The notes beneath the pieces were generated by a model. It was not told where the DNA came from. It saw only the letters and a program-made list of their open reading frames with translations, and ran no database searches. Below are positions 1 through 64,000 of a stretch of 64,000 nt of DNA, piece by piece (position 1 is the stretch's first letter; each line of letters begins with the position of its first letter). The position numbers and the translations under genes were made by a program. The stretch is from Hydrogenispora sp. (GTDB lineage: Bacteria > Bacillota > UBA4882 > UBA10575): contig DUQQ01000082.1 in the NCBI GenBank assembly GCA_012837705.1, positions 62,001 to 126,000 on the forward strand, written 5' to 3'.

Positions 1-288
1 TTTGAAAAGGATCGCTTTCCCTTCCATCACCGGTAGTGCTGCTTCGGGACCAATATCACCCAAACCAAGCACCGCGGTACCATCGGTGACCACGGCTACC
101 GTATTTCCTTTATTCGTATAATCATAAACCAAACTCGGTTCCTGATGGATCGCCCGGCACGGGGCGGCTACCCCAGGGGAATAGGCCAAACTTAGTTCAG
201 CCGGGCTGTTGATCTCTACTTTGCTCCGCATCTCAATTTTGCCCCGGTTTTCTTTATGTAAACGTAACGCTTCCGTGTCAATTCCCAT
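1..288 (-). CDS. NAD(P)-dependent malic enzyme, N-terminal part (gene runs off the window)
   Basis: Malic enzyme oxidatively decarboxylates malate to pyruvate in the cytoplasm. Only the first 96 codons are inside the window; the rest lies beyond position 1. The visible segment carries the family's N-terminal hallmark [15 protein letters not shown], followed by a [16 protein letters not shown] stretch that belongs to the malic enzyme N-terminal domain. Two ATGs sit in tandem (291 and 288). The second is 7 nt from GGAGG and is preferred. The domain is also found in fused phosphotransacetylase-malic enzymes, which the truncation cannot exclude. With ppdK in the same window it fits C3/C4 carbon interconversion. 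Family assignment is confident; cofactor preference cannot be read. Confidence 0.9.
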
Positions 289-309
289 CATTTCGCCTCC
301 CGTTAACAT

Positions 310-1125
310 TCATCCCTCTCGGCCCGTTCCGGTCAGACGCTGGCGTAGCGCTTCATAAATCAAGATCGCCGCGGAGATCGAAACATTCAAAGATTCGGCT
401 CCACCCGGTACCGGGATGCGCACACCCGCGATCCCCCAGTCTTGATCGAGCTTTGTCCACTCAAAACCACGGGCTTCATTACCTAATAAGAAGAGGGTGG
501 GCCCGGTCAAATCCTGCTCAAAATAGAGTTTATTCGCCCGGGGATCGCCAACCCATACTTTAACCCCATGGGCTCGAGCCCACTCTAAAATTGCCTCCAG
601 AGTTTGGAAATAAAGGTGAAGATTGAAGATCCCACCCTGGCTGGAACGGACCACCTTTCCCCCATAAGGGTCGACCGTCCCGGGCGTAATAAAAAGGTTG
701 GTCACTCCGGCCGCCCACGCTGTACGCATGATCGTCCCCAGGTTCCCGGGATCCTGAATCTGATGGAGGAGCAATGCGCAAAAATCCGGTCCAACCGAAG
801 GAAAGCTTCCAGCTTCACCCGGTTGTTCGACAACTGCCAACACATCCTGGGGCGTTTGCGTCTCGGTTAAGGCCGGAAAAAGGCGGGCGGAAACCTGGTA
901 AACAGGAACCCCATGCGTCTTCACCAACTCCCCCAAAGGACCCGAACAAGAAGCTCCTTCCTTCACAAGGACATTCCGCACCTTGAACGAGGAGCGCAAA
1001 GCTTCCTCCAGGAGATGCGGGCCTTCTGCCAAAAAAAGGCGGTGTTTCTGACGCCCTCTTTTCCTTTGTAAAGAGATAACGGTCTTGATTATCGGATTAT
1101 CGCGACTGGTCAGTACGGTCACCAC
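310..1125 (-). CDS. TrmH/SpoU-family RNA 2'-O-methyltransferase (23S rRNA type)
   Basis: A 271-residue SAM-dependent methyltransferase expected to 2'-O-methylate a ribose in rRNA. An N-terminal substrate-binding region (about 1-100) is followed by the SPOUT catalytic domain. All three family motifs are visible: D125-PGNLG with R134 (motif 1), LLGNEARGF at 213-221 (motif 2), and the proline-rich PVPGGAESLNVSISAAI at 238-254 (motif 3, forming the trefoil-knot SAM site). The GTG start at 1125 follows a strong GAGGAGG. It lies downstream of rplT but after a clear terminator, so it may have its own transcript. In many Firmicutes a gene of this kind sits near the rplT or pheS genes. Exact target nucleotide is not known. 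Confidence 0.9.
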   Translation of the reverse strand: MVTVLTSRDNPIIKTVISLQRKRGRQKHRLFLAEGPHLLEEALRSSFKVRNVLVKEGASCSGPLGELVKTHGVPVYQVSARLFPALTETQTPQDVLAVVEQPGEAGSFPSVGPDFCALLLHQIQDPGNLGTIMRTAWAAGVTNLFITPGTVDPYGGKVVRSSQGGIFNLHLYFQTLEAILEWARAHGVKVWVGDPRANKLYFEQDLTGPTLFLLGNEARGFEWTKLDQDWGIAGVRIPVPGGAESLNVSISAAILIYEALRQRLTGTGREG

Positions 1126-1148
1126 CGCGCCTCCTCGCTGAAAATTAA

Positions 1149-1169
1149 AAAACGGCCGATGGCCGTTTT
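1149..1169 (-). terminator. Intrinsic terminator after rplT
   Basis: On the minus strand AAAACGGCC, a 3-nt loop and GGCCGTTTT are followed by TTAATTTT. It starts a few bases past the rplT stop codon and ends the infC-rpmI-rplT transcript before the methyltransferase gene. Confidence 0.85.
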
Positions 1170-1171
1170 GT

Positions 1172-1525
1172 CTACTGTTGCTGTTTTGCTACGGAAACAA
1201 GTTTCTCAAACGCTGCGCCGTCGTTCACGGCCAGATCCGCCAAGACCTTACGGTTAATCTGAACTCCAGCCTTCTTTAAACCGCTGATAAACATACTGTA
1301 AGACATACCGTTCATCCGCGCGGCCGCATTAATACGGGCAATCCAAAGTCTGCGGAAGTCCCGCTTTTTCGTCCGCCGGTCCCGGTAAGCATAGCTCAAA
1401 GATCTTAAGACTTGCGGGTTAGCAACTCTAAATAAACGACTTTTTGACCCGCGATATCCTTTCGCCAATTTCAAAATTTTTTTATGACGTCGACGTGTGT
1501 TCGTACCACGTTTCACCCGTGCCAA
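1172..1525 (-). CDS. rplT: 50S ribosomal protein L20
   Basis: A 117-residue basic protein of the large subunit, needed for early 50S assembly; in many bacteria it also represses its own operon by binding the leader RNA. It opens with MARVKRG and the long basic helix typical of L20, and its length matches the family. The start is TTG at 1525, placed 7 nt after GGAGG; no ATG fits. It is the last gene of infC-rpmI-rplT and is closed by the hairpin just downstream. The infC leader upstream of the operon is a plausible site for L20 feedback, which is inference from Bacillus and E. coli. Confidence 0.97.
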
Positions 1526-1561
1526 AGCAATTCCTCCTATCTATTCCCCATCAAGTCATAA

Positions 1562-1759
1562 TTATTGTAAACCTAACATCCGCTTAACCCGTTTGGAATC
1601 CGCCGCCGTTACTAACTCAGCTTTACGCAAATTCCGTTTGCGGTCGGGCGCCTTCTTTTCCAATATATGGCTGCGAAATGCTTTGTTCTTTTTGATCTTT
1701 CCCGTCCCGGTCAGCTTAAACCTTTTTGCTGCACCACGGTGGGTCTTCATCTTTGCCAT
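1562..1759 (-). CDS. rpmI: 50S ribosomal protein L35
   Basis: A 65-residue, very basic large-subunit protein. The N-terminal [15 protein letters not shown] is diagnostic of L35, and length matches the family norm of 64-66. The ATG is preceded by AAGGAGAG at good spacing. It lies between infC and rplT in the universally conserved order, with 36 nt to rplT and 37 nt from infC, so it is almost certainly co-transcribed. Nothing is unusual about it. Confidence 0.97.
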
Positions 1760-1796
1760 TTGCTTCTCTCCTTGTCATGTTATTCCATAACTGTTA

Positions 1797-2309
1797 TTAT
1801 TCCTGTTTGGCCGAAAGAATCATGATCATATTTCTTCCTTCAACCTTCGGCTCCCGTTCCAGGGTAGCCTTTTCTTGAACGGCCTCGTAAAGCTGCATAA
1901 GAAGTTTTCTCCCCAAGTCGGCGTGGACAATCTCCCTGCCCCGGAATCTAACGGAAACCTTAACCTTGTCACCACTCTCCAAAAACTTCAACGCCCGTTT
2001 TACCTTTACTTGAAAATCGTGCGTTTCAATCTTCGGTGTCAATCTGATTTCCTTGATGTCAACTACTTTCTGACGCTTTCGAGCCTCTCTTTCCCGCCTG
2101 CTCTGCTCATAACGGTACTTACCGTAATCCATAATTTTACAGACGGGCGGTCTAGCGGTAGGAGCCACCTCTACCAGATCCAAGTCTTTTTCCCGGGCGA
2201 TCCGCAAGGCCTCTTTCACGGGAAGAATCCCCAATTGTTCGCCATCGGCGCTTACTACCCTTACTTCTTTCACCCGAATACCCTCATTTACGCGCAGCTC
2301 ACTGTTAAT
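1797..2309 (-). CDS. infC: Translation initiation factor IF-3, with ATT start codon
   Basis: IF-3 binds the 30S subunit, keeps it apart from 50S and checks start-codon pairing. The N-terminal domain (about 1-75, INSELRVNEGIR onward) and C-terminal domain (about 80-170) are both present. An upstream in-frame TTG at 2345 exists but has no ribosome-binding site. In contrast AGGAGG at 2319-2324 stands 9 nt before ATT at 2307-2309, exactly at the conserved beginning of mature IF-3. An ATT/ATA start is the known autoregulatory device of infC, because IF-3 discriminates against it. I therefore annotate 170 residues. It heads infC-rpmI-rplT, with its own promoter about 240 nt upstream. Confidence 0.93.
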   Translation of the reverse strand: MNSELRVNEGIRVKEVRVVSADGEQLGILPVKEALRIAREKDLDLVEVAPTARPPVCKIMDYGKYRYEQSRREREARKRQKVVDIKEIRLTPKIETHDFQVKVKRALKFLESGDKVKVSVRFRGREIVHADLGRKLLMQLYEAVQEKATLEREPKVEGRNMIMILSAKQE

Positions 2310-2550
2310 CGGCCGCCACCTCCTGTTTTTGATGATCGATGTCAATAGATGCTATTAAATGATTAATAATAGATAAATAAGACATAAATTAAGCGAGTAA
2401 CCTCTACTCGCTTAATGACAGTATCCATCGGCACCAAGATTTTCTTTGAGCACCGATGATTATCTTTCGTGTCATAATCGACCCAAGCTGGTTAACAACC
2501 GCTGGGTGAGAAGCAGAGGCTTCTACTTAAAGCTATTTAAAGCAGTTTTC
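2310..2550 (-). promoter_or_regulatory. Structured leader of infC-rpmI-rplT
   Basis: About 240 nt of untranslated RNA separate the predicted transcription start (near 2551) from the ATT start. Two hairpins are visible on the minus strand: ATCGGTGC pairing with GTGCCGAT (with G-U pairs), then AAGCGAGTA pairing with TACTCGCTT with a 4-5 nt loop. The second is followed by an A/U-rich stretch and could act as an attenuator. In Bacillus the equivalent leader is where L20 represses the operon; that role here is inference. Confidence 0.6.
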
Positions 2551-2557
2551 CAAAAGA

Positions 2558-2586
2558 AGTATACCACTAATCTGGAAAGGGGTCAA
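2558..2586 (-). promoter_or_regulatory. Sigma-A-type promoter of infC operon
   Basis: Minus strand -35 TTGACC (2581-2586), 17 nt spacer, -10 TATACT (2558-2563). It overlaps the last codons of the upstream pseudouridine synthase gene, giving the ribosomal operon its own start. Confidence 0.8.
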
Positions 2587-3523
2587 GTACTATCTCATTT
2601 TTTTTCGGTGCCCAGCGCTGACCACAATAATTAATGGCCGTTTCCAGATCGGGCGGGAGAGGCGCTGAAACCCTTACCACTTCACCGGTACGGGGATGAG
2701 TAAAGCCAAGCCCGGCCGCGTGAAGCGCTTGACCATCGATCTTAAAGGGTTCCTTACCCCTTCCGTAAACCGGATCACCCGCTACCGGGTGGCCGATATG
2801 CTGAAAATGAACCCGAATCTGGTGGGTTCGTCCCGTATGAAGCTGGACCCACACTAAAGTATAGGGTCCAAACGCAGCAAGCACTCGATATGAGGTGTGG
2901 GCGGGTTTCCCCTTTGCTACCACCGCCATCTTCTTCCGGTGCACCGGATGGCGGCCGATGGGTGCTTTAATCGCCCCTTCCTCTGCCGGTAAAGAACCAT
3001 GCACTAAAGCCAGATAAACCCGGGTCATCTGCCCCGCCTTTAGTTGAGCCGCTAAACCCAGATGGGTAAAGTCGTTTTTGGCCACCACCAACGCACCAGT
3101 CGTGTCCTTATCTAAACGGTGCACAATTCCCGGCCGCAACACTCCCCCGATCCCAGATAGATCCCGACAGTGTTTGAGCAGGGCGTTAACCAAAGTACCA
3201 CTGGGGTTACCCGCCGCCGGATGGACGACCATGCCCCGGGGTTTATTCACCACGACCAAATCCTTGTCTTCATAGAGGATCATCAACGGTATATCTTCCG
3301 CTTCAACCGCCAGCGGCTTGGGTTCTTCCAGCTCGACTTCGATCACATCGCCTGGCTGCAGGCGGTAACTGGGCTTGATCGGCAGTGATTCGACCTTAAC
3401 CTTCCCGTTTTTCAGTAATTTTTGCGCAAAAGCCCGTGAAGGAATCTGTTCGACCTGCGCCAGAAAGGCATCAATCCGGATTCCCTCCTCTTCCGGACTA
3501 ACTGTGAAGCGGAGAAGAGGCAC
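2567..3523 (-). CDS. RluA/RluD-family ribosomal large subunit pseudouridine synthase
   Basis: Isomerises uridine to pseudouridine in RNA, most likely 23S rRNA. An N-terminal S4 RNA-binding domain (about residues 12-70) precedes the catalytic domain with the signature HRLDKDTTGALVVAKN, whose Asp is the nucleophile. Downstream HTGRTHQIRVHF is also typical. Length near 320 matches RluD-type enzymes. An ATG at 3532 abuts GAGGA directly, so GTG at 3523, about 8 nt from it, is the better start; either choice overlaps the 3' end of lgt by about 26-35 nt. It belongs to the lspA-lgt-rlu string seen in many clostridia (YlyB in Bacillus). Which uridines it modifies cannot be told from sequence. Confidence 0.93.
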   Translation of the reverse strand: MPLLRFTVSPEEEGIRIDAFLAQVEQIPSRAFAQKLLKNGKVKVESLPIKPSYRLQPGDVIEVELEEPKPLAVEAEDIPLMILYEDKDLVVVNKPRGMVVHPAAGNPSGTLVNALLKHCRDLSGIGGVLRPGIVHRLDKDTTGALVVAKNDFTHLGLAAQLKAGQMTRVYLALVHGSLPAEEGAIKAPIGRHPVHRKKMAVVAKGKPAHTSYRVLAAFGPYTLVWVQLHTGRTHQIRVHFQHIGHPVAGDPVYGRGKEPFKIDGQALHAAGLGFTHPRTGEVVRVSAPLPPDLETAINYCGQRWAPKKNEIVLDPFPD

Positions 3524-4289
3524 GATGCTCATTCCTCGCCTGTTTTTTTAAACGCCCAAAAAGATAGGCCAAGACGACCAGACCAACGGCCAACGAAAAG
3601 ACCTGTGTCGTCCGGAGCCAACCGAAGGCCAGGATCTGACTGTCCCGAAAGGCTTCCACCACCGTACGGGCCAAACAATAAAGGCCAACGTAAAGACCGA
3701 AAATGAAGCCGTCAAAATACCGGCTCTTGCCCCGCTGTCCCCGACGGTCACAGACCATGAGAACAACAAAGATCAGCATGTTAGCCAGAATTTCGTAAAG
3801 CTGGGTCGGGTGCCGCAGGGTAGGATCGCCGGCAGCACAGGGCAAAGCCCACGGCAGATTGGATGTAACCCCGTAACAACACCCGCTGAGCAAACAGCCA
3901 ATGCGCCCCAGACTATGGCCTAACGGAATATAGAGCGCGATCACGTCAGCCAGTCGCCATGTGGCAATCTGCTTCCTTTTCGTATACCAGACCCCCAGCA
4001 GCACACCACCGAGGACTGCCCCAAAAAAGGAGCCGGTAAAACCGGAAAAGATCGATGCTGGATCATGGAGATAGGTCCGGAACTCATAAAGCACATTCAC
4101 CAGTTTAGCAAAGATTAAGCCGCCGATGATCGCATAAAGCGCAAAATCGATAATCTGTTCGAAGGTGGCAATCCCTCTTTTCCGCGCCAAAGAACCGACC
4201 CACAGGAGACCACAGAACAAGGCAAGCGCCACCGTCAAACCATAAGAATAAATGTGAAACCGGCCTAAGGACAATAAGACAGGATACAT
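3498..4289 (-). CDS. lgt: Prolipoprotein diacylglyceryl transferase
   Basis: Transfers diacylglycerol from phosphatidylglycerol to the lipobox cysteine of prolipoproteins, the first step of lipoprotein maturation, in the cytoplasmic membrane. The 263 residues contain several membrane helices, the N-terminal YPVLLSLGRFHIYSYGL and the HPTQLYE motif. The classic Lgt signature around GRxGNFxNxE is replaced by GRIGCLLSGCCYG, a cysteine-bearing variant known in many Gram-positive Lgt-like proteins. It lies between lspA (the second-step peptidase) and the pseudouridine synthase, whose start it overlaps. The neighbour strongly supports the function. The altered motif is the only reason for caution. 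Confidence 0.9.
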   Translation of the reverse strand: MYPVLLSLGRFHIYSYGLTVALALFCGLLWVGSLARKRGIATFEQIIDFALYAIIGGLIFAKLVNVLYEFRTYLHDPASIFSGFTGSFFGAVLGGVLLGVWYTKRKQIATWRLADVIALYIPLGHSLGRIGCLLSGCCYGVTSNLPWALPCAAGDPTLRHPTQLYEILANMLIFVVLMVCDRRGQRGKSRYFDGFIFGLYVGLYCLARTVVEAFRDSQILAFGWLRTTQVFSLAVGLVVLAYLFGRLKKQARNEHRASSPLHS

Positions 4290-4320
4290 TTTGTCATCCT
4301 CCCACTCCTAAAAAATACCC

Positions 4321-4773
4321 CTAATCTTGAAGGCGCGTGATACAGATCAAGATCAAGACAGCGCCGATAAAGATCGCCGTGTCCGCCAGGTTAAAAAGGG
4401 GAAAGTTGTCCAGCGGCCAAAAATCAAGGTCAATAAAGTCAATGACCTGACCTCCATTCCAGAGCCGGTCGATTACATTCCCCGCAGCCCCACCCAAACA
4501 TAAAGCCAGACCAAACCGGAAAGATAAAGGATACTGTGCAATCTCCTTCCGAAACAGAAAGACGAGGGAAAAAAGGACCAACGGCATCACCGTCAAAAAA
4601 AAGGTGCGGTGGGACAAAATCCCGAAAGCAGCGCCCGGGTTATTGATCCGGGTGAAAGAGAGCACCCCGGGGATGACCGTTACAGTTTGGTGCAGAGGCA
4701 ACCCGCGTCGCACTAGTGCCTTTGTCAGTTGGTCTACACCGATTATTATGACAAAAAGAGCATAATAAAACAA
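4321..4773 (-). CDS. lspA: Lipoprotein signal peptidase (signal peptidase II)
   Basis: An aspartyl membrane protease that removes the signal peptide from diacylglyceryl-prolipoprotein. The 150-residue protein has four predicted membrane helices, the NNPGAAFGIL segment, and both catalytic aspartates in context: D112 in VIDFIDL and D131 in FNLADTAI. TTG at 4773 is the start, 7 nt after GGAGG. The gene is directly followed by lgt, so both lipoprotein-processing steps are made together. Length is normal for the family. Confidence 0.95.
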   Translation of the reverse strand: MFYYALFVIIIGVDQLTKALVRRGLPLHQTVTVIPGVLSFTRINNPGAAFGILSHRTFFLTVMPLVLFSLVFLFRKEIAQYPLSFRFGLALCLGGAAGNVIDRLWNGGQVIDFIDLDFWPLDNFPLFNLADTAIFIGAVLILICITRLQD

Positions 4774-4882
4774 GCTTCTTCCTCCACAAATTGTTCCTTG
4801 TAATTAAACCATAAATAAAGGTATTAGACAACATCCTGCGCCATTTTCTTCGCTGCGGAGCGCCGACAGTAGCCACGGTAGA

Positions 4883-4972
4883 CTACCGAATAAACGCTTT
4901 TTTATGCGTATTCCTATGGACCTTTCGCCCCTTTACGAAGCTTGCGACGCCGCCTCCCAATAATCCGGGCAA
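4883..4972 (-). CDS. Possible 29-residue basic small protein
   Basis: In the 246-nt gap between polC and lspA a good GGAGG (4981-4985) is followed by an ATG at zero spacing (useless) and by tandem TTG codons at 4975 and 4972. From TTG 4972 a 29-codon frame reads a glycine-rich start (PGLLGGGVASFV) and a basic tail with KGRK, HRNTHKK and IR. It resembles no family I know. The ribosome-binding site and amphipathic character are the only support; the gap may simply be noncoding. Confidence 0.25.
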   Translation of the reverse strand: MPGLLGGGVASFVKGRKVHRNTHKKAFIR

Positions 4973-5019
4973 CAAAACATCCTCCTTTATGCGTAAGCAA
5001 TATCAGCAGGGGCTACGAC

Positions 5020-8000
5020 CTAAAAGAGGGTCAGCTGGTTCGTGGCGGGCAAGCCCTTTAGACACCCTTGGCGCGATAACACGTCAATTACAGAAGAAGA
5101 CAGACGGGCCCGGGCTTTCAGGTCCTCCACTGAACAGAATTCACCCTCTTCACGGGCTTCCACCAGGGTACGCGCCGCCGCCTCTCCCAGACCCTGAATG
5201 GTGGTCAGCGGCATCAACAAGCCATGGGGCGTGATTAAAAAACGGGCCGCATCGGAACGATAAAGGTCAACCGGGAGGAAACGGATGCCCCGGAGCATGG
5301 CTTCGTGCGCCACTTCCATGGTGGCATACAACCCCTTCTCTTTCGCCGTCATCTCATTCCCTTTTGCCTTCAGTTCTTTCATCTTTTCTTTCAACTGCTC
5401 TAATCCGCCCAGCACCATCTCGGCATCAAAATCAGTACTGCGGATGGTGAAAAACGCCGCATAAAAGGCTTCCGGGTGGTAGACTTTAAAATAGGCGATG
5501 CGGAAACCCATCATCACATAGGCAACCGCGTGGGCCTTTGGAAAAAGGTACCGAATCTTTAAACAAGAGTCAATATACCACTGGGGGACTTCATACTCTT
5601 TCATCAGTTCGATATCTTCCTCATCCAAACTACGCCCTTTCCGCACTTTTTCCATGATTGTAAAGGCGGCTTTCGGTGGCAAGCCCCGGTAGATCAGATC
5701 ATTCATAATCTTATCCCGGGTCGAAATGACCTCTAACAAAGTGGCTTGCTTGCTTTTGATCAATTCTTGGGCATTCCCCAACCACACGTTGGTTCCGTGA
5801 GAGAGACCGGAGATGTAGACCAGCTCCGCAAAGGTCTGTGGTTTCGTCTCATCCAACATTTGCCGGGCAAACTCCGTACCAAACTCGGGAATCCCCAGGG
5901 TACCCAGGTCAAACCCTAAATCATCCGGGCTGACCCCCAAAGGTGCGGCCGTGGAGAATAGTTTCATGGTTTCCGGGTCATCCAGGGGCACCGTTTTCGG
6001 ATCAACTCCGGTTAAATCCTGGAGCATCCGGATGACGGTGGGGTCATCATGACCGAGAATATCTAGTTTGACAAGACGCCCTTCTAAGGCCCCATGGTAG
6101 TCAAAATGGGTGGTAATCCACTCGGCTGTGCGGTCGTTGGCTGGATACTGGACAGGCGTAAAGTTATAAATCTCTTGCCCCTCCGGGACGACAATCATCC
6201 CGCCCGGATGTTGCCCGCTGGAACGGCGCACCCCGGTACACCCCTGGACCAACCGGTTAACCTCGGCCTGTCTTAATTCCAGCCCCTGGTCTTCGATATA
6301 ACCACGGACAAACCCGAAAGCGGTCTTCTCGGCTAACCCGGTGATCGTCCCAGCCCGGAAGACGTTACCTTTACCGAACAACTCCTCGGTATACCGAAGG
6401 ACCACCGGCTGGTAATCCCCGGAGAAATTCAGGTCAATGTCGGGCTCCTTATCCCCTTCAAACCCCATGAAGGTCGCAAAGGGAATATCCTGACCATCCT
6501 TGAGCAGCGCCGCGCCACACTGCGGACAATCTTTATCCGGAAGGTCAAAACCCGAACCGATCGCCCCCGTCGCCATAAATTCGGTATGATAACATTTGGC
6601 ACAACGGTAATGGGCGGGCAGGGGATTAACTTCCGTAATCCCGCACATGGTTGCCACAAAGGAAGACCCGACCGAACCCCGTGAACCCACTAGATAACCA
6701 TCGTCCAACGACTTTTTCACCAATTTAGCCGCGATCAGATACAAGACGGCATATCCGTGGCCAATGATACTTTTCAGTTCCAACTCGAGACGTTCCACCA
6801 CAATCGACGGGAGAGGGGAACCATAGAGCTCCTCCGCCTGCCGGTAAGCCATGGTGCGGATCTCTTCATCCGCCCCAGGAATATAAGGAGGGTGAAACTC
6901 ATCAGGAACCGGCTTGACCTCGCCGATCTGGGCCGCGACCTGTTTCGGCGCCTCAATCACCACCTGACGGGCTAGCTCATCGCCTAAATACGCAAATTCG
7001 GCCAACATTTCCGCCGTCGTCCGCAGGTATAAAGGAGGCTGCTGGTCGGCATCGTCATAGCCTTGCCCAGCAAGCAATATTTGGCGAAAGATCGCATCCT
7101 TGGGGCGAAGAAAGTGAACATCACCGGTGGCAACGACCGGTTTGTTCAATTCTGCTCCCAACCGGCAGATCTTCTCGTTTAAGGCCATCAATTGCTCACG
7201 GTTGAGGCGTCCCTCGCGGACCAAAAAATCATTGTTCGCCAAGGGCTGAATCTCTAAATAATCATAGAAAGCGGCGATCTCCCGTACTTTCCGTTCTTCG
7301 ACGCCATTAAGTAAAGCGGAAAACAGTTCCCCGGCTTCACAGGCCGAACCCACAAGCAACCCTTCCCGGTACCTGGTTAAAAGCGAGCGGGGAATCCGGG
7401 GATGACGGTGAAAATGGTCTAAATGGGAAGCGGAGACTAACCGGTACAAATTGCGCAACCCAGTTTGGTTTTGAGCCAAAAGAACAATATGATAAGTGCG
7501 TAAATTCTCCACCCGCTGCTCGTGCGCTAAAGTATTAAGATCCGCCCAACTTGTGAGGGACCGTTCTTTACAAAGGGCCAGTGCTTTCTCCAGGATCTGC
7601 CAGGTGGTAAGGGCATCATCACCCGCCCGGTGATGTTGCTCCTGGATGATGCCATGTTCTTTCGCCACCACGTCCAAACGATGACTCTTCAACTGCGGCC
7701 AAAGCGCCCGGCTGAGCGCTAACGTATCAGCCACGGGCGGTTTAAAGTCTACTTGTAAGTGTTTGTTCAGCTTTTCCCGGAGAAAACCGTAATCAAATTG
7801 GGCATTGTGGGCCACAAAAATGCCATCGCCCATAAAGGTTAAAAACTCCGCCAGTACTTCCGCGGGTGCCGGGGCGTCGTTAACCATTTCATCGGTGATC
7901 CCGGTTAACTGCTGGATTTTGTAGGGAATCGACCGCTTAGGCCGGATCAGTTTGGTAAAGGTCTCGGTCACTACCCCGTTGACAATCTTAACGGCCCCGA

Positions 8001-9282
8001 TCTCTAAAAGTTCGTTCCACTTCGGGTTGAAACCGGTGGTTTCAATATCAACCACAACGATCGGTCGCTCATCAAAAGAGCAAGCGGGAGCCGCGGTTAC
8101 AATCGGTTCCTGGTCGTTAACTAAGTAACCTTCCATTCCATAGATAATCTTGATCCCATATTTCTTGCCCAAACGGGCCGCTTCGGGGAAAGCATAGACC
8201 ACCCCGTGGTCGGTAACGGCCAGTGCTTCATGGCCCCAATCGGCGGCCATTTTGATCGCCTTTTCCAGTTCAACGATGCTATCCATTGCTGACATTTTTG
8301 TATGCAAGTGTAACTCAATCCGTTTCTCAGGAGCTTCATCGCTTAATTGGGGACAAGAAGCCAGCTGGATACTGCGGGCCATCAAAATGGTTTCTTTCGC
8401 ATACTCATCATATTGCAAATTGCCTTTTACCCGCAACCACATGCCCTTCTCCACTGCCGCCGAAGGATCTTGTTTGGTGGTGGCAAAGGCCTTCACCGAT
8501 ATGGAATCAGTATAGTCGGTTAGATCAAACAGCAGCAGATTACGGCCGGATTTCAAGGTCCGGACCTCTACCTTCAATACTTCGCCCTCAAGAACCACCG
8601 TCTCCATGTCAGTCGTTACTTCGCCCACCGGGACCGGCTCTTCATTAATTTTCCGCCCCAACAGCACCGTACTGGCCTTTGGCTCCTGGGGGACCGCTTT
8701 TGTTTCCACGGCGGGAAGGGTCGGTTCGTAAAAATACTCGGGCGGGGCTGGTGGTTCCGGGACTTCTTCATCAATCTCATAAGTGAGTTTGTAATCTTTA
8801 TCATCAATCTGCGGTAAACAGGCCAACAGTTGTTTTTCCCGCGACCGGATGTAATCCACCGCCAAGGACGAATTAACCCGGAGGGTAAGACGCTGCGTCT
8901 CCGGATCCAAGCTCAACGGCGGTGATGCGAGCCAAGCAAAAACCGCCGGGAAGCTCTCCTTCAGCACCGCGCTTAATGTTTCCTCCGTGACCTTTTGCGC
9001 GGGTTCCGGCCCCGCGGTGGTCGCCGGGAGCACCTCCACTTTACACTTGGCTTTGAGCAACCCGGAAAACTGTGCCGCTAAACGCGCACGAAGCTCTTCA
9101 TCCCAAACACGGTTCGCTCTTAAACGTAAAATGACCTCTTGTGTTTTACAATCAACAATGATCTGATCGATCTCGGTTTCTGCAATCCCCTGCGGTTCAG
9201 GAAAGAAAAGGGAGATCTCTTCAATCCCCCTTAGCTCCGCTAAAGTCTTTGCTTTCGGTACAATCCGATACTCTTTTGCCAT
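5020..9282 (-). CDS. polC: DNA polymerase III alpha subunit, PolC type
   Basis: The replicative polymerase of low-GC Gram-positives, with built-in proofreading. The 1420 residues show an N-terminal region, an OB fold (about 229-315), a PHP domain split by the exonuclease (HLHTKMSAMDS near 325), the DEDDh exonuclease (VVVDIETTGFN near 410, then VAHNAQFDYGF and HRAGDDA), a Cys4 zinc site (CAKC near 894 and CPQC near 918), and the polymerase core with PDIDLNFSGDYQP near 950. Length is close to that of Bacillus PolC (about 1440). ATG 9282 follows GGAGG at 5 nt. It closes the rpsB-to-polC cluster, with a small glycosyltransferase gene between it and proS. No intein or truncation is seen. Confidence 0.98.
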   Translation of the reverse strand: MAKEYRIVPKAKTLAELRGIEEISLFFPEPQGIAETEIDQIIVDCKTQEVILRLRANRVWDEELRARLAAQFSGLLKAKCKVEVLPATTAGPEPAQKVTEETLSAVLKESFPAVFAWLASPPLSLDPETQRLTLRVNSSLAVDYIRSREKQLLACLPQIDDKDYKLTYEIDEEVPEPPAPPEYFYEPTLPAVETKAVPQEPKASTVLLGRKINEEPVPVGEVTTDMETVVLEGEVLKVEVRTLKSGRNLLLFDLTDYTDSISVKAFATTKQDPSAAVEKGMWLRVKGNLQYDEYAKETILMARSIQLASCPQLSDEAPEKRIELHLHTKMSAMDSIVELEKAIKMAADWGHEALAVTDHGVVYAFPEAARLGKKYGIKIIYGMEGYLVNDQEPIVTAAPACSFDERPIVVVDIETTGFNPKWNELLEIGAVKIVNGVVTETFTKLIRPKRSIPYKIQQLTGITDEMVNDAPAPAEVLAEFLTFMGDGIFVAHNAQFDYGFLREKLNKHLQVDFKPPVADTLALSRALWPQLKSHRLDVVAKEHGIIQEQHHRAGDDALTTWQILEKALALCKERSLTSWADLNTLAHEQRVENLRTYHIVLLAQNQTGLRNLYRLVSASHLDHFHRHPRIPRSLLTRYREGLLVGSACEAGELFSALLNGVEERKVREIAAFYDYLEIQPLANNDFLVREGRLNREQLMALNEKICRLGAELNKPVVATGDVHFLRPKDAIFRQILLAGQGYDDADQQPPLYLRTTAEMLAEFAYLGDELARQVVIEAPKQVAAQIGEVKPVPDEFHPPYIPGADEEIRTMAYRQAEELYGSPLPSIVVERLELELKSIIGHGYAVLYLIAAKLVKKSLDDGYLVGSRGSVGSSFVATMCGITEVNPLPAHYRCAKCYHTEFMATGAIGSGFDLPDKDCPQCGAALLKDGQDIPFATFMGFEGDKEPDIDLNFSGDYQPVVLRYTEELFGKGNVFRAGTITGLAEKTAFGFVRGYIEDQGLELRQAEVNRLVQGCTGVRRSSGQHPGGMIVVPEGQEIYNFTPVQYPANDRTAEWITTHFDYHGALEGRLVKLDILGHDDPTVIRMLQDLTGVDPKTVPLDDPETMKLFSTAAPLGVSPDDLGFDLGTLGIPEFGTEFARQMLDETKPQTFAELVYISGLSHGTNVWLGNAQELIKSKQATLLEVISTRDKIMNDLIYRGLPPKAAFTIMEKVRKGRSLDEEDIELMKEYEVPQWYIDSCLKIRYLFPKAHAVAYVMMGFRIAYFKVYHPEAFYAAFFTIRSTDFDAEMVLGGLEQLKEKMKELKAKGNEMTAKEKGLYATMEVAHEAMLRGIRFLPVDLYRSDAARFLITPHGLLMPLTTIQGLGEAAARTLVEAREEGEFCSVEDLKARARLSSSVIDVLSRQGCLKGLPATNQLTLF

Positions 9283-9342
9283 TATGACCTCCGCCGGTAA
9301 TTGTTTATCACTACAACCGCTGCTTTCTATTGCGCTGCTAAT

Positions 9343-9981
9343 TTACTGTGGTTTCACCATCACCAAAGCGCGGAGAATTTGCCAGTACATCTGCATCCGC
9401 GCAGCAAAACCCCGCGCGAGTCCCAGCTTCTCCTCTTTTAGCACTTGGCTCAGGTTCGGAAGATCGACCCAGACCACCTTATGCCGGTTAATCTGGGCCG
9501 AACGATTCATGATCACTTCAAATCCGTATCTACTATGGGCCAGTTCGGGGAGGGAGACCAACAACTCCCGCCGGATTGCCCGTTGCCCATTGAGTTTTGG
9601 CACCATCTGTTGCGAAAGATCGGTCGCCAATCGTCCCGCGCTAAAATAACCAATCGTCATCATCGCCTGCTGTGTAAAAATGGGAGCAAGCAGATCCTTC
9701 ACGTGCTTAGCGGTCAACCCGATCAGGTCGGCGTCGAGGAGGAGAATTACTTCGGCCGTGGTCGCCGCGACACCGGCCATTACCGCCGCCCCTTTACCTT
9801 TATTCTCTGGTATTTCAATCACCGCGGCACCCATTCTCCTGGCCACAGCAGCAGTTTGGTCAGTCGATCCGTCACTAACCACAATCACCTGGGATAGATC
9901 GGGGCATTCCCGCAGCGGTGCCAAGACCCGACCAATATTTTTCTCCTCGTTATAGGCGGGAATAACGGCGGCAATCTTCAT
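9343..9981 (-). CDS. Family 2 glycosyltransferase
   Basis: A 212-residue GT-A fold enzyme without membrane anchor. Residues MKIAAVIPAYNEEKNIG open the nucleotide-sugar site, SDGSTDQT follows, and LLLDADL gives the DxD-type metal site. It resembles the short dolichyl-phosphate-mannose-synthase or glucosyl-3-phosphoglycerate-synthase-like GT2 proteins, but donor and acceptor cannot be deduced. A GTG at 9990 could also start it; I prefer ATG 9981. It sits between proS and polC, 60 nt before polC, an unusual guest in an otherwise conserved cluster. A role in polyprenyl-linked glycan or cell-envelope synthesis is plausible from the neighbourhood only. Confidence 0.85.
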   Translation of the reverse strand: MKIAAVIPAYNEEKNIGRVLAPLRECPDLSQVIVVSDGSTDQTAAVARRMGAAVIEIPENKGKGAAVMAGVAATTAEVILLLDADLIGLTAKHVKDLLAPIFTQQAMMTIGYFSAGRLATDLSQQMVPKLNGQRAIRRELLVSLPELAHSRYGFEVIMNRSAQINRHKVVWVDLPNLSQVLKEEKLGLARGFAARMQMYWQILRALVMVKPQ

Positions 9982-10029
9982 CAAAATCACCTTGGCTTTC
10001 TTTGAACCAATTCGATTAAGGTTCGTAGG

Positions 10030-11742
10030 CTAAACGCCAGCCGGATTATGCTCTTTTATGTAAGCTAAGACCCGGTTAGTAACTTCCGTAAGGGGCCAAC
10101 GGAAATCTTCGCCGGTGTTCCTGACCTTCACTTCCACCTCGCCCTGGGCTAAACTCTTCGGACCAACCGTTAGGCGGAGAGGAATCCCGATTAAATCAGC
10201 GTCTTTAAATTTAACCCCGGGCCGTTCATCGCGGTCATCAAAGAGCACTTCAACACCGGCCGCGGTAAGTTCCTGGTAGATCTGCTCCGCCGCAGCTTTT
10301 TGCTCCGCCCCCAAAGCAAGAATGGTCACTTGGAAAGGAGCGATCGGCAGCGGCCATTTGATCCCGTCTTCATCGTTATTTTGCTCAATCGCCGCTGCTA
10401 TAATGCGGCTGATCCCGATCCCATAGCAACCCATGATAAAGGGCTTTTCCACGCCGTCCTCATCCCGGAAGGTCGCGTTCAGCGCACAACTGTACTTCGT
10501 CCCTAGTTTAAAGATATGTCCAACTTCGACCCCTCTGGTCTCCTTAAGCGGCTGCCCACAATGGACACAGGGATCGCCCGCTTTCGCCAGTCGCAGATCG
10601 GCAAAGGTATCCACGGCAAAATCCCGCTCCAGGTTAACATGGCAGAGATGGAAGTCTTTTTCGTTTGCGCCGCAAACTGCGTTCTTCATGGTCTTGATCC
10701 TGTGGTCGGCCAGAATTTTCACGCCTTTTTCTTTTAAACCGACCGGTCCAACGTAACCAACCGGTAACCCAAGTTTTTCTGCGATCTCTTCTGGTGGGGC
10801 CAACCAGTATGGTTCATTCAGCAAGTTCCCCAGTTTAATCTCATTAAGATCATCATCCCCCCGGACCAGGACCGCAATGAACTCCGTATTGGTTTTGTAA
10901 AAGAGGGTTTTGATCAGTTTTTCGGGAGCCACCTTAAGGAAAGTCGTAACCTCCGCCACCGTCGCTTGGTTGGGCGTGGAGACCTTTTCCATGGCCTGTA
11001 ACGGTTCGTTCACCGTTTCCGGTAAAGCAGCGGTAGCCTTTTCATCATTAGCCGCATAGTTGCAGGCTTCACAGTATAGGATCACCGCTTCACCCGCCGG
11101 TGCCAGCACCATAAACTCGTGACTAACATCGCCACCAATCGCACCGGAATCAGCTTCGACCGCCCGAAACTGCAAACCACAACGGGTAAAGATCCGTTCG
11201 TACGCCTGGTACATCGCCTCGTAGCTTTCGTTTAATCCTTCCTCATCCCGGTCGAAAGAGTAGAGATCTTTCATGATAAACTCACGGGCCCGCATCACCC
11301 CAAAACGCGGCCGGATCTCATCCCGGTACTTATTTTGGATCTGGTAGATACGCAGGGGTAGTTCCCGGTAGGACCGGACCTCGTTCTTCAGTAAAGTGGT
11401 GATCATCTCTTCGTGGGTGGGACCTAAACAGAAATCCCGTCCATGGCGGTCTTTGAGACGATACATCTCATCGCCATAGACATCCCACCTTCCCGACTGA
11501 TGCCAAATCTCGGCCGGTTGTACAATCGGGAGCAAAACTTGCATCCCCCCCGCCCGGTCCATCTCTTCTTCGACGATCCGGGTGATCTTTTTCAGTACCC
11601 GGTGGGCTAAGGGTAAAAAACTATAGATCCCAGCTGCGGCCTTACGGATCATCCCCGCACGCAACATCAGTTTGTGGCTATCCAGCTCCGCTTCAGAGGG
11701 AACCTCCCGCAGGGTTGGAATGTAATACTGAGTGTATCTCAT
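10030..11742 (-). CDS. proS: Prolyl-tRNA synthetase (bacterial type)
   Basis: Charges tRNA(Pro) with proline. The 570-residue enzyme has class II motif 1 near residues 40-75, motif 2 in the RDEIRPRFGVMRAREF region, and motif 3 in GCYGIGISRI. A long insertion (roughly 230-390) between motifs 2 and 3 is the INS editing domain that clears Ala-tRNA(Pro), so this is the bacterial ProS type rather than the archaeal/eukaryal one. The C-terminal anticodon-binding domain is complete. It overlaps the stop of ispG by ATGA (4 nt), indicating coupled translation, and follows the common ispG-proS-polC order. Confidence 0.97.
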   Translation of the reverse strand: MRYTQYYIPTLREVPSEAELDSHKLMLRAGMIRKAAAGIYSFLPLAHRVLKKITRIVEEEMDRAGGMQVLLPIVQPAEIWHQSGRWDVYGDEMYRLKDRHGRDFCLGPTHEEMITTLLKNEVRSYRELPLRIYQIQNKYRDEIRPRFGVMRAREFIMKDLYSFDRDEEGLNESYEAMYQAYERIFTRCGLQFRAVEADSGAIGGDVSHEFMVLAPAGEAVILYCEACNYAANDEKATAALPETVNEPLQAMEKVSTPNQATVAEVTTFLKVAPEKLIKTLFYKTNTEFIAVLVRGDDDLNEIKLGNLLNEPYWLAPPEEIAEKLGLPVGYVGPVGLKEKGVKILADHRIKTMKNAVCGANEKDFHLCHVNLERDFAVDTFADLRLAKAGDPCVHCGQPLKETRGVEVGHIFKLGTKYSCALNATFRDEDGVEKPFIMGCYGIGISRIIAAAIEQNNDEDGIKWPLPIAPFQVTILALGAEQKAAAEQIYQELTAAGVEVLFDDRDERPGVKFKDADLIGIPLRLTVGPKSLAQGEVEVKVRNTGEDFRWPLTEVTNRVLAYIKEHNPAGV

Positions 11743-12875
11743 GATTTACCTCCTTCTTCGTCCTCAAGTTCCTCAAGCCTGAACTTGGCCCGATTTAGCT
11801 TTAGATTAACCCCATACTTTTCCCGGATCAGCTGCGCCAGTTCCTCCGCAAAAGCCGTGAGGAGTCGGGGTTGTTTTTCCTTGCGAAGGATTTCGCCGTT
11901 ACGGAAGATCAATCCTGCTTCTTTTCCGCCGGCAATCCCCAGATCCGCCCGGGAGGCTTCGCCAGGACCATTTACCACACAACCCATCACCGCTAAATGT
12001 AAGGGATAAGGCAGATCCTGAACCAATTCCTCTACTCCTTCGACCAGTTCCTCCAGGCCAATCTGACACCGTCCGCAGGTCGGACACGCCACCACCACCG
12101 GACCACGCTCCCGTATATGGAGGGCTTTTAAGATCTCAAAGGCCGCCGTCACTTCATGCCGGGGATCACCGGTCAACGAGACCCGGATCGTATCACCGAT
12201 TCCTTGGTTCAGTAAGATCCCCAGCCCGACCGCAGATTTAATTGTCCCCCGCCACCGGATCCCCGCCTCGGTAACCCCAAGATGGAGGGGAAAATCCCAA
12301 CGTGCGGCAAAGGCCTCATTAATCTTAATGGTCTCGACAACATCTGATGATTTCAAAGAAACCACAATCTGGTCGTATCCATCCGCTGTGACCAGCTCCA
12401 ACTGGTCCTCCACACTCGCCAGCATCGCCTGGACCACATCCCCCTCATAGCGGGCCAAATAATCCCGGTGTAGCGAACCGGCATTGGCCCCAACCCGCAG
12501 AGCCACACCATTGGCTTTGGCGGCGCGGACCACTGCTTTTACCCGATCGGGACCGCCAATATTCCCCGGATTCAAACGAATCTTGGCCACCCCGGCGTCA
12601 ATCGCGGCCAAAGCCAGTCGGTAATCAAAATGGATATCGGCCACGACCGGAAGCTTCGCGTGCTTCACGATCTCCTTGAGCTTAGCAGCAGCCTCCTGGT
12701 CAGGAACGGCAACCCGAATCAGTTCACAACCGGCCGCGGCCAACGCTTCGATCTGCGCAAGGGTCGCCGCCACCGCCCGCGTATCGGTGTTGGTCATCGA
12801 TTGGACGACAATCGGCGCGCCTCCGCCGATCACCAGGTTCCCGACCTGAACCGGTCGGGTCTTCTTTCTTGGCAT
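11739..12875 (-). CDS. ispG: 4-hydroxy-3-methylbut-2-en-1-yl diphosphate synthase (flavodoxin/ferredoxin)
   Basis: The penultimate enzyme of the non-mevalonate (MEP) isoprenoid pathway; a [4Fe-4S] protein reducing MEcPP to HMBPP. The TIM-barrel N-terminal part begins VQVGNLVIGGGAPIVVQSMTNT. The C-terminal cluster-binding region has CPTCGRC near residue 263 and GCVVNGPGE near 303, giving the cysteines and glutamate that hold the cluster. Length (about 378) fits the short bacterial form. GTG 12878 and ATG 12875 are both possible starts. With dxr in the same run it shows the cell uses the MEP pathway, feeding uppS. Confidence 0.97.
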   Translation of the reverse strand: MPRKKTRPVQVGNLVIGGGAPIVVQSMTNTDTRAVAATLAQIEALAAAGCELIRVAVPDQEAAAKLKEIVKHAKLPVVADIHFDYRLALAAIDAGVAKIRLNPGNIGGPDRVKAVVRAAKANGVALRVGANAGSLHRDYLARYEGDVVQAMLASVEDQLELVTADGYDQIVVSLKSSDVVETIKINEAFAARWDFPLHLGVTEAGIRWRGTIKSAVGLGILLNQGIGDTIRVSLTGDPRHEVTAAFEILKALHIRERGPVVVACPTCGRCQIGLEELVEGVEELVQDLPYPLHLAVMGCVVNGPGEASRADLGIAGGKEAGLIFRNGEILRKEKQPRLLTAFAEELAQLIREKYGVNLKLNRAKFRLEELEDEEGGKS

Positions 12876-13016
12876 CACTTATATCCCCATTCCTTCTTTA
12901 AAAAAGCTCAGTCTGTCATTCTCCCGGCACTAGTATCGCCGCTGATGAGACCTGCTGCGGTCCGCCTTCAGATCTTGTCGCCCACCTGGTTTTGATCCCA
13001 TCCTACAGGATCGTTA

Positions 13017-13103
13017 GTCGACGCACCCAGCTTTAGTTTAATTCCCTTGGTAAATCAATGTAACCGGCGTGGACGACTTGGTGGTTACCAGCTGGGTGCC
13101 GAC
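13017..13103. repeat. Nested inverted repeat in the gap upstream of ispG
   Basis: GTCGACGCACCCAGCT (13017-13032) is nearly matched in reverse by AGCTGGGTGCCGAC (13090-13103); inside it TAACC and GGTTA form a second pairing. The whole could fold as one long hairpin in the ispG leader or at the 3' end of the zinc-ribbon gene. No T-run follows, so it is not a standard terminator. The rest of the 12876-13127 gap shows nothing recognisable. Confidence 0.45.
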
Positions 13104-13127
13104 TTAAACAAAGATAAAACTGGCCGA

Positions 13128-13565
13128 CTAAAGCTTGTCCGTCGCTGGGCTGTGCTGAACACAAAGGTCGCAAAAACCACGGTTCTTTCTAACTTGGGCC
13201 GGGGCTTCTTTCCCACACCGCAGACAGAAAACCCCCGCAGTTTCGGCACAGACCCGACACAACCCAAATTTGGGTATCGACGCCGGATCGGGTCGGCCAC
13301 AGGCTGGGCACAGGCAATTCCGGCAGTAGCCCTTTCCCGCTTTCACTTCCGCCGGAGCAAAACGGCCGCAACCAAGGCAGACCCAGTTCCGCTCTTTTTT
13401 TCTGATCATCTCTTGAACACAGAATTCACAAAGATTATGCGCTTTCAAGATTCGGCTCTGTTGAACAGTATTCCCGCAACGGGCACAATACCGTTTTCCG
13501 CGCCGCCCCTTCGAGCGGCCTTCTTTATTCGGATCCAACCACGGACTTTTGCGCTTTCGGGCCAC
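13128..13565 (-). CDS. Hypothetical protein with four tandem zinc ribbons
   Basis: Not a family I recognise. The 145-residue protein has a basic N-terminus (MARKRKSPW, then RRGKR) and eight CxxC knuckles at C27/30, C46/49, C63/66, C81/84, C86/89, C103/106, C114/117 and C132/135. They pair naturally into four four-cysteine zinc ribbons linked by short basic segments. There is no signal peptide or membrane helix, so it is cytosolic and probably binds nucleic acid or ribosomes. The GTG start at 13565 follows AGGGAGG at 8 nt. It is inserted between rseP and ispG, positions usually adjacent, and is probably co-transcribed with them. Confidence 0.85.
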   Translation of the reverse strand: MARKRKSPWLDPNKEGRSKGRRGKRYCARCGNTVQQSRILKAHNLCEFCVQEMIRKKERNWVCLGCGRFAPAEVKAGKGYCRNCLCPACGRPDPASIPKFGLCRVCAETAGVFCLRCGKEAPAQVRKNRGFCDLCVQHSPATDKL

Positions 13566-13593
13566 AATTTTAACCTCCCTTAAGTGGAGAGTT

Positions 13594-14676
13594 TTAACTC
13601 TTTAGCATCAGACGCCGGAGCACACTGGTGAGATCAGCGCTGACCACTGTAAAATAAAAGGCGATAATCAAGACCAGCCCAATCCCTTGGGCGACGATTT
13701 TATGTTCCGGTTTAAACTCGCTGCCTCTTAACCATTCCAGCAGAAAAATGACGATCCAACCGCCATCCAGCAAGGGTAGGGGGATCGGCAGCAAGTTGAA
13801 GATCCCAAGAAAGAGATTGAAGCTAGCCACCATGGTGAAGAACAGATATAATCCGGTCTTTAATGCCTGGTCGATCATCCCCACCATCCCGATGGGCCCG
13901 ACAAATTGCGGCCGCATCCGGCCGGTCAGCATCTGAACGATACTAACCGGAATGGCCACGATCTGCCGGCCGGTTAAAGTCACACCGTACTGAATGGCCT
14001 TGGGTAAGGGCAGTCTTTCCACGACATAGGCAGGGTGAATACCGATGCGGGCCACCCCCAAGGTAGCATCATACACCGGAGTAAGCTCCCGGACAAAATA
14101 CCGCCCTGCTCGTTTAAACTCCATCCTTAACCTTTGGTTCGCTGCCTGGTGAACCAGACCGGAAAGCTGAGTCCAATGGGTAATTGGCTGTCCATTGATG
14201 GCAACTATCTCATCCCCAGCCGCCAGTCCGGCTTCGTACGACGGCGAATTCGGCTCCACAAAACCAATGACCGCGCGGTCACTTTGAAGCTGGACAGGTA
14301 ACCCCAAGACGGCCGCGATGAAAATGAAGGTCAAAAGGGCGCAAAGGAGATTGTTCAAGGGGCCACTGAGCATCATCAAGACCTTCTTTCCACAGGAAAG
14401 CTCATTGAAGAGTCTTTCACCGGGCTGCGGCACGGCTGCTTCCCCTTCAAGCATGATCTCCATCCCCGCTACCTTCACAAAGCCCCCAAAGGGGATCAGA
14501 CGTAACGAATAAACAACTCCCTTCCTTTTGGTGCGGACGACAGCTGGTCCAATGCCAATAGAAAACTCATGGACCGTTACCCCGAACAGACGGGCACAAA
14601 AAAAGTGGCCTCCTTCGTGAATCAGGACTATAAACCCGAAAAGAAGGATAAATACCGGTATCGTCGCCCACGACAA
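13594..14676 (-). CDS. rseP: RIP zinc metalloprotease RseP (site-2 protease)
   Basis: An intramembrane protease that cleaves membrane-bound anti-sigma factors or signal-peptide remnants. The active site VLIHEGGHFF (HExxH) lies in the first helix, a PDZ domain occupies the middle (around GLAAGDEIVAINGQPI), and the second zinc-site motif LPLLDGGWIV is near the C-terminus. A longer reading frame back to 14775 would overlap dxr and has no Shine-Dalgarno; TTG at 14676, after GGGGGCAAGG, gives about 360 residues beginning just before the first helix and is chosen here. It follows dxr by 47 nt, in the conserved cdsA-dxr-rseP order. Confidence 0.94.
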   Translation of the reverse strand: MSWATIPVFILLFGFIVLIHEGGHFFCARLFGVTVHEFSIGIGPAVVRTKRKGVVYSLRLIPFGGFVKVAGMEIMLEGEAAVPQPGERLFNELSCGKKVLMMLSGPLNNLLCALLTFIFIAAVLGLPVQLQSDRAVIGFVEPNSPSYEAGLAAGDEIVAINGQPITHWTQLSGLVHQAANQRLRMEFKRAGRYFVRELTPVYDATLGVARIGIHPAYVVERLPLPKAIQYGVTLTGRQIVAIPVSIVQMLTGRMRPQFVGPIGMVGMIDQALKTGLYLFFTMVASFNLFLGIFNLLPIPLPLLDGGWIVIFLLEWLRGSEFKPEHKIVAQGIGLVLIIAFYFTVVSADLTSVLRRLMLKS

Positions 14677-14723
14677 GCCAACCTTGCCCCCTTTATTTAG
14701 TAGTCGGCTACGACGAAAAACAT

Positions 14724-15902
14724 TTACTCGATTGATTCCTCGGATATAAGTTGCCGGGTTATGCGGCGGGCCCAAGCATCCACCGCCAATATGGTGTCCA
14801 GATCAAGGCGCTGGTTACTCCCCTTCTCATATGCGTCCATGACACGCTCGATCAGGCGAGGAATCGCTAAAAATCCAATCCGGCCGGCGAGAAAGGCGTA
14901 CACCGCTTCTTCATTGGCGGCATTTAAGACCGTCGGAAGGGCACCACCCGTTTTACCAGCAGCGTAAGCCAACTCCAAGCAGGGAAAACGCTTGAAATCC
15001 GGAGGGTAAAACTGAAGATCCGAAAGCTGATAAAGATCAATCCGAGAAAAGGGGTTTTCTCTCCGCTCCGGGAAAGTCAAAGCATATTGGATCGGTAGGC
15101 GCATATCGGCTGGTCCCAGTTGGGCCAGGAGACTACCGTCCACCAGCTCGATAAGGGAGTGGATAATACTTTGCGGATGAATTACCACTTTAATCCGGTC
15201 ATAAGGCAGACCGAATAACCAGTGGGCTTCGATCACTTCCAACCCTTTATTCATCAATGTTGCCGAATCTATGGTGATCTTCCCGCCCATCCGCCATGTG
15301 GGATGGGCAAGGGCCGCTTCGGGAGTAACGGCCGCCATTTCTTCTACGGTCTGGCGGAAAAAGGGCCCGCCCGAGGCGGTGAGGTGTATTTGTTTTAAAT
15401 CCGGTTCCGCGATGGCCTGAAGGCATTGGAAAATCGCGCTATGTTCACTGTCCACCGGAATCAACCGCGCTGAACTTCCCTTCTTGAGCTCGGCCATGAT
15501 TAATTCCCCGGCTGCGACCAGACTTTCTTTATTCGCTAGGGCCACTTTCTTCCCGGCTTGGAGAGCGGCTAGGGTCGGTCGGATTCCCGCCGCGCCCACC
15601 ACTGCGGAGACCACCACGTCCACCGCCGGATCAGTCACCAACTCAAGCAGGCCGTCGGGACCCGACAAAAGCGTCCCTTCCCAACCGGTCGTCGCCGCTA
15701 ATACTCCCTGGTACTGCTGATTGTTGGTCACCACCGCTTTCACGGGGCGGTATTTTCCAATCTGTTTGGCCAGCTGGTCCCCCTGGTTATGGGCCGAAAG
15801 TCCATAGATCCGAAAGTCAGCTGCTAAAACCCGGGTCACCACGTCAAGGGTTTGTTGCCCAATCGACCCTGTTGCACCCAGAATTACCAAGTTTTTTTTC
15901 AT
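14724..15902 (-). CDS. dxr: 1-deoxy-D-xylulose-5-phosphate reductoisomerase
   Basis: The first committed enzyme of the MEP isoprenoid pathway, NADPH-dependent. The Rossmann start VILGATGSIGQQTLDVV is present (residues 5-21), as are ALANKESLVAAG, IPVDSEHSAIFQCL (metal site) and the TASGGPFF loop. Length of 392 is typical. It lies between a YtvI-like permease and rseP in the cdsA-dxr-rseP-ispG cluster, so the window holds two of the pathway's steps together with uppS, the main consumer of the product. Confidence 0.97.
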   Translation of the reverse strand: MKKNLVILGATGSIGQQTLDVVTRVLAADFRIYGLSAHNQGDQLAKQIGKYRPVKAVVTNNQQYQGVLAATTGWEGTLLSGPDGLLELVTDPAVDVVVSAVVGAAGIRPTLAALQAGKKVALANKESLVAAGELIMAELKKGSSARLIPVDSEHSAIFQCLQAIAEPDLKQIHLTASGGPFFRQTVEEMAAVTPEAALAHPTWRMGGKITIDSATLMNKGLEVIEAHWLFGLPYDRIKVVIHPQSIIHSLIELVDGSLLAQLGPADMRLPIQYALTFPERRENPFSRIDLYQLSDLQFYPPDFKRFPCLELAYAAGKTGGALPTVLNAANEEAVYAFLAGRIGFLAIPRLIERVMDAYEKGSNQRLDLDTILAVDAWARRITRQLISEESIE

Positions 15903-15904
15903 CT

Positions 15905-16972
15905 TTAATCCCCTTTATCTAAGCCATAACCGTTTTTTCGATGATCCGTAAACAAACCCTGATATAAGGAACGAATCAGCACACAAAAGATGGGCCCAAA
16001 TAAAAACCCGCCGATCCCCAGGGTTTTAACCCCAATGTACAGTGAGCCCAGCACCAATAAGGGATGGAACCCTAAAGTTGCCCCGACCAGACGAACCTCG
16101 AGAATCTGTCGAACGCCCGCAGTAAAGAGGAAAAGGCACGCCAAATAGCAAGCGTTCCGCATCTGCCCTCCCGCCAGGAGCCATCCGCTCCAAGGCAGGT
16201 AAACCAGGGCCGGACCAGTCAGGGGAAGAAAATCCACAAGACCAAGGAGACAACCGGCCAACCAAGGTTTCGTAAAACCCAATATCGCCAGCCCCGCCGT
16301 GGAAAGCAGTCCTGTGATCGCCGCCAGCAACAGCTGGGTTTTGAGGAAACGCCACCCCGAAACCAAGGTCTGGTGGTGAAGAACGCGGATGGTCTGTTGC
16401 CAGTGGGGAGGGAAAAAGGATAAGAACAATTGCCGGATTTTACGCCGGTCCCGGCTTAGGAAATAGGCGGTAAAACCACTGAGCAATAGGTTGAAGAGAA
16501 AAACGGGGAAACCACGGAAGAGATTTAAAGCCCGGTAAAGAAGGCTGCTGACCGCATTACGGAAATTTTCCATCCACAAACGGTCATAATTCCAAAAATC
16601 TTGCGGCCACTCAAGCCGCGAAGAGACCTCCGTTTTTAATCGTTCCAAACCCTGACCAAGGCGCTGTATCTGCGTAGGCAGTACCAGTAAAAGCTCCTTC
16701 GTCTCCCGATAAAGGCCGGCGAAGAAGAGGGTCAAACCAAGGCCAAGCAAGAAGAGGGTGAGCAGCAAAACCACGATAACCGCTGGTTTCCGCGGTAAAC
16801 CAAACCACCGCCCAAGCAAAGCCACTGGTTTTTCAATCAAGTAGGCAATAAAAAGGCCAAAGCAAAAGGGACTCACCAGGGGAAAAAGGTACTTAATCAG
16901 TAAGAATAAAAAGAAGACACCCAGGAAAAAAACGATATTTAAACGGACTTGTTTCGGAATCGCCACCGCCAT
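15905..16972 (-). CDS. AI-2E/UPF0118-family membrane protein, YtvI-like
   Basis: A polytopic membrane protein (about 355 residues) with the UPF0118/AI-2E transporter pattern: two N-terminal helix pairs, a soluble helical stretch (about 110-160) and a C-terminal group of helices with the PLTGPALVYLPW and GFHPLLVLGSLYIG-type signatures. It most resembles the sporulation membrane protein YtvI, whose molecular role is unsettled; other members export small molecules or antiport ions. ATG 16990 lacks a Shine-Dalgarno, so a start around 16972 is preferred, though still imperfect. It is set between cdsA and dxr, which are neighbours in most relatives, and ends 2 nt before dxr. Confidence 0.8.
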   Translation of the reverse strand: MAVAIPKQVRLNIVFFLGVFFLFLLIKYLFPLVSPFCFGLFIAYLIEKPVALLGRWFGLPRKPAVIVVLLLTLFLLGLGLTLFFAGLYRETKELLLVLPTQIQRLGQGLERLKTEVSSRLEWPQDFWNYDRLWMENFRNAVSSLLYRALNLFRGFPVFLFNLLLSGFTAYFLSRDRRKIRQLFLSFFPPHWQQTIRVLHHQTLVSGWRFLKTQLLLAAITGLLSTAGLAILGFTKPWLAGCLLGLVDFLPLTGPALVYLPWSGWLLAGGQMRNACYLACLFLFTAGVRQILEVRLVGATLGFHPLLVLGSLYIGVKTLGIGGFLFGPIFCVLIRSLYQGLFTDHRKNGYGLDKGD

Positions 16973-17171
16973 CCCACCCTGGTTAAGCATACGTCCGAAA
17001 CAAGTATTTCATGCCCCGTATTTATCTGAAGTATTCGCTCACGCCGATTACCGCCCCTTCCACGCAGCGGCCTTAAAGAAAAGGCGGGTGCGTCGACAAG
17101 GATTAAAGGCCGACAGGAGCCGGTCTCATCAGCGCGTTTCTAGTAGCGGGAGTATCACAGATTGGTCTCTT

Positions 17172-17993
17172 CTATAGTAACAATAAAGCCAGGTAGTATA
17201 CGACCGGTAAGGAAAACAAAGCACTATCAAAACGATCAAGGACGCCGCCGTGCCCAGGGAGAAAGCGGCCCGAATCTTTTACCCCGGCAATCCGTTTCAG
17301 GTAAGAAGCAAATAAGTCCCCGACCTGCCCAGCAAAGCTAGCCAAGACTCCGGTTCCGATCAACCATAAGAGGGGCAGCTTAAAAAAGAGACCCAAAACA
17401 ACGCCGACAAGGGTGCCGACGACTAGTCCACCAGCGGCTCCTTCCATGGTTTTTTTGGGGCTAAGCCGGGGCGCAAGTTTCGTTTTACCCAACGCCGAAC
17501 CGATGAAATAGGCACCCGTATCCGTTCCCCAGATCACCGCAAAAGCATAAAGCAACAATTGCCAGCCATCGGGGGTGTTTAGATTTCGGATCTGGAGCGG
17601 GTAAACAAAGAGAAACCCAGTGTAAAACAGAATAAAAAGATGGCTAATGATCAAAACCAAAGTTGCTTGGGTGATCCCCTTGCCCATACGGAAAAGGAAA
17701 GAGGTGAAAAGCAAAGCATAGACCACTAAAGCTAACCAGCCCCCGCTACTCAAGCAACCACCGTCGGCCGTAGGCTGCCCTCCGATTGCTTCCGCAATGA
17801 ACAGAGCCAGGTTGAAAAAGAGAGCCAGGGGAAGCTGAACATCAATCCCGGTTTTCTTGAAGATTTTGCAAACTTCCACCGTCGCCAGCACCGCAAGGGC
17901 CCCAACGGCAACCGTCAATAATGTTCCGCCCTGGATGACGAAAAAAAGAAAAAGAATTCCACCGGTAATTCCCGATATGATGCGTGTTTTCAC
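17172..17993 (-). CDS. cdsA: Phosphatidate cytidylyltransferase (CDP-diglyceride synthase)
   Basis: Makes CDP-diacylglycerol from CTP and phosphatidate, the branch point to phospholipids. The 273-residue membrane protein has about seven to eight helices and the C-terminal signature region with SYLKRIAGVKDSGRFLPGHG and GVLDRFDS. GTG at 17993 is the start and overlaps the uppS stop (GTGA). It belongs to the pyrH-frr-uppS-cdsA run. The 180-nt gap downstream (16991-17171) shows no feature that I can name. Confidence 0.95.
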   Translation of the reverse strand: MKTRIISGITGGILFLFFVIQGGTLLTVAVGALAVLATVEVCKIFKKTGIDVQLPLALFFNLALFIAEAIGGQPTADGGCLSSGGWLALVVYALLFTSFLFRMGKGITQATLVLIISHLFILFYTGFLFVYPLQIRNLNTPDGWQLLLYAFAVIWGTDTGAYFIGSALGKTKLAPRLSPKKTMEGAAGGLVVGTLVGVVLGLFFKLPLLWLIGTGVLASFAGQVGDLFASYLKRIAGVKDSGRFLPGHGGVLDRFDSALFSLPVVYYLALLLL

Positions 17994-18790
17994 TTTCTTC
18001 TCCCTTCCTTAATTCCCCCAAACCGCCGGGATCTCTTTTTATATGCCGCCAGCGCCGCGCGGAATTCAGCCGGACCGAAATCGGGCCAGAAAGTGGAAGT
18101 AAAGTATAACTCGGTATAAGCAGTCTGCCAAAGCATAAAATTGCTGATCCGCTGTTCGCCGCTGGTGCGAATCATGAGATCCGGATCGGGTTGACCCGCC
18201 GTGAAAAGAAAGCGGGTAAACTGATCTTCCGTGATCTTTTCCGGTTCTAACCCCTGTTCCTGCGCTTTTTGGACCAACCCCCGCACCGCTTGGATAATTT
18301 CATGTCGACCGCCGTAATTAATGGCCAAATTTAAGGTTAATCTTTGGTTCTGTGCGGTTTGGGCTTCGACTTCTTTAATCAACGCCGTTAATTTTGGCGG
18401 CAGTTGGTCAATATTACCAAGAAACCGAATCCGTACTTCCTCATGGTGTAAGTCGGTGGTAACCTCCTGCAAACTTTGGTAAAAGAGGTTCATTAAGAAT
18501 GACACTTCCTGCTTCGGTCGTCTCCAGTTTTCCGTCGAGAAAGCGTACAATGTTAAGTATTTAATCCCCAGACGTACACATTCCTGGGTAATCTCGCGGA
18601 CGATCTGTAGACCGGCTTCGTGCCCGGCGGTACGGGGTAGATTCCGTTTCCGCGCCCAACGCCCGTTTCCATCCATGATAATGGCCACGTGTTTCGGCAG
18701 CCCCGGGTCCCCCGGTTGGATGCTTTGGACCGCCGTCTTGCGCCGAACCCGGTGCAAAATACCCTTTGGGGAAAGGGAAGATAACTTCAA
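17990..18790 (-). CDS. uppS: Undecaprenyl diphosphate synthase (cis-prenyltransferase)
   Basis: Adds isoprene units in cis to give the C55 lipid carrier of cell-wall synthesis. The signature HVAIIMDGNGRWARKR is present at about residues 34-49, with the catalytic aspartate in MDGNGRW, and the C-terminal DLMIRTSGEQRISNFMLW motif is intact. Length 266 includes a 30-residue N-terminal lead that is longer than usual. TTG at 18790 follows GGAGG at 8 nt. It starts 3 nt after frr ends and overlaps cdsA by 4 nt, so the three are translationally coupled. Confidence 0.96.
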   Translation of the reverse strand: MKLSSLSPKGILHRVRRKTAVQSIQPGDPGLPKHVAIIMDGNGRWARKRNLPRTAGHEAGLQIVREITQECVRLGIKYLTLYAFSTENWRRPKQEVSFLMNLFYQSLQEVTTDLHHEEVRIRFLGNIDQLPPKLTALIKEVEAQTAQNQRLTLNLAINYGGRHEIIQAVRGLVQKAQEQGLEPEKITEDQFTRFLFTAGQPDPDLMIRTSGEQRISNFMLWQTAYTELYFTSTFWPDFGPAEFRAALAAYKKRSRRFGGIKEGRRK

Positions 18791-18793
18791 GAA

Positions 18794-19357
18794 CTAGACC
18801 TCCATAATTTCCTGCTCTTTATTGGCGGTTAAAGTATCGATCTCACCAATGTATTTGTCCGTCAATTTCTGGATATCATCCAGACCTTTTTTACTCTCGT
18901 CTTCCGTGATCTCGCCGTTTTTTTCCAGCTTTTTAATGTTCTCATTGGCGTCACGGCGGATATTACGGATTGCAATCCGCTTTTCCTCGGCGTCTTTCTT
19001 CAAAAGTTTTACAAGTTCGCGGCGGCGTTCCTCGGTCAACTGGGGGACAACCAAACGGATGACGTTCCCATCATTGGACGGATTAAAACCCAAGTCCGCT
19101 TTTAAGATTGCCCGTTCCACCTCACCCAGGATCGACTTGTCCCACGGTTGAATCATAATCATCCTTGGTTCCGGTGCCGAAATATTCGCCACTTGGTTAA
19201 GGGGCATCTGGGAACCGTAACAATCCACAGTCACCCGGTCCAAAATGGCGGGATTGGCGCGTCCGGTGCGGATCGTCGCAAAATCGCGTTTTGCCACTTC
19301 GATCACTTTTTGCATCTTTTGGTTGGTTTGATCCCAAACCTCTTTAATGGCTTCCAC
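18794..19357 (-). CDS. frr: Ribosome recycling factor
   Basis: With EF-G, it splits the post-termination ribosome. The 187 residues show the family pattern throughout: [20 protein letters not shown] near the N-terminus and the long three-helix bundle with the [15 protein letters not shown] segment, ending near the usual 185 residues. A GTG start at 19357 follows AAGGAGA at fitting distance. It begins 2 nt after pyrH in the canonical order. Confidence 0.97.
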
Positions 19358-19359
19358 AG

Positions 19360-20082
19360 TTAATCATCTCCTTTAACAAAAGTCCCAATTTTCTCTCCCA
19401 TAACAATTCTTTTTATGTTTCCAACCTCATTCAGGTTAAAGACGACAATCGGAATTTTGTTGTCCATACACAAGGAGGTAGCAGTAGAATCCATTACACG
19501 TAACCGCTTATTCAAAATCTCAATAAACTTCAGATCATCATACTTCTTCGCATCGGGGTTAAGCACTGGATCCTGTTCGTATACCCCGTCCACTTTGGTG
19601 GCTTTTAAAACAACCTCGGCTTCAACCTCAATCGCCCTTAAAGCCGCCGCCGTATCCGTTGAAAAGAAAGGATTACCCGTACCGGCTCCAAAGATGACCA
19701 CCCGACCTTTTTCCAGATGGCGAATGGCCCGCCGCCGGATATAAGTCTCGGCGACTTCCCGCATCTCGATCGCCGTCAGCACCCGCGTGGCTAAACCTAT
19801 TTTTTCAAAGGCATCCTGAAGGGCTAAAGCATTCATCACCGTCGCCAGCATTCCCATGTAATCAGCAGTCGCCCGGTCAATCCCTTGCGAACTTGCGGTT
19901 AACCCCCGCCAAAAGTTCCCACCGCCGACGACCACGGCAACTTCGACCCCTAAATTTACCACCTCTTGGATCTGTCGGGCAATATCCATGACAACTTCAT
20001 GGTCAAGACCAAAACCTTGCTCCCCGGCCAAGGCTTCGCCGCTAAGTTTAAGCATGATCCTCCGGTATTTTGGTGTTTTCAT
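19360..20082 (-). CDS. pyrH: UMP kinase
   Basis: Phosphorylates UMP to UDP; bacterial type, an amino-acid-kinase fold hexamer unrelated to eukaryotic UMP/CMP kinase. The 240 residues include [11 protein letters not shown] at the phosphate-binding start, [11 protein letters not shown] and the [15 protein letters not shown] region near the middle that is diagnostic of the family. It lies between tsf and frr, 80 nt after tsf. Length and context are fully standard. Confidence 0.97.
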
Positions 20083-20162
20083 CCGGCCTTACCCCCAGTT
20101 GAAATTGATCTTCTCGCTCGTCTTAAAAATTCCTGCAAAAAAGGGAACACCAACGGTGTCCC

Positions 20163-21119
20163 CTAAGCTTTGATCTGGGACATAACCTCAGCCGCAAAAT
20201 CATCCGCTCTTTTCTCGATCCCTTCACCCTTTTCGAAACGGGCAAAGCGGACAATTTTAATCTCGCCGCCAAGTTTTTTCCCGGTCTCGGCGACCAATGC
20301 AGCAACCGTCTGCTCATTGTCTTTAACAAAAATCTGTTCTTCCAAGCAGATCTCTTTATACATCTTATTGAGCCGGCCCATTGTGATTTTTTCGGCAATG
20401 TGCTCGGGTTTACCTTCGTTCATCGCCTGGGCAATATAGATCTTTTTCTCCGCTTCGATCAACGACTCCGGCACGTCGGCACGGCGGATAAAATCGGGTT
20501 TGGCCGCAGCAACCTGCATCGCCAGATCCTTCGCTAAAGTCGCCAGTTCTTCCCTGGCTTTCAGGCTGGAATCGCTGACGGCTAGCTCGATCAGCACCCC
20601 GATCTTGCCGTTCATGTGGATATACTCCTGCACAAAACCGTTCTCATCCGTCTGGTAATGGGCAAAGCGCCGGATTGTCACCTTTTCTCCCGTCTTCGCC
20701 ACAAGCTCGGTGACATATTCACCCACTGTTTGCTGGCCTTTAAAAGGTTGATCCAGTAAGTAAGGGGCTTGTGCACCTTCGTCATCCGACGAGACCGCCT
20801 TTGGTGCGTGCTGCGTTATGTGTTCAGCCAATTCCTGAACGAAACGGTTAAAGTCCTCAGTTTTCGCCACAAAGTCGGTTTCACAGTTTACTTCCACTAG
20901 GGCCCCGTTGGTCCGGTCCGTATTAACAAAGGAACCCACCGAACCGTCGGCCGCAACCCGTCCTGCTTTCTTCGCCGCAGAGGCCAATCCTTTTTCGCGC
21001 AGATACTCGACGGCTTTTTCGAGATCACCGTTATTCTCTTTCAGCGCACGTTTACAATCCATGATCCCAGCTCCGGTCCTTTCCCGAAGCTCTTTCACCA
21101 TAGAAGCGGTGATTTCCAT
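20163..21119 (-). CDS. tsf: Elongation factor Ts
   Basis: The nucleotide-exchange factor for EF-Tu. The N-terminal UBA-like domain with VKELRERTGAGIMDCKRAL is followed by a complete core with two dimerisation-type subdomains; TDFVAKTEDFNRFV is the second family signature. With ATG 21119, after a GGAAGGG site, it has about 318 residues, longer than the roughly 215 of short thermophile versions and slightly longer than the roughly 290 of Bacillus. An upstream in-frame ATG at 21137 has poorer spacing. It follows rpsB after a 297-nt structured gap. Confidence 0.96.
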   Translation of the reverse strand: MEITASMVKELRERTGAGIMDCKRALKENNGDLEKAVEYLREKGLASAAKKAGRVAADGSVGSFVNTDRTNGALVEVNCETDFVAKTEDFNRFVQELAEHITQHAPKAVSSDDEGAQAPYLLDQPFKGQQTVGEYVTELVAKTGEKVTIRRFAHYQTDENGFVQEYIHMNGKIGVLIELAVSDSSLKAREELATLAKDLAMQVAAAKPDFIRRADVPESLIEAEKKIYIAQAMNEGKPEHIAEKITMGRLNKMYKEICLEEQIFVKDNEQTVAALVAETGKKLGGEIKIVRFARFEKGEGIEKRADDFAAEVMSQIKA

Positions 21120-21263
21120 ACTATCCCTTCCTTTCACCGATTTTTTTCTCCCCGTGTGGTCTTCTCCACCCTATTATCCCCATTCATAGCCATCGCTGAC
21201 GCCAACTGCCTTAAGATTGCCCCGGGAAAAATCCCAGCAGGTACCGTAAACAGCGCTGAGGTG

Positions 21264-21337
21264 CCTTTTGTTGTTGTCCCTGCCGGCCAAGATCGGCGGT
21301 GGCGAAGGGATTTATAAAAAGCCGGGAACAACAAAGG
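21264..21337. repeat. Imperfect long inverted repeat in the rpsB-tsf gap
   Basis: CCTTTTGTTGTTGTCCC (21264-21280) is matched by GGGAACAACAAAGG (21324-21337); the interior holds a further GCCG/CGGC pairing. It lies in the leader of tsf and could fold as an RNA hairpin. Nothing else is recognisable in 21120-21260. Confidence 0.45.
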
Positions 21338-21368
21338 AAGCAGAGGAGACAACGGGCAAATTAGTTTG

Positions 21369-21415
21369 AAAAAAGGGGGAGGGAAGGCTTTATAACCCCG
21401 CCGCTCACCCCTTTT
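21369..21415 (-). terminator. Attenuator-like hairpin between rpsB and tsf
   Basis: Immediately after the rpsB stop, on the minus strand, AAAAGGGG is followed by a roughly 30-nt arm and CCCCTTTTTT. The stem plus T-run is terminator-like. In E. coli rpsB-tsf also has an internal partial terminator that lowers tsf expression; a similar role here is inference. Confidence 0.5.
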
Positions 21416-21416
21416 G

Positions 21417-22220
21417 TTAATTTTCGGCCGAGACCGGTTCTTCCTCGGTTTGGACGTCCTCTTCACCAGCTTCCACTGGTTCCTCTTCCGCTGCCGCCTC
21501 GGCACCTTCACCGGCGGGTTCCCCTTCGGAGAGCTGTTCGCCCTGACGGCCTTCGATTACGGCGTCGGCAATCGTCGCCGAAAGCAGCCGCACAGCCCGA
21601 ATGGCATCATCGTTGCCCGGGATCACATAATCGATCTCATCCGGATCACAGTTGGTGTCGACAATCGCCACAATCGGAATATTTAACTTCCGTGCCTCGG
21701 CGATGGCAATCCGTTCTTTCCGCGGATCAACGACAAAAAGGGCATCCGGCAACCGGTTCATCTCTTTAACACCGCTCAGGAACTTCTCCAGTCTTTCCCG
21801 CTCTTTTTCCAACTGGAGTACTTCCTTCTTCGGAAGCACGGTGAAGGAACCATCCTCCGCCATCTGTTCAATCTTTTTCAGCCTTTCGACCCGCGAACGA
21901 ATGGTCGCGAAGTTGGTCAGCATGCCGCCCAACCAACGTTGGGACACATAGAACATGTCACAACGGGTCGCCTCTTCACGGATGGCTTCCTGCGCTTGCT
22001 TTTTCGTCCCGACGAACAAGACGGTGCCGCCGTTTGCAACAGTCTCCCGGATGAAATGATAGGCTTCTTCAACCATTCTTACGGTTTTCTGGAGATCGAT
22101 AATATAGATCCCATTCCGTTCCGTAAAAATGTAGGGTGCCATCTTAGGATTCCATCGTCTTGTCTGGTGACCGAAATGAACACCTGCTTCTAACAGCTGT
22201 TTCATGGTAATCACTGCCAC
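21417..22220 (-). CDS. rpsB: 30S ribosomal protein S2
   Basis: A small-subunit protein that joins late and holds S1 or other factors. It opens with [25 protein letters not shown] and carries the second S2 signature region [22 protein letters not shown]. At 267 residues it is longer than most because of a glutamate-rich acidic tail of about 35 residues, common in clostridial S2. GTG 22220 follows GGAGGTGA at 6 nt. It is the first gene of the large cluster and has its own promoter about 120 nt upstream. Confidence 0.97.
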
Positions 22221-22329
22221 AACTGGTCACCTCCTTCCCACTTGGTTTTGCCTCCGCTTCCTTCCTCCCCCCACCAAACCCCTCTTGGGCACCTTGGTAC
22301 GGGTCCAAAAGCGTGTGTAATTTACACCA
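22221..22329 (-). promoter_or_regulatory. rpsB leader RNA
   Basis: The roughly 108 nt between the predicted start and rpsB begins with GTGTAAATTACAC, a small hairpin, and continues G-rich (GGTTTGGTGGGGGGAGG) up to the ribosome-binding site. S2 autoregulates through its leader in several bacteria; that this leader does so is inference. Confidence 0.4.
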
Positions 22330-22335
22330 CACATG

Positions 22336-22364
22336 AGTATATCATGGTGCTTGCTTTCTGGCAA
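22336..22364 (-). promoter_or_regulatory. Sigma-A-type promoter of rpsB
   Basis: Minus strand -35 TTGCCA (22359-22364), 17 nt, -10 TATACT (22336-22341). It lies between the end of the ABC transporter ATPase gene and rpsB. Confidence 0.75.
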
Positions 22365-22376
22365 GCATTTCTTTTG

Positions 22377-23198
22377 TTAATGGCCACCGGGCGCCCCTTC
22401 TTGCCGTCGGTTTAGAGAAAAGTAGAGATACGGTCGGCCGGTAAATGGTTCCGCCCCCACCACCGTCTCCACCCCAAAAACCGCCGTCACGTTCGGGCTG
22501 GAAAGGACCTCCTCGGGAGCGCCCTGGGCATAAATCCGGCCATCCTTGATCATGATCAAATGCTGACAGTAGCGGGCCGCCAAGTTAAGATCGTGAAAAA
22601 CCCCCAGTACGGTCAGGCCTTTGGTCCGGATTAATGTCTGAAGCAACGTACAGATCTCCAAGGTCTGATTCACATCCAGATGTGAAGTGGGCTCATCTAA
22701 AAGGAGGAGACGGGGAGTTTGGGCCAACGCCTGGGCAATCAGAACCCGCTGGCGTTCTCCCCCACTAAGCTCCGTAATTAAACGTTCCGCCAGTTCCCAG
22801 GTGTTCGTCGCCCGCATTGCTTCCCGAACAACCATCCGGTCTTCTTGCCGTTCACCCGCCCACCGCCCTAAATAGGGAAAACGCCCCATCATCACCACTT
22901 CCTGAACGGTAAAGGCGAAGGGCGTCTCCCACTGCTGAGGAACAACCCCCATCAACCGGGCCAAGGCACGCAGCTTAATCCTGGTTAAATCCTGACCCAT
23001 AAAGGTTATCCGCCCTCTTGTTGGGGCCAATGTTTTATTCAGACACTTCAGTAAGGTGGTTTTCCCCGAACCGTTTGGTCCGATGATCCCAGTAAAGACT
23101 CCCGTTGGCACCGCAAGATTAAGATCAGTTAAGATCTGGTTTTTTCCGAAGCAAAAGGAAAGACCCTCCGCCGTAAGGATTGGTTCCGCCGTCTCCAT
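22377..23198 (-). CDS. ABC transporter ATP-binding protein, FecE/BtuD type
   Basis: The cytoplasmic ATPase of a metal-chelate or vitamin B12 importer. Walker A GPNGSGKTT, Q-loop VPQQWETPF, ABC signature LSGGERQRVLIAQALA, Walker B LLLLDEPTSHLDV and the H-loop VFHDLN are all intact. The start is taken as ATG 23198, after AAGGAGGGG; an upstream frame to 23267 would overlap the permease gene and has no ribosome-binding site. About 273 residues result. It is the last gene of substrate-binding protein, permease, ATPase. Siderophore, haem and cobalamin importers cannot be told apart here. Confidence 0.93.
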   Translation of the reverse strand: METAEPILTAEGLSFCFGKNQILTDLNLAVPTGVFTGIIGPNGSGKTTLLKCLNKTLAPTRGRITFMGQDLTRIKLRALARLMGVVPQQWETPFAFTVQEVVMMGRFPYLGRWAGERQEDRMVVREAMRATNTWELAERLITELSGGERQRVLIAQALAQTPRLLLLDEPTSHLDVNQTLEICTLLQTLIRTKGLTVLGVFHDLNLAARYCQHLIMIKDGRIYAQGAPEEVLSSPNVTAVFGVETVVGAEPFTGRPYLYFSLNRRQEGAPGGH

Positions 23199-23211
23199 CC
23201 GTGCCCCTCCT

Positions 23212-24192
23212 TTAGTCCAATGCCGATCGGCCCTTGTGTAATAAATACAGGAAGAATGGCCCCCCAATAAAGGAAGTTAAAACACCAACCGGCAGTTCAA
23301 CCGGGGAGAGTAAAGTCCGGGCCAGTGTATCAGCGAGTAGAAGCAATAAACCACCGGCCAAAGCAGAAGCCGGAAGCAAGGAGCGGTGGTCAGGGCCGAT
23401 CAGGAGGCGGACAATATGGGGTGCCACCATCCCAATAAAACCGATGGCGCCACTGACACTGACTGCGGCCGCCACTAAAACAGAGGCTGTGATCACGATC
23501 CGCCGCTGAAATTGCTCAACGGCCAACCCAAGCTGGTGGGCTTTCTCCTCCCCTAAGAGAAGCAGATTTAGCTGCCGGGCCAAACTCCAACTGTACAAAA
23601 AGGCCCCGCCGAGATATGGAAGGACGATTCGCACCTCGGCCCAGCGGGCATAGGAAAACCCGCCCATCATCCAAAACATGATCTTTGCCATCTCTTCTTG
23701 GCGAAAGAACAGAAGCAACGAGGTCAGGGCGGAAAAAAAAGCACCCACCGCAATCCCGGCCAGAAGCATAATCGTCAACACCGGGCGTTTCCGCATCCGG
23801 CCTAAATAATAGACGAGGGCTGTGGCCAGTAATGCCCCACCAAAGGCGAAGAGTGGCCGGGCACTCAAACCAAGCGACTGGAGATTTATACCGGAAAGAA
23901 CGGCAATCGTCGCTCCTAACGCCGCCCCAGAAGAGGTTCCCAAGATATACGGGTCCGCCAAGGGATTACGAAACAAACCCTGAAAAAGCACGCCCGCCAC
24001 CGCTAAAGCCGCCCCCACCATTAAAGCCAGAAGGATCCGGGGTAAGCGAAGATCAAAAAGGATTTTACTTTGGAACGAATCGAGGGGAAAACGTATTGGC
24101 ACAGGGCCCAAACTCATGGCAACAAGCCCGGTAAGGACAACACCCAGGATTAATCCGACCATCAGCAGCCGGTATTTAGTAATAACCTTCAT
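23212..24192 (-). CDS. FecCD/BtuC-family ABC transporter permease
   Basis: The membrane channel of the importer: 326 residues with about ten helices. Family landmarks include LRLPRILLALMVGAALAVAG, FRNPLADPYILGTSSGAALG, the GAIGFIGMVAPHIVRLLIGP coupling helix region that contacts the ATPase, and DHRSLLPASALAGG. The ATG overlaps the stop codon of the binding-protein gene by 4 nt (ATGA), and the ATPase gene follows after 13 nt. It works as a homodimer with the ATPase. Confidence 0.95.
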   Translation of the reverse strand: MKVITKYRLLMVGLILGVVLTGLVAMSLGPVPIRFPLDSFQSKILFDLRLPRILLALMVGAALAVAGVLFQGLFRNPLADPYILGTSSGAALGATIAVLSGINLQSLGLSARPLFAFGGALLATALVYYLGRMRKRPVLTIMLLAGIAVGAFFSALTSLLLFFRQEEMAKIMFWMMGGFSYARWAEVRIVLPYLGGAFLYSWSLARQLNLLLLGEEKAHQLGLAVEQFQRRIVITASVLVAAAVSVSGAIGFIGMVAPHIVRLLIGPDHRSLLPASALAGGLLLLLADTLARTLLSPVELPVGVLTSFIGGPFFLYLLHKGRSALD

Positions 24193-25085
24193 TCTTGAAC
24201 CTGTTCCCCAAGGAGGGCCAGATCCTGCAAAGCCGCGATCAACCGGGGGCCCGGCCGGGAAAAGATATCGATATTAATCTGGAAAACCTGGTTACGCTTT
24301 ACAGCGGCCAGTTCCCGGAAGAACGGATCCCGCGCAAAAACTGCCGGTTCCAATTCGGTCAAAATCACCGTCGGGTTTTGCGCTAAAATATACTCCAAAC
24401 CGATCTGGCCCCAGCTAAACCCCAACTCTCCCGCAAGATTCTCCCAGCCCAGGGCGGTGACGGCCTCGTCCAAAAACGTCCCGGTACCCGCGGTCCATAG
24501 ATCCGTCAAATCTGCACCGATGGCGATAAAAACCTTGGCTTTTGGCCCGGAACGCGCTCCCGCCCGCCGCAAGTTCGCAAGGGCCGTCTCAAGCTGAAGC
24601 GCCAATTGCTCCGCAGCCGCTTCGGTAGCCGTTAACCGTCCAACCAAACGGATCGCCGCGCTTAAATCCGCAAAGGAAACCGGATTAAGGGCAAAAGTTG
24701 GGACCCCCAACGCCGTCAAGTTCTCAACCGGATCTTTCCCATTCAGATTACAGGCCAAAACTAGATCGGGATGGAGCGCCAGGACTCTTTCCAGGTTCAA
24801 AGGGGTAATATTGCCGATCTTCGGTTTAGTCTGCGCGGCCTGCGGATAATCACACCAGTCGGTAACCCCCACGATCCGGTCCTCTAGCCCCAAAGCAAAG
24901 AGGATTTCCGTATTTCCCGGCGAGCCGGAGACGATCCGCTTCGGGGCCTGGTTCAGAGTTAATTCCCGTCCAAACTGGTCGGCAAGCTGTAGCGGAAACT
25001 CTCCGGCGCTTATGGTTAAGGCGAAAAGAAGACAAAGTCCGAGCGCTATGCCTTTTCGCATCCCTGTTTTTTGACGCGTCATCAT
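24189..25085 (-). CDS. Periplasmic-binding-protein of B12/metal-chelate ABC transporter
   Basis: The exported substrate-binding component (class III, BtuF/FhuD-like). A signal sequence with basic start MRKG and hydrophobic ALGLCLLFALTISA precedes the mature protein. The family motif region KRIVSGSPGNTEILFALGLEDRIVGV, then PKIGNITPLNLERVLALHPDLVL, is typical of BtuF-like proteins. No lipobox cysteine follows the signal helix, so it may be secreted or anchored differently. The start is one of two tandem ATGs at 25085/25082 after GGGGG; a longer frame would overlap the neighbour. The close relation to BtuF suggests cobalamin or another corrinoid, without proof. Confidence 0.9.
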   Translation of the reverse strand: MMTRQKTGMRKGIALGLCLLFALTISAGEFPLQLADQFGRELTLNQAPKRIVSGSPGNTEILFALGLEDRIVGVTDWCDYPQAAQTKPKIGNITPLNLERVLALHPDLVLACNLNGKDPVENLTALGVPTFALNPVSFADLSAAIRLVGRLTATEAAAEQLALQLETALANLRRAGARSGPKAKVFIAIGADLTDLWTAGTGTFLDEAVTALGWENLAGELGFSWGQIGLEYILAQNPTVILTELEPAVFARDPFFRELAAVKRNQVFQINIDIFSRPGPRLIAALQDLALLGEQVQE

Positions 25086-25104
25086 CTTACCCCCTTGTCC
25101 ACAG

Positions 25105-26037
25105 TCAATCGGGCCTTTCCTCGGCAAAGCCATTTAAATGTTCAATACGGGGCTTGAAGCCCAATTCCCGGGTGACCATCATATACTCCTCATCGGTGAT
25201 GGTCTCCGGTTTTTTTCCTAAGTAAGCCACCGTAACCGCCTGGATCAGATTACTACCAAAAGAACGTCCACCAAGATTAGGGGTGGTCGTGACCAGCGTT
25301 TTAACCCCCCGGGCCTTTAAATCGGCGACATTCTGCGGCGTTACAGTGTTGGTGATAATGATCTTACCAGTGAGGTCATCCGGCATAAAGCGTTGGATAT
25401 AAAGATAATCGCCGGCGATAATATCGGCCTCATGATAATAGCGGGCAAACCGCTGGGCGTCTTCCACCTGTTCTTCCCGTTTTCCGGTGGGATAAAGCCA
25501 CGCAAAGGGCAACAGACAAACGGCGGGTGCCAACGTCCGGATTACCCGGTGAAAAGTGTTAAAGCCACGGATCAAAACGGGTAAACCAAACGAGAAGACC
25601 AGGTCCCCACAGCTTAAAGCGCAGTCCAGTTCCGCAAAGGCCTGGGCCATACTATAGCGGTCAAAAGCCACGGTCAACAGGGCTTTTTTTCCCCGAACCG
25701 GGACAATCCCTTCCCGGTCGAGATCGAGAATAACCTGCCGTTCCAATACTCTTTTCCATCCGGTTCCATCGACCAACGGGGTATACCGGGTTGTATTCAT
25801 TAACGGACGGGCACTCCGGAGAGTATAGGTCTTACCCCCAACCGGGAACAACCCGGTAATGCCACCAAGCCCAATAGCATCGGCCTTGCCATCCAGGCGG
25901 CGGATGGTCTCACGCATCTTTGTCATATCGCCATCCATCCCGATCCGTTCGATCAGATATTCTTCACCCAACAGTTCCATCCGAACTTGGTGGTCACGGG
26001 TGGAAGAGCCAAGACTGACACTGACAATGTGTTTCAT
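25105..26037 (-). CDS. 'Quinate 5-dehydrogenase'-family protein, function uncertain
   Basis: A 310-residue cytoplasmic protein of a family found mainly in clostridia and often labelled quinate 5-dehydrogenase. The start VSVSLGSSTRDH and the region with IGLGGITG and RSARPLM match how I remember these proteins. A Rossmann-like beta-alpha pattern is plausible (GKKALLTVAFDRYSMAQA; VADLKARGVKTLVTTTPNL), but I see no classic GxGxxG nucleotide site and no shikimate/quinate-site motif, so the label is doubtful. ATG 26037 follows AGGAGG. It is the first gene before a BtuFCD-like importer, 19 nt ahead of the binding protein. That placement suggests a role linked to the imported compound. Confidence 0.7.
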   Translation of the reverse strand: MKHIVSVSLGSSTRDHQVRMELLGEEYLIERIGMDGDMTKMRETIRRLDGKADAIGLGGITGLFPVGGKTYTLRSARPLMNTTRYTPLVDGTGWKRVLERQVILDLDREGIVPVRGKKALLTVAFDRYSMAQAFAELDCALSCGDLVFSFGLPVLIRGFNTFHRVIRTLAPAVCLLPFAWLYPTGKREEQVEDAQRFARYYHEADIIAGDYLYIQRFMPDDLTGKIIITNTVTPQNVADLKARGVKTLVTTTPNLGGRSFGSNLIQAVTVAYLGKKPETITDEEYMMVTRELGFKPRIEHLNGFAEERPD

Positions 26038-26131
26038 CAGGGGCCTCCTTTAATAATAATCATCCCTTCCCAAAACGCCAACACCTTGAGGTACAAGGTA
26101 AAAAGGACCATCCGATCCAGTCATATTTTTC

Positions 26132-26180
26132 CACATTCGGGCATATCTTATTGCTAAAGGGGCTTGTCCGCCCGAATGTG
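26132..26180. promoter_or_regulatory. Perfect 11-bp inverted repeat in a divergent promoter region
   Basis: CACATTCGGGC (26132-26142) and GCCCGAATGTG (26170-26180) are exact reverse complements separated by 27 nt. They lie between two divergently read genes (starts 26037 minus and 26203 plus). The site could be a two-site operator or an RNA hairpin in either leader. Apart from this the 26038-26202 gap is A/T-rich without a clear promoter. Confidence 0.55.
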
Positions 26181-26202
26181 ATTCGAAACCAAAGGGGGCA
26201 TT

Positions 26203-26409
26203 ATGATGACAATTCAGATCACCAATTTATTACGGTATACCGATTTTAATCTAACCCGCTTCTTACACTATACTTTTGAGGGGAAAATCCGCACCGCCAC
26301 CCTCCTCCTTTATCTCGCCTGTCTCAAGGCGTTTCCCCATTGGGATCGGGAGGCACTCTATGAAGACTGTTATGCCAAAACGATACTAATCTATAAATCT
26401 TTCTGCTAA
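26203..26409 (+). CDS. Small hypothetical protein (68 residues)
   Basis: No family recognised. ATG 26203 follows AAGGGGG; a second ATG is adjacent. The protein is rich in aromatic residues and leucine (LLRYTDFNLTRFLHYTF, LLLYLACLKAFPHW) and ends KSFC. One segment (about 30-45) is hydrophobic but too short and mixed to be a sure membrane helix. It is one of the few plus-strand genes and precedes an NlpC/P60 gene by 89 nt. The good ribosome-binding site and position support translation; conservation would decide. Confidence 0.5.
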   Translation: MMTIQITNLLRYTDFNLTRFLHYTFEGKIRTATLLLYLACLKAFPHWDREALYEDCYAKTILIYKSFC

Positions 26410-26498
26410 TTTATTCCTGTTTCCCGGTCCACCCACCCATTCGCCGCATATAATACCACTACCATTGCAGCGCACAGGCAGCAGAAAGGAAAAGGCCG

Positions 26499-26915
26499 AT
26501 GGGTCAAAGCAAATACGAACAGATCGCCCGGCAGTTCCTGGGGATCCCATACCGCCATGGTGGGCGCGACCGGAAAGGACTAGACTGTTTGGGTCTGGTC
26601 CACCTCTTTTACCGAGAATTAGGGATTAAGGTTCCGGATAACGATGGTCAGCCATATGCGAACGATTGGTATAAAAAAGATCCGGAACGTCTCCTCCGTG
26701 GCCTCCTCCAAGTCGGAAAGCCGGTTAACTTACCCGCAGAACCGTTACAACCGCTGGATTTAGTTTATTTTCGAATGGGGGGCGCAATTACCCATGCGGG
26801 GGTCATGATCGACCACCGTTCCTTCCTCCATGTCCTAACCAGACAGACCGTGCAAATTTCCCCCCTTAATCTAGCCTGGAAAAGGCGGCTCCGCGGCGCG
26901 CGCCGCCTCGTTTAA
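26499..26915 (+). CDS. NlpC/P60-family cysteine peptidase, small cytosolic form
   Basis: A 138-residue single-domain protein with the papain-like NlpC/P60 fold. The catalytic cysteine is C30 in GLDCLGLV, the histidine H99 in ITHAGVMID, and the third polar residue is probably H111 in FLHVL. The lead-in IARQFLGIPYRHGGRD is the usual conserved stretch. No signal peptide, SH3 domain or LysM domain is present, so it is not an ordinary exported cell-wall hydrolase; it resembles phage-tail-type or intracellular members. AGGAAAAGG precedes ATG 26499. A TATAAT at 26449-26454 could be its -10 but no good -35 is seen. A terminator follows. Confidence 0.85.
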   Translation: MGQSKYEQIARQFLGIPYRHGGRDRKGLDCLGLVHLFYRELGIKVPDNDGQPYANDWYKKDPERLLRGLLQVGKPVNLPAEPLQPLDLVYFRMGGAITHAGVMIDHRSFLHVLTRQTVQISPLNLAWKRRLRGARRLV

Positions 26916-26930
26916 GCATCCTCTTCCTGA

Positions 26931-26955
26931 AAGCGGGTCTAACCCGCTTTTTTTT
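26931..26955 (+). terminator. Intrinsic terminator after the NlpC/P60 gene
   Basis: AAGCGGGT, loop CTA, ACCCGCTT, then a run of T through 26955 on the plus strand. The convergent glutamine synthetase gene ends 6 nt beyond. Confidence 0.9.
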
Positions 26956-26960
26956 GAAAT

Positions 26961-28916
26961 TTAAAAGAGATTCTTTTTATATTCATTGTAAAGCTGTTTA
27001 AGCTTTTTCATCTGTGCATCGATCTCCAGCTGTAAACGGGATGCCAACGAATAGTTCCGCACCGCAATGGCTTGCCGCAATTGGGTAAACAATGAGGTGT
27101 AATCCGGCCGGTCTTTGAGTAACTGGCAGCGTAGGTCATGCACCCGTTGCCAGCGTTCTTGATCGAGGGTGTTATGGACCGCTTGTTCGTCCCTGGTCAG
27201 GCTCCGGATCACTTCCGCATTTTCCGGAAGAATGCGGTCACACAGTTCGGTCATCCATTGGTTGAGCATGGCCAAGGAATAAGACTGGATGATCGGAAAG
27301 GTAAATACTTCTCCCGCAGTTAAAACCGCAGTTTTCTCTGGATAACGTTCCAGATTGGCCAAGGTTTCCCAGACGGTAGCTGGCGGAATACCAAACAAGC
27401 GGTCCCTTTCTTCCTTGGTGTAAGCTTCAAAAACATCCTCCTCGCTACGGTAGGCCCGTTCAGTTTCTAAGTAGGCGGCGGCTTCCCCCGGTTTTTTAGA
27501 AAATTCCCGCTCCAGTTCGGCACTGGTCCGTCCGCTCGTCAGCGCGTATGTAATTCCGTCCAGCATCCCTTGATACAGGGCAGCCAACACCAGATAGTTA
27601 TTGGAGTGGGGATTGGGCGACCGAACCTCAAAACGGGTCGCGGCCGGGTTATTCTGTTCCCGAACCAAACCGACCAACACGGTACGGTTCCGTGAAGGAA
27701 GAGAAACATCATGGCCGACCGAGGCGACGATGCAGACCGGCGCTTCAAAACCCGGCTGTAGACGGTTGAACGCATCATTGGAAGCGGTAATAAAGGCCCC
27801 GATTGCTTCATAATTTTTCAGAATACCCATTAGAGCACCCCATCCAATCGGACTTAGAAAGTCCTTACCCCCGTCGGCCGGAGTGAATAAATTCCGGACT
27901 GAACCGTCCTTCAGTCTTGCCGCCAAGCCTACATGGGCGTGGCCCCCGCTCCCGGCCACTTGCTCCATGGGTTTTGCCATAAACGTGACTTCCAGCCCAT
28001 GCCGGCGGAAGGCCTCTTTGATTAAAATCCGCGCCAACAGCTGATTATCGGCCGCTTGGAGGGCGCCGCTATAGCGCCAAGTCACCTCCAACTGCTCCAT
28101 CACATGGGTCAATCCTCCGTCTTCGCCGATCTGCGCCTTAACCCCGCCGACTTCCTTGTGGCCCATCTCCGGTTCCAAACCGTAGGCTTCCAGCAAAAGG
28201 AGGGAGGATTCCAGCGCCGTCCGGACCACCCCCTTGGTCCGCTTCCAATACTGTTCCCGTAAAACCTGAGAGACGGTAAGTTGTTCAATGTCCGCCTTTT
28301 CATTGGGGGTTTTTACCCAAAACTCCAGTTCGGTAGCGGATGTTAAAAGGATCTCCTCGATCTGATCGGGCATGATGCCCATCTCCAGGAGAGACGCCGG
28401 GTGACGTTGGATCAACTCCAGCAGTTCCCGGTTGACCCGCTCCTCCATCCGCCGCAGGACCGAACGGGAATCGATCCGTTTGGTCCCGTGGATGAGAAAA
28501 GAAGGGATCCGCAAAGTACCGACCGGTAACCGCGTTTGGGGGTCAAGATGTTCGTAATTATAATCGATAAACCAATTTACCGAGGTATCGGCTTCAAAAT
28601 CGACTTTTCCGTCGTTTAAAGTCGCGATCCCCGGCAAGACCACACTAGATCCATCGGTATGAATCTCACCCCGGAAAAACTTATCCGTATCTTTCAGAAA
28701 AACAGCCGTGGGAATCTTGGCATCGGTATCGTTCCCGCCAAGATCTACCCCCACCATCGACACAAATTTTATCTCTGGTCTTTGGTGTAAAATTTTTTTC
28801 AGGGTTTCCGGATTACACTGGTCAGGGGTGATAAAGTAAAGTAACTGCGCAGTCAAACTCCTCACCTTCTCACTAAAATTCGGGTTTACCTTATTCATTC
28901 CTTTGTGTTTTAACAT
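26961..28916 (-). CDS. Glutamine synthetase, large atypical type
   Basis: A catalytic glutamine synthetase domain making glutamine from glutamate, ammonia and ATP. The metal/glutamate-binding elements are visible: LLTSATELEFWV near residue 195, VAGSGGHAHVGL near 322 (ammonium/glutamate loop region), and an arginine-rich segment RSPNPHSNNYLVLAALYQG with the conserved NPHSN-type core. At 651 residues it is much longer than GSI (about 440-470) and shorter than GSIII (about 700), with a roughly 130-residue helical C-terminal extension. Start is ATG 28916 or 28898; neither has a strong site. Family membership is sure, subclass is not; it could act on another amine. Confidence 0.85.
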   Translation of the reverse strand: MLKHKGMNKVNPNFSEKVRSLTAQLLYFITPDQCNPETLKKILHQRPEIKFVSMVGVDLGGNDTDAKIPTAVFLKDTDKFFRGEIHTDGSSVVLPGIATLNDGKVDFEADTSVNWFIDYNYEHLDPQTRLPVGTLRIPSFLIHGTKRIDSRSVLRRMEERVNRELLELIQRHPASLLEMGIMPDQIEEILLTSATELEFWVKTPNEKADIEQLTVSQVLREQYWKRTKGVVRTALESSLLLLEAYGLEPEMGHKEVGGVKAQIGEDGGLTHVMEQLEVTWRYSGALQAADNQLLARILIKEAFRRHGLEVTFMAKPMEQVAGSGGHAHVGLAARLKDGSVRNLFTPADGGKDFLSPIGWGALMGILKNYEAIGAFITASNDAFNRLQPGFEAPVCIVASVGHDVSLPSRNRTVLVGLVREQNNPAATRFEVRSPNPHSNNYLVLAALYQGMLDGITYALTSGRTSAELEREFSKKPGEAAAYLETERAYRSEEDVFEAYTKEERDRLFGIPPATVWETLANLERYPEKTAVLTAGEVFTFPIIQSYSLAMLNQWMTELCDRILPENAEVIRSLTRDEQAVHNTLDQERWQRVHDLRCQLLKDRPDYTSLFTQLRQAIAVRNYSLASRLQLEIDAQMKKLKQLYNEYKKNLF

Positions 28917-29003
28917 AAATTTATCAAAAAAGGGCTGTCCCCGTTAGATCTTTCTTCGGGTTTTTGTGCCCAACCTGTTTCCATCTGATTAAAATTACAT
29001 ATA

Positions 29004-29032
29004 ATTATAGCATGAAGGGGCGGTAACGTCAT
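29004..29032 (-). promoter_or_regulatory. Predicted promoter of the glutamine synthetase gene
   Basis: Minus strand -35 ATGACG (29027-29032), 17 nt, -10 TATAAT (29004-29009), about 90 nt before the gene. It abuts an oppositely directed promoter, so both may be regulated together. Confidence 0.55.
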
Positions 29033-29060
29033 TTAAAAAAAGTTAAAAGCGGCGTATAAT
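29032..29060 (+). promoter_or_regulatory. Predicted promoter of the CDF exporter transcript
   Basis: Plus strand -35 TTTAAA (29032-29037), 17 nt, -10 TATAAT (29055-29060). Its -35 adjoins that of the divergent promoter. Transcription would run through the hairpin at 29115-29157 before reaching the gene at 29312. Confidence 0.55.
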
Positions 29061-29114
29061 CCGTTTAGTTCTACACATAATATAAATGCCCTCTTCTCAA
29101 GGGATCAAGGGCAA

Positions 29115-29157
29115 AAAAAGAAAGAACCCGGTTCTGGTGACCGGGTTCTTTCTTTTT
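29115..29157 (+). terminator. Strong terminator hairpin inside the leader of the CDF exporter gene
   Basis: AAAAAGAAAGAACCCGG and CCGGGTTCTTTCTTTTT pair perfectly (17 bp, 9-nt loop) and end in a T-run. It sits about 50 nt after the predicted start and 155 nt before the gene, so it would be an attenuator, or the end of a separate short RNA. The leader before it has a small GCCCT/AGGGC hairpin (29088-29112). The remainder of the 28917-29311 gap holds the two promoters only. Confidence 0.75.
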
Positions 29158-29311
29158 CTCCTCCCTTTTCGCGCTCGACAATTCTCGCTCGGAACTAAAA
29201 CCAAAAACCCTTACTAATACATTTTTAATCCGATAAATAAAGGGTTTCAGGGCACACTCGCCAATAAGGAACATAAATGAGGATTGGGTAGCCCGGTTGG
29301 AGGAATGAGTT

Positions 29312-30241
29312 TTGGAACGACGCTTAAAACAGATTAAAATTGCCTCGGCCATCGGTATTTTGGGCAATATGACCCTGGCCTTGGTCAAAGTAGTTCTCGG
29401 TTTCGTCGCTGGTAGTTTAGCCGTAGTTAGTGACGGCGTTGACAGCGCAACCGATGTGTTAAGTTTTGTCATCATTTTTTTCGCCCTTAAAATTATGGCC
29501 CAAGAACCCGACGAAAAACATTCCTACGGCCACTACCGGGCGGAAACCCTCGCCACCCTCTTTATCGCCTTTATGATCCTCTTCGCCGGGGTCCAAATGC
29601 TCATCTTCGCGCTGTCCAAGATCATTACTGCCGACGTCAGCCCAATCCCTTCATCCCTTGCTGTTGTGGTCAGTTTTATCTCCATCATTGGCAAATTGTT
29701 GCTCGCTCTTTACCAGTTTCGAACCGGGCGCAAAACAGAGAGCGCTATGCTGATCGCTAATGGCCGCAACATGCTAGCCGATCTCTATGTTTCCTTGGGC
29801 GTCCTCATCGGCACGTTTACCACGATTACCCTCCAGATCCCCTTAATCGATCATTTGGTCGCCATGTTCATTGCGGTCTGGATTATCTGGACGGCCGTAC
29901 GCATTTTCCTTGATGCCAATACCGAATTGATGGACGGAGTCAAGGATACTTCCATTTACCAAGCGGTGTTTGACGCCGTCGACCAAGTAGAAAATGTCAC
30001 CAATCCCCACCGGACGCGGATCAGAAAACTATCCAATCTTTATCTGATTGACCTCCATATCGAAGTCGATGGCTCGCTTACCGTCGCCGAAGGACACCAA
30101 CTGGCGATGGAAGTGGAGCACGCTTTGCGCCAGAAGATTGACAACCTATACGATGTCGCCGTTCACGTTGAACCCCTTGGCAACATGGAAAAAGAACAGT
30201 ATGGGCTGTCACCCCATGAGTTAACCGAACTAAACGGCTAA
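29312..30241 (+). CDS. Cation diffusion facilitator (CDF) family metal exporter
   Basis: A membrane antiporter that exports divalent metals such as Zn, Mn, Fe or Co in exchange for protons. The 309 residues show six helices followed by a cytosolic C-terminal domain (about 210-290) that binds regulatory metal. The first metal-site helix contains SDGVDSATDVLSF and the loop HSYGHYRAETLATLF, as in ordinary bacterial CDF proteins. TTG 29312 is the start, after GGAGG. The metal cannot be read, but a leader with a terminator suggests metal- or stress-controlled readthrough. It converges on a HypB-like GTPase gene 10 nt away. Confidence 0.92.
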   Translation: MERRLKQIKIASAIGILGNMTLALVKVVLGFVAGSLAVVSDGVDSATDVLSFVIIFFALKIMAQEPDEKHSYGHYRAETLATLFIAFMILFAGVQMLIFALSKIITADVSPIPSSLAVVVSFISIIGKLLLALYQFRTGRKTESAMLIANGRNMLADLYVSLGVLIGTFTTITLQIPLIDHLVAMFIAVWIIWTAVRIFLDANTELMDGVKDTSIYQAVFDAVDQVENVTNPHRTRIRKLSNLYLIDLHIEVDGSLTVAEGHQLAMEVEHALRQKIDNLYDVAVHVEPLGNMEKEQYGLSPHELTELNG

Positions 30242-30251
30242 CAAACCGTCC

Positions 30252-30854
30252 CTAAAACAACGATAATCCGGGAAAATTAGGAGGACACGGCAGGACGCGG
30301 CTTTCTTCAACATCATGATAACCAAAAAGTTTGAGCACCCAGCTCCGCCAATTGTCGAGGCCAACCCCACTCCGACAGGAGAGTTTCAGCAGAGGAACAC
30401 CGGGGTTGACCGTCCGTAACCGTTTCTGGAAACTGGACACGGAAAAATTGGTAAATGGTAAAAGATCGATTTTATTGAGGACGACCATCTCCACCTCTTT
30501 GAAAAGACGGGGGTACTTTAGAGGCTTTTCGTCACCTTCAGTTACGCTAAACACAAGCACCCGTAAAATATCGTCGTGGCTCTTCGGCAGTGAATAGCCA
30601 GTACGACCGGATAGTTCATGAAACACAAGTTCCCGGCGATTATCCGGTGAACGTTCAGCCGGAACTGGTAAATTTCCATTGTTCATTACTGCCGTAATCC
30701 CGGCGGCTCTAAGTCTTTCCAGGTCAAAAATGGATTGCTGTTGAGAGTAAATGGCCCGAATCGTCAGCCGCCCACCAAGCGCCTCATGGGTTCGGCGGAT
30801 CAATTCCGTCTTCCCTGATCCGGTATTACCCAATAAATAAAGCGTCTTCGCCAT
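30252..30854 (-). CDS. HypB/UreG-like GTPase lacking the usual metal-binding segment
   Basis: A 200-residue SIMIBI-class GTPase. The P-loop GNTGSGKT is at 9-16, the HypB-like stretch SVTEGDEKPLKYP at 103-115, and the guanine-specificity motif NKID at 127-130. In true HypB, a CHLD-type cysteine/histidine site in the middle holds nickel or zinc; here that place reads NNGNLPVPAER and has no cysteine, and the N-terminal CxxCGC motif is missing too. Either it is a divergent metallochaperone GTPase or a relative with a different job. No hyp or ure genes are near; the next gene in convergent direction is the CDF metal exporter. Confidence 0.75.
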   Translation of the reverse strand: MAKTLYLLGNTGSGKTELIRRTHEALGGRLTIRAIYSQQQSIFDLERLRAAGITAVMNNGNLPVPAERSPDNRRELVFHELSGRTGYSLPKSHDDILRVLVFSVTEGDEKPLKYPRLFKEVEMVVLNKIDLLPFTNFSVSSFQKRLRTVNPGVPLLKLSCRSGVGLDNWRSWVLKLFGYHDVEESRVLPCPPNFPGLSLF

Positions 30855-30907
30855 AAGATCACCTCTCTTCCCTTTTATTATTACGCTTATTACCCGTTTT
30901 TAAGCAA

Positions 30908-30950
30908 AAAAATGGCTTTACAGTATTATCGTTCCTGTAAAGCCATTTTT
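30908..30950 (-). terminator. Intrinsic terminator after prmC
   Basis: AAAAATGGCTTTACAG pairs with CTGTAAAGCCATTTTT (16 bp, 11-nt loop), with T-runs on both strands. It lies between prmC and the HypB-like gene and ends the prfA-prmC transcript. Confidence 0.92.
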
Positions 30951-31013
30951 TATTCCAAAACAGTGGGCCGTTTAGACCAGCGCTGGTAGTCTTTTCATCC
31001 TTAAATTAATAAA

Positions 31014-31868
31014 TCAAAGTTTACAAACGGCCACCCGGGGCCAACCGGAATAATCTTGATAAGAAAGGACCGTCGTAAACCCTGCCGCCTTGGCCAGCTT
31101 CTCAATGGCCGGAAATTGGTCATACCCGTGTTCTAAAGCTAGAAAACCATCGGGTGACAAATAAGCGGTAGCTTCGGCCATAATCCGGGCGATCACCTCA
31201 ATCCCGCTTGGACCGCCGTCCAAGGCCTGGTGCGGTTCATGCTGAACTTCTGGCGCCAAAGTTGGAATAACCGCCGTCGGGATATAAGGCGGGTTCGAGA
31301 TAATCCCGGAATAGACCGGCTGGTCGAGGCCGGTCAAGGCGGCAAAGAGATCGCCGCAGTAAAAATTGATCCGTTCTGTCAAGTTGTGCACTTCAGCATT
31401 GGCAGCTGCTACTTCTAAAGCGGCCGGGGAAAGATCAACCGCATCGATCTGAAAATCCGGTAAGTAATGGGCAAGGGCAATTGCGATCACACCGCTACCG
31501 GTCCCCAGTTCCAAGAGGCGTCCCGCCCCTAAAGGGCGACACAACTCCACCACCTTTTCGACCAGAATTTCCGTCTCCGGCCGGGGGACCAATACATCGG
31601 GCGTAATCTGAAACTCCCAGTTTAAAAAGGATTTTTTTTTCGTAATATAAGCCAGCGGCTGACCGGACAGGCGCTGGCGGATCAGATCCTTGTAGGCACT
31701 GATCTCGGTGGTAGTCAAAGGACGATCGCCATCAATATACAAACGTAGGCGATCGGTCGCCAGGAGGTGGGCCATTAACAGTTCGGCTTCCAGCCGAGAC
31801 GCTTCCAAGCCCCGTTTGGCAAAGAAGCGGGCCGTTTCCCGGAGCACCGTCCCTACGGTCAGTTTCAT
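31014..31868 (-). CDS. prmC: Peptide chain release factor glutamine methyltransferase
   Basis: Methylates the glutamine of the GGQ motif of release factors RF1 and RF2, raising their activity. The 284-residue protein has an N-terminal helical domain and a Rossmann methyltransferase domain with [15 protein letters not shown] (SAM site) and the active-site motif SNPPYIP that holds the target glutamine. It overlaps the prfA stop by 4 nt, so its substrate and the enzyme are made together, the usual arrangement. Confidence 0.96.
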
Positions 31869-32950
31869 GCCACTCCTCCCTCATCCATCGCCTGTAGCTT
31901 CTCGGTCTGTTCCGAGATGCTCAGCTTCGAGATTAACTCCTCTAAATCCCCAGCGATTATACTGTCCAAGCGGTAAAGGGTTAAATCAATCCGGTGGTCG
32001 GTGACCCGATTCTGCGGAAAATTGTACGTCCGAATCCGTTCGCTCCGGTCACCGGATTTGACGATACTCCGCCGGGCGGAGATCATTTCGGCTTGTTGCT
32101 CCTGTTGCAACTTGTCAAGTAGCCGCGCACGCAGAATTTTTAAGGCTTTTTCCCTGTTTTTATGCTGCGATTTTTCGTCCTGACAAGTGACCACCATTCC
32201 CGTGGGAAGGTGCGTAATCCGCACCGCCGAATCGGTCGTGTTGACACTTTGTCCACCATGGCCCGAAGACCGGTAAACATCGATCCGCAGGTCATTTAAG
32301 TCAAGCTCCAGTTCGATCTCTTCCGCTTCCGGCAGAACCACCACCGTAGCCGCTGAGGTGTGGATCCGACCGCCGGTTTCGGTCTCGGGAATCCGTTGGA
32401 CCCGGTGGACCCCGCCTTCGTACTTTAACTGGCTATAGGCACCCTTACCTTCAACCATAAAGATAACTTCTTTAAAACCACCCAACTCAGTGGTGTTGGA
32501 GCTCATCAGTTCAACACGCCAGCCCAGCTTCTCCGCATAACGGTTGTACATCCGGAAGAGATCGGCCGCGAACAAAGCGGCCTCATCGCCACCGGTCCCC
32601 GCCCGGATCTCAACGAGCACATTCTTCTCATCATTCGGATCCTTGGGCAGAAGTGCCACCTTCAATTCGGCTTCGGCCTCCTTCATCTGCCCTTGTAGAT
32701 TATTAATCTCCTGCTGAAGCATTTCGGCATCTTCCGGAGCGAGATCTTCCTCCTGTAATAACTCCTTGGCCGTCTCGAGATCGCTTTCCAACTGGCGGTA
32801 TTGCCGATAAGCTGTAACAATAGGCAGTAAATCGGCATGGCTCTTCCCTAGTTTGCGCATTTCTTCCGGATCCGCGGCAATCGCTGGATCCGCCATGCTG
32901 CGCTCTATTTCGTTAAATTTTTCCTCTAACGCCGTCAGTTTATCAAACAT
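31865..32950 (-). CDS. prfA: Peptide chain release factor 1
   Basis: Recognises UAA and UAG stop codons and triggers release of the polypeptide. The 361 residues include the codon-recognition region and the catalytic GGQ near residue 233 in [17 protein letters not shown]. The tripeptide anticodon-like region (PxT type, [18 protein letters not shown]) supports RF1 rather than RF2. ATG 32950 starts 20 nt after the DUF1385 gene ends, continuing one transcript. Confidence 0.97.
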
Positions 32951-32970
32951 AAAACTACCTCTCCCACAAT

Positions 32971-33879
32971 TTAAGCCTCTTGTTTATTAAGCGACAAAAC
33001 ATTATTACTATTATCCTCCAACGCTAGAACCTCTTTTAACGCCAAAATGGCCACTTCCAACTGGTCGTCATCGGGTTCACGGGTCGTTAAACGCTGCAAC
33101 ATCAAACCGGGTAAGCTCAGGACCCGCCAGAAAAACAGCGACTGGTGTTTACTGGAGACTTTTATGATCTCATAGGAAACGCCCGCAACCAAAGGCAACA
33201 AGAGTATCCGCGAGATAAAACGCATCAAAACCGTCTGTTCGCCGAGGAAGGAAAAGATCACCGCACTGACCACCACAACAAAAAGGAGAAAACTGGTGCC
33301 ACACCGGGGGTGTAACGTCGATTTTTGACGGGCATTATCAACGGTCAATTCTTCACCCGCTTCATAAGTGTGAATCGCTTTATGCTCAGCGCCATGATAA
33401 GCAAAGACCCGTTGGATATCGGAGAGTAGAGATATAATCGTAATATAGATGACAAGTATTACCGCCCGCATCAACCCTTCAAAGAGGTTACGCCACAGCG
33501 TTCCCGGTAACACTTTAGCCACCAAACCGCGGAGAAAAAGGGGGAGGGCGATAAAGAGCACGATTGTTAAACCAATCGCCATCATGATCATTAGAGCCAT
33601 CTCCCAAAAGGAAAGCTCTTCGTCTTCGCCTTCCAACACTTGGTTAGCTGAATACTGTAAGGATTTTAATCCAAGAACCAAGGATTCCCCTAAAGCAACA
33701 ATCCCACGGATAAAAGGCAAACGGAGCACCGGATGTTTCTGGGTATAGGAGCCCAATTTCTCACTGAAGACACAAGTTTCTTTATTTTCTTTCCGAACCA
33801 CAATCGCGTAGTGGTGTCGGCCGCGCATCATGACTCCTTCGAGGACCGCTTGCCCTCCATATTGGAAATTTTTCGCCAC
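32971..33879 (-). CDS. DUF1385 membrane protein
   Basis: A 302-residue conserved protein of unknown function, widespread in Firmicutes next to prfA/prmC and rpmE. It begins [19 protein letters not shown], the family hallmark, and has three to four membrane helices. The conserved [17 protein letters not shown] and [13 protein letters not shown] segments, with histidines, glutamates and a cysteine, suggest a metal- or cofactor-linked site. GTG 33879 follows GGGGTGA. Its company (rpmE before, prfA and prmC after) ties it to translation genes, but no function is known to me. Confidence 0.92.
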
Positions 33880-33943
33880 GAGATCACCCCTTTACTCGTA
33901 ATACCAGTCAGGAACGGATTGGATTGGCCAATGATCAAAGAGA

Positions 33944-33967
33944 GATGCCGGTCCGCAAGGCGGCATC
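33944..33967 (-). terminator. Weak terminator hairpin between rpmE and the DUF1385 gene
   Basis: On the minus strand GATGCCG, a 10-nt partly paired loop, CGGCATC, then TCTCTTT. Stem is solid but the T-run is interrupted, so readthrough into the DUF1385 gene is likely. Confidence 0.5.
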
Positions 33968-34104
33968 CTATCTTTCCTATCTTATTCTACGTTCAAAATG
34001 AGTACTCGTCGCTCATCGCTTGCGTGGATAAATTCCTTACTCGCCTTCACGCAGCCGGAGGCGAATGGTGTTGTCCGTGACTTAATTTTCTTGGCCACTA
34101 CATA

Positions 34105-34138
34105 GTTTAAAACAGAGCAGAGCTGCTCTGTTTTAAAC
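34105..34138 (-). terminator. 34-nt near-perfect palindrome overlapping the rpmE stop codon
   Basis: GTTTAAAACAGAGCAG and CTGCTCTGTTTTAAAC are exact complements, 16 bp with only two bases between. The rpmE TAA lies inside one arm. There is no T-run on the outer side, so it may end transcription poorly but would protect the 3' end or block ribosomes; it is too close to the gene to be an ordinary terminator. Confidence 0.6.
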
Positions 34139-34345
34139 TTTCTTTCCGGCTTTTTCCATCCGTTTTTGGAATTTTTCCACCTGGCCACCCGAATCAACAA
34201 TTCGTTGTTTACCGGTAAAAAAGGGATGACAGTTTGAGCAGATCTCAACCCGAATCTCTTTTTTCGTGGAACCAGTTTCAAAGGTTTCGCCACAGGCACA
34301 GGTCACTGTTGCTTTACCATACTGCGGATGAATATCTTTCTTCAT
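34133..34345 (-). CDS. rpmE: 50S ribosomal protein L31 (zinc-binding type)
   Basis: A 70-residue large-subunit protein with cysteines C16, C18, C36 and C39 (CxC plus CxxC) for one zinc. [19 protein letters not shown] is the standard start. This is the C+ paralogue that zinc-starved bacteria replace with a cysteine-free copy; no replacement gene is visible here. A promoter lies 35-65 nt upstream and a palindrome covers the stop. Confidence 0.97.
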
Positions 34346-34380
34346 CAGGGTTCACCTTCTTATCGATTTTTAACTATGTC

Positions 34381-34409
34381 ATTATAACACAGGCTTTGGT
34401 TTTCCGCAA
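34381..34409 (-). promoter_or_regulatory. Sigma-A-type promoter of rpmE
   Basis: Minus strand -35 TTGCGG (34404-34409), 17 nt, -10 TATAAT (34381-34386), between the metK end and rpmE. Confidence 0.7.
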
Positions 34410-34440
34410 TAATCCCTCTTCGCCAGAGTTTTTGCTGCTT

Positions 34441-35625
34441 TTAACAACCGGCTTTTGCTTTTAAAACTTCTACCTTGTCCAACCTTTCCCAAGGTAGATC
34501 CAGATCGGTCCGCCCAAAATGCCCATAACTGGCGACTTGGCGGTAGAGTGGCCGGCGAAGGTCCAGGTCCTTAATGATCGCCGCCGGACGCAGATCGAAA
34601 ACCTCCTGTACCAACTCTTCAAGTTTGCCGGAAGGCAAAAGACCGGTCCCAAAAGTGTCAACTGTGATCGAAACGGGCTTAGCCACCCCGATCGCGTAGG
34701 CAACCTGTAGTTCGCATTTTCGGGCTAAACCAGCGGCAACGATGTTCTTCGCTACGTAACGGGCGGCATAAGCGCCAGAACGGTCTACTTTCGTCGGGTC
34801 CTTTCCAGAAAAGGCACCCCCACCATGACGGGCTACGCCCCCATATGTATCCACAATAATCTTGCGTCCGGTTAACCCGGTATCCCCTTGGGGACCACCA
34901 ACCACAAAACGACCGGTGGGATTGATATAGTATTTGGTCTTTTCGTCTAGGTACTCCGCAGGAATGACTGCTTTAATCACTTCCTCACGGATCCCTTCTT
35001 CCAGGGCGCTCCGCTCCAAATTTGGATTATGTTGGGCTGAAACCACAATGTTCTCGATCCGGAGCGGACGATCCCCTTCGTATTCCACCGTTACTTGGGT
35101 TTTACCGTCCGGACGGAGCATAGGGAGGATCTTCTTTTTACGGACATAAGCGAGCCTCCGCGCTAGGCGATGGGCTAACGCAATTGGCATCGGCATAAAC
35201 TCGGGCGTTTCATCGGTGGCATACCCAAAAACCATCCCCTGGTCACCAGCACCAAGGGTGCTCTCCTCTTCGTTTGATCCTGTCTTTATTTCCAAAGCCT
35301 GGTTTACACCGAGAGCAATATCGGGCGACTGTTCATCAATGGCCGTCAAGACCGAACAAGTATCCCCATCAAACCCATATTTCGCCCTGGTGTAGCCGAT
35401 CTCTTTCACTACTTCCCGGGCGATCTTCGGGATCTCCACATAGCAATTGGTGGTGATTTCGCCCATGATCATAATTAATCCGGTGGTTACCGCCGTTTCA
35501 CACGCAACGCGAGCCGCTGGGTCCTCTGCCAGAATGGCATCGAGAACGGCATCGGAGATCTGGTCGCAGACTTTGTCCGGATGTCCTTCTGTTACCGATT
35601 CCGATGTAAACAGATGACGTTCCAC
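34441..35625 (-). CDS. metK: S-adenosylmethionine synthetase
   Basis: Makes SAM from methionine and ATP. The 394 residues include the N-terminal [20 protein letters not shown], the signature [12 protein letters not shown] and the phosphate-loop [20 protein letters not shown]. Length is normal. It is a single-gene unit controlled by an SAM-I riboswitch 20-160 nt upstream, which shuts the gene off when SAM is plentiful. A clear promoter precedes the riboswitch. Confidence 0.98.
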
Positions 35626-35648
35626 TTTTCAACCTCCTTTTAAGTCAA

Positions 35649-35785
35649 CAAAAAACCCTTCGTTCAGGAAGGGTTGAGGATACTCATCTTCCATAAACTG
35701 GAGGGATTTAGCACCGTTTGGAATTCAGCTCCCAAGGTTGCCGGGTTTCATCGGGCCCTTTCCCTCCACCGCTCTTGATGAGTGG
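35649..35785 (-). promoter_or_regulatory. SAM-I (S-box) riboswitch with terminator
   Basis: Minus strand: P1 CTCATCAAGAG with GATGAG on the far side, then the canonical core GGTGGAGGGA, GCCCGATGAAACC, CGGCAACC and GGTGCTAAATCC. It is followed by a terminator, AACCCTTC-6 nt-GAAGGGTTTTTT at about 35651-35675. Binding SAM favours the terminator and blocks metK. Confidence 0.96.
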
Positions 35786-35802
35786 TTATTAATTTTAATT
35801 AG

Positions 35803-35831
35803 ATTATAAAGCTTTTAGGGCGACACGTCAA
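35803..35831 (-). promoter_or_regulatory. Sigma-A-type promoter of metK
   Basis: Minus strand -35 TTGACG (35826-35831), 17 nt, -10 TATAAT (35803-35808), right before the SAM riboswitch. Confidence 0.85.
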
Positions 35832-35859
35832 GCGTCCCCAAAGCCTTTGTTTTCTGGGG

Positions 35860-36858
35860 TCAGGTTGAAGCCAAAACTTCAATTAAATGGTACAACTTGG
35901 GATCAATCTGTTTTTTACGGGCGATCGCCTCCTCCATGAGCGACACCTTGATCCCGTGGTCCACCCAACCAACCATCTTACCCTTTTCCCCCGCAAGAAG
36001 GAGTTCCACGGCTTTAGCCCCGAATTGGGTTCCTAAAGTACGATCAAGGGCCGATGGGGAACCGCCCCTTTGGATATGGCCTAAAATCGTAACGCGAGTA
36101 TCTTTTTTGACTTTAAGGTTTATATAGGTTGCCACCTTAAAAGCAGCGCTGTCGGAGATGGAAATACCGGTTAACGGGTCGCCAAACACTCCTTCCGCCA
36201 CCAACACGATACTATGCCGACGCCCGATCGCTTTCACCTTTTGGATCTGATGGACTACTTTGTCCAGATCCGGTTGGATTTCCGGGACAAGCACCGCATC
36301 AGCGCCGCCCGCCAAGCCCGCATAAAGCGCAATAAAACCGGAGTTCTTTCCCATCACCTCCACGACATAAACCCGGTCATGGGACAAAGCTGTATCGCGG
36401 ATTTTGTTGATGGCATCCAGGACCGTATTCAACGCCGTATCGAAGCCCACCGAAAGATCCGTACATTCAATGTCATTATCAATGGTTCCCGGGATCCCCA
36501 CGGTGGCAAAGCCCATGCTAGAAAGCTCTTGCGCCCCCCGGAAGGAACCATCCCCACCAATCACGACAAGGCCTTCAATCCCAAGATCATGCAGTTGTTT
36601 AGCCGCCTTTTCCCGCCCTTCCTCTGTCTTAAACTCCTTCGAACGGGCGGAGTGCAGAATAGTCCCCCCCCGGTGGAGAATATCCGAAACCCCCATCGAG
36701 GTCAGTTCGACGATCTCTCCGGTTAATAAGCCCTGATAACCCCGTTTGACCCCAAAAACCTCACATCCGTCTTTAATCGCAGTCAAGGTCGCGGCTCTAA
36801 TCGCTGCATTCATCCCGGGAGCATCGCCGCCGCTAGTAATAATTGCTATCCTTTTCAT
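35860..36858 (-). CDS. pfkA: 6-phosphofructokinase, ATP-dependent
   Basis: Phosphorylates fructose 6-phosphate in glycolysis. The 332-residue enzyme begins GGDAPGMNAAIR at 11-21, has GGDGS at 101-105 and the catalytic segment GTIDNDI with D127. Glycine at the GGDG position (not aspartate) marks it as ATP- rather than pyrophosphate-dependent. Family length is about 320; the extra dozen residues are at the C-terminus. It follows accA by 36 nt, an order seen in many clostridia where accD-accA-pfkA(-pyk) form one unit. Confidence 0.96.
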   Translation of the reverse strand: MKRIAIITSGGDAPGMNAAIRAATLTAIKDGCEVFGVKRGYQGLLTGEIVELTSMGVSDILHRGGTILHSARSKEFKTEEGREKAAKQLHDLGIEGLVVIGGDGSFRGAQELSSMGFATVGIPGTIDNDIECTDLSVGFDTALNTVLDAINKIRDTALSHDRVYVVEVMGKNSGFIALYAGLAGGADAVLVPEIQPDLDKVVHQIQKVKAIGRRHSIVLVAEGVFGDPLTGISISDSAAFKVATYINLKVKKDTRVTILGHIQRGGSPSALDRTLGTQFGAKAVELLLAGEKGKMVGWVDHGIKVSLMEEAIARKKQIDPKLYHLIEVLAST

Positions 36859-36894
36859 TTTTCTACCTCCTGTATTTAACAGCTGAACAATCCC

Positions 36895-37863
36895 TTATTC
36901 TTCAACGTAACGACCAAGCTGCCGGAATTTTTGATAACGTTTGGTTAATAACTCATTAGGATCTGTATCAATAATTGCGGTCAAATTTTTCAGGATATAC
37001 GCTTTGATTTTTTCCGCCATTTCCTCAGGAGCCGTATGTGCTCCCCCTAAGGGTTCGGGGATAATCTCGTCGATCACGTCAACGGCCAGGAGATCATCGG
37101 CCGTTATTCGTAAGACTTTTGCTGCCTCCTCCGCCTTTGATGCGTCTTTCCAGAGAATTGAGGCGCAACCTTCGGGTGAAATCACCGAATAATAGGCATT
37201 CTCCAACATTAATATCCGGTCGCCAACCCCGATCGCAAGCGCTCCACCGCTTCCCCCTTCACCGGTAATAACGACAACAATCGGAATCTTTAAACCCGTC
37301 ATCTCCATGATGGCTTTCGCGACCGCTTCGCCCTGTCCTCTCTCCTCCGCTTCTTTACCGGGATAAGCACCAGCCACATCCACAAAGGTAATCAGCGGCC
37401 GTCCAAATTTTTCCGCCTGTTTCATCAGACGGATTGCTTTCCGGTATCCTTCCGGATGGGGCATTCCAAAATTACGGTAGATATTTTCTTTTGTATCACG
37501 GCCTTTCTGGTGCCCCAAAATCGTTACAGGTATATCTTCTAAATAGGCGAGGCCCCCGACCAACGCCGGATCATCACGGTACAACCGGTCACCATGTAAT
37601 TCGATAAAGCCATGAAAAATAAGATCAATATATTCTAAAAAAGTAGGCCGTTTTGGATGTCGGGCAATCTGCACTTTTTGCCAGGGGGTCAGATTCTTGA
37701 AAATTTCCACTTTCAAGCTGCGTGCTTTCTCTTCGATCCGGGCGATCTCCTCCGACATATCGATCTGTTTTTCTTCGGCAAAGAGGCGAATCTCCTCAAT
37801 CCTTTTTTCCAGTTCTTTCAAAGGTCGTTCGAATTCCAAATTGAATTTACTCCCGTTTTTCAT
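36895..37863 (-). CDS. accA: Acetyl-CoA carboxylase carboxyltransferase subunit alpha
   Basis: With AccD it transfers carboxyl from carboxybiotin to acetyl-CoA, giving malonyl-CoA for fatty acid synthesis. The 322 residues hold the crotonase-like core with GDRLYRDDPALVGGLAYLED, the FGMPHPEGYRKAIRLM stretch and IPIVVVITGEGGSGGALAIG (oxyanion and CoA site). It overlaps accD by 4 nt, so the two subunits are translated together. Start is ATG 37863. Confidence 0.97.
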   Translation of the reverse strand: MKNGSKFNLEFERPLKELEKRIEEIRLFAEEKQIDMSEEIARIEEKARSLKVEIFKNLTPWQKVQIARHPKRPTFLEYIDLIFHGFIELHGDRLYRDDPALVGGLAYLEDIPVTILGHQKGRDTKENIYRNFGMPHPEGYRKAIRLMKQAEKFGRPLITFVDVAGAYPGKEAEERGQGEAVAKAIMEMTGLKIPIVVVITGEGGSGGALAIGVGDRILMLENAYYSVISPEGCASILWKDASKAEEAAKVLRITADDLLAVDVIDEIIPEPLGGAHTAPEEMAEKIKAYILKNLTAIIDTDPNELLTKRYQKFRQLGRYVEE

Positions 37864-38759
37864 TGGTTAATCACCCTTTTTCGTCTCTGGTGGTAACGTA
37901 ACAGACGGGCAAGAGTATTGCGTAGTTCCTTCCGGTTGACGATCAGATCAATCATCCCGTGCTCCAGCAGAAATTCGGACCTTTGAAAACCGGGTGGTAG
38001 CGTTTGGCGGGTCGTCTGTTGGATAACGCGCGCACCGGCAAAACCAATCAGCGCCCCCGGCTCGGCGATGATAATATCGCCCTGCGAGGCAAAACTAGCG
38101 AAGACCCCACCGGTTGTTGGATCGGTTAAAACCGAGATATAAAGCAGACCCTTCTCGGCAACACGGTTTAAGGCCTGACAGGTCGCAGCCATCTGCATTA
38201 AAGAAAGGATTCCTTCGTGCATCCGGGCCCCACCGGAGACGGCAAAAGTCACCACAGGAAGCCCTTGCTCGGCCGCATACTCAAAGATCCGGACCAGCTT
38301 CTCACCGACCGCAGACCCCATCGAACCACCTATAAAACGAAAATCCATTACGCCCAAGGCGAGGGGTACGCCCCCGATGTTACCCACTCCGGTTACGACC
38401 CCTTCCGTTAACTCCGTTGCTTTCCGTACCTGTGCCAATTTCTCCTGATACCCAGGGAAATTAATCGGATCGCCAGAAGTAATATTCGTAAATAATTCCT
38501 GAAAGCTCCCCGGGTCCAGCAAGTAATTGATTCTTTCCCAGGCCCCAATACGGAAATGGTATTGACATTTGGGGCAGACTTTGAGATTCTTCACTAAATC
38601 TTTATGATAAATCATTTGGTTACATTGTTCGCATTTTACCCATAAACCATCGGGAAGTTCTTTTTTGACCGCGTCCGAGGATTGGAGAGCGTTTTCCGGA
38701 ACCTCCCGTTGTCTGATCGTTACATACTTTTGTTTTGAGCGAAAGAGATCCTTAAACAC
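37860..38759 (-). CDS. accD: Acetyl-CoA carboxylase carboxyltransferase subunit beta
   Basis: The partner of AccA. The zinc ribbon at the N-terminus has C43, C46, C62 and C65 (CEQC and CPKC), followed by the crotonase-type domain with TELTEGVVTGVGNIGGVPL, FAVSGGARMHEGILSLMQM and LTDPTTGGVFASFA. The 299-residue length is ordinary. It begins the accD-accA-pfkA run after a small gene of unknown function. Confidence 0.97.
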   Translation of the reverse strand: MFKDLFRSKQKYVTIRQREVPENALQSSDAVKKELPDGLWVKCEQCNQMIYHKDLVKNLKVCPKCQYHFRIGAWERINYLLDPGSFQELFTNITSGDPINFPGYQEKLAQVRKATELTEGVVTGVGNIGGVPLALGVMDFRFIGGSMGSAVGEKLVRIFEYAAEQGLPVVTFAVSGGARMHEGILSLMQMAATCQALNRVAEKGLLYISVLTDPTTGGVFASFASQGDIIIAEPGALIGFAGARVIQQTTRQTLPPGFQRSEFLLEHGMIDLIVNRKELRNTLARLLRYHQRRKRVINQ

Positions 38760-38863
38760 CCATTTATCGCCTCCTTCATCATCAGGCTGAAACGATGGAC
38801 TAAAGACTACTTCCTTATAGTTTATCTCTTTTAAGTTATTGTTTATTCCCCATCACTTCTCTC

Positions 38864-39079
38864 TTATTCGCGATACAGCCGAACTTGCAAAGCTTGGTTC
38901 AAGACTTCTTGGGCTTCTTCAATCTCGGCTTCGGTGACCAGAACTTCGTAATTGGTGTAACTCCCTTCCGTCCGTAATCCAATCGGGCGAAGACGGATCA
39001 AAATTCCCTCCGTTTCCATAAAGTCTTTAATCCGGTGCGCCGTCGTCTGGTTTGGAGCCACGTATAGTACAGTCCACAA
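38864..39079 (-). CDS. Small conserved protein often mislabelled glutamate decarboxylase
   Basis: A 71-residue cytosolic protein of a clostridial family that usually lies just before accD. Its start WTVLYVAPNQTTAHRIKDF and the middle EGILIRLRPIG are how I remember these proteins; databases often call them glutamate decarboxylase without reason. It has a ferredoxin-like beta-alpha pattern like the DUF2007/signal-transducing small proteins. TTG 39079, 8 nt after GGAGG, is the start; a longer frame to 39196 exists but has no ribosome-binding site. Function is unknown; its fixed place before acetyl-CoA carboxylase suggests a regulatory role. Confidence 0.75.
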   Translation of the reverse strand: MWTVLYVAPNQTTAHRIKDFMETEGILIRLRPIGLRTEGSYTNYEVLVTEAEIEEAQEVLNQALQVRLYRE

Positions 39080-39229
39080 CTTCCATACCTCCACACTAGT
39101 CAATATCGACGGGAAAAGTTGCCTATCATATGTTTGTTCGCCCTGAGCCCGTAATTTCCTGCCCCTAATAAAAATTACTCGGAACTCTGCTTCCATCTCT
39201 TATAGCTTTTGCCAGCAGGAAAAAAGGGT

Positions 39230-39258
39230 TTGTAAAAAGAATTTAAGTTCAATATAAT
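39230..39258 (+). promoter_or_regulatory. Sigma-A-type promoter of the YbhN-like gene
   Basis: Plus strand -35 TTGTAA (39230-39235), 17 nt, -10 TATAAT (39253-39258). The -10 lies inside TTCAAT-ATA-ATTGAA, a small palindrome that could be an operator. Confidence 0.7.
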
Positions 39259-39334
39259 TGAATTAGAAACACCCCAATGCGCGAAGATCCATAATAATAT
39301 AGAAGTTCCGACGATTACTGGAGGTTTATCCATT

Positions 39335-40387
39335 TTGAATACGAAAAAAATGTTAACGCCAGGTTTGGTCCGAAAAGGAATGACGATTACGCTTACCATC
39401 GGCTTGTTCACCATGGCTGGACTTCTTTTCTCTTCGACCACCCCGGCAACCTGGCGTAGTCTTACCATGATCCACCCGAAAAACATCTGCATCATGTTGG
39501 GAGTGGTTATCCTCTCGTGGCTAGTGGAAGGATGGCGTGTGAAAACCATCGCCTATCTTTTAGGCGAACAGATCGGTTTTATCGACACCCTACGCATCAA
39601 CTTAGCCACTATCTTTTCCGGTAATATCACTCCGCTGTATTCCGGTTCGGTGCCAACCCAAGTCTACCTCCTGCACCAGCAGGGTCTTTCCATCGGCAAG
39701 GCTTCGGCAATTGTCACGATCCGCGTCACCTTCACCAGTCTCTTGGTTTCGATTGGCGGTCCTTTGCTCCTCTATATCTTTCGGGGAAAGTTTTTAGACG
39801 AGATTGGCCTGGCGGGTCTGGCCGGATTTCTCAATTATATCATACTTGGTGCCTTGATCTTTGCCGGTGTTCTCCTTCTCCTGCTCTTCCGGCCGGCCAA
39901 GGGGACATTTCTGATCAGAAGGTTTTTCCGCCTTAAACTCGTCCAAAAAATCCTGGGCACCAAAGCGGAAACCCTCTGTCAGAAACTCCTGACCGAAGGG
40001 GAAGAGTTTCGCGCTAGTTTACGCACTATCTCCGTGGATAAGACCATTCCGGTACTGTTTGTGGTCTTTCTGACCTTTTGCTCTTGGATCTCAACGCTTT
40101 TGATTGCCCCAGCCGTCATGATGGCCTTTGGCGTCAATATTCATGGAAAGTTCTTCCGTATCTTGCTCTTGGAGTGTGTCATCTATTTCTTACTCTCTTT
40201 TGTTCCGATTCCCGGGGGAAGCGGTGTCGCCGAGATCGGTTTCTTCTCCCTTTTCGCCATTTATCTTCCCAAACACTTACAGGCGATTTCGGTGACGATC
40301 TGGCGGCTTTTGAGCTATTACCTGAACACCCTGGTCGGCGGGGTCTGTTTCCTGCGCCTCTTCATGACGAAACAGGAGAAGCGCTAG
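39335..40387 (+). CDS. UPF0104/YbhN-type flippase-like membrane protein
   Basis: A 350-residue polytopic protein of the lysylphosphatidylglycerol-synthase-TM/UPF0104 family, with about eight helices. The family signatures NLATIFSGNITPLYSGSVP and VPIPGGSGVAEIGFF are visible. Relatives move or anchor lipids (MprF's flippase half, AglD, YbhN), but without the synthetase domain the substrate is unknown. TTG 39335 follows GGAGG at 10 nt. Its last 26 nt overlap the 3' end of rbgA on the other strand, so transcripts collide there. It has its own promoter and is one of the few plus-strand genes. Confidence 0.88.
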   Translation: MNTKKMLTPGLVRKGMTITLTIGLFTMAGLLFSSTTPATWRSLTMIHPKNICIMLGVVILSWLVEGWRVKTIAYLLGEQIGFIDTLRINLATIFSGNITPLYSGSVPTQVYLLHQQGLSIGKASAIVTIRVTFTSLLVSIGGPLLLYIFRGKFLDEIGLAGLAGFLNYIILGALIFAGVLLLLLFRPAKGTFLIRRFFRLKLVQKILGTKAETLCQKLLTEGEEFRASLRTISVDKTIPVLFVVFLTFCSWISTLLIAPAVMMAFGVNIHGKFFRILLLECVIYFLLSFVPIPGGSGVAEIGFFSLFAIYLPKHLQAISVTIWRLLSYYLNTLVGGVCFLRLFMTKQEKR

Positions 40388-41216
40388 TTATCTCCGGTGG
40401 ATCCAGGGTAATTGCCCCCAGTTTTCCCTGGCGAAAATCGTTTCCGATCAATTCAGCCGCCCGCCGTAGATCAACCTCGCCACCCCGGCGGAGACAACCG
40501 CGCCGTTTTCCAATCGCCAAAAGTAGAGAATAGGATTCTTCCGCCATCTCATGGGCGGTGAGACCATAATAATTTTGTAAGGAGGCCGGGTAATTTTCTT
40601 GGAGCCAGCCAAGGAGATTAAGGGTCAACTCCTCCGGCTCCAGGTTCTCCGGCTTGATGGTACCGACCAAGGCTAACTTCAGACCAGTCTCCACATCGCC
40701 AATTTTCGGCCACAGCATTCCTGGTGTGTCCATGATCTCCCATCTCCCCCGTTTCACCCACTGTCGCCCCCTGGTGACACCAGGTCTTTCCCCGACCTGA
40801 GCCGCGCTCCGCCCAGCTAAACGGTTTAAGACAGAGGATTTGCCACAATTGGGAACCCCAACGACACCCAAACGCCAGATCGGCTTTGGCGCTAAATATT
40901 CCCGCCCAACCTGGTTGATCAGGTCTTCCAACGCAGTAAGCTGATTACCAGTCCGGGCATTAAACGGAATAACCCTTTCCCCCATCGCTTGGTAGTGTTT
41001 AACCCACTGGTCGGTGGCGATTGGGTCGGCCAGATCAACCTTGTTCAGCAGCAGAAGCCGGGGCTTATTCTTGGTTAGACTTATTAAATCCGGATTTCTA
41101 CTGCTTTTAGGGATCCGGGCATCCGTTACTTCAATGATTATGTCCAAAAGGGGTAGAATCGCCTTGAGCTCACGCTTGGCTTTGGCCATATGCCCTGGAT
41201 ACCATTGAATCTCCAC
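40362..41216 (-). CDS. rbgA: Ribosome biogenesis GTPase YlqF/RbgA
   Basis: A circularly permuted GTPase needed for late 50S assembly. In the permuted order, G4 (LLLNKVDLAD) comes before G1 (GVPNCGKSSVLNRL) and G3 (DTPGMLWP), then a C-terminal RNA-binding helical domain. The opening MEIQWYPGHMAKAKRE is diagnostic. GTG 41216 follows GGAGG. The 284-residue length is normal. Its tail overlaps the convergent YbhN gene by 26 nt. Confidence 0.96.
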   Translation of the reverse strand: MEIQWYPGHMAKAKRELKAILPLLDIIIEVTDARIPKSSRNPDLISLTKNKPRLLLLNKVDLADPIATDQWVKHYQAMGERVIPFNARTGNQLTALEDLINQVGREYLAPKPIWRLGVVGVPNCGKSSVLNRLAGRSAAQVGERPGVTRGRQWVKRGRWEIMDTPGMLWPKIGDVETGLKLALVGTIKPENLEPEELTLNLLGWLQENYPASLQNYYGLTAHEMAEESYSLLLAIGKRRGCLRRGGEVDLRRAAELIGNDFRQGKLGAITLDPPEITSASPVSS

Positions 41217-41273
41217 CGTTCTCCCTCCTTTAAAATCATAGCGCAGATATGCTTTACGGTATTTCCACTTCGT

Positions 41274-41333
41274 TCAAGCTGCCCGCCTACTTTGCCCTTT
41301 CAGTTTAACCGTAATCCGTTTCGTTGTTTCCAT
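41274..41333 (-). CDS. Possible 19-residue basic peptide
   Basis: GGGGAGG at 41341-41347 is 7 nt from ATG 41333 and a 20-codon frame reads METTKRITVKLKGQSRRAA then stop. The peptide is strongly basic. It lies between the xerD terminator and rbgA, 57 nt before rbgA, and may be a leader peptide or a small protein. The very good ribosome-binding site is the main support. Confidence 0.35.
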   Translation of the reverse strand: METTKRITVKLKGQSRRAA

Positions 41334-41349
41334 CAGAATTCCTCCCCAT

Positions 41350-41384
41350 AAAAAGAAACACACCCTTTTTCAAAGCGTGTGTTC
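41350..41384 (-). terminator. Intrinsic terminator after xerD
   Basis: Minus strand GAACACACGCTTT, short loop, AAGGGTGTGTTTC, TTTTT. One internal mismatch; the T-run is at 41350-41354. Confidence 0.8.
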
Positions 41385-41410
41385 CGTCGATCTTCATTTG
41401 TCCGTTCTTG

Positions 41411-42298
41411 TTAAGCACGGGGGTGTGCTTTTTCGTAGACATTCTTCAAGCGATTTTTCGTCAGATGGGTGTAAATTTGTGTCGTCGAAATATCAGCATG
41501 GCCTAACATTTCCTGCACCGCGCGTAAATCGGCACCGTTCTCCAATAAATGGGTGGCAAAGGAGTGTCTTAGCGTGTGGGGGGTAATTAAATCCTCCGCG
41601 TCGATCATCTCGGCATATTTTTTGATTATTTTCCAAAATCCCTGTCTGGTCAAACCATGCCCATGGTGGTTCAAAAAGAGGGTGTCTTCGGCAGGATCGG
41701 AGGCCAAAAACTTACGGGCGTGGTCCAAATAAAACTGGAGATACTTGACGGCCACTGTCCCTAGGGGTACAATCCGTTCCTTCGATCCTTTCCCCACACA
41801 CCTAATATAACCTTCGTTTAAGTTAACATCAGAAATTTTCAACGAAACCAGTTCGGTCACACGCAAACCGGTTGCATATAATACTTCCAACATGGAGCGG
41901 TCTCTGATTCCAGCCGGGGTTTTCAAATCCGGCTGCTCCAGGAGTTCTACCACTTTTTCCACCGAAAGCACCCGTGGTAATTTCTTTTCTTGCTTTGGCG
42001 CATCCAAATTAATCGTTGGGTCGCGCTGGATAATCTGCTCACGGACGAGAAAATGGTAGAAAGCCTTGATCGCCGCGAGCGAACGGGAGATGGTTGACGC
42101 CGCCCGACCCTTAGCTTGTAAATAGAGCAAGTAGCCACCGACGGTTGCTTGGGTCGTTTCCGTAAGCGCAATCCCCTTTTTTTCGCTTAGGTAATCAAGA
42201 TACTGGCGCAGATCCCTCCCGTAAGATTCTAGGGTGTTAGGAGCTAATCCTCGTTCCACCGCAATATAGTTATTAAATGCTTCCAAGTAGTCCTGCAA
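41411..42298 (-). CDS. xerD: Tyrosine recombinase XerD
   Basis: Resolves chromosome dimers at dif with XerC. The 295 residues contain the SAM-like N-terminal domain and the catalytic set: R in ATGLRVTELV, K in GKGSKERIVPL, HTLRHSFATHLL (HxxR), H in GHADISTTQIYTHL, and the nucleophile Y in QIYTHL. Start is TTG 42298 after AAGGGG. It lies next to spoIIM and nudF as in Bacillus (nudF-spoIIM-xerD/ripX), which supports XerD rather than a phage integrase. Confidence 0.93.
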   Translation of the reverse strand: MQDYLEAFNNYIAVERGLAPNTLESYGRDLRQYLDYLSEKKGIALTETTQATVGGYLLYLQAKGRAASTISRSLAAIKAFYHFLVREQIIQRDPTINLDAPKQEKKLPRVLSVEKVVELLEQPDLKTPAGIRDRSMLEVLYATGLRVTELVSLKISDVNLNEGYIRCVGKGSKERIVPLGTVAVKYLQFYLDHARKFLASDPAEDTLFLNHHGHGLTRQGFWKIIKKYAEMIDAEDLITPHTLRHSFATHLLENGADLRAVQEMLGHADISTTQIYTHLTKNRLKNVYEKAHPRA

Positions 42299-42420
42299 AT
42301 TTGGTCAACCCCTTACCCATAACTTTGTCGTCTCTTTTCTTGTCTTTCTTTTAATTTTCGACATCCCATATTGAAATCCTTTTTTCATTTTACGAGAAAG
42401 ATTTCCATAGCACGCAGGCT

Positions 42421-43059
42421 TTAGAATAACTTAGCCACCCAATAAATGAACATGGGAGAAACAAAACCCTCAATCAATCCGGAAACAGTCAGGAGGACCA
42501 TCGCCAGACCACTGATCCCTAGCCCTTGAAGTAAATCGGCAGAAACAGGCCGGTTCACCCGGCCAAACCGGCTCTTCAGTAAAGCGCCAGCTAGATCGAT
42601 ATTGGCGACACCAGCAATCATCAAGGCGGGGATGATAAGGACATAATGGGGAAAGACCGAAGTTACCGTAAAGAGAAAGCCTTTACCCGCCAGTTGTTGG
42701 AGGATGAAGCCAATCGTAAACCCAAGAATGTACCCTTTAGCAAAGAGTAAGAACAGGATCAAAGGAACGCCGATGACGCTGATCCCCAACAAGATAAAGA
42801 AAAAAACCGTTTTTAAATGATTAAAGATCGCATCACCCGCCAAAACCGCATCGGTCACCGGCTCGGTCTCCTGCTTCATTCCTTGGAAAAAAAACTGGAT
42901 ATACTGCAGCAACTCGGTTTTCTGTCCATACTCTAAATTCTGGGCGGAGAGGGTACCGAAGACAACACCCATGGTAAACAACAGACCAACTAAGATAAAG
43001 AGAAAAAGCCGCTCTTCAATGTATAAACCAATCATCCTTCGCCACTTCCGCAGAAACAA
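42421..43059 (-). CDS. spoIIM: Stage II sporulation protein M
   Basis: A membrane protein that, with SpoIID and SpoIIP, thins septal peptidoglycan during engulfment. The 212-residue protein has about five helices and the SpoIIM domain with the RLFLFILVGLLFTMGVVFG start and the FPHYVLIIPALMIAG helix. A GTG at 43068 has no spacing from its ribosome-binding site; TTG 43059 fits AGGAGGTG better. Its place beside xerD and nudF matches Bacillus. It is good evidence for an endospore former, though SpoIIM-like proteins occur elsewhere. Confidence 0.9.
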   Translation of the reverse strand: MFLRKWRRMIGLYIEERLFLFILVGLLFTMGVVFGTLSAQNLEYGQKTELLQYIQFFFQGMKQETEPVTDAVLAGDAIFNHLKTVFFFILLGISVIGVPLILFLLFAKGYILGFTIGFILQQLAGKGFLFTVTSVFPHYVLIIPALMIAGVANIDLAGALLKSRFGRVNRPVSADLLQGLGISGLAMVLLTVSGLIEGFVSPMFIYWVAKLF

Positions 43060-43121
43060 CGAAACCACCTCCTTGTCCCGGTCACTAAATAATATGACGA
43101 AAAAGGAGATGGTATGCAGGT

Positions 43122-43658
43122 TTAAAGAAGTCCTTGTAACCGGGCTAATAAGAAGGCGGTAACGGTCTTTCCGTCTTGGATCTGACCATCGGCAATACGC
43201 TGGAAGACCTCAGCCACGGGAAGCCGTAGGCAATTGATAAACTCCCCCGCATCGGGATGGGCTGCCCCCGGTGTTGGATCCTGACAAACATATAAATGAA
43301 TCACTTCATTGGTAAAACCGGGCGTGGTCACTGTTGCCCCGACTTTAATAAACTCACCGCCCACCAGACCAGTCTCTTCACTCAACTCTCGGATGGCACA
43401 ATCCAGTGTTGACTCACCAGGATCAAGTTTTCCCGCGGGAATCTCCAGCGTCTCCCGGCCAATTGGATAACGAAACTGTTTAACCAAAATGGTTTCGCCG
43501 CTTTTAAAGACGGGAATCACCGCCGACGCCCCTGGATGGTTAATCCACTCGCGTACAGCTACATTCCCGTCGGGCAGCTCTACCCGGGTCCGTCTTACTT
43601 TCAACAGTGTCCCATCAAAGACCAATTCTTCATCGCGCTTTTTTTCGACCAAATCCAT
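43122..43658 (-). CDS. nudF: ADP-ribose pyrophosphatase (Nudix hydrolase)
   Basis: Hydrolyses ADP-ribose to AMP and ribose 5-phosphate. The Nudix box is complete: G-KLDPGESTLDCAIRELSEETGLVG, with its REL and EE residues, after the ADPRase-type NHPGASAVIPV and PIGRETLEIPAG stretches. ATG 43658 follows AGGTGA; a GTG at 43667 is the alternative. About 178 residues, as in Bacillus NudF. It precedes spoIIM by about 60 nt. Confidence 0.92.
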   Translation of the reverse strand: MDLVEKKRDEELVFDGTLLKVRRTRVELPDGNVAVREWINHPGASAVIPVFKSGETILVKQFRYPIGRETLEIPAGKLDPGESTLDCAIRELSEETGLVGGEFIKVGATVTTPGFTNEVIHLYVCQDPTPGAAHPDAGEFINCLRLPVAEVFQRIADGQIQDGKTVTAFLLARLQGLL

Positions 43659-43681
43659 TTGTCTCACCTATTTTCGTAATC

Positions 43682-44791
43682 TTATTCTGTTCCCGGCCAC
43701 ACGGGAAGGGTATCAATCCCACCATGAAGATAGACGGCCGCTAACACTCCCGCACCGGCTGCAGCCTGAAAAAACGCCGGATCCTCCTGAACACCCCGGC
43801 CCATCGTTTTGACCTGTAGATTGCGGGCGGACAGTAAAGTCTCCACCTCCGGGATTTCTACAGTATAAAGATGGTGTTTACTGGCACCACTATCCCGGAA
43901 CTGACGGGTTAAGATCCGCCGTTTTTCCTCATCCCACCGGGGTAAACCAATGGCGACTGGGGTCGTGGTGAGCTCTCCCAACACGGTTTGACCATGGTGG
44001 CTCAGTCCCCAGTGGCGAGGCCGCGGATCGGCAAAACTGATCCGGGGAATAGCAATCGGATAACCACCCAGTTTCGCCACGGCTTCCAGAATATACGCTT
44101 GTTCAATCCCGGAAAACCCGTACTTCGTACCGGTGCCAACGATCCCCGGCCCCATGGTAATGACGATCAGATCGGCCGCCGCCACCGTCTTTGCCGCCAC
44201 CAAACCGGAATAAATGTTAACCGCCTCCAGATCCCCGCCGAAAGCATGGCCAGCGGTGATCGTTACGGCCAGTAACCCTTGGGCTTTTAGCTGGCGGACC
44301 AGATGACTGAGGCTTAGGGGTAAAGCCGCGCCGTCGGTCATAATATAAACGACCCGGCGGGCAGGGAAGACCGCATGAAATGCCAACACTGCCGGGGCGA
44401 TCATACTGTGCAGCGTCCCAACGATCACCGGCGTCCCCGCCAGCGAGGTAAAGCCCCTAATCCTTTCGTGTGCCTCCGAACCCTCTTCTTCAACGGCCGC
44501 AACCGCCACTTGCCAGGGGGTATAGCGCAGCTTCATAATGTGCCCCGGCGGCGTGTACTCTCTGTCCTGGCGCCCCTCGATTCCGTGGACAAAATGAAAA
44601 CCCCCGGTCCCCAGGTTCAGATCAACCGCAGTCGTATTTAACCAGACCCGGTCCCCAACCCGGACCGCACCGGTCAACTGCGGATAGGCGATGGCTTTTG
44701 CTTCAACCCCGTCAACATGCACGGTCATCTCCTGGTAGGTGGGGAGATCGCGGGTAATCCGTACTACGGTCCCTAGCTTGCTCCTAAACAT
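43682..44791 (-). CDS. DUF3866 family protein
   Basis: A 369-residue conserved cytosolic protein of unknown function, common next to nudF/spoIIM in clostridia and actinobacteria. A beta-rich N-terminal part (about 1-95, with VRVGDRVWLNTTAVDLNLGTGG and FVHG) is followed by an alpha/beta domain with GTPVIVGTLHSMIAPAVL and VITMGPGIVGTGTKYGFSG that looks nucleotide- or sugar-phosphate-binding, but no standard motif fits. It starts ATG 44791 after AAGGGAG and ends 14 nt before nudF. Confidence 0.88.
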   Translation of the reverse strand: MFRSKLGTVVRITRDLPTYQEMTVHVDGVEAKAIAYPQLTGAVRVGDRVWLNTTAVDLNLGTGGFHFVHGIEGRQDREYTPPGHIMKLRYTPWQVAVAAVEEEGSEAHERIRGFTSLAGTPVIVGTLHSMIAPAVLAFHAVFPARRVVYIMTDGAALPLSLSHLVRQLKAQGLLAVTITAGHAFGGDLEAVNIYSGLVAAKTVAAADLIVITMGPGIVGTGTKYGFSGIEQAYILEAVAKLGGYPIAIPRISFADPRPRHWGLSHHGQTVLGELTTTPVAIGLPRWDEEKRRILTRQFRDSGASKHHLYTVEIPEVETLLSARNLQVKTMGRGVQEDPAFFQAAAGAGVLAAVYLHGGIDTLPVWPGTE

Positions 44792-44835
44792 TTTTCTCCC
44801 TTCATTCTTCGGCCTTTTACGATACTTTCCTGCCG

Positions 44836-44864
44836 ATTATAACCTTAATATTGTATTTTCCCCA
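44836..44864 (-). promoter_or_regulatory. Possible promoter of the DUF3866-nudF-spoIIM run
   Basis: Minus strand -10 TATAAT (44836-44841) with a weak -35 TGGGGA 17 nt upstream. The rest of the 44792-45124 gap, apart from the terminator at its far end, shows nothing I can name. Confidence 0.45.
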
Positions 44865-45013
44865 TTCCACCCACTATTAACGCAGCGATGCCACTATGGT
44901 ATGGTAAACGGTTGGAGATAGGCAACTGCTCCCATTCGAGACACAAGCCAGTCTCCCCGCGGTCGTCAAGTACCTCCGAAGCGGTTCTTCCGGCGTCTTT
45001 ACAATTCTGGACG

Positions 45014-45057
45014 AAAAAAGAAGGCTATAGCGTTTGGTTTACGCCTTAGCCTTCTTT
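45014..45057 (-). terminator. Intrinsic terminator after ppdK
   Basis: AGAAGGCTATAGCGT and ACGCCTTAGCCTTCT pair with minor mismatches around a loop; the minus strand then has TTTTTTCG. Confidence 0.85.
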
Positions 45058-45124
45058 TCTTTTATCCCTTTCATCCTTTACGGATTCTATTTATTCTGGT
45101 CGCTTGTGTCCTGAACCAAGCTTC

Positions 45125-47833
45125 TTATTTCCGCCGCGGATTCTTCAATTCGGCCTGCGCAGCGGCCAACCGGGCAATCGGTACTCTAAACGGCGAACAG
45201 GAAACGTAGTCCATACCAATGTTGTGGCAGAACTCGATTGAGCTGGGATCGCCACCGTGTTCACCACAGATCCCGACTTTTAAGTTAGGCTTGGTCGAAC
45301 GTCCCTTGGTCAATCCGATCTCCAGGAGTTGCCCGACACCTTCTTGGTCTAATCTTTGGAAGACGTCATCCGTAAGGATCTTCTCGTCCACATAGGTCGG
45401 GAGGAACCGTCCGGCGTCATCCCGGCTATAACCGAAGGCCATCTGGGTCATATCGTTGGTTCCAAAGGAGAAGAAGTCGGCGTCCGCCGCGATCTTATCG
45501 GCGATTAAAGCCGCCCGCGGCAGTTCGATCATGGTCCCGATGAGGTACTCTAGTTGAACGCCTTCGCGCGCCATAACTTCCGCGGCAACCTTTTCACTGT
45601 ACGCGCGGATTCTCTGTAGCTCACCAGTGGTGCCTACCAACGGAATCATCACTTCCGGAACGACCGTCTGGCCTTTCTTGGCAAGGGCGCAGGCCGCTTC
45701 AAAGATCGCCTGGACCTGAGTCTCAAAGATTTCGGGGTAAATTACACCGAGACGGCAACCACGGAAACCGAGCATCGGGTTGAACTCGCTCAGCGAATTA
45801 ACCTTTTCGATCACTTTCTCGACCGGAATCCCCATCTCTTTAGCCATCTCTTCCTGGCCTTTCCGGTCATGGGGGAGGAACTCATGGAGTGGCGGGTCAA
45901 GCAGACGAATGGTCACCGGCAGATCCTTCATGGTCTCGAAGATACCCATAAAATCAGCTTTCTGGTAGGGTAGGATCTTGCTCAGTGCTTTCTTGCGCGC
46001 CTCCACGTCCTCAGCCAGGATCATCTCGCGTACGGCCTTAATCCGCTCGGGCTCGGGACCAAAGAACATGTGTTCTGTCCGGCAGAGACCGATTCCTTGC
46101 GCGCCGAAATCGCGGGCCACTTGCGCATCGTGGGGGGAATCCGCATTGGTCCGTACTTGTAGGGTCCTGACTTCATCAGCCCAAGCCATTAACGTCTCGA
46201 AGCTACCGGCGATCTCCGGCTCAACCAAGGGCGCTTGCCCGAGGATGACATCACCGGTGGAGCCGTTCAGGGTCATCCAATCGCCTTCATTGAAGACATG
46301 CCCGTTGATGGTCACCTTCTTGTTGGCTTCATCAACGACAGCTTCACCGCAGCCCGCAACACAGCATTTACCCATTCCCCGTGCCACCACCGCCGCATGG
46401 GAGGTCATTCCACCACGGGCAGTGAGGATCCCTTGGGCCACATGCATACCGCTGATATCTTCCGGCGAGGTCTCGGTCCGCACCAAGATCACTTTATGTC
46501 CTTGTTCGTGCCACCGCTCGGCATCTTCAGCGGTGAAGACCACTTGACCAACGGCCGCACCGGGGCTGGCCGGTAAGCCTTTACCCACTGTAGTTACAGT
46601 AGCTTTCGGATCGATCATGGGGTGTAAGAGCTGATCGAGCTGTTCCGGTTCCACTCTGAGCAGGGCGGTCTTCTTATCGATCAAGCCCTCTTCGACCATA
46701 TCGACGGCAATTTTGATCGCCGCCTGGCCGGTCCGCTTGCCGCTCCTGGTTTGCAGCATATATAATTTACGGTCTTGAATGGTAAACTCGATATCCTGCA
46801 TATCTTTATAGTGTTCTTCCAGCTTCTTACGGAGATCCATCAGCTGTTGGTAACACTCGGGCATATACTCCTCTAAGGAAGGATATGTCTCTTTTCTCTC
46901 CTCTTCGGAGACGCCATTGTCTTTGGCCCATTGCTGGGAAGCAGCTAAGCTAATCTCTTGCGGAGTTCTAATTCCCGCAACCACGTCTTCTCCCTGGGCG
47001 TTAATGAGGTATTCGCCGTAGAAGACATTCTCACCCGTCGACGGGTTACGCGTAAAGGCCACACCAGTCGCCGAATTATCACCCATATTACCAAAGACCA
47101 TAGCCTGTACGTTAACGGCTGTACCCCACTCCTCCGGGATCTTGTGCAGTTTCCGATAGGTGATCGCCCGCGGGTTCATCCAGGAAGAAAAGACCGCGTT
47201 GATCGCGCCGCGTAACTGTTCCCAAGGGTCGCTAGGAAATTCCTGGTCCAAATTGGCTTTAATCCATTCTTTGTATCGAGCCACCAGATCTTTTAGATCA
47301 TCCGCGGTTAATTCACTATCGAGCGCAACGCCTTTCTCTTTCTTCTTCTGCTCGAGAATGGCTTCAAAATTGGCGTGGTCAGCACCGAGCACCACATTAC
47401 TGAACATCTGGATAAAGCGGCGGTAGCTATCCCAGGCAAACCGCTCGTTTCCGGAGCTTTTGATCAGACCTTGAACCGTTTCATCGTTCAAACCCAGATT
47501 CAAGATGGTGTCCATCATCCCCGGCATCGACGCCCGGGCACCAGAACGGACCGAGACGAGTAAGGGGTTGTTCACATCGCCAAAGCCCTTCCCCATGGCC
47601 GCTTCTACTTTTTTCATATTTTCCCGAATCTCATCTTCCAACCCAGCAGGCCATTGTCTATTATTCTCATAATAGGCGGTACAAACCTCAGTTGTAATGG
47701 TGAAACCGGCTGGTACAGGAATGCCCAAATTCGTCATTTCGGCTAAGTTGGCCCCTTTACCGCCGAGGAGGTTTCTCATCTCAGCAGTACCGTCGGCTTG
47801 ACCACTACCAAAAAAATAGACATTTTTCGACAT
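45125..47833 (-). CDS. ppdK: Pyruvate, phosphate dikinase
   Basis: Interconverts pyruvate, ATP and phosphate with phosphoenolpyruvate, AMP and pyrophosphate; used in glycolysis or gluconeogenesis by many anaerobes. The 902 residues show the ATP-grasp start with [10 protein letters not shown], the phosphohistidine swivel [15 protein letters not shown] (His at the core) and the PEP-binding barrel with [10 protein letters not shown], which holds the catalytic cysteine. Length and domain order are complete. ATG 47833 follows GGAGGAG. It is a single-gene unit; malic enzyme at the left edge and pfkA also act around pyruvate. Confidence 0.98.
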
Positions 47834-48032
47834 GCTACTCCTCCATTCTTATGTATGAATTAACCATGAAGATCATGGTAGTTGACCCCCACCAGTAGTC
47901 CTATTTTCCCCTTTTTTCCGGTCATAATCCCTGAACATGAATTTTATTAATTCGTCCGTTTTACACATCAGAATCTTTCCTGCTTGTCCCAGTAAATTGC
48001 CGAAGAATCAGCGTTTAAGAGGTCCACTAAGT

Positions 48033-48061
48033 AATATACTGTATTCTCCGGAAAAAGTCTA
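48033..48061 (-). promoter_or_regulatory. Predicted promoter of ppdK
   Basis: Minus strand -35 TAGACT (48056-48061), 17 nt, -10 TATATT (48033-48038), giving a leader of about 190 nt. Just before the gene the leader has ACCATGA-AGA-TCATGGT (47863-47879), a perfect 7-bp inverted repeat that could be an operator. Confidence 0.5.
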
Positions 48062-48928
48062 GTCTTTTGCAAATTTCTCTCCATTTTGTAATAATACGGC
48101 TTCAACTGTATTCTTCATTAACATGGCAATCGTCATGGGACCAACGCCGCCGGGTACTGGCGTAATCGCGCCCGCCACCGGCACAACCGACGAAAATTCG
48201 ACATCACCCACCACTTTTCCGGAATCCAGGCGGTTCACCCCCACATCGATCACCACCGCACCCGGTTTTACCATTGTTCCGTCGATCAAACCGGCTTTCC
48301 CTACCGCCACTACCAGGAGATCAGCACGCCGTGTCACCGCTGCCAAATCTGGCGTCCGTGAGTGGCAGACGGTTACAGTGCCGTGTTCTTGTAACAAAAG
48401 GTGGAAAACGGGTTTACCCACAATATTACTCCGCCCTACGACCACGCACTCCCGGCCTTTTACCTCAACCCCGCTCGCTTTGATCATTTCCATAATCCCC
48501 GCCGGTGTGCACGGCCGAATCCCCTCTTCTCCCCGGAGCAAACGGCCGAGATTTACCGGATGAAACCCATCCACATCTTTCTCCGGTTTGATGCGATCCG
48601 TTACTTCTTTCTCCCGTAGCGGGGCGGGCAACGGTAACTGAACCAAGATCCCATGCACATGCGGATCCGCGTTCAACCGGTCGATAAGAGCCTCCAGTTC
48701 GGCCTGGGTCGTTGTGGCCGGTAAGCGGTGGACTTCGGATTTAATCCCCAGTTCTTGGCAGCTCTTTTCCTTGTTACGTACATAAATCTGGGAAGCCGGA
48801 TCGTCACCGACCAGAACAACGGCAAGTCCGGGAACAAGGCCGGAAGCGGCCAGCTTTTCCACTTCCGTTTTGACTTGCTGTTTAACCTCTTTCGCCAGCG
48901 CTTTTCCATCAATGATCTTGGCACTCAA
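48059..48928 (-). CDS. folD: Methylenetetrahydrofolate dehydrogenase / cyclohydrolase
   Basis: Oxidises 5,10-methylene-THF and opens 5,10-methenyl-THF to 10-formyl-THF. The 289 residues carry the first FolD signature region [32 protein letters not shown] (NAD(P) site) and [21 protein letters not shown] 48928 is the start, 7 nt after GGAGG. It follows fhs by 19 nt; the two consecutive C1 steps are thus one unit, as in acetogens and other clostridia. Confidence 0.97.
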
Positions 48929-48947
48929 AAAATCGCCTCCTTAAACT

Positions 48948-50621
48948 TTAGAATAAGCCAACAATGCTCCCATCGGGTAGCAGGTCAACCTTCTGGGCCG
49001 CCGGTGTCTTCGGTAAGCCGGGCATGGTCAGGATATTACCGGCCAAAGCGACAATAAAGCCGGCTCCGGCTGATAGCCTAAGATTCCGCACCGTTAACTC
49101 CCACCCCTGCGGGGCTCCTTTCAGTCGCGGATTATCGGAGAGAGACATCTGGGTCTTCGCCATACAGACCGGAAGATGGCCGAAGCCTAGTTCTTTAATT
49201 TCCGCCAGCGCCTGACGGGCTTCTTTTGTATAGGTCACCCCGTCAGCACCGTAGATCTTGGTGGCGAGGAGCGCGATCTTTTCTTCCAAGGGCATATCAC
49301 GCGTGTAGAGTGGAGAGAAGTGGTTTTCCGCCGTTTGTATCGTGGCTAGCACCTGCTCGGCCAATTCAACCCCGCCAGCCCCACCCTGGGCTACCACTTC
49401 CGAGACGGCCGCCGGAACCCCTTGCTCCTGGCAGTAATCCAGAACCACCGCTAGTTCCGCCGCATCATCGGTGGGGAACTTGTTCAGCGCCACTACAACG
49501 GGTAAACCGAAAACATCACGCAAATTGGAAAGGTGTTTCGCCAGATTTTTCAGTCCACCCTTGACCGCCGCCGAATCCGGCACGGCAATCTGATCCATGG
49601 GTACACCCCCGTGGCTTTTCAACGCCCGTACCGAAGCGACCAGAACCACCACCGCCGGTTTTAACCCGTAGTTTGGTGCCACCAGATCAAAGAATTTCTC
49701 CGCCCCCAGATCGGAAGCAAATCCACCCTCGGTCACAACGTAATCAGCCAGTTTTAAGGCGAGTTTTGTCGCGAGGATACTATTATTTCCGTGGGCAATA
49801 TTAGCAAAGGGACCACCATGGATAAAGGCTGGTTGCCCCTCTAGGGTCTGGACCAGGTTTGGTTTCAACGCCTCTTTGAGGAGCACCGCCAGCGCGCCCA
49901 CCACGCCCAGCTCCCGGGCAAAGACGGGTTCCCCTTGGTGTGTATAGCCCACCAGGATCGAACCGAGGCGCTGTTTCAGATCCTCCGGATCGGTGGCCAG
50001 ACAAAGAATCGCCATAATCTCCGAGGCAACCGTAATATCGAAGCCGCTTTCCCGCATGATACCGTTGCTTTTGCCGCCCAAACCTACGATAATCCGACGG
50101 AGCTGGCGGTCGGAGATATCCAATACCCGTTGCCATAACACCCGTTTGGGATCGAGCCCCAGTTCATTACCCTGGTATATATGGTTTTCAATCACCGCGG
50201 CCAACAGGTTATGGGCGGCCGTGACCGCGTGGAGATCACCGGTAAAATGCAGATTAATCTCGTCCATCGGCAAAACCTGCGCATAACCACCACCGGCCGC
50301 GCCGCCCTTCACGCCAAAAGTCGGGCCAAGAGACGGTTCCCGCAAGGCAACGGCTACTTTTTTGCCTAAACGTCCTAAAGCCTGGGTCAAACCAACGGCG
50401 GTACAGGTTTTCCCCTCCCCCGCCGGCGTCGGGGTGATTGCCGTAACATAAATCAATTTCCCGTCGGGAGTATTCTTGCGGTCTTGAAGCGCAGTCAACG
50501 CTACTTTTGCTTTATAATGACCGTAGGGCTCGTATTCATCCTCACCTAAACCAAGCTCTGCCGCCACTGCACTGATCCGACGCATCTTCGCTTGTTGGGC
50601 GATCTCTATATCGCTTAACAT
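48948..50621 (-). CDS. fhs: Formate-tetrahydrofolate ligase
   Basis: Activates formate with ATP and THF to 10-formyl-THF, the entry of formate to C1 metabolism and the methyl branch of the Wood-Ljungdahl pathway. The 557 residues show the P-loop-like TPTPAGEGKTCTAVGLTQAL, LREPSLGPTFGVKGGAAGGG and FTGDLHAVTAAHNLLAA. Length matches the family. It lies between murI and folD. Alone it does not prove acetogenesis, because purinolytic and fermentative clostridia also use it. Confidence 0.97.
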   Translation of the reverse strand: MLSDIEIAQQAKMRRISAVAAELGLGEDEYEPYGHYKAKVALTALQDRKNTPDGKLIYVTAITPTPAGEGKTCTAVGLTQALGRLGKKVAVALREPSLGPTFGVKGGAAGGGYAQVLPMDEINLHFTGDLHAVTAAHNLLAAVIENHIYQGNELGLDPKRVLWQRVLDISDRQLRRIIVGLGGKSNGIMRESGFDITVASEIMAILCLATDPEDLKQRLGSILVGYTHQGEPVFARELGVVGALAVLLKEALKPNLVQTLEGQPAFIHGGPFANIAHGNNSILATKLALKLADYVVTEGGFASDLGAEKFFDLVAPNYGLKPAVVVLVASVRALKSHGGVPMDQIAVPDSAAVKGGLKNLAKHLSNLRDVFGLPVVVALNKFPTDDAAELAVVLDYCQEQGVPAAVSEVVAQGGAGGVELAEQVLATIQTAENHFSPLYTRDMPLEEKIALLATKIYGADGVTYTKEARQALAEIKELGFGHLPVCMAKTQMSLSDNPRLKGAPQGWELTVRNLRLSAGAGFIVALAGNILTMPGLPKTPAAQKVDLLPDGSIVGLF

Positions 50622-50622
50622 C

Positions 50623-51453
50623 CTATTCCTCCTCCAATGATCTTAAAGTTAAATACGGAGCGGGAAGAGCAGCAACACCGGCCCCTCTTCCTCCCCAAAG
50701 GCGTTCAATTACGGGGCTAACCACCGCGGGATCCCCAGAAGTATAGAACCATTCTTTCCCTGCCCGTGGGCCCGGGGTGAGGAGCTTGTTTTCAGTCAGG
50801 ACCCGCTTGGTTTGCTTCGCCACTGGCGTTCCGGTGTCAAGGACCCGAACCCCCGGTGCCACCAGTTTCTCCACCAAAGGACGGAGAAAAGGATAATGGG
50901 TACATCCTAAGACGACCACATCAACCCCCTTCTCCTGCAGAGGCTGGAGGTACTTTTGAAGCAACCTTTCCGTTCCTGGACCACTGATCTCCCCCGCTTC
51001 CACCGCTTCAACCAACCCGGGACAGGCTTGGTTTACCACAGTAAGGCCGCCGCCATAATTCTCCACCAGCGAAGTAAAGCGTTCGCCGGAAAGCGTCAGC
51101 CCGGTTGCCAAAACACCAATCTTCTTGTTCTTAGTAAATAAGGCTGCCTGTTTAACCGCCGGTTCCACTCCGATAAAGGGAACGGCAAATTCGGCCCGCA
51201 GCTCGTTAAGGGCAGCGACCGAAGCAGTATTGCACGCCACAACGATCAGTTTTGCGCCCTGCGTCAGGAGAAAGGTGGTAATTTTCCGTGCCCGGTCCTG
51301 GATCGCGGCCGGGGTCTTTTCCCCGTAAGGGCAAAACTTCGAATCGGCAACGTAAATCAGATCCTCCTGGGGCAACAGCCGTCGAACCTCTTTCATGATG
51401 GAAAGCCCACCAACCCCGGAGTCAAAAAGACCAATCGGATCTTGGGCCGCCAA
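50623..51453 (-). CDS. murI: Glutamate racemase
   Basis: Supplies D-glutamate for peptidoglycan. The 276 residues include IGLFDSGVGGLSIMKEV, the first catalytic cysteine in VVACNTASVAAL, and the second in VVLGCTHYPFLRP. TTG 51453 follows AGGTGA. It ends 1 nt before fhs begins, so a common transcript is likely though the functions are unrelated. Confidence 0.95.
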   Translation of the reverse strand: MAAQDPIGLFDSGVGGLSIMKEVRRLLPQEDLIYVADSKFCPYGEKTPAAIQDRARKITTFLLTQGAKLIVVACNTASVAALNELRAEFAVPFIGVEPAVKQAALFTKNKKIGVLATGLTLSGERFTSLVENYGGGLTVVNQACPGLVEAVEAGEISGPGTERLLQKYLQPLQEKGVDVVVLGCTHYPFLRPLVEKLVAPGVRVLDTGTPVAKQTKRVLTENKLLTPGPRAGKEWFYTSGDPAVVSPVIERLWGGRGAGVAALPAPYLTLRSLEEE

Positions 51454-51504
51454 TCGCCATCACCTTCTTAGAAAAAAATAGTTTTGTCATTCACCCATTA
51501 TACC

Positions 51505-53076
51505 TTAACCACTAATCTGGTCAAACTTCTCCACCATAATGGTCCGTAGTACTTTTCGCACCAATAAAGTCAGAAGAAACAGGAGCAAACCGGAGTAAAA
51601 AAGGATCCCGTACACGCCCGCTCCCGGGAAACAAACGGCGGACAGGAACGGGATTACCGCCAGTAGCGGCCGGTAGGCTAAAGAAAAAAGCACATTCAGG
51701 TTATTCTTAATTGCTGCCGCCGGATTAGTCCAGTGCAGATAAGGCCGGTATATATTGATCACCAAATCGGTCATGGCCAAAAAAATCGTCAGCATCATCA
51801 CAAAAAAAAGACCCGGTAGTAAAGCAAGTTTCTCCAGGGGAAAGTAGAGGAAAAAAACTACCGTTACCAACAGCGAAAAGGCCAGATTAACCAGGATGGT
51901 CGTGCCAATCCGCGCCCGCAGATTTGTCCAGGTCGCAACCGGTAAAACCCGCGTCTCCCAAAAGGCCTTCCCTTCCCGGGAGATGGCGGTCGCTGACAGA
52001 TTCGTCAGTAATGCCGGAGTAGAAGCCAGCCCAAGCCAGAAAAGTAACAATCGCTTCTGTTCGTTTGGGAGAAGTAGTGTTTCCGCCGCTAAGTCCCCGG
52101 AAAGAATCCCTATTAAAAAAACCAAACCGGGCAGGATCAAGCTAAGGATGGTATTCATCAAAAAAACCGGTTGTTTCATGATGAGCAAAAGATGGCGGCG
52201 GAGCAGTTGCCAGGATTTTTTTCTTAGTCGATAATCGAAAGTTACGGGCCGGCGGGCGGACCTTGTTCCAGAAAAGAGCAACGCGGACCAGTACAACTTC
52301 CGTACGGTACGTTTTAAACCCCAGTAACAAAGAAAACTGAGCGCCCCGTATTTAAGCAGGCCAAGCAGCGAACCGTTGGCAACCTGAGCCGACCAACCGG
52401 CCGGGGGATAAAGCCTAGTTAAACGCTCAGTCCAAGCCACAAGCCGCGCCGCGCCTTCATTCGTTAATAGAAGTTGGGCCGCCAACACCAAACCCAACAG
52501 AGCAAAGGCAAAAAAGAGGGAAAGCAAGCTTTTTCGGTTCCGGTTCGCCCTTCGGTTTGACAAGCCTAAAACAGCCAAGCTCGAAAGGAAAAGCGGCGGG
52601 AAAGGGGTTACCACGATCAGGAGCAGACTGAAAAGGAAAGACCAGACTGAGAGTCCCGCATCTAGTCCCACCAGGAGCGCAACCGGAAACAAGAAGACAA
52701 AATTAATTCCGGTCAGATACAGCCAGACCACAACCAGCTTTGCCAGGACCAAATCGTCTGTCGGAATGGGTAAGGGGGTTAAAAACTGAAAATCCCTACT
52801 GTGCAAATATAAAGAGAAGAGGAGGGGGATGGCCGTAAAGGTCAGCAGCAAATAAGCCATCATGGTCATATAGGCGACCCCGAGTTCGGGTCGTCCCCAT
52901 CCCCAAAAACGCTGATAAGCTTCGATCGACATATTTATGAAGGGTATACCGAGCAAAAGCAGAGTAAAGACGAGCAGGCCCCTCCCCCGCTTCGTTGCCC
53001 CGTATCCCATTCCGGTCCGGTATTTGCTGAAAAATTCCAATAGTTCGAGGCGGACCAGCGCCCTGAATTTACGCAT
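51505..53076 (-). CDS. ABC-2-type exporter permease
   Basis: A 523-residue membrane protein with about twelve hydrophobic segments, the permease partner of the ATPase gene that it overlaps by 8 nt. It resembles the large putative ABC exporters of Firmicutes (EcsB/YthQ-like) more than short ABC-2 permeases. The N-terminal FRALVRLELLEFFSKYRTGMG is cytosolic. Substrate is unknown. GGAG lies 10 nt before ATG 53076, inside the preceding gene. Confidence 0.85.
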   Translation of the reverse strand: MRKFRALVRLELLEFFSKYRTGMGYGATKRGRGLLVFTLLLLGIPFINMSIEAYQRFWGWGRPELGVAYMTMMAYLLLTFTAIPLLFSLYLHSRDFQFLTPLPIPTDDLVLAKLVVVWLYLTGINFVFLFPVALLVGLDAGLSVWSFLFSLLLIVVTPFPPLFLSSLAVLGLSNRRANRNRKSLLSLFFAFALLGLVLAAQLLLTNEGAARLVAWTERLTRLYPPAGWSAQVANGSLLGLLKYGALSFLCYWGLKRTVRKLYWSALLFSGTRSARRPVTFDYRLRKKSWQLLRRHLLLIMKQPVFLMNTILSLILPGLVFLIGILSGDLAAETLLLPNEQKRLLLFWLGLASTPALLTNLSATAISREGKAFWETRVLPVATWTNLRARIGTTILVNLAFSLLVTVVFFLYFPLEKLALLPGLFFVMMLTIFLAMTDLVINIYRPYLHWTNPAAAIKNNLNVLFSLAYRPLLAVIPFLSAVCFPGAGVYGILFYSGLLLFLLTLLVRKVLRTIMVEKFDQISG

Positions 53077-53788
53077 CCTGTGTCAACTCCAGAAAGATAT
53101 CCTCCAGACTCTGTGCAAAGTCGTTTTTAATCCGCTCCACCCGGTCACAGATGACTAATTCTCCTTGGTTAATGACAGCAACCCGGTCACAGATCTGATC
53201 GACAACCGCTAAAAGGTGGGAAGAAAAAAAGACCGTTCCGCCCGCAGCACAATGGTGAACCATGATCTCCTTTAAATGCTTCGCCGCTAAAGGGTCAAGC
53301 CCCACCAAAGGTTCATCAAGAATAAAAAGGGGGGCCTGCGGCAATAAAGCTCCACAGATCAGTAGTTTCTGCTTCATCCCATGGGAGTAGGAATGGATCA
53401 TTTCGCCGAGGGCGTCATCGATCGCAAACATCCGGGTATACTTCTCAATCCGCGTCCGCCGTTTGGCGGTGGGAACCTCATGCATATCAGCGATGAAATT
53501 CAGATAATCGATCCCCCGGATCGCCGTGAAGATCTCCGGATGATCGGGTACATAGGTGAAATTTCTTTTCGCTTCCACCGGCGAAGCGGCTAAATCAACC
53601 CCGTTGATCATAATCCGCCCCTCAGTCGGAGGCAGCAGTCCGGTAAGCATCTTGATCGTCGTGGTCTTACCAGCACCATTTGGTCCGATAAAGCCGAAAA
53701 TCTCTCCGGCGTTAACGGCCAAATTCAGCCGGTTCACCGCCATCCTTTTTCCATCATAAGTTTTTGATACACCCTCTAAAACCAGCAT
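53069..53788 (-). CDS. ABC transporter ATP-binding protein, exporter type
   Basis: The ATPase of an ABC-2 exporter. Walker A GPNGAGKTT, Q-loop YVPDHPEIFTAI, signature YSHGMKQKLLICGAL (divergent ABC signature common in CcmA/EcsA-type ATPases), Walker B LFILDEPLVGLDP and H-loop FFSSHLLAVV are visible. ATG 53788 follows GGAAGGG and gives 239 residues; the longer frame to 53830 overlaps the neighbour. The permease follows. EcsA-like is the closest comparison I can offer. Confidence 0.9.
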   Translation of the reverse strand: MLVLEGVSKTYDGKRMAVNRLNLAVNAGEIFGFIGPNGAGKTTTIKMLTGLLPPTEGRIMINGVDLAASPVEAKRNFTYVPDHPEIFTAIRGIDYLNFIADMHEVPTAKRRTRIEKYTRMFAIDDALGEMIHSYSHGMKQKLLICGALLPQAPLFILDEPLVGLDPLAAKHLKEIMVHHCAAGGTVFFSSHLLAVVDQICDRVAVINQGELVICDRVERIKNDFAQSLEDIFLELTQDA

Positions 53789-53845
53789 TTTACCCTTCCT
53801 TATTGCTTTACTCTCCTTTAGGCCTGACACACCGGAGTTTTTAAC

Positions 53846-53872
53846 GAATAAAACCTGCCTAAAGCAGGTTTA
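53846..53872 (-). terminator. Intrinsic terminator of the small zinc-ribbon gene
   Basis: Minus strand AAACCTGC, a 5-nt loop, GCAGGTTT, then TTATT. It overlaps the stop codon of the 47-residue gene. Confidence 0.75.
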
Positions 53873-54013
53873 ACGGTGGAGAGGGACCTTCGCTTCCTTT
53901 TCCGAACGCTCACGATGGCATTCAACGCAAACCGCACCTTCATCGTAGAGATAACAATTGGGTGGATTGAACTGTACTTTCTTTCCACAAAAAACACAGA
54001 CCCAAATGTCCAT
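53870..54013 (-). CDS. 47-residue zinc-ribbon protein
   Basis: A very short gene. GGGGGAG lies 7 nt before ATG 54013 and a terminator follows, so it looks like a complete transcription unit. The protein reads MDIWVCVFCGKKVQ, then NPPNCYLYDEGAVCVECHRE and a basic tail, with C6/C9 and C29/C32 forming one four-cysteine zinc ribbon and C20 and H33 nearby. No membrane or signal segment. It is too short for most gene callers and I do not recognise the family. A different, longer frame on the same strand lacks the cysteine pattern. Confidence 0.75.
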   Translation of the reverse strand: MDIWVCVFCGKKVQFNPPNCYLYDEGAVCVECHRERSEKEAKVPLHR

Positions 54014-54076
54014 TGTTTAACTCCCCCAATTCCTTTCAAACTCTACTTGGCAGTTAGGAAAAGGCAATGATTATTT

Positions 54077-55396
54077 TTATATTCGCGACGGAGGAAAAGA
54101 ATCCTTTTTTCGCCATGGCAAATTTATCTTGGGTAGGACTGCTTTCTTTTCCATAAAGGCATAAAGAAAAAGGGCCGCCACACAAAGGAGAAGAATGCCG
54201 AAGGAAAAGATATATATGCTAACCGGCGTGGCCTCATAGAACCGCCCGGAATAGAAACCGGCCAGAGCGCTCAAGACCGAGGTCAAGGTATTATTCAAAC
54301 CATAAAGACCAGCCCGTTCTTTCCCCTCAGTGATGTCGGCAAACAAGGTATCAACCAACGGCCGAAACAGTCCAAATCCTAGGCTGTAAAAGATAATGGC
54401 GACGATTACCGGCCAAAACTTCCCGGGTGGACTCCAGATCAAAAAGGCTTGTGAAAACAGTTGAAAAACCAGCCCCAGCAGGAGAGGGAAAAGCCACTGC
54501 TGCAGGCGGGGGAGTAAAAAGATAAGGACAAGAAGCATAATAACGGCGTTTACCACGCCTAAAAGTGAGACCAACGCCTCGTTCAGGTTTAGCTTTTCCG
54601 TAAGGTAAGGAACAAAATACATACTGTTGATCGTCCCAATGGGTATATAGACGTTGAACAGAATGACCAACATCATTCCAACCAAAACCGCCGGTCTATG
54701 CTTTAAGTAGCTAAAGGTATTCCCAAACAAATTCAACCGAAAACCGATCAGCTGTTTTTTCTCCTGGGCCTCACGTAAGATCTCCCGTCCGATCCGAGTC
54801 TCTACATAAAAATAGTTTCTCCCAATAAACATAATCGTCATACTGATGGCTGCCAAAAGTAAGAGAATCCGTTCCGCCGGGATAATCCCCAGCCGGTCCA
54901 CGAGCACACCGGCCAATGGGACAAAGGCACCGGAAAGAATCCCAATAATGTTAGTTATGGTAAAAGCCGCTTTCCGTTCTTCATCGTTCGCGTCTTCGAC
55001 CATCATCAGCGTGGAAGAAACATTGACAATCCGGGCCACGTTATTACAGACCGAAGCCAGTGCAAATAGCCAAAAATTGGTAGCAAAAAAGTAAATCAAG
55101 AGGGACAGGGGCCAGGCAATAAGATCAAAGATAAAGGTGGTTTTCTTTCTCCCCAAATAATCTGTGATCGCACCGCTCAATAGGGAAAAGAACGCTCCGG
55201 AAACAAAACCAATGGCAATCAGATAACCAATCTGTTGGTCGGTGATCCCCTGGGCTTTCATGTAAAGGCCTAAATAAAAGTTGAATAGGACGTAAGGAAT
55301 ATTCCATAAAGGGAGAAAAATAACCGATACACGCGTATTTCCCTTTAAAAGTAGAAAAGAATCAATCAACATCCGATAATAAGGTCTTTTCCCCAT
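54077..55396 (-). CDS. Major facilitator superfamily transporter
   Basis: A 439-residue carrier with about twelve membrane helices in two halves. The intracellular loop between helices 2 and 3 has GAITDYLGRKKTTF, the MFS motif A form; a charged loop of about 45 residues separates the halves. Substrate cannot be deduced; drug/proton antiport or sugar uptake are both possible. ATG 55396 has AAGGATGG upstream. It faces away from the TPR-SpoIID gene and shares a 197-nt gap with it. Confidence 0.85.
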   Translation of the reverse strand: MGKRPYYRMLIDSFLLLKGNTRVSVIFLPLWNIPYVLFNFYLGLYMKAQGITDQQIGYLIAIGFVSGAFFSLLSGAITDYLGRKKTTFIFDLIAWPLSLLIYFFATNFWLFALASVCNNVARIVNVSSTLMMVEDANDEERKAAFTITNIIGILSGAFVPLAGVLVDRLGIIPAERILLLLAAISMTIMFIGRNYFYVETRIGREILREAQEKKQLIGFRLNLFGNTFSYLKHRPAVLVGMMLVILFNVYIPIGTINSMYFVPYLTEKLNLNEALVSLLGVVNAVIMLLVLIFLLPRLQQWLFPLLLGLVFQLFSQAFLIWSPPGKFWPVIVAIIFYSLGFGLFRPLVDTLFADITEGKERAGLYGLNNTLTSVLSALAGFYSGRFYEATPVSIYIFSFGILLLCVAALFLYAFMEKKAVLPKINLPWRKKDSFPPSRI

Positions 55397-55510
55397 CTTC
55401 TTCTACCATCCTTAACTCATTGATTACGATCAAGCAATTGATTGCGTTTCATAACCGTTGCCAGTGGTCGGTTAGCTGTTTTTTACCAACGATAACCTGG
55501 CCACCTCGCA

Positions 55511-55539
55511 TTGACTTTCAAGGTGTTTACAAATAAAAT
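55511..55539 (+). promoter_or_regulatory. Sigma-A-type promoter of the TPR-SpoIID gene
   Basis: Plus strand -35 TTGACT (55511-55516), 17 nt, -10 TAAAAT (55534-55539). Farther left in the gap, ATTGATT occurs twice around TTGATTACGATCAA (55420-55450), a possible operator shared with the divergent MFS gene. Confidence 0.7.
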
Positions 55540-55593
55540 TAAACATATAGTCCATACATTATTAGCTGATTTTGGTAAAGAAAGGAACGTAAA

Positions 55594-57648
55594 ATGCAAT
55601 ATTTAACTTCTACCCGTTTTTATGGTGTCCTGCTGTTGCTTGTAATATTTACAATCATTACATTAATTACCACCGCCTCCGAAAACCCAGCTTCCACAGT
55701 GGAAGAGCGGTATCAGCAAGCACTTGACCTCTACTATCAGGGTGAATTTTACCAAAGTCTTGACCTAATGGCAACGATCATCCGGGACAATCCGGTAAAC
55801 GATCGGATCCGTTTTGATTTAACCTATCTCCTCCGCGAGTCCGGTCGGTTTCCTGAAGCCATAAACCACCTTACCCACCTGGTGAACACCAACCCTAACC
55901 AAGAAGCATACCGGAACGCGTTGCTCGCCACCTCTTATCTGGCCGGTAACTATTACCAGGTATTAGCGATCAAAAGTCCGAAAGATTCGGTCGAAGCCTC
56001 CTTCTGGAAAGGGTTGGCCGCTTACGACCTTGGCGTTTATGTCCTGGCCAAAGACCACTTGGCACGTGTGGTAGAGCTTTCTTCCTTTCATCCCTTGGCT
56101 TATTACTACTTAGGCCTGATCAACCTGGCCGAGAAAGATTTTGCCCAAGCCAAAACCAACCTAACACGCGCCTTAACCCAAGATCCGAATCTTTTTGTCG
56201 CCCGCTATGACTTGGCCCGCGCCTATTTGGGATTAGGTGACTATAAAGCAGCTTATAACCGCTTAAAGCAAGCGGAACGAGCTTCGCCGAATAATCCCCA
56301 AATCCAAATGGACTTACAGAACCTGTTGGCCGCCCATCCTCAGCTGCTGGTCGAAGAGGAAAAGGCAGCGGCAACCCACCGCGAAACTGCGGCAGCCCCC
56401 CGTGCCGTACCCTTAGAGGGTGATCCAACCGGCATAACAACCGTCCGTATCGGCCTGGCCGAACAGGTGGAGACCCTCTGGGCGAAAACTGGCGGTGCTT
56501 TTAAGCTGACCACCGCTTCCGGCAAGGTAGCGCTCTCCGGTAATCCCCAGACCATTTTAAAGTTTACCTTTAACTCGAAGGGCCGGATTCGAGTATATGA
56601 TGAAACGAAAAAGCTCCTCCTCGACACCTCGGAAGCGGTTCTCCTTTCCTATTCCGACCCGCAGGCCACTACCCTCCTTTTCGAGATGGAGTACGGGCGT
56701 GGCTACTTCTGGGCCGGCCAGGCAACCCGGGCCTACCGCGGCGCGATTCAACTCCTTCCCTTTCCCGCAGGGATGACCATCGTCAACCATGTCACCATGG
56801 AGGAGTATCTATACGCCGTCGTTCCTTCCGAGATGCCTTCTTCCTGGCCCGCAGCAGCCCTACAGGCCCAAGCGATCGCGGCCCGGACTTATGCCTTCGC
56901 CAACCTAGGGAGTTACAACCGACGCGGTTTTGACCTGATGGGTTCTGTTGCTTCCCAAGCTTACAACGGGGTTACGAGTGAAAACAGCGCCGTTCGGCGA
57001 GCGGTAGACGCCACTCGCGGGCAGATCTTGACTTATAACGACAAACCGATCTCGGCTTTTTACTCCGCCAACTCCGGTGGATATTCCGCCGTACCGCCGG
57101 CCACCTGGAACTTTAACCCGCCTTATTTACAGGCCGTACCGGATAAACTGGTGGACGCCCATGACGGACTTCCCGCGCCGGCTGCTTTGGCCGACTGGGT
57201 CGCGAAACGGATCCCTTCCTATTCGTCCAACCCAAAATACAGCGCGCGCAGCGCCTACCGGTGGCAGGTGGTTGTGCCCCGCATTGAAATCGAACGTCGC
57301 CTGCAAAGCAGGGCCAACCTTGGCCAGATCACCGCGATCGTCACCGTCGGCCGGGCGTCATGCGGGCGGGTCGACCATGTGTTAGTGCAAGGAACGGAAG
57401 GCCAATTACGGATCAGTGGCGATTCGATCCGCTCCAGTTTAGGCGGCTTGCGGAGCAACCTTTTTGTGGTCGCGCCGAAAATGGGGTCAGACGGCCTTCC
57501 CGAGTACTTTATCTTTACCGGTGCCGGTTTCGGCCACGGGGTCGGCATGGACCAAAGCGGTGCTGCCGGCATGGCCGCCGATGGATACTCATCCCAAGCC
57601 ATCCTTGAACATTATTATCCCGGCACAACCATCACCACGCTCTACTAA
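55594..57648 (+). CDS. TPR protein with SpoIID/LytB peptidoglycan-lytic domain
   Basis: A 684-residue, membrane-anchored or secreted protein. One N-terminal hydrophobic segment (residues 7-26) is followed by about six tetratricopeptide-like repeats (40-255; for example PLAYYYLGLINLAEKDFAQA) and then a SpoIID/LytB domain (about 280-680). The core EEYLYAVVPSEMPSSWP near 400-416, with the glutamate proposed as the lytic transglycosylase residue, and AIAARTYAFANL are intact, as is GFGHGVGMDQSGA near the end. SpoIID usually lacks TPRs and pairs with SpoIIM in engulfment; the fusion suggests a scaffolded or vegetative wall-cleaving role. AAAGGA precedes the ATG. Confidence 0.88.
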   Translation: MQYLTSTRFYGVLLLLVIFTIITLITTASENPASTVEERYQQALDLYYQGEFYQSLDLMATIIRDNPVNDRIRFDLTYLLRESGRFPEAINHLTHLVNTNPNQEAYRNALLATSYLAGNYYQVLAIKSPKDSVEASFWKGLAAYDLGVYVLAKDHLARVVELSSFHPLAYYYLGLINLAEKDFAQAKTNLTRALTQDPNLFVARYDLARAYLGLGDYKAAYNRLKQAERASPNNPQIQMDLQNLLAAHPQLLVEEEKAAATHRETAAAPRAVPLEGDPTGITTVRIGLAEQVETLWAKTGGAFKLTTASGKVALSGNPQTILKFTFNSKGRIRVYDETKKLLLDTSEAVLLSYSDPQATTLLFEMEYGRGYFWAGQATRAYRGAIQLLPFPAGMTIVNHVTMEEYLYAVVPSEMPSSWPAAALQAQAIAARTYAFANLGSYNRRGFDLMGSVASQAYNGVTSENSAVRRAVDATRGQILTYNDKPISAFYSANSGGYSAVPPATWNFNPPYLQAVPDKLVDAHDGLPAPAALADWVAKRIPSYSSNPKYSARSAYRWQVVVPRIEIERRLQSRANLGQITAIVTVGRASCGRVDHVLVQGTEGQLRISGDSIRSSLGGLRSNLFVVAPKMGSDGLPEYFIFTGAGFGHGVGMDQSGAAGMAADGYSSQAILEHYYPGTTITTLY

Positions 57649-57681
57649 ACCTTATGTCGGCCGTAACTAACGGAGATAAGA

Positions 57682-57766
57682 AAAAGACCCTTCTTTTGTT
57701 CGCACCCCAAATGTTAGATTTTGCAACTAACGTTTTGGGGTGCACTTCATTTCATGAGGGTCTTTT
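57682..57766. terminator. 85-nt nested hairpin after the TPR-SpoIID gene
   Basis: Outer arms AAAAGACCCT (57682-57691) and AGGGTCTTTT (57757-57766), inner arms GCACCCCAAATGTTAG (57702-57717) and CTAACGTTTTGGGGTGC (57726-57742). Both strands carry a short T-run outside the outer arm, so it can terminate the gene from either side. It is larger than ordinary terminators. Confidence 0.7.
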
Positions 57767-57851
57767 AGTTTTATAGTATCGTTCCGGGCAAACGCCTGAA
57801 ATGGCCAAGATTCGTCTGAAAACACTTGAAACCTGTTCCTGAAGACATTCC

Positions 57852-60449
57852 CTACTGGGCCGGTAAACCGAGGTGAACTCCGAACGATACCGTCCGTTCT
57901 CCGTGGGGGTAAAAACGGCATTCCGATCCGATTGATAGACAAAAACGGTTGGTTTGACCCAAATAAAACCTTAAGCCGGTATCAAAACCGAAGTATAGGC
58001 CAAGGTCCAGGTAAGTACTGGCCGGATCGGCATGCTTATAGACACCGTATAACCCCCCTCCCAGGGCAACATACCAACCAAGCAACTCGTTAGGAGGAAA
58101 GATATCTCCTTCCCAAGCCAACTCCCCGCCGGCTTCCGCCCGCCAGATCTCCGGCGACCCTCCCAACTGCAGTTTTAAACCGCTAAAGGAAGCAAAGGGG
58201 TGTCCCGTTTCCGAACCTATTTTCAGCATGCAATAGGGCTCTTCGACCGCGGAATCTAAAGTAATAGCTAGTCCATACATCGCCCGATGCTGTTTTGAGA
58301 GGCGTTTATACAGCATGTTACATTGTCGATACCAGTAGTTGCGTTCGGAAACATTTACCTCTGCCCCGCGCTGGAGCGCTTTATCCAGATAGGCCAAGGC
58401 GGTCTTCCGGTCTCCCTTCTGGTCGTAAACCCGACCGAAAGCGTAATATATCCATCCATCCCCCGTTGGGTCTTCCTTTAATGCCTGCGCTTGTTGTAAA
58501 AGAGCTAAAGCTTCATCGTTCCGTTGGGTACTGAGCACCGTTAAACAGTACCCTTTCACCGCATAGCCAATGGCGTATTCCGGGAGCAGTTCAATACTGG
58601 CTTCTGCTAACACCAGATAATAGCTGGTATTACCGCCCCGCGAACGAAACTGGTTAAAAAGCTGTTCGTAGCTTTCGGCCAAGCGGTGACGGCCATCGGC
58701 AGCCCACTCCGGCGTCAATCCCGCCTCTTCCGCTTTACGCAGCGCTTTCCCCAGCGCGTCAACGGCCGGACCATACCGCCCATTTCGCTGGTACGCCCAG
58801 CCTAAAAGGTATTCCGTCCAACCCGACTCGGCCGGTTCTTTCTCCAGAGCAAAGGCTTGTTCCAAGACTTCAAGGGCCCGTCGAGGCGTCTTTCCCGTCA
58901 TCAGATAGGAGTACCCCAAGGCCTCATAAGCATAAGCGTACTCCGGCACGAACGCAATAGCCCCTTCCAGAAAGTCTATGGCTTCCTCATACTCCCCATT
59001 CAATAGAAAGCTTTCGATCTTAATTTCATAACACTGCTGTAAAAGACGGAGGCAATCAGCTTCCCACTCCGGGGGGGAGAACATTAATGACTGGCGGGAA
59101 CTGGTCACCGCTTGTTCTAAGGCTTCCTGTGCTTTATCTTTAGCGCCCGTTTCCCAATAGGCCCAACCTAGTAGGTAATAGGTCCAGCCATCCCCATACG
59201 GCCGGTCGGCCATCGACAACGCGGCCGAAAGGGAATGTACAGCTTCTTCAGCCCGCACCGGTACGCTTTTCAAAAGGGAATAACCCCGTGCCGTATAGGC
59301 AAACGGAGGATTAAAACTGTTAATTGCTTGCTGACTAAGGTCTAACGCCCGGTTGTAATCCTGCGCTGCCCAGCACTCTTCGATCTCCTCCCGATACAGC
59401 TCCAGGCACATCCGAACCGCCCGGTCAAACCAATCCTCCGGTGACCACGGGGTACCCGCGGCTTGGTAGCGTAGAGCAGCCTTCTCCAAAGCCAAGCGGG
59501 CTTCGCGCCGCCGTCCGCGATTGGCATATATCCGGCCCAACAAATAATGGGCAAAACCGTCACCCCATGGTTCCTCGGCGATCGCCACCGCCCTTTCTAA
59601 AGCAATAAGGGCTTGTTCTTCGTTGGTCGGCTGGATCCGCAGATACGTATAGCCTAATGCAGCATGAGCGAAGGCAAAAGTAGGAAATTTCGCCAGCGCT
59701 TCCTGGCATAAAGAATGGGCATTCCGGTAATTCCCACTCATAAGGGCCTGCTCGATCCGGTCGCGATAGGTTTGTTCCTCGCGCCGCCCAACAGTCCCCT
59801 CGAGGCTGTCTCCACCAACGGGAGGAGAGAAATCCCCCGGACTTTCCCCGGGGAAACCCGGAAGGACCGCTCCGGGTTCGGAAAGGAACCCGCCACCAAC
59901 TGGCACCAGGGTCTCAAGCAGTTGCATAACTCCCTCATCCTTCGGCAGCTCCACCGAAGCAGCGGCAACAATCATCCCGGTTGAGGTTGTGATCACACGG
60001 GCGTTCACCCGTACAGTTGTCGAGAGCTGGGAAAGGGTTCCAGAGACCACCGCCGAAACCCCAAGGATCTTCCCTAATTCCTGCGCCGAAGACGAATCGA
60101 CAAAACCAGCAGCGCTTAATTTTAGCTCATCAAGGACCTTATTCAGTAACTGCCGTTCGATGACCTCAAAACGCCGCGTTAAAAACAACCGCGTGGTCAA
60201 TTCTTCGGCGACAAACCGCCCCAAACCGGTCACATTCCCCCCCAGATCGGGGAAGTCAAGCACGGCAATGCGAATTTTCTCCGGTGCCCCAGCAGAACTG
60301 GTGTTCTCTTCCATGAGTTCAACGATCCGGGCTGCCAGCACATCCAAACTGTGGTCCAACTCGGTTTGGGCTTGACACGGAAGGTTATAAAACAGTGAAA
60401 AAATGATCATCACCGTAATAATGAGGAAACATCGGCTTACTCTCTTCAT
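57852..60449 (-). CDS. Exported CsgG/FlgO-like protein with four 122-residue super-repeats and a barrel-like end
   Basis: An 865-residue secreted protein. Residues 1-28 form a signal peptide (cleavage near CQA-QT). Residues about 58-175 are a CsgG/FlgO-type domain: IRIAVLDFPDLGGN, the RFEVIERQLLNKVLDEL helix, and LGKILGVSAVVSGTLSQL. Then four copies of a roughly 122-residue TPR-rich repeat (about 230-345, 350-468, 473-592, 597-715); the marker GDGWxYYLLG recurs with glycines at 298, 421, 543 and 665. Residues 725-865 alternate aromatic, glycine and charged residues like an outer-membrane beta-barrel. It is the last gene of the four-gene operon. The FlgO label is by domain likeness, not proof. 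Confidence 0.82.
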   Translation of the reverse strand: MKRVSRCFLIITVMIIFSLFYNLPCQAQTELDHSLDVLAARIVELMEENTSSAGAPEKIRIAVLDFPDLGGNVTGLGRFVAEELTTRLFLTRRFEVIERQLLNKVLDELKLSAAGFVDSSSAQELGKILGVSAVVSGTLSQLSTTVRVNARVITTSTGMIVAAASVELPKDEGVMQLLETLVPVGGGFLSEPGAVLPGFPGESPGDFSPPVGGDSLEGTVGRREEQTYRDRIEQALMSGNYRNAHSLCQEALAKFPTFAFAHAALGYTYLRIQPTNEEQALIALERAVAIAEEPWGDGFAHYLLGRIYANRGRRREARLALEKAALRYQAAGTPWSPEDWFDRAVRMCLELYREEIEECWAAQDYNRALDLSQQAINSFNPPFAYTARGYSLLKSVPVRAEEAVHSLSAALSMADRPYGDGWTYYLLGWAYWETGAKDKAQEALEQAVTSSRQSLMFSPPEWEADCLRLLQQCYEIKIESFLLNGEYEEAIDFLEGAIAFVPEYAYAYEALGYSYLMTGKTPRRALEVLEQAFALEKEPAESGWTEYLLGWAYQRNGRYGPAVDALGKALRKAEEAGLTPEWAADGRHRLAESYEQLFNQFRSRGGNTSYYLVLAEASIELLPEYAIGYAVKGYCLTVLSTQRNDEALALLQQAQALKEDPTGDGWIYYAFGRVYDQKGDRKTALAYLDKALQRGAEVNVSERNYWYRQCNMLYKRLSKQHRAMYGLAITLDSAVEEPYCMLKIGSETGHPFASFSGLKLQLGGSPEIWRAEAGGELAWEGDIFPPNELLGWYVALGGGLYGVYKHADPASTYLDLGLYFGFDTGLRFYLGQTNRFCLSIGSECRFYPHGERTVSFGVHLGLPAQ

Positions 60450-60484
60450 CTAAAGCATCCTTTACTTTTGATCAAATTCATCTG

Positions 60485-61591
60485 TTAGTTAAGTCGTTTC
60501 ACAAGTTCGGCAGCGAGTTTTGGCATCTCGTCCCGCCAATTGGCAGCCGTGGTGCCCCGCGCGAAAGTGTAAGTGAAAGGTTTAACTTCTTTGCTTACGC
60601 GGCCCGAGTCAATCTGGAGTCTTTTTGCGGACACTTGAATACGGACCCGGTTGCGGACCTCAAAGGAATGGATTGCGCCGATGATCACTTCGTCCACACC
60701 AAGGATCCGGCCGAGATCCAAGGCTAAATTCTCATCCAAGTCTCCGCCTAAAGCGGCGGCCTGTTCGGTAAGGATCGCTTGTGTCCTGGTGTAATCCAGC
60801 ATCACATATTTACCGTCGGCGGCCGCTTGCATTTGGCGTTGCAACTCGCGGACTAATGAGTCCTCAACCCCGGCGGTTGTTGTATGATTAAGAAAGAACA
60901 AGACGGTTCTGAGCGGCAAACCCTGATTTACTTGGGCTTTTGCGCGGGCATAATGGTCAGCAATCTCGGACAGCTCTGGCGCTAATAAATAAGCCCGTTC
61001 GTACTCCTGGAAAGCTTCCGGCCAGCGGTTAACCGTTTCATAGCTCAAACCCCGCCGGTAGTGCATCCAGGCTAATTCCTGGGATAACTGGTTCAGTTTT
61101 TGGCGTGCTTCGGTCGAGGCCGGGATGTATTGCAGTGCTTGACGGTAATAGGCTTCGGCCGCTTCCAGTTTTTTTTCCGCCCAGGCCTCATCGCCCAAGC
61201 GTATAAACATGGTGCCCGCCTTACCCTTTGCGTCCGCAAGTTTCGCCGCCACATCCTTATATTTCGGGTTAAGCTCCCATACTTTGGTATAGGCCTCAAC
61301 CGCTCCCACCCAATCGCCAGCCGACGCCAGACTCTCCGCTTGCCGGTAGAGTTTTTCGGCTTTCCCGTTGATCACCGCGGAGCGAATCAGGCAAACTGCC
61401 CCGACCACAACCGCTGCGCCCACACCAACCTTGATCGCCATTTTCCCGGAGTCCGACTGTGTACCCTTCGCAGTTACCGGTAAGGTGTTGAACACTAACA
61501 AAAAGACCAGCGCTAGACCGGTTATTTTCATCACTCGTCTCATCTTCGCCGTTGGTTCACTTTTCTGAACCAACTCCCCCCTTCCCACCAT
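60485..61591 (-). CDS. Exported TPR protein with CsgG/FlgO-like C-terminal domain
   Basis: A protein of up to 368 residues. The hydrophobic stretch ITGLALVFLLVFNTLPVTA is a signal peptide or anchor; a second hydrophobic helix follows (VGVGAAVVVGAVCLIRSAVI). TPR-like helices run from about 75 to 215. The C-terminal part (about 230-365) is CsgG/FlgO-like: VMLDYTRTQAILTEQAA, LGRILGVDEVIIGAIHSFEV and RVRIQVSAKRLQIDSGRV. ATG 61591 has little ribosome-binding site; starts around residues 17-21 are possible. It lies 3 nt after the LPP20-like gene and 35 nt before the long TPR gene. No lipobox is seen. Confidence 0.8.
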   Translation of the reverse strand: MVGRGELVQKSEPTAKMRRVMKITGLALVFLLVFNTLPVTAKGTQSDSGKMAIKVGVGAAVVVGAVCLIRSAVINGKAEKLYRQAESLASAGDWVGAVEAYTKVWELNPKYKDVAAKLADAKGKAGTMFIRLGDEAWAEKKLEAAEAYYRQALQYIPASTEARQKLNQLSQELAWMHYRRGLSYETVNRWPEAFQEYERAYLLAPELSEIADHYARAKAQVNQGLPLRTVLFFLNHTTTAGVEDSLVRELQRQMQAAADGKYVMLDYTRTQAILTEQAAALGGDLDENLALDLGRILGVDEVIIGAIHSFEVRNRVRIQVSAKRLQIDSGRVSKEVKPFTYTFARGTTAANWRDEMPKLAAELVKRLN

Positions 61592-61594
61592 ACG

Positions 61595-62473
61595 TTAATC
61601 GATGACTAAAGCCACGGCCCCGTTCCGGATGACCTCTGGATTCAGCCTTCGAAATTCCTTCGCCGCTTCCACCCCGAGAACCAGATCGGTCTGCTCTTCT
61701 CCTCCCATGGGGACTGGGCTATCCGCCGTCAAGACCAATGGGTTAGAACCCAACCGCGGTAAGTTACGGGCTAAATCAATCGAACGGGCGTAGGCCACAA
61801 TGGTGGTAAAGCCCGGTCGCGCCATGTTGACCATCGTGGACGCATAGAGGAGGTTCCCTTCATGGTCAAACACCTGTGGGTAGAGGGCGGGTTTTATCCC
61901 TAAATTGCGGGCATCAATGATTACTCCGGTGTAAGATGTGGTATTCCCGGTCGCAGGACGATCGGGAAACACCGTTGGAGAAGGGCCCATCCGCTCCGTA
62001 ATTTCCGGGCGGTTCAGCAAGGATGTGAGCCCGGCTTGTCCTCCCAAGGGTAATTCAATAGTAAGCTCTATCATTCCATCCCATTGCTGATTGACCTTGA
62101 TGATCCGTGCTCCTTGGACAAAACCTTCAACCACAACTCTGATCTCGTCACTTTGCATCACGTAATTTCGAACGTAGGTCTCACTATTAACCCGGACACC
62201 GTTCAATACTTCCGCCGCGTTGCGGTAGGCATCGGCTTTTGCCGCTCCGCGGGCCATCAACCGGGCCTGTGGTCCGGAAGCCCCCTTTGGTGGAGCGCCA
62301 TAGCCAACCACATAGATCATTCCGTTGCCCCAGTCAATCTGGCCGGAACCAACCTCTTCAATCATTCCATAACTCTGTCCGCGTACCATAGCGGTGCTGG
62401 CCAGAAAGAGCAGGCAAAACAAGGCTAACAAGGTGCTTTTTACTTTACGCGTTGCCACCACCCCCTGTTTCAA
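61595..62473 (-). CDS. Exported LPP20/FlgP-family-like protein
   Basis: A 292-residue secreted protein. Residues about 12-33 (LLALFCLLFLASTAMVRG) form a signal peptide without a lipobox cysteine. The next part (about 45-150) follows the LPP20 pattern: GYGAPPKGASGPQARLMARG, then AAKADAYRNAAEVLNGVRV and SETYVRNYVMQSDEIRVVVEGFV, ending with the beta-strand TIELPLGGQAGL. The C-terminal half (about 180-290) is of unknown fold. TTG 62473 starts 1 nt after the preceding gene ends. In Vibrio and Campylobacter LPP20 proteins (FlgP) form outer-membrane flagellar discs; membership here is by pattern only. Confidence 0.75.
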   Translation of the reverse strand: MKQGVVATRKVKSTLLALFCLLFLASTAMVRGQSYGMIEEVGSGQIDWGNGMIYVVGYGAPPKGASGPQARLMARGAAKADAYRNAAEVLNGVRVNSETYVRNYVMQSDEIRVVVEGFVQGARIIKVNQQWDGMIELTIELPLGGQAGLTSLLNRPEITERMGPSPTVFPDRPATGNTTSYTGVIIDARNLGIKPALYPQVFDHEGNLLYASTMVNMARPGFTTIVAYARSIDLARNLPRLGSNPLVLTADSPVPMGGEEQTDLVLGVEAAKEFRRLNPEVIRNGAVALVID

Positions 62474-62474
62474 T

Positions 62475-63539
62475 TTACGGCATCCCAGCCGCGTGAATCA
62501 GTAGTTTAATCAGGTGCTGCGAAACACCGGTAATCTCAATCATCATCCCCCGCCCTCCGGCCAGTTGGTCGGCAAGCTGTGGTGCGGTAAGCGTGGTTTC
62601 AACCGTTAGCACCGCTTTACGCCCGATATATTCCCGTAATTGAACATTGTCCACCATCGGAGTCTCCTGTATTTGTTGGCGAAGCCGCACAAGCTGTTGA
62701 TAAGAGACGTTCTCAACGACAACCGTATGGCTCCGTGGTTCAGTCAAGATCTTTGCTAAGTCGGTAAGAAGGACAGGAAGCAGCTGCTCTCCGGCTTGAC
62801 GCAAGGCTTTTTCCGCCGCCGCAACCGGGGTCAGATCAACAGCGGTCTGTTGCCAGTCTTGAGCCGCCAGAACCTCACCGGTTTCGGCTTTAATCACTTT
62901 CATTTCTATGGTCACCCGGCATGAAATTAATCCGTAGTAATTACCAAGTTTTTCGCTATAGACTCTCCCTTGGACCAAAAGATCATGTGGCATGCCGACC
63001 ACCTGCTGCCCCCTGTCCGAGACCACCTGGTATCCGGCTTGCTTAAGCCCGTCGACCAATTGAGCCTCGATCCTACCGGTGGCCAGATTATGGGTCACCG
63101 CCACCACAGAAACCCGTATACGGGGGTCACCGGCCAGCTTCAAGTTTAAACGAAGCTCCTTCAGATCTTCGATCATCGTTCCCCGTTTAATGCTAACCGT
63201 AAGCAAAACTTTACAGATGTTTTGATCCACCCAAAGATCATCGATCTCATAACTTGATATGTAACCGGCCGAGCGTAGACGGATCGAATCCCGAATCAAC
63301 TCATAATTTTCGACCTGGGTTTCGCTATAAACAAGAACTCCCACCGCCTGCTCCACCGCTTGTTGTAAACCGTTCGCCACCGCGAGCTCACGGGCCTTAG
63401 CGATCTGGCCATCGATCATGAAGGCTTCGCCCACTACCTGTAGCACAATGGTCTCTTCTGCCGACTCTTTCTCCGCAACCACCGGAAAAATGACCAGGAA
63501 GAGCAAAAAATAGATCCAGATTATGCGTAAACACTTCAT
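62475..63539 (-). CDS. Exported FlgT-like protein
   Basis: A 354-residue secreted protein with signal peptide (residues 4-22, IIWIYFLLFLVIFPVVA). Residues about 30-115 match the FlgT N-terminal domain pattern: VVGEAFMIDGQIAKARELAV, NGLQQAVEQAVGVLVYSET, and SYEIDDLW. Residues about 135-255 look like the TolB-like middle domain of FlgT (VSVVAVTHNL, GYQVVSDRGQQVVG, DLLVQGRVYS). The last 80 residues form a small beta-rich domain. Vibrio FlgT has a comparable length and order and forms the H ring of the flagellum. ATG 63539 is 7 nt after GGGGAGG. It is the first gene of the operon; no promoter is clear. Confidence 0.75.
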   Translation of the reverse strand: MKCLRIIWIYFLLFLVIFPVVAEKESAEETIVLQVVGEAFMIDGQIAKARELAVANGLQQAVEQAVGVLVYSETQVENYELIRDSIRLRSAGYISSYEIDDLWVDQNICKVLLTVSIKRGTMIEDLKELRLNLKLAGDPRIRVSVVAVTHNLATGRIEAQLVDGLKQAGYQVVSDRGQQVVGMPHDLLVQGRVYSEKLGNYYGLISCRVTIEMKVIKAETGEVLAAQDWQQTAVDLTPVAAAEKALRQAGEQLLPVLLTDLAKILTEPRSHTVVVENVSYQQLVRLRQQIQETPMVDNVQLREYIGRKAVLTVETTLTAPQLADQLAGGRGMMIEITGVSQHLIKLLIHAAGMP

Positions 63540-63797
63540 GGACTAACCTCCCCGGGTGGAATCGCCGAAAACTATTTCTGCTTAATTAATTCCATTCCAC
63601 GGAGATTTTTTCCTTTATTTTATTCACACATATTACCCTTTTTCCCTTTTCGTTACCTTGGAAAACCCGCTCGCCGCTGGCTACCCGTCGCCCGTCACGC
63701 GTGAACATGATTGCCTTTGGCGGCATTTACCCCAGGCCGGAGCGCTCACCGCTATGGGATTTCCTTGGCATTGGCATCGGCATCGCATCCATGAATG
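63540..63797. other. Gap upstream of the FlgT-like operon
   Basis: No gene is visible. GTGGAAT (63556-63562) and ATTCCAC (63594-63600) form a 7-bp inverted repeat just before the operon's ribosome-binding site. A short run of hexamers, TTGGCA twice then TCGGCA and TCGCAT (63765-63788), follows farther right. The A/T-rich stretch 63600-63650 is the likeliest place for the promoter, but no good -35/-10 pair fits. Confidence 0.4.
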
Positions 63798-63823
63798 AAA
63801 AAGAAGACCCAAAAGGGTCTTCT
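63798..63823 (-). terminator. Intrinsic terminator after the hsp20 gene
   Basis: Minus strand AGAAGACCC, loop TTTT, GGGTCTTCT, then TTTTT. It ends the heat-shock gene ahead of the FlgT-like operon. Confidence 0.88.
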
Positions 63824-63843
63824 CCCATTTGAACAGGAAAGTC

Positions 63844-64000
63844 TTATTGAACCGGGGGATCTTCCCCCTCAATTTTCAGCTTATAACCGCGGTTTTTAGC
63901 CGATTCAGCCTTGGGGACGCGCACTTCTAAGACCCCGTTCCGGTATTTCGCACTAGCCTGATCGGCTTTGACTTCCACCGGCAACTGCACGGTCCGGTAG
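63844..64000 (-). CDS. Hsp20/alpha-crystallin small heat-shock protein, C-terminal part (gene runs off the window)
   Basis: Only the last 51 residues are inside the window; the start lies beyond position 64000. The visible part has the last strands of the alpha-crystallin domain, YRTVQLPVEVKADQASAKYR, then NGVLEVRVPKAE (the NGVLxVxxPK motif that closes the family's core) and a short tail ending EGEDPPVQ. A chaperone that binds unfolding proteins in the cytoplasm. The usual IxI motif in the tail is not evident (KLKIEGED is the nearest). A terminator follows. Confidence 0.88.
   Translation of the reverse strand, partial: YRTVQLPVEVKADQASAKYRNGVLEVRVPKAESAKNRGYKLKIEGEDPPVQ

Follow-up and report, generated by a model that had tools for sequence, protein, structure and literature searches.

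The window, a 64,000-nucleotide stretch of a Hydrogenispora sp. genome, carries an operon of four exported proteins. With a probability that we put only slightly above one half (about 0.52), it specifies a periplasmic ring or scaffold of H-ring-type parts, anchored in the outer membrane, and this would be a general, flagellum-independent envelope module of diderm Bacillota. We prefer this reading to that of a ring dedicated to the flagellum, because related FlgT-, FlgP- and CsgG/FlgO-like proteins co-occur in aflagellate genomes and because flagellated congeners have lost most of the operon. All four genes lie on the minus strand and are transcribed in the order P4-P3-P2-P1, with intergenic gaps of 1, 3 and 35 nt in the list of open reading frames, and 4/4 products start with a hydrophobic export segment, which bears out this part of a preliminary description made from the same DNA. 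The domain patterns proposed there (FlgT-N/TolB-like, LPP20-like, TPR plus CsgG/FlgO-like, and CsgG/FlgO-like plus TPR) agree with Pfam and with the homologues, the window copies of P3 and P4 scoring below the cut-offs.

The window belongs to a 2.4 Mb genome (97% complete), and the search of its remainder for flagellar, BamA and LPS genes that the preliminary description had suggested returned FlhA, FlgI, a run of flg genes, Omp85 and LpxC. The best matches that carry a name are MAGs of Bacillota, and Omp85 and LpxC together point to an LPS outer membrane. The flg run adjoins mreB on a contig other than that of the operon and comprises six genes that we read as flgF-flgG-flgA-flgH-flgI-flgJ, FlgI and two rod proteins being identified by Pfam and the others by their position and the look of the sequence. 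The same set has been reported for Negativicutes and Halanaerobiales (PMC5007114), and on the strength of this run the host flagellum seems already to be equipped with P and L rings. The host is thus a diderm Bacillota, a possibility raised in the preliminary description, with what appears to be a P/L-ring flagellum encoded elsewhere in the genome; PolC and SpoIIM (42421-43068), noted there, are both present. The flagellar genes sit on other contigs, in line with the earlier remark that none adjoins the operon.

P3 (61595-62473, minus strand; 292 aa, TTG start) is an exported FlgP-like protein that combines an SHS2 domain with a C-terminal Tp0624-like domain. Its window sequence matches Pfam LPP20 below the cut-off (1.3e-3), and LPP20 is seen at E ≤ 0.1 in 10 of the 15 aligned homologues (best 7e-6). 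When the P3 profile was compared with solved chains, the strongest match was 9hmf_C (1.5e-13), which we take to be Campylobacter jejuni FlgP from its length and sequence, the database record reading just 'lipoprotein, putative'; FlgP chain 8z5n_2 (8.7e-6) and 9yfg, 9yec and 9yds also matched. In its C-terminal half (residues 181-292; 61598-61933, minus strand) the P3 profile matched Treponema pallidum Tp0624 (5jir, 8.3e-10), aligned over residues 129-263 of that chain. At the level of sequence profiles, P3 is therefore homologous to FlgP.

The first gene of the operon, P4 (62475-63539, minus strand; 354 aa), encodes an exported FlgT-like protein laid out as an SHS2 (FlgT_N/LPP20) domain, a TolB/CsgG-like middle domain and a C-terminal beta-alpha-beta-beta-alpha-beta domain that takes the place of FlgT_C, for which Pfam gave no match in P4. 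FlgT_N is below its cut-off in the window copy (0.016) and appears at E ≤ 0.1 in 10/16 aligned homologues (best 1.3e-7). A model built from four sequences (pLDDT 72, pTM 0.39) was compared by Foldseek with 350,542 PDB chains: the top two were 8z5n_0 of the LPHT ring (6.4e-11) and the FlgT structure 3w1e (1.1e-10), CsgG came after them, and PelC was also among the matches. We read 8z5n_0 as FlgT because the next match is the FlgT crystal structure. TM-scores to these two chains were low (0.29 and 0.26), so the likeness to FlgT holds domain by domain and not for the overall shape. A FlgT-like fold is thus predicted for P4 at moderate confidence.

According to a 2025 study that determined the structure of the C. 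jejuni motor in situ (PMC12222027), ring formation in the SHS2 family is linked to an extra hairpin that separates the SHS2 helix from strand two; FlgP and FlgT are examples. In a joint alignment, the FlgP hairpin region ran without internal gaps through P3 (residues 93-121; 62111-62197, minus strand), P4 (residues 68-99; 63243-63338, minus strand) and nearly all of their relatives, which indicates that both carry the insert. For P3, the match of 1.5e-13 and the gapless region place a FlgP-type SHS2 domain with its ring-forming hairpin by alignment rather than by a structural model; in P4, the monomer model renders residues 68-99 partly as a low-confidence helix. By homology alone, P3 and P4 may form rings.

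P1 (57852-60449, minus strand; 865 aa) is exported and carries a FlgO domain, a long array of TPRs and a predicted C-terminal outer-membrane barrel. Both CsgG (2e-13) and FlgO (3e-13) scored above their Pfam cut-offs, the FlgO domain (PF17680; residues 44-171, 59937-60320, minus strand) reaching 50.2 bits against a cut-off of 22.6, and residues 33-181 matched the solved FlgO chain 9yfg_Hb (E 0.0025). Residues 715-865 were modelled as eight antiparallel strands (pLDDT 65, pTM 0.57), with the barrel itself at residues 724-865 (57855-58280, minus strand). The closest solved structures, all eight-stranded outer-membrane barrels, were NspA (1p4t, 5.5e-5, TM 0.67), OmpX, the OprF N-domain, OmpA and PagL, so that the barrel-like end noted earlier is modelled, at moderate confidence, as a closed antiparallel barrel of the OmpA/NspA type. 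P1 is thus a probable FlgO-TPR-barrel protein, its barrel part predicted; we did not find this architecture described before, and our best reading is that it forms a lineage-specific anchor. An LPC lipobox in P1 was considered as a sign of a lipoprotein and dropped, its cysteine not being kept in all homologues.

The remaining protein, P2 (60485-61591, minus strand; 368 aa), is an exported TPR and CsgG/FlgO-like protein (TPR_2 2.5e-10; CsgG 4.5e-5, above the cut-off). In an alignment that drew on 13 loci, another hydrophobic segment, which follows the signal sequence (residues 50-70; 61382-61444, minus strand), is kept across the family of the window and is missing from the G024 homologue (L099). 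Of the 210 positions of the CsgG profile, P1 covers 4-106 and P2 covers 33-105, which is the first half only; a full CsgG domain with membrane hairpins was not found by Pfam profile coverage in either protein. The comparison proposed in the preliminary description thus pairs P3 with FlgP, P1 with FlgO 9yfg_Hb and the P4 model, domain by domain, with FlgT.

From these parts we infer both an architecture, that of an outer-membrane collar, and a role. P3 and P4 would polymerise through their SHS2 hairpins, as the homologous FlgP hairpin suggests, and the resulting rings would lie against the outer membrane on its periplasmic side. P1 would tie the ring to that membrane through its predicted eight-stranded barrel and project its FlgO domain and long TPR arm into the periplasm, and P2 would act as a second TPR-CsgG subunit. 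Such a collar could brace or connect envelope structures, with the flagellum perhaps one client where present.

Across 29 genomes of the class, P3 was found in 17, P4 in 14 and the FlgO domain PF17680 in 9, each time as P1, to which it is almost confined in the class. The neighbourhoods of relatives, which the preliminary description had proposed to survey, show the P4-P3-P2-P1 order intact in most family members examined, at protein identities to the window of about 44-84%, and a recurrence of this kind is more than chance. In some relatives a further CsgG-type protein with a strand-rich-looking C-terminus, P0, lies upstream of the operon: P0 precedes P4-P3-P2 in G009, G014 and G015 and accompanies all four genes in G011 and G012, and one P0 protein also matches FlgT_C. 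The conserved neighbours identified were a SpoIID protein, an MFS transporter and an ABC transporter, and no other. One neighbour of a P4 homologue, in G056, had clustered with the flhF-like gene of the genome that holds the window and was rejected as such, being SRP54/ffh beside ylxM.

The distribution bears directly on a competing explanation, which we hold to be rather unlikely: extra outer rings, of H-ring or basal-disk type, would be dedicated to the flagellar motor of the host lineage, and aflagellate relatives would reuse related proteins otherwise. It is true that flagellar ring proteins are the solved relatives closest to P3 and to the P1 FlgO domain, as well as the top fold matches of P4, and that one solved complex (9yfg) contains both a FlgO-domain protein and a lipoprotein of the FlgP-like kind. 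Moreover, every P4-carrying member of the class has FlgI, G017 and G018, the two in the class that are without FlhA, FlgI and rod proteins, also lack P3 and P4, and when CsgG proteins from the aflagellate genomes were scanned, none of their matches was to PF17680. However, no flagellar gene was recognised beside the operon in any relative examined. Flagellated genomes also do without it: G004 and G007, of the same genus, have P3 as the only remaining gene, with its neighbours unchanged, and both P3 and P4 are missing from G005 and G010. Nor was a conserved sigma-28-like promoter found upstream: an 8/12 match at 63585 is not conserved, and 10/12 matches are common throughout the window.

Related modules kept in aflagellate genomes weigh against a dedicated flagellar ring as well. 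P3 had a match in 36 of 399 genomes sampled across the phylum, and around these matches genes resembling P4, P3 and CsgG/FlgO sit together, in pairs or larger groups, in several other families (by Pfam, outside the class: L140, L141, L143, L144, L145, L146, L147, L150, L154, L155 and L159), L150 being a plain P4-P3-FlgO trio. FlhA was present in 22 of the 26 P3-matching genomes outside the class. Three genomes in which FlhA was missing (G002, G025 and G204) proved to have rod proteins, so the absence of FlhA was not trusted by itself, and rod proteins (PF00460) served as a second flagellar marker. Only G269, G169 and G246, which have neither marker and yet match P3, were counted as aflagellate, together with the class members G017 and G018. 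G269, a single contig of 2.23 Mb (99% complete), carries P4, P3 and CsgG in duplicate, one set in the order CsgG-P4-P3 (L144) and one with P4, CsgG and P3 over 10 kb (L145); G169 has P3 at L156 and P4-CsgG at L159. The hairpin region is intact in the aligned proteins of both genomes, which are near-complete. These aflagellate modules are without the TPR-barrel protein P1 and may therefore not be functionally equivalent to the window operon. In a tree of P3, the aflagellate copies branch at two separate points, in both cases among copies from flagellated genomes of their own family (supports there 0.84-0.97), and from these two placements the genes were probably retained after loss of the flagellum.

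Among 81 genomes, Omp85 accompanied P3 in 18/18 cases vs 22/63 of the others (Fisher p 2.5e-7), and FlhA did so in 17/18 vs 51/63 (p 0.16, no association detected); both tests ignore shared ancestry, most positives come from one family, and FlhA, present in nearly every sampled genome, leaves the second test little power. Of the two options in the preliminary description, the evidence thus favours the new envelope assembly; the other, outer rings of a motor, is weakened by the aflagellate genomes with modules. A literature search on diderm Bacillota, Negativicutes included, found no account of such a module.

Export in the manner of CsgG or Pel, with P1 and P2 (TPR plus barrel, compare PelB/PelC) as an outer-membrane conduit for protein or polysaccharide, seems improbable. 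The CsgG domains of both proteins score above the cut-off, PelC and CsgG are among the fold matches of P4, and the pairing of TPRs with a barrel in P1 resembles PelB; but the CsgG profile is matched by P1 and P2 over its first half only, the predicted eight-strand barrel is too narrow for a conduit, and only the SpoIID protein and the MFS and ABC transporters were identified as conserved neighbours. Still less probable are LpoB-like outer-membrane activators of peptidoglycan synthesis with TPR scaffolds: LpoB is a secondary Pfam match in several CsgG-type members, but CsgG scores above it in each single protein listed, and we know of no FlgP/FlgT-type SHS2 partners of LpoB activators.

Accessory motor rings tend to be seen as adaptations of the flagellum within certain proteobacterial groups. 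A FlgT/FlgP/FlgO-type trio that is an outer-membrane-linked module of variable architecture, kept without flagella, makes the origin of such rings testable, and it suggests that a branch relevant to the transition between monoderms and diderms has an outer-membrane assembly yet to be characterised. We suggest, tentatively and as the less likely case, that an ancient outer-membrane ring of this type functions without a flagellum in diderm Bacillota, the Vibrio H-ring and the Campylobacter basal disk being flagellar recruitments of such a ring.

Several known systems share parts with the operon. The NCBIfam model of Leptospira LipL46 matches P4 in its N-terminal half (6.5e-5), but at 21.8 bits this is far below the model cut-off of 400. 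With the CsgG curli channel and PelB-PelC the operon has in common the CsgG/TolB-type domain and the pairing of TPRs with an outer-membrane barrel; it differs in its half-length CsgG matches, its small barrel and the lack of recognised substrate or synthase genes alongside. The N-terminal part of T. pallidum Tp0624 corresponds to the C-terminal domain of P3, whereas Tp0624 ends in an OmpA-like domain, with no SHS2 domain reported for it (PMC5104382). FlgP of the C. jejuni basal disk (9hmf), with its gapless hairpin region, is the strongest solved relative of P3, which unlike it has a second domain and no evident lipobox. The operon resembles the Vibrio H-ring in composition, bringing together the FlgP-like P3, the P1 FlgO domain and P4, for which FlgT is the best match. 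P1, however, has TPRs and a barrel where Vibrio has a lipoprotein anchor, the end domain of P4 is unlike FlgT_C, and P3 has the extra Tp0624-like domain. In addition, the operon lies neither in nor beside flagellar clusters in the relatives examined, and related sets (G269, G169) or a P3 match (G246) occur without FlhA and rod proteins. Since both its gene context and its occurrence outside flagellated cells depart from those of the H-ring, we do not class the operon as a flagellar H-ring, despite its H-ring-like composition.

Convergent to the operon lies a gene (window 55594-57648, plus strand) for a SpoIID/LytB-domain protein with TPRs at its N-terminus, which is kept beside the operon in most members of the family. 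A 523-aa protein encoded next to an ABC ATPase gene (window 51505-53076, minus strand) had no match in Pfam or NCBIfam and is presumably a permease. Upstream of P4, the FlgT-like gene, a non-coding block (window 63590-63660; AAAGGAAAAAATCTCC...TGGAATGGAATTAA) is alike in several relatives; no sigma-28 site was recognised in it.

The FlgT-like/FlgP-like/CsgG set is present as two diverged copies (loci L144 and L145) in G269, a single-contig genome from outside the class that lacks FlhA and rod proteins. Outside the operon, the window's own genome encodes two more CsgG + FlgT_C proteins (L058:9336-10364 and L057:1527-2474, contigs C42 and C78), one of them ~5 kb from chemotaxis-like genes. Also in this genome (L096, G000:C69:3001-23000, at 9434-15171), mreB is followed by a gene run read as flgF-flgG-flgA-flgH-flgI-flgJ, the P/L-ring cluster of diderm Bacillota.
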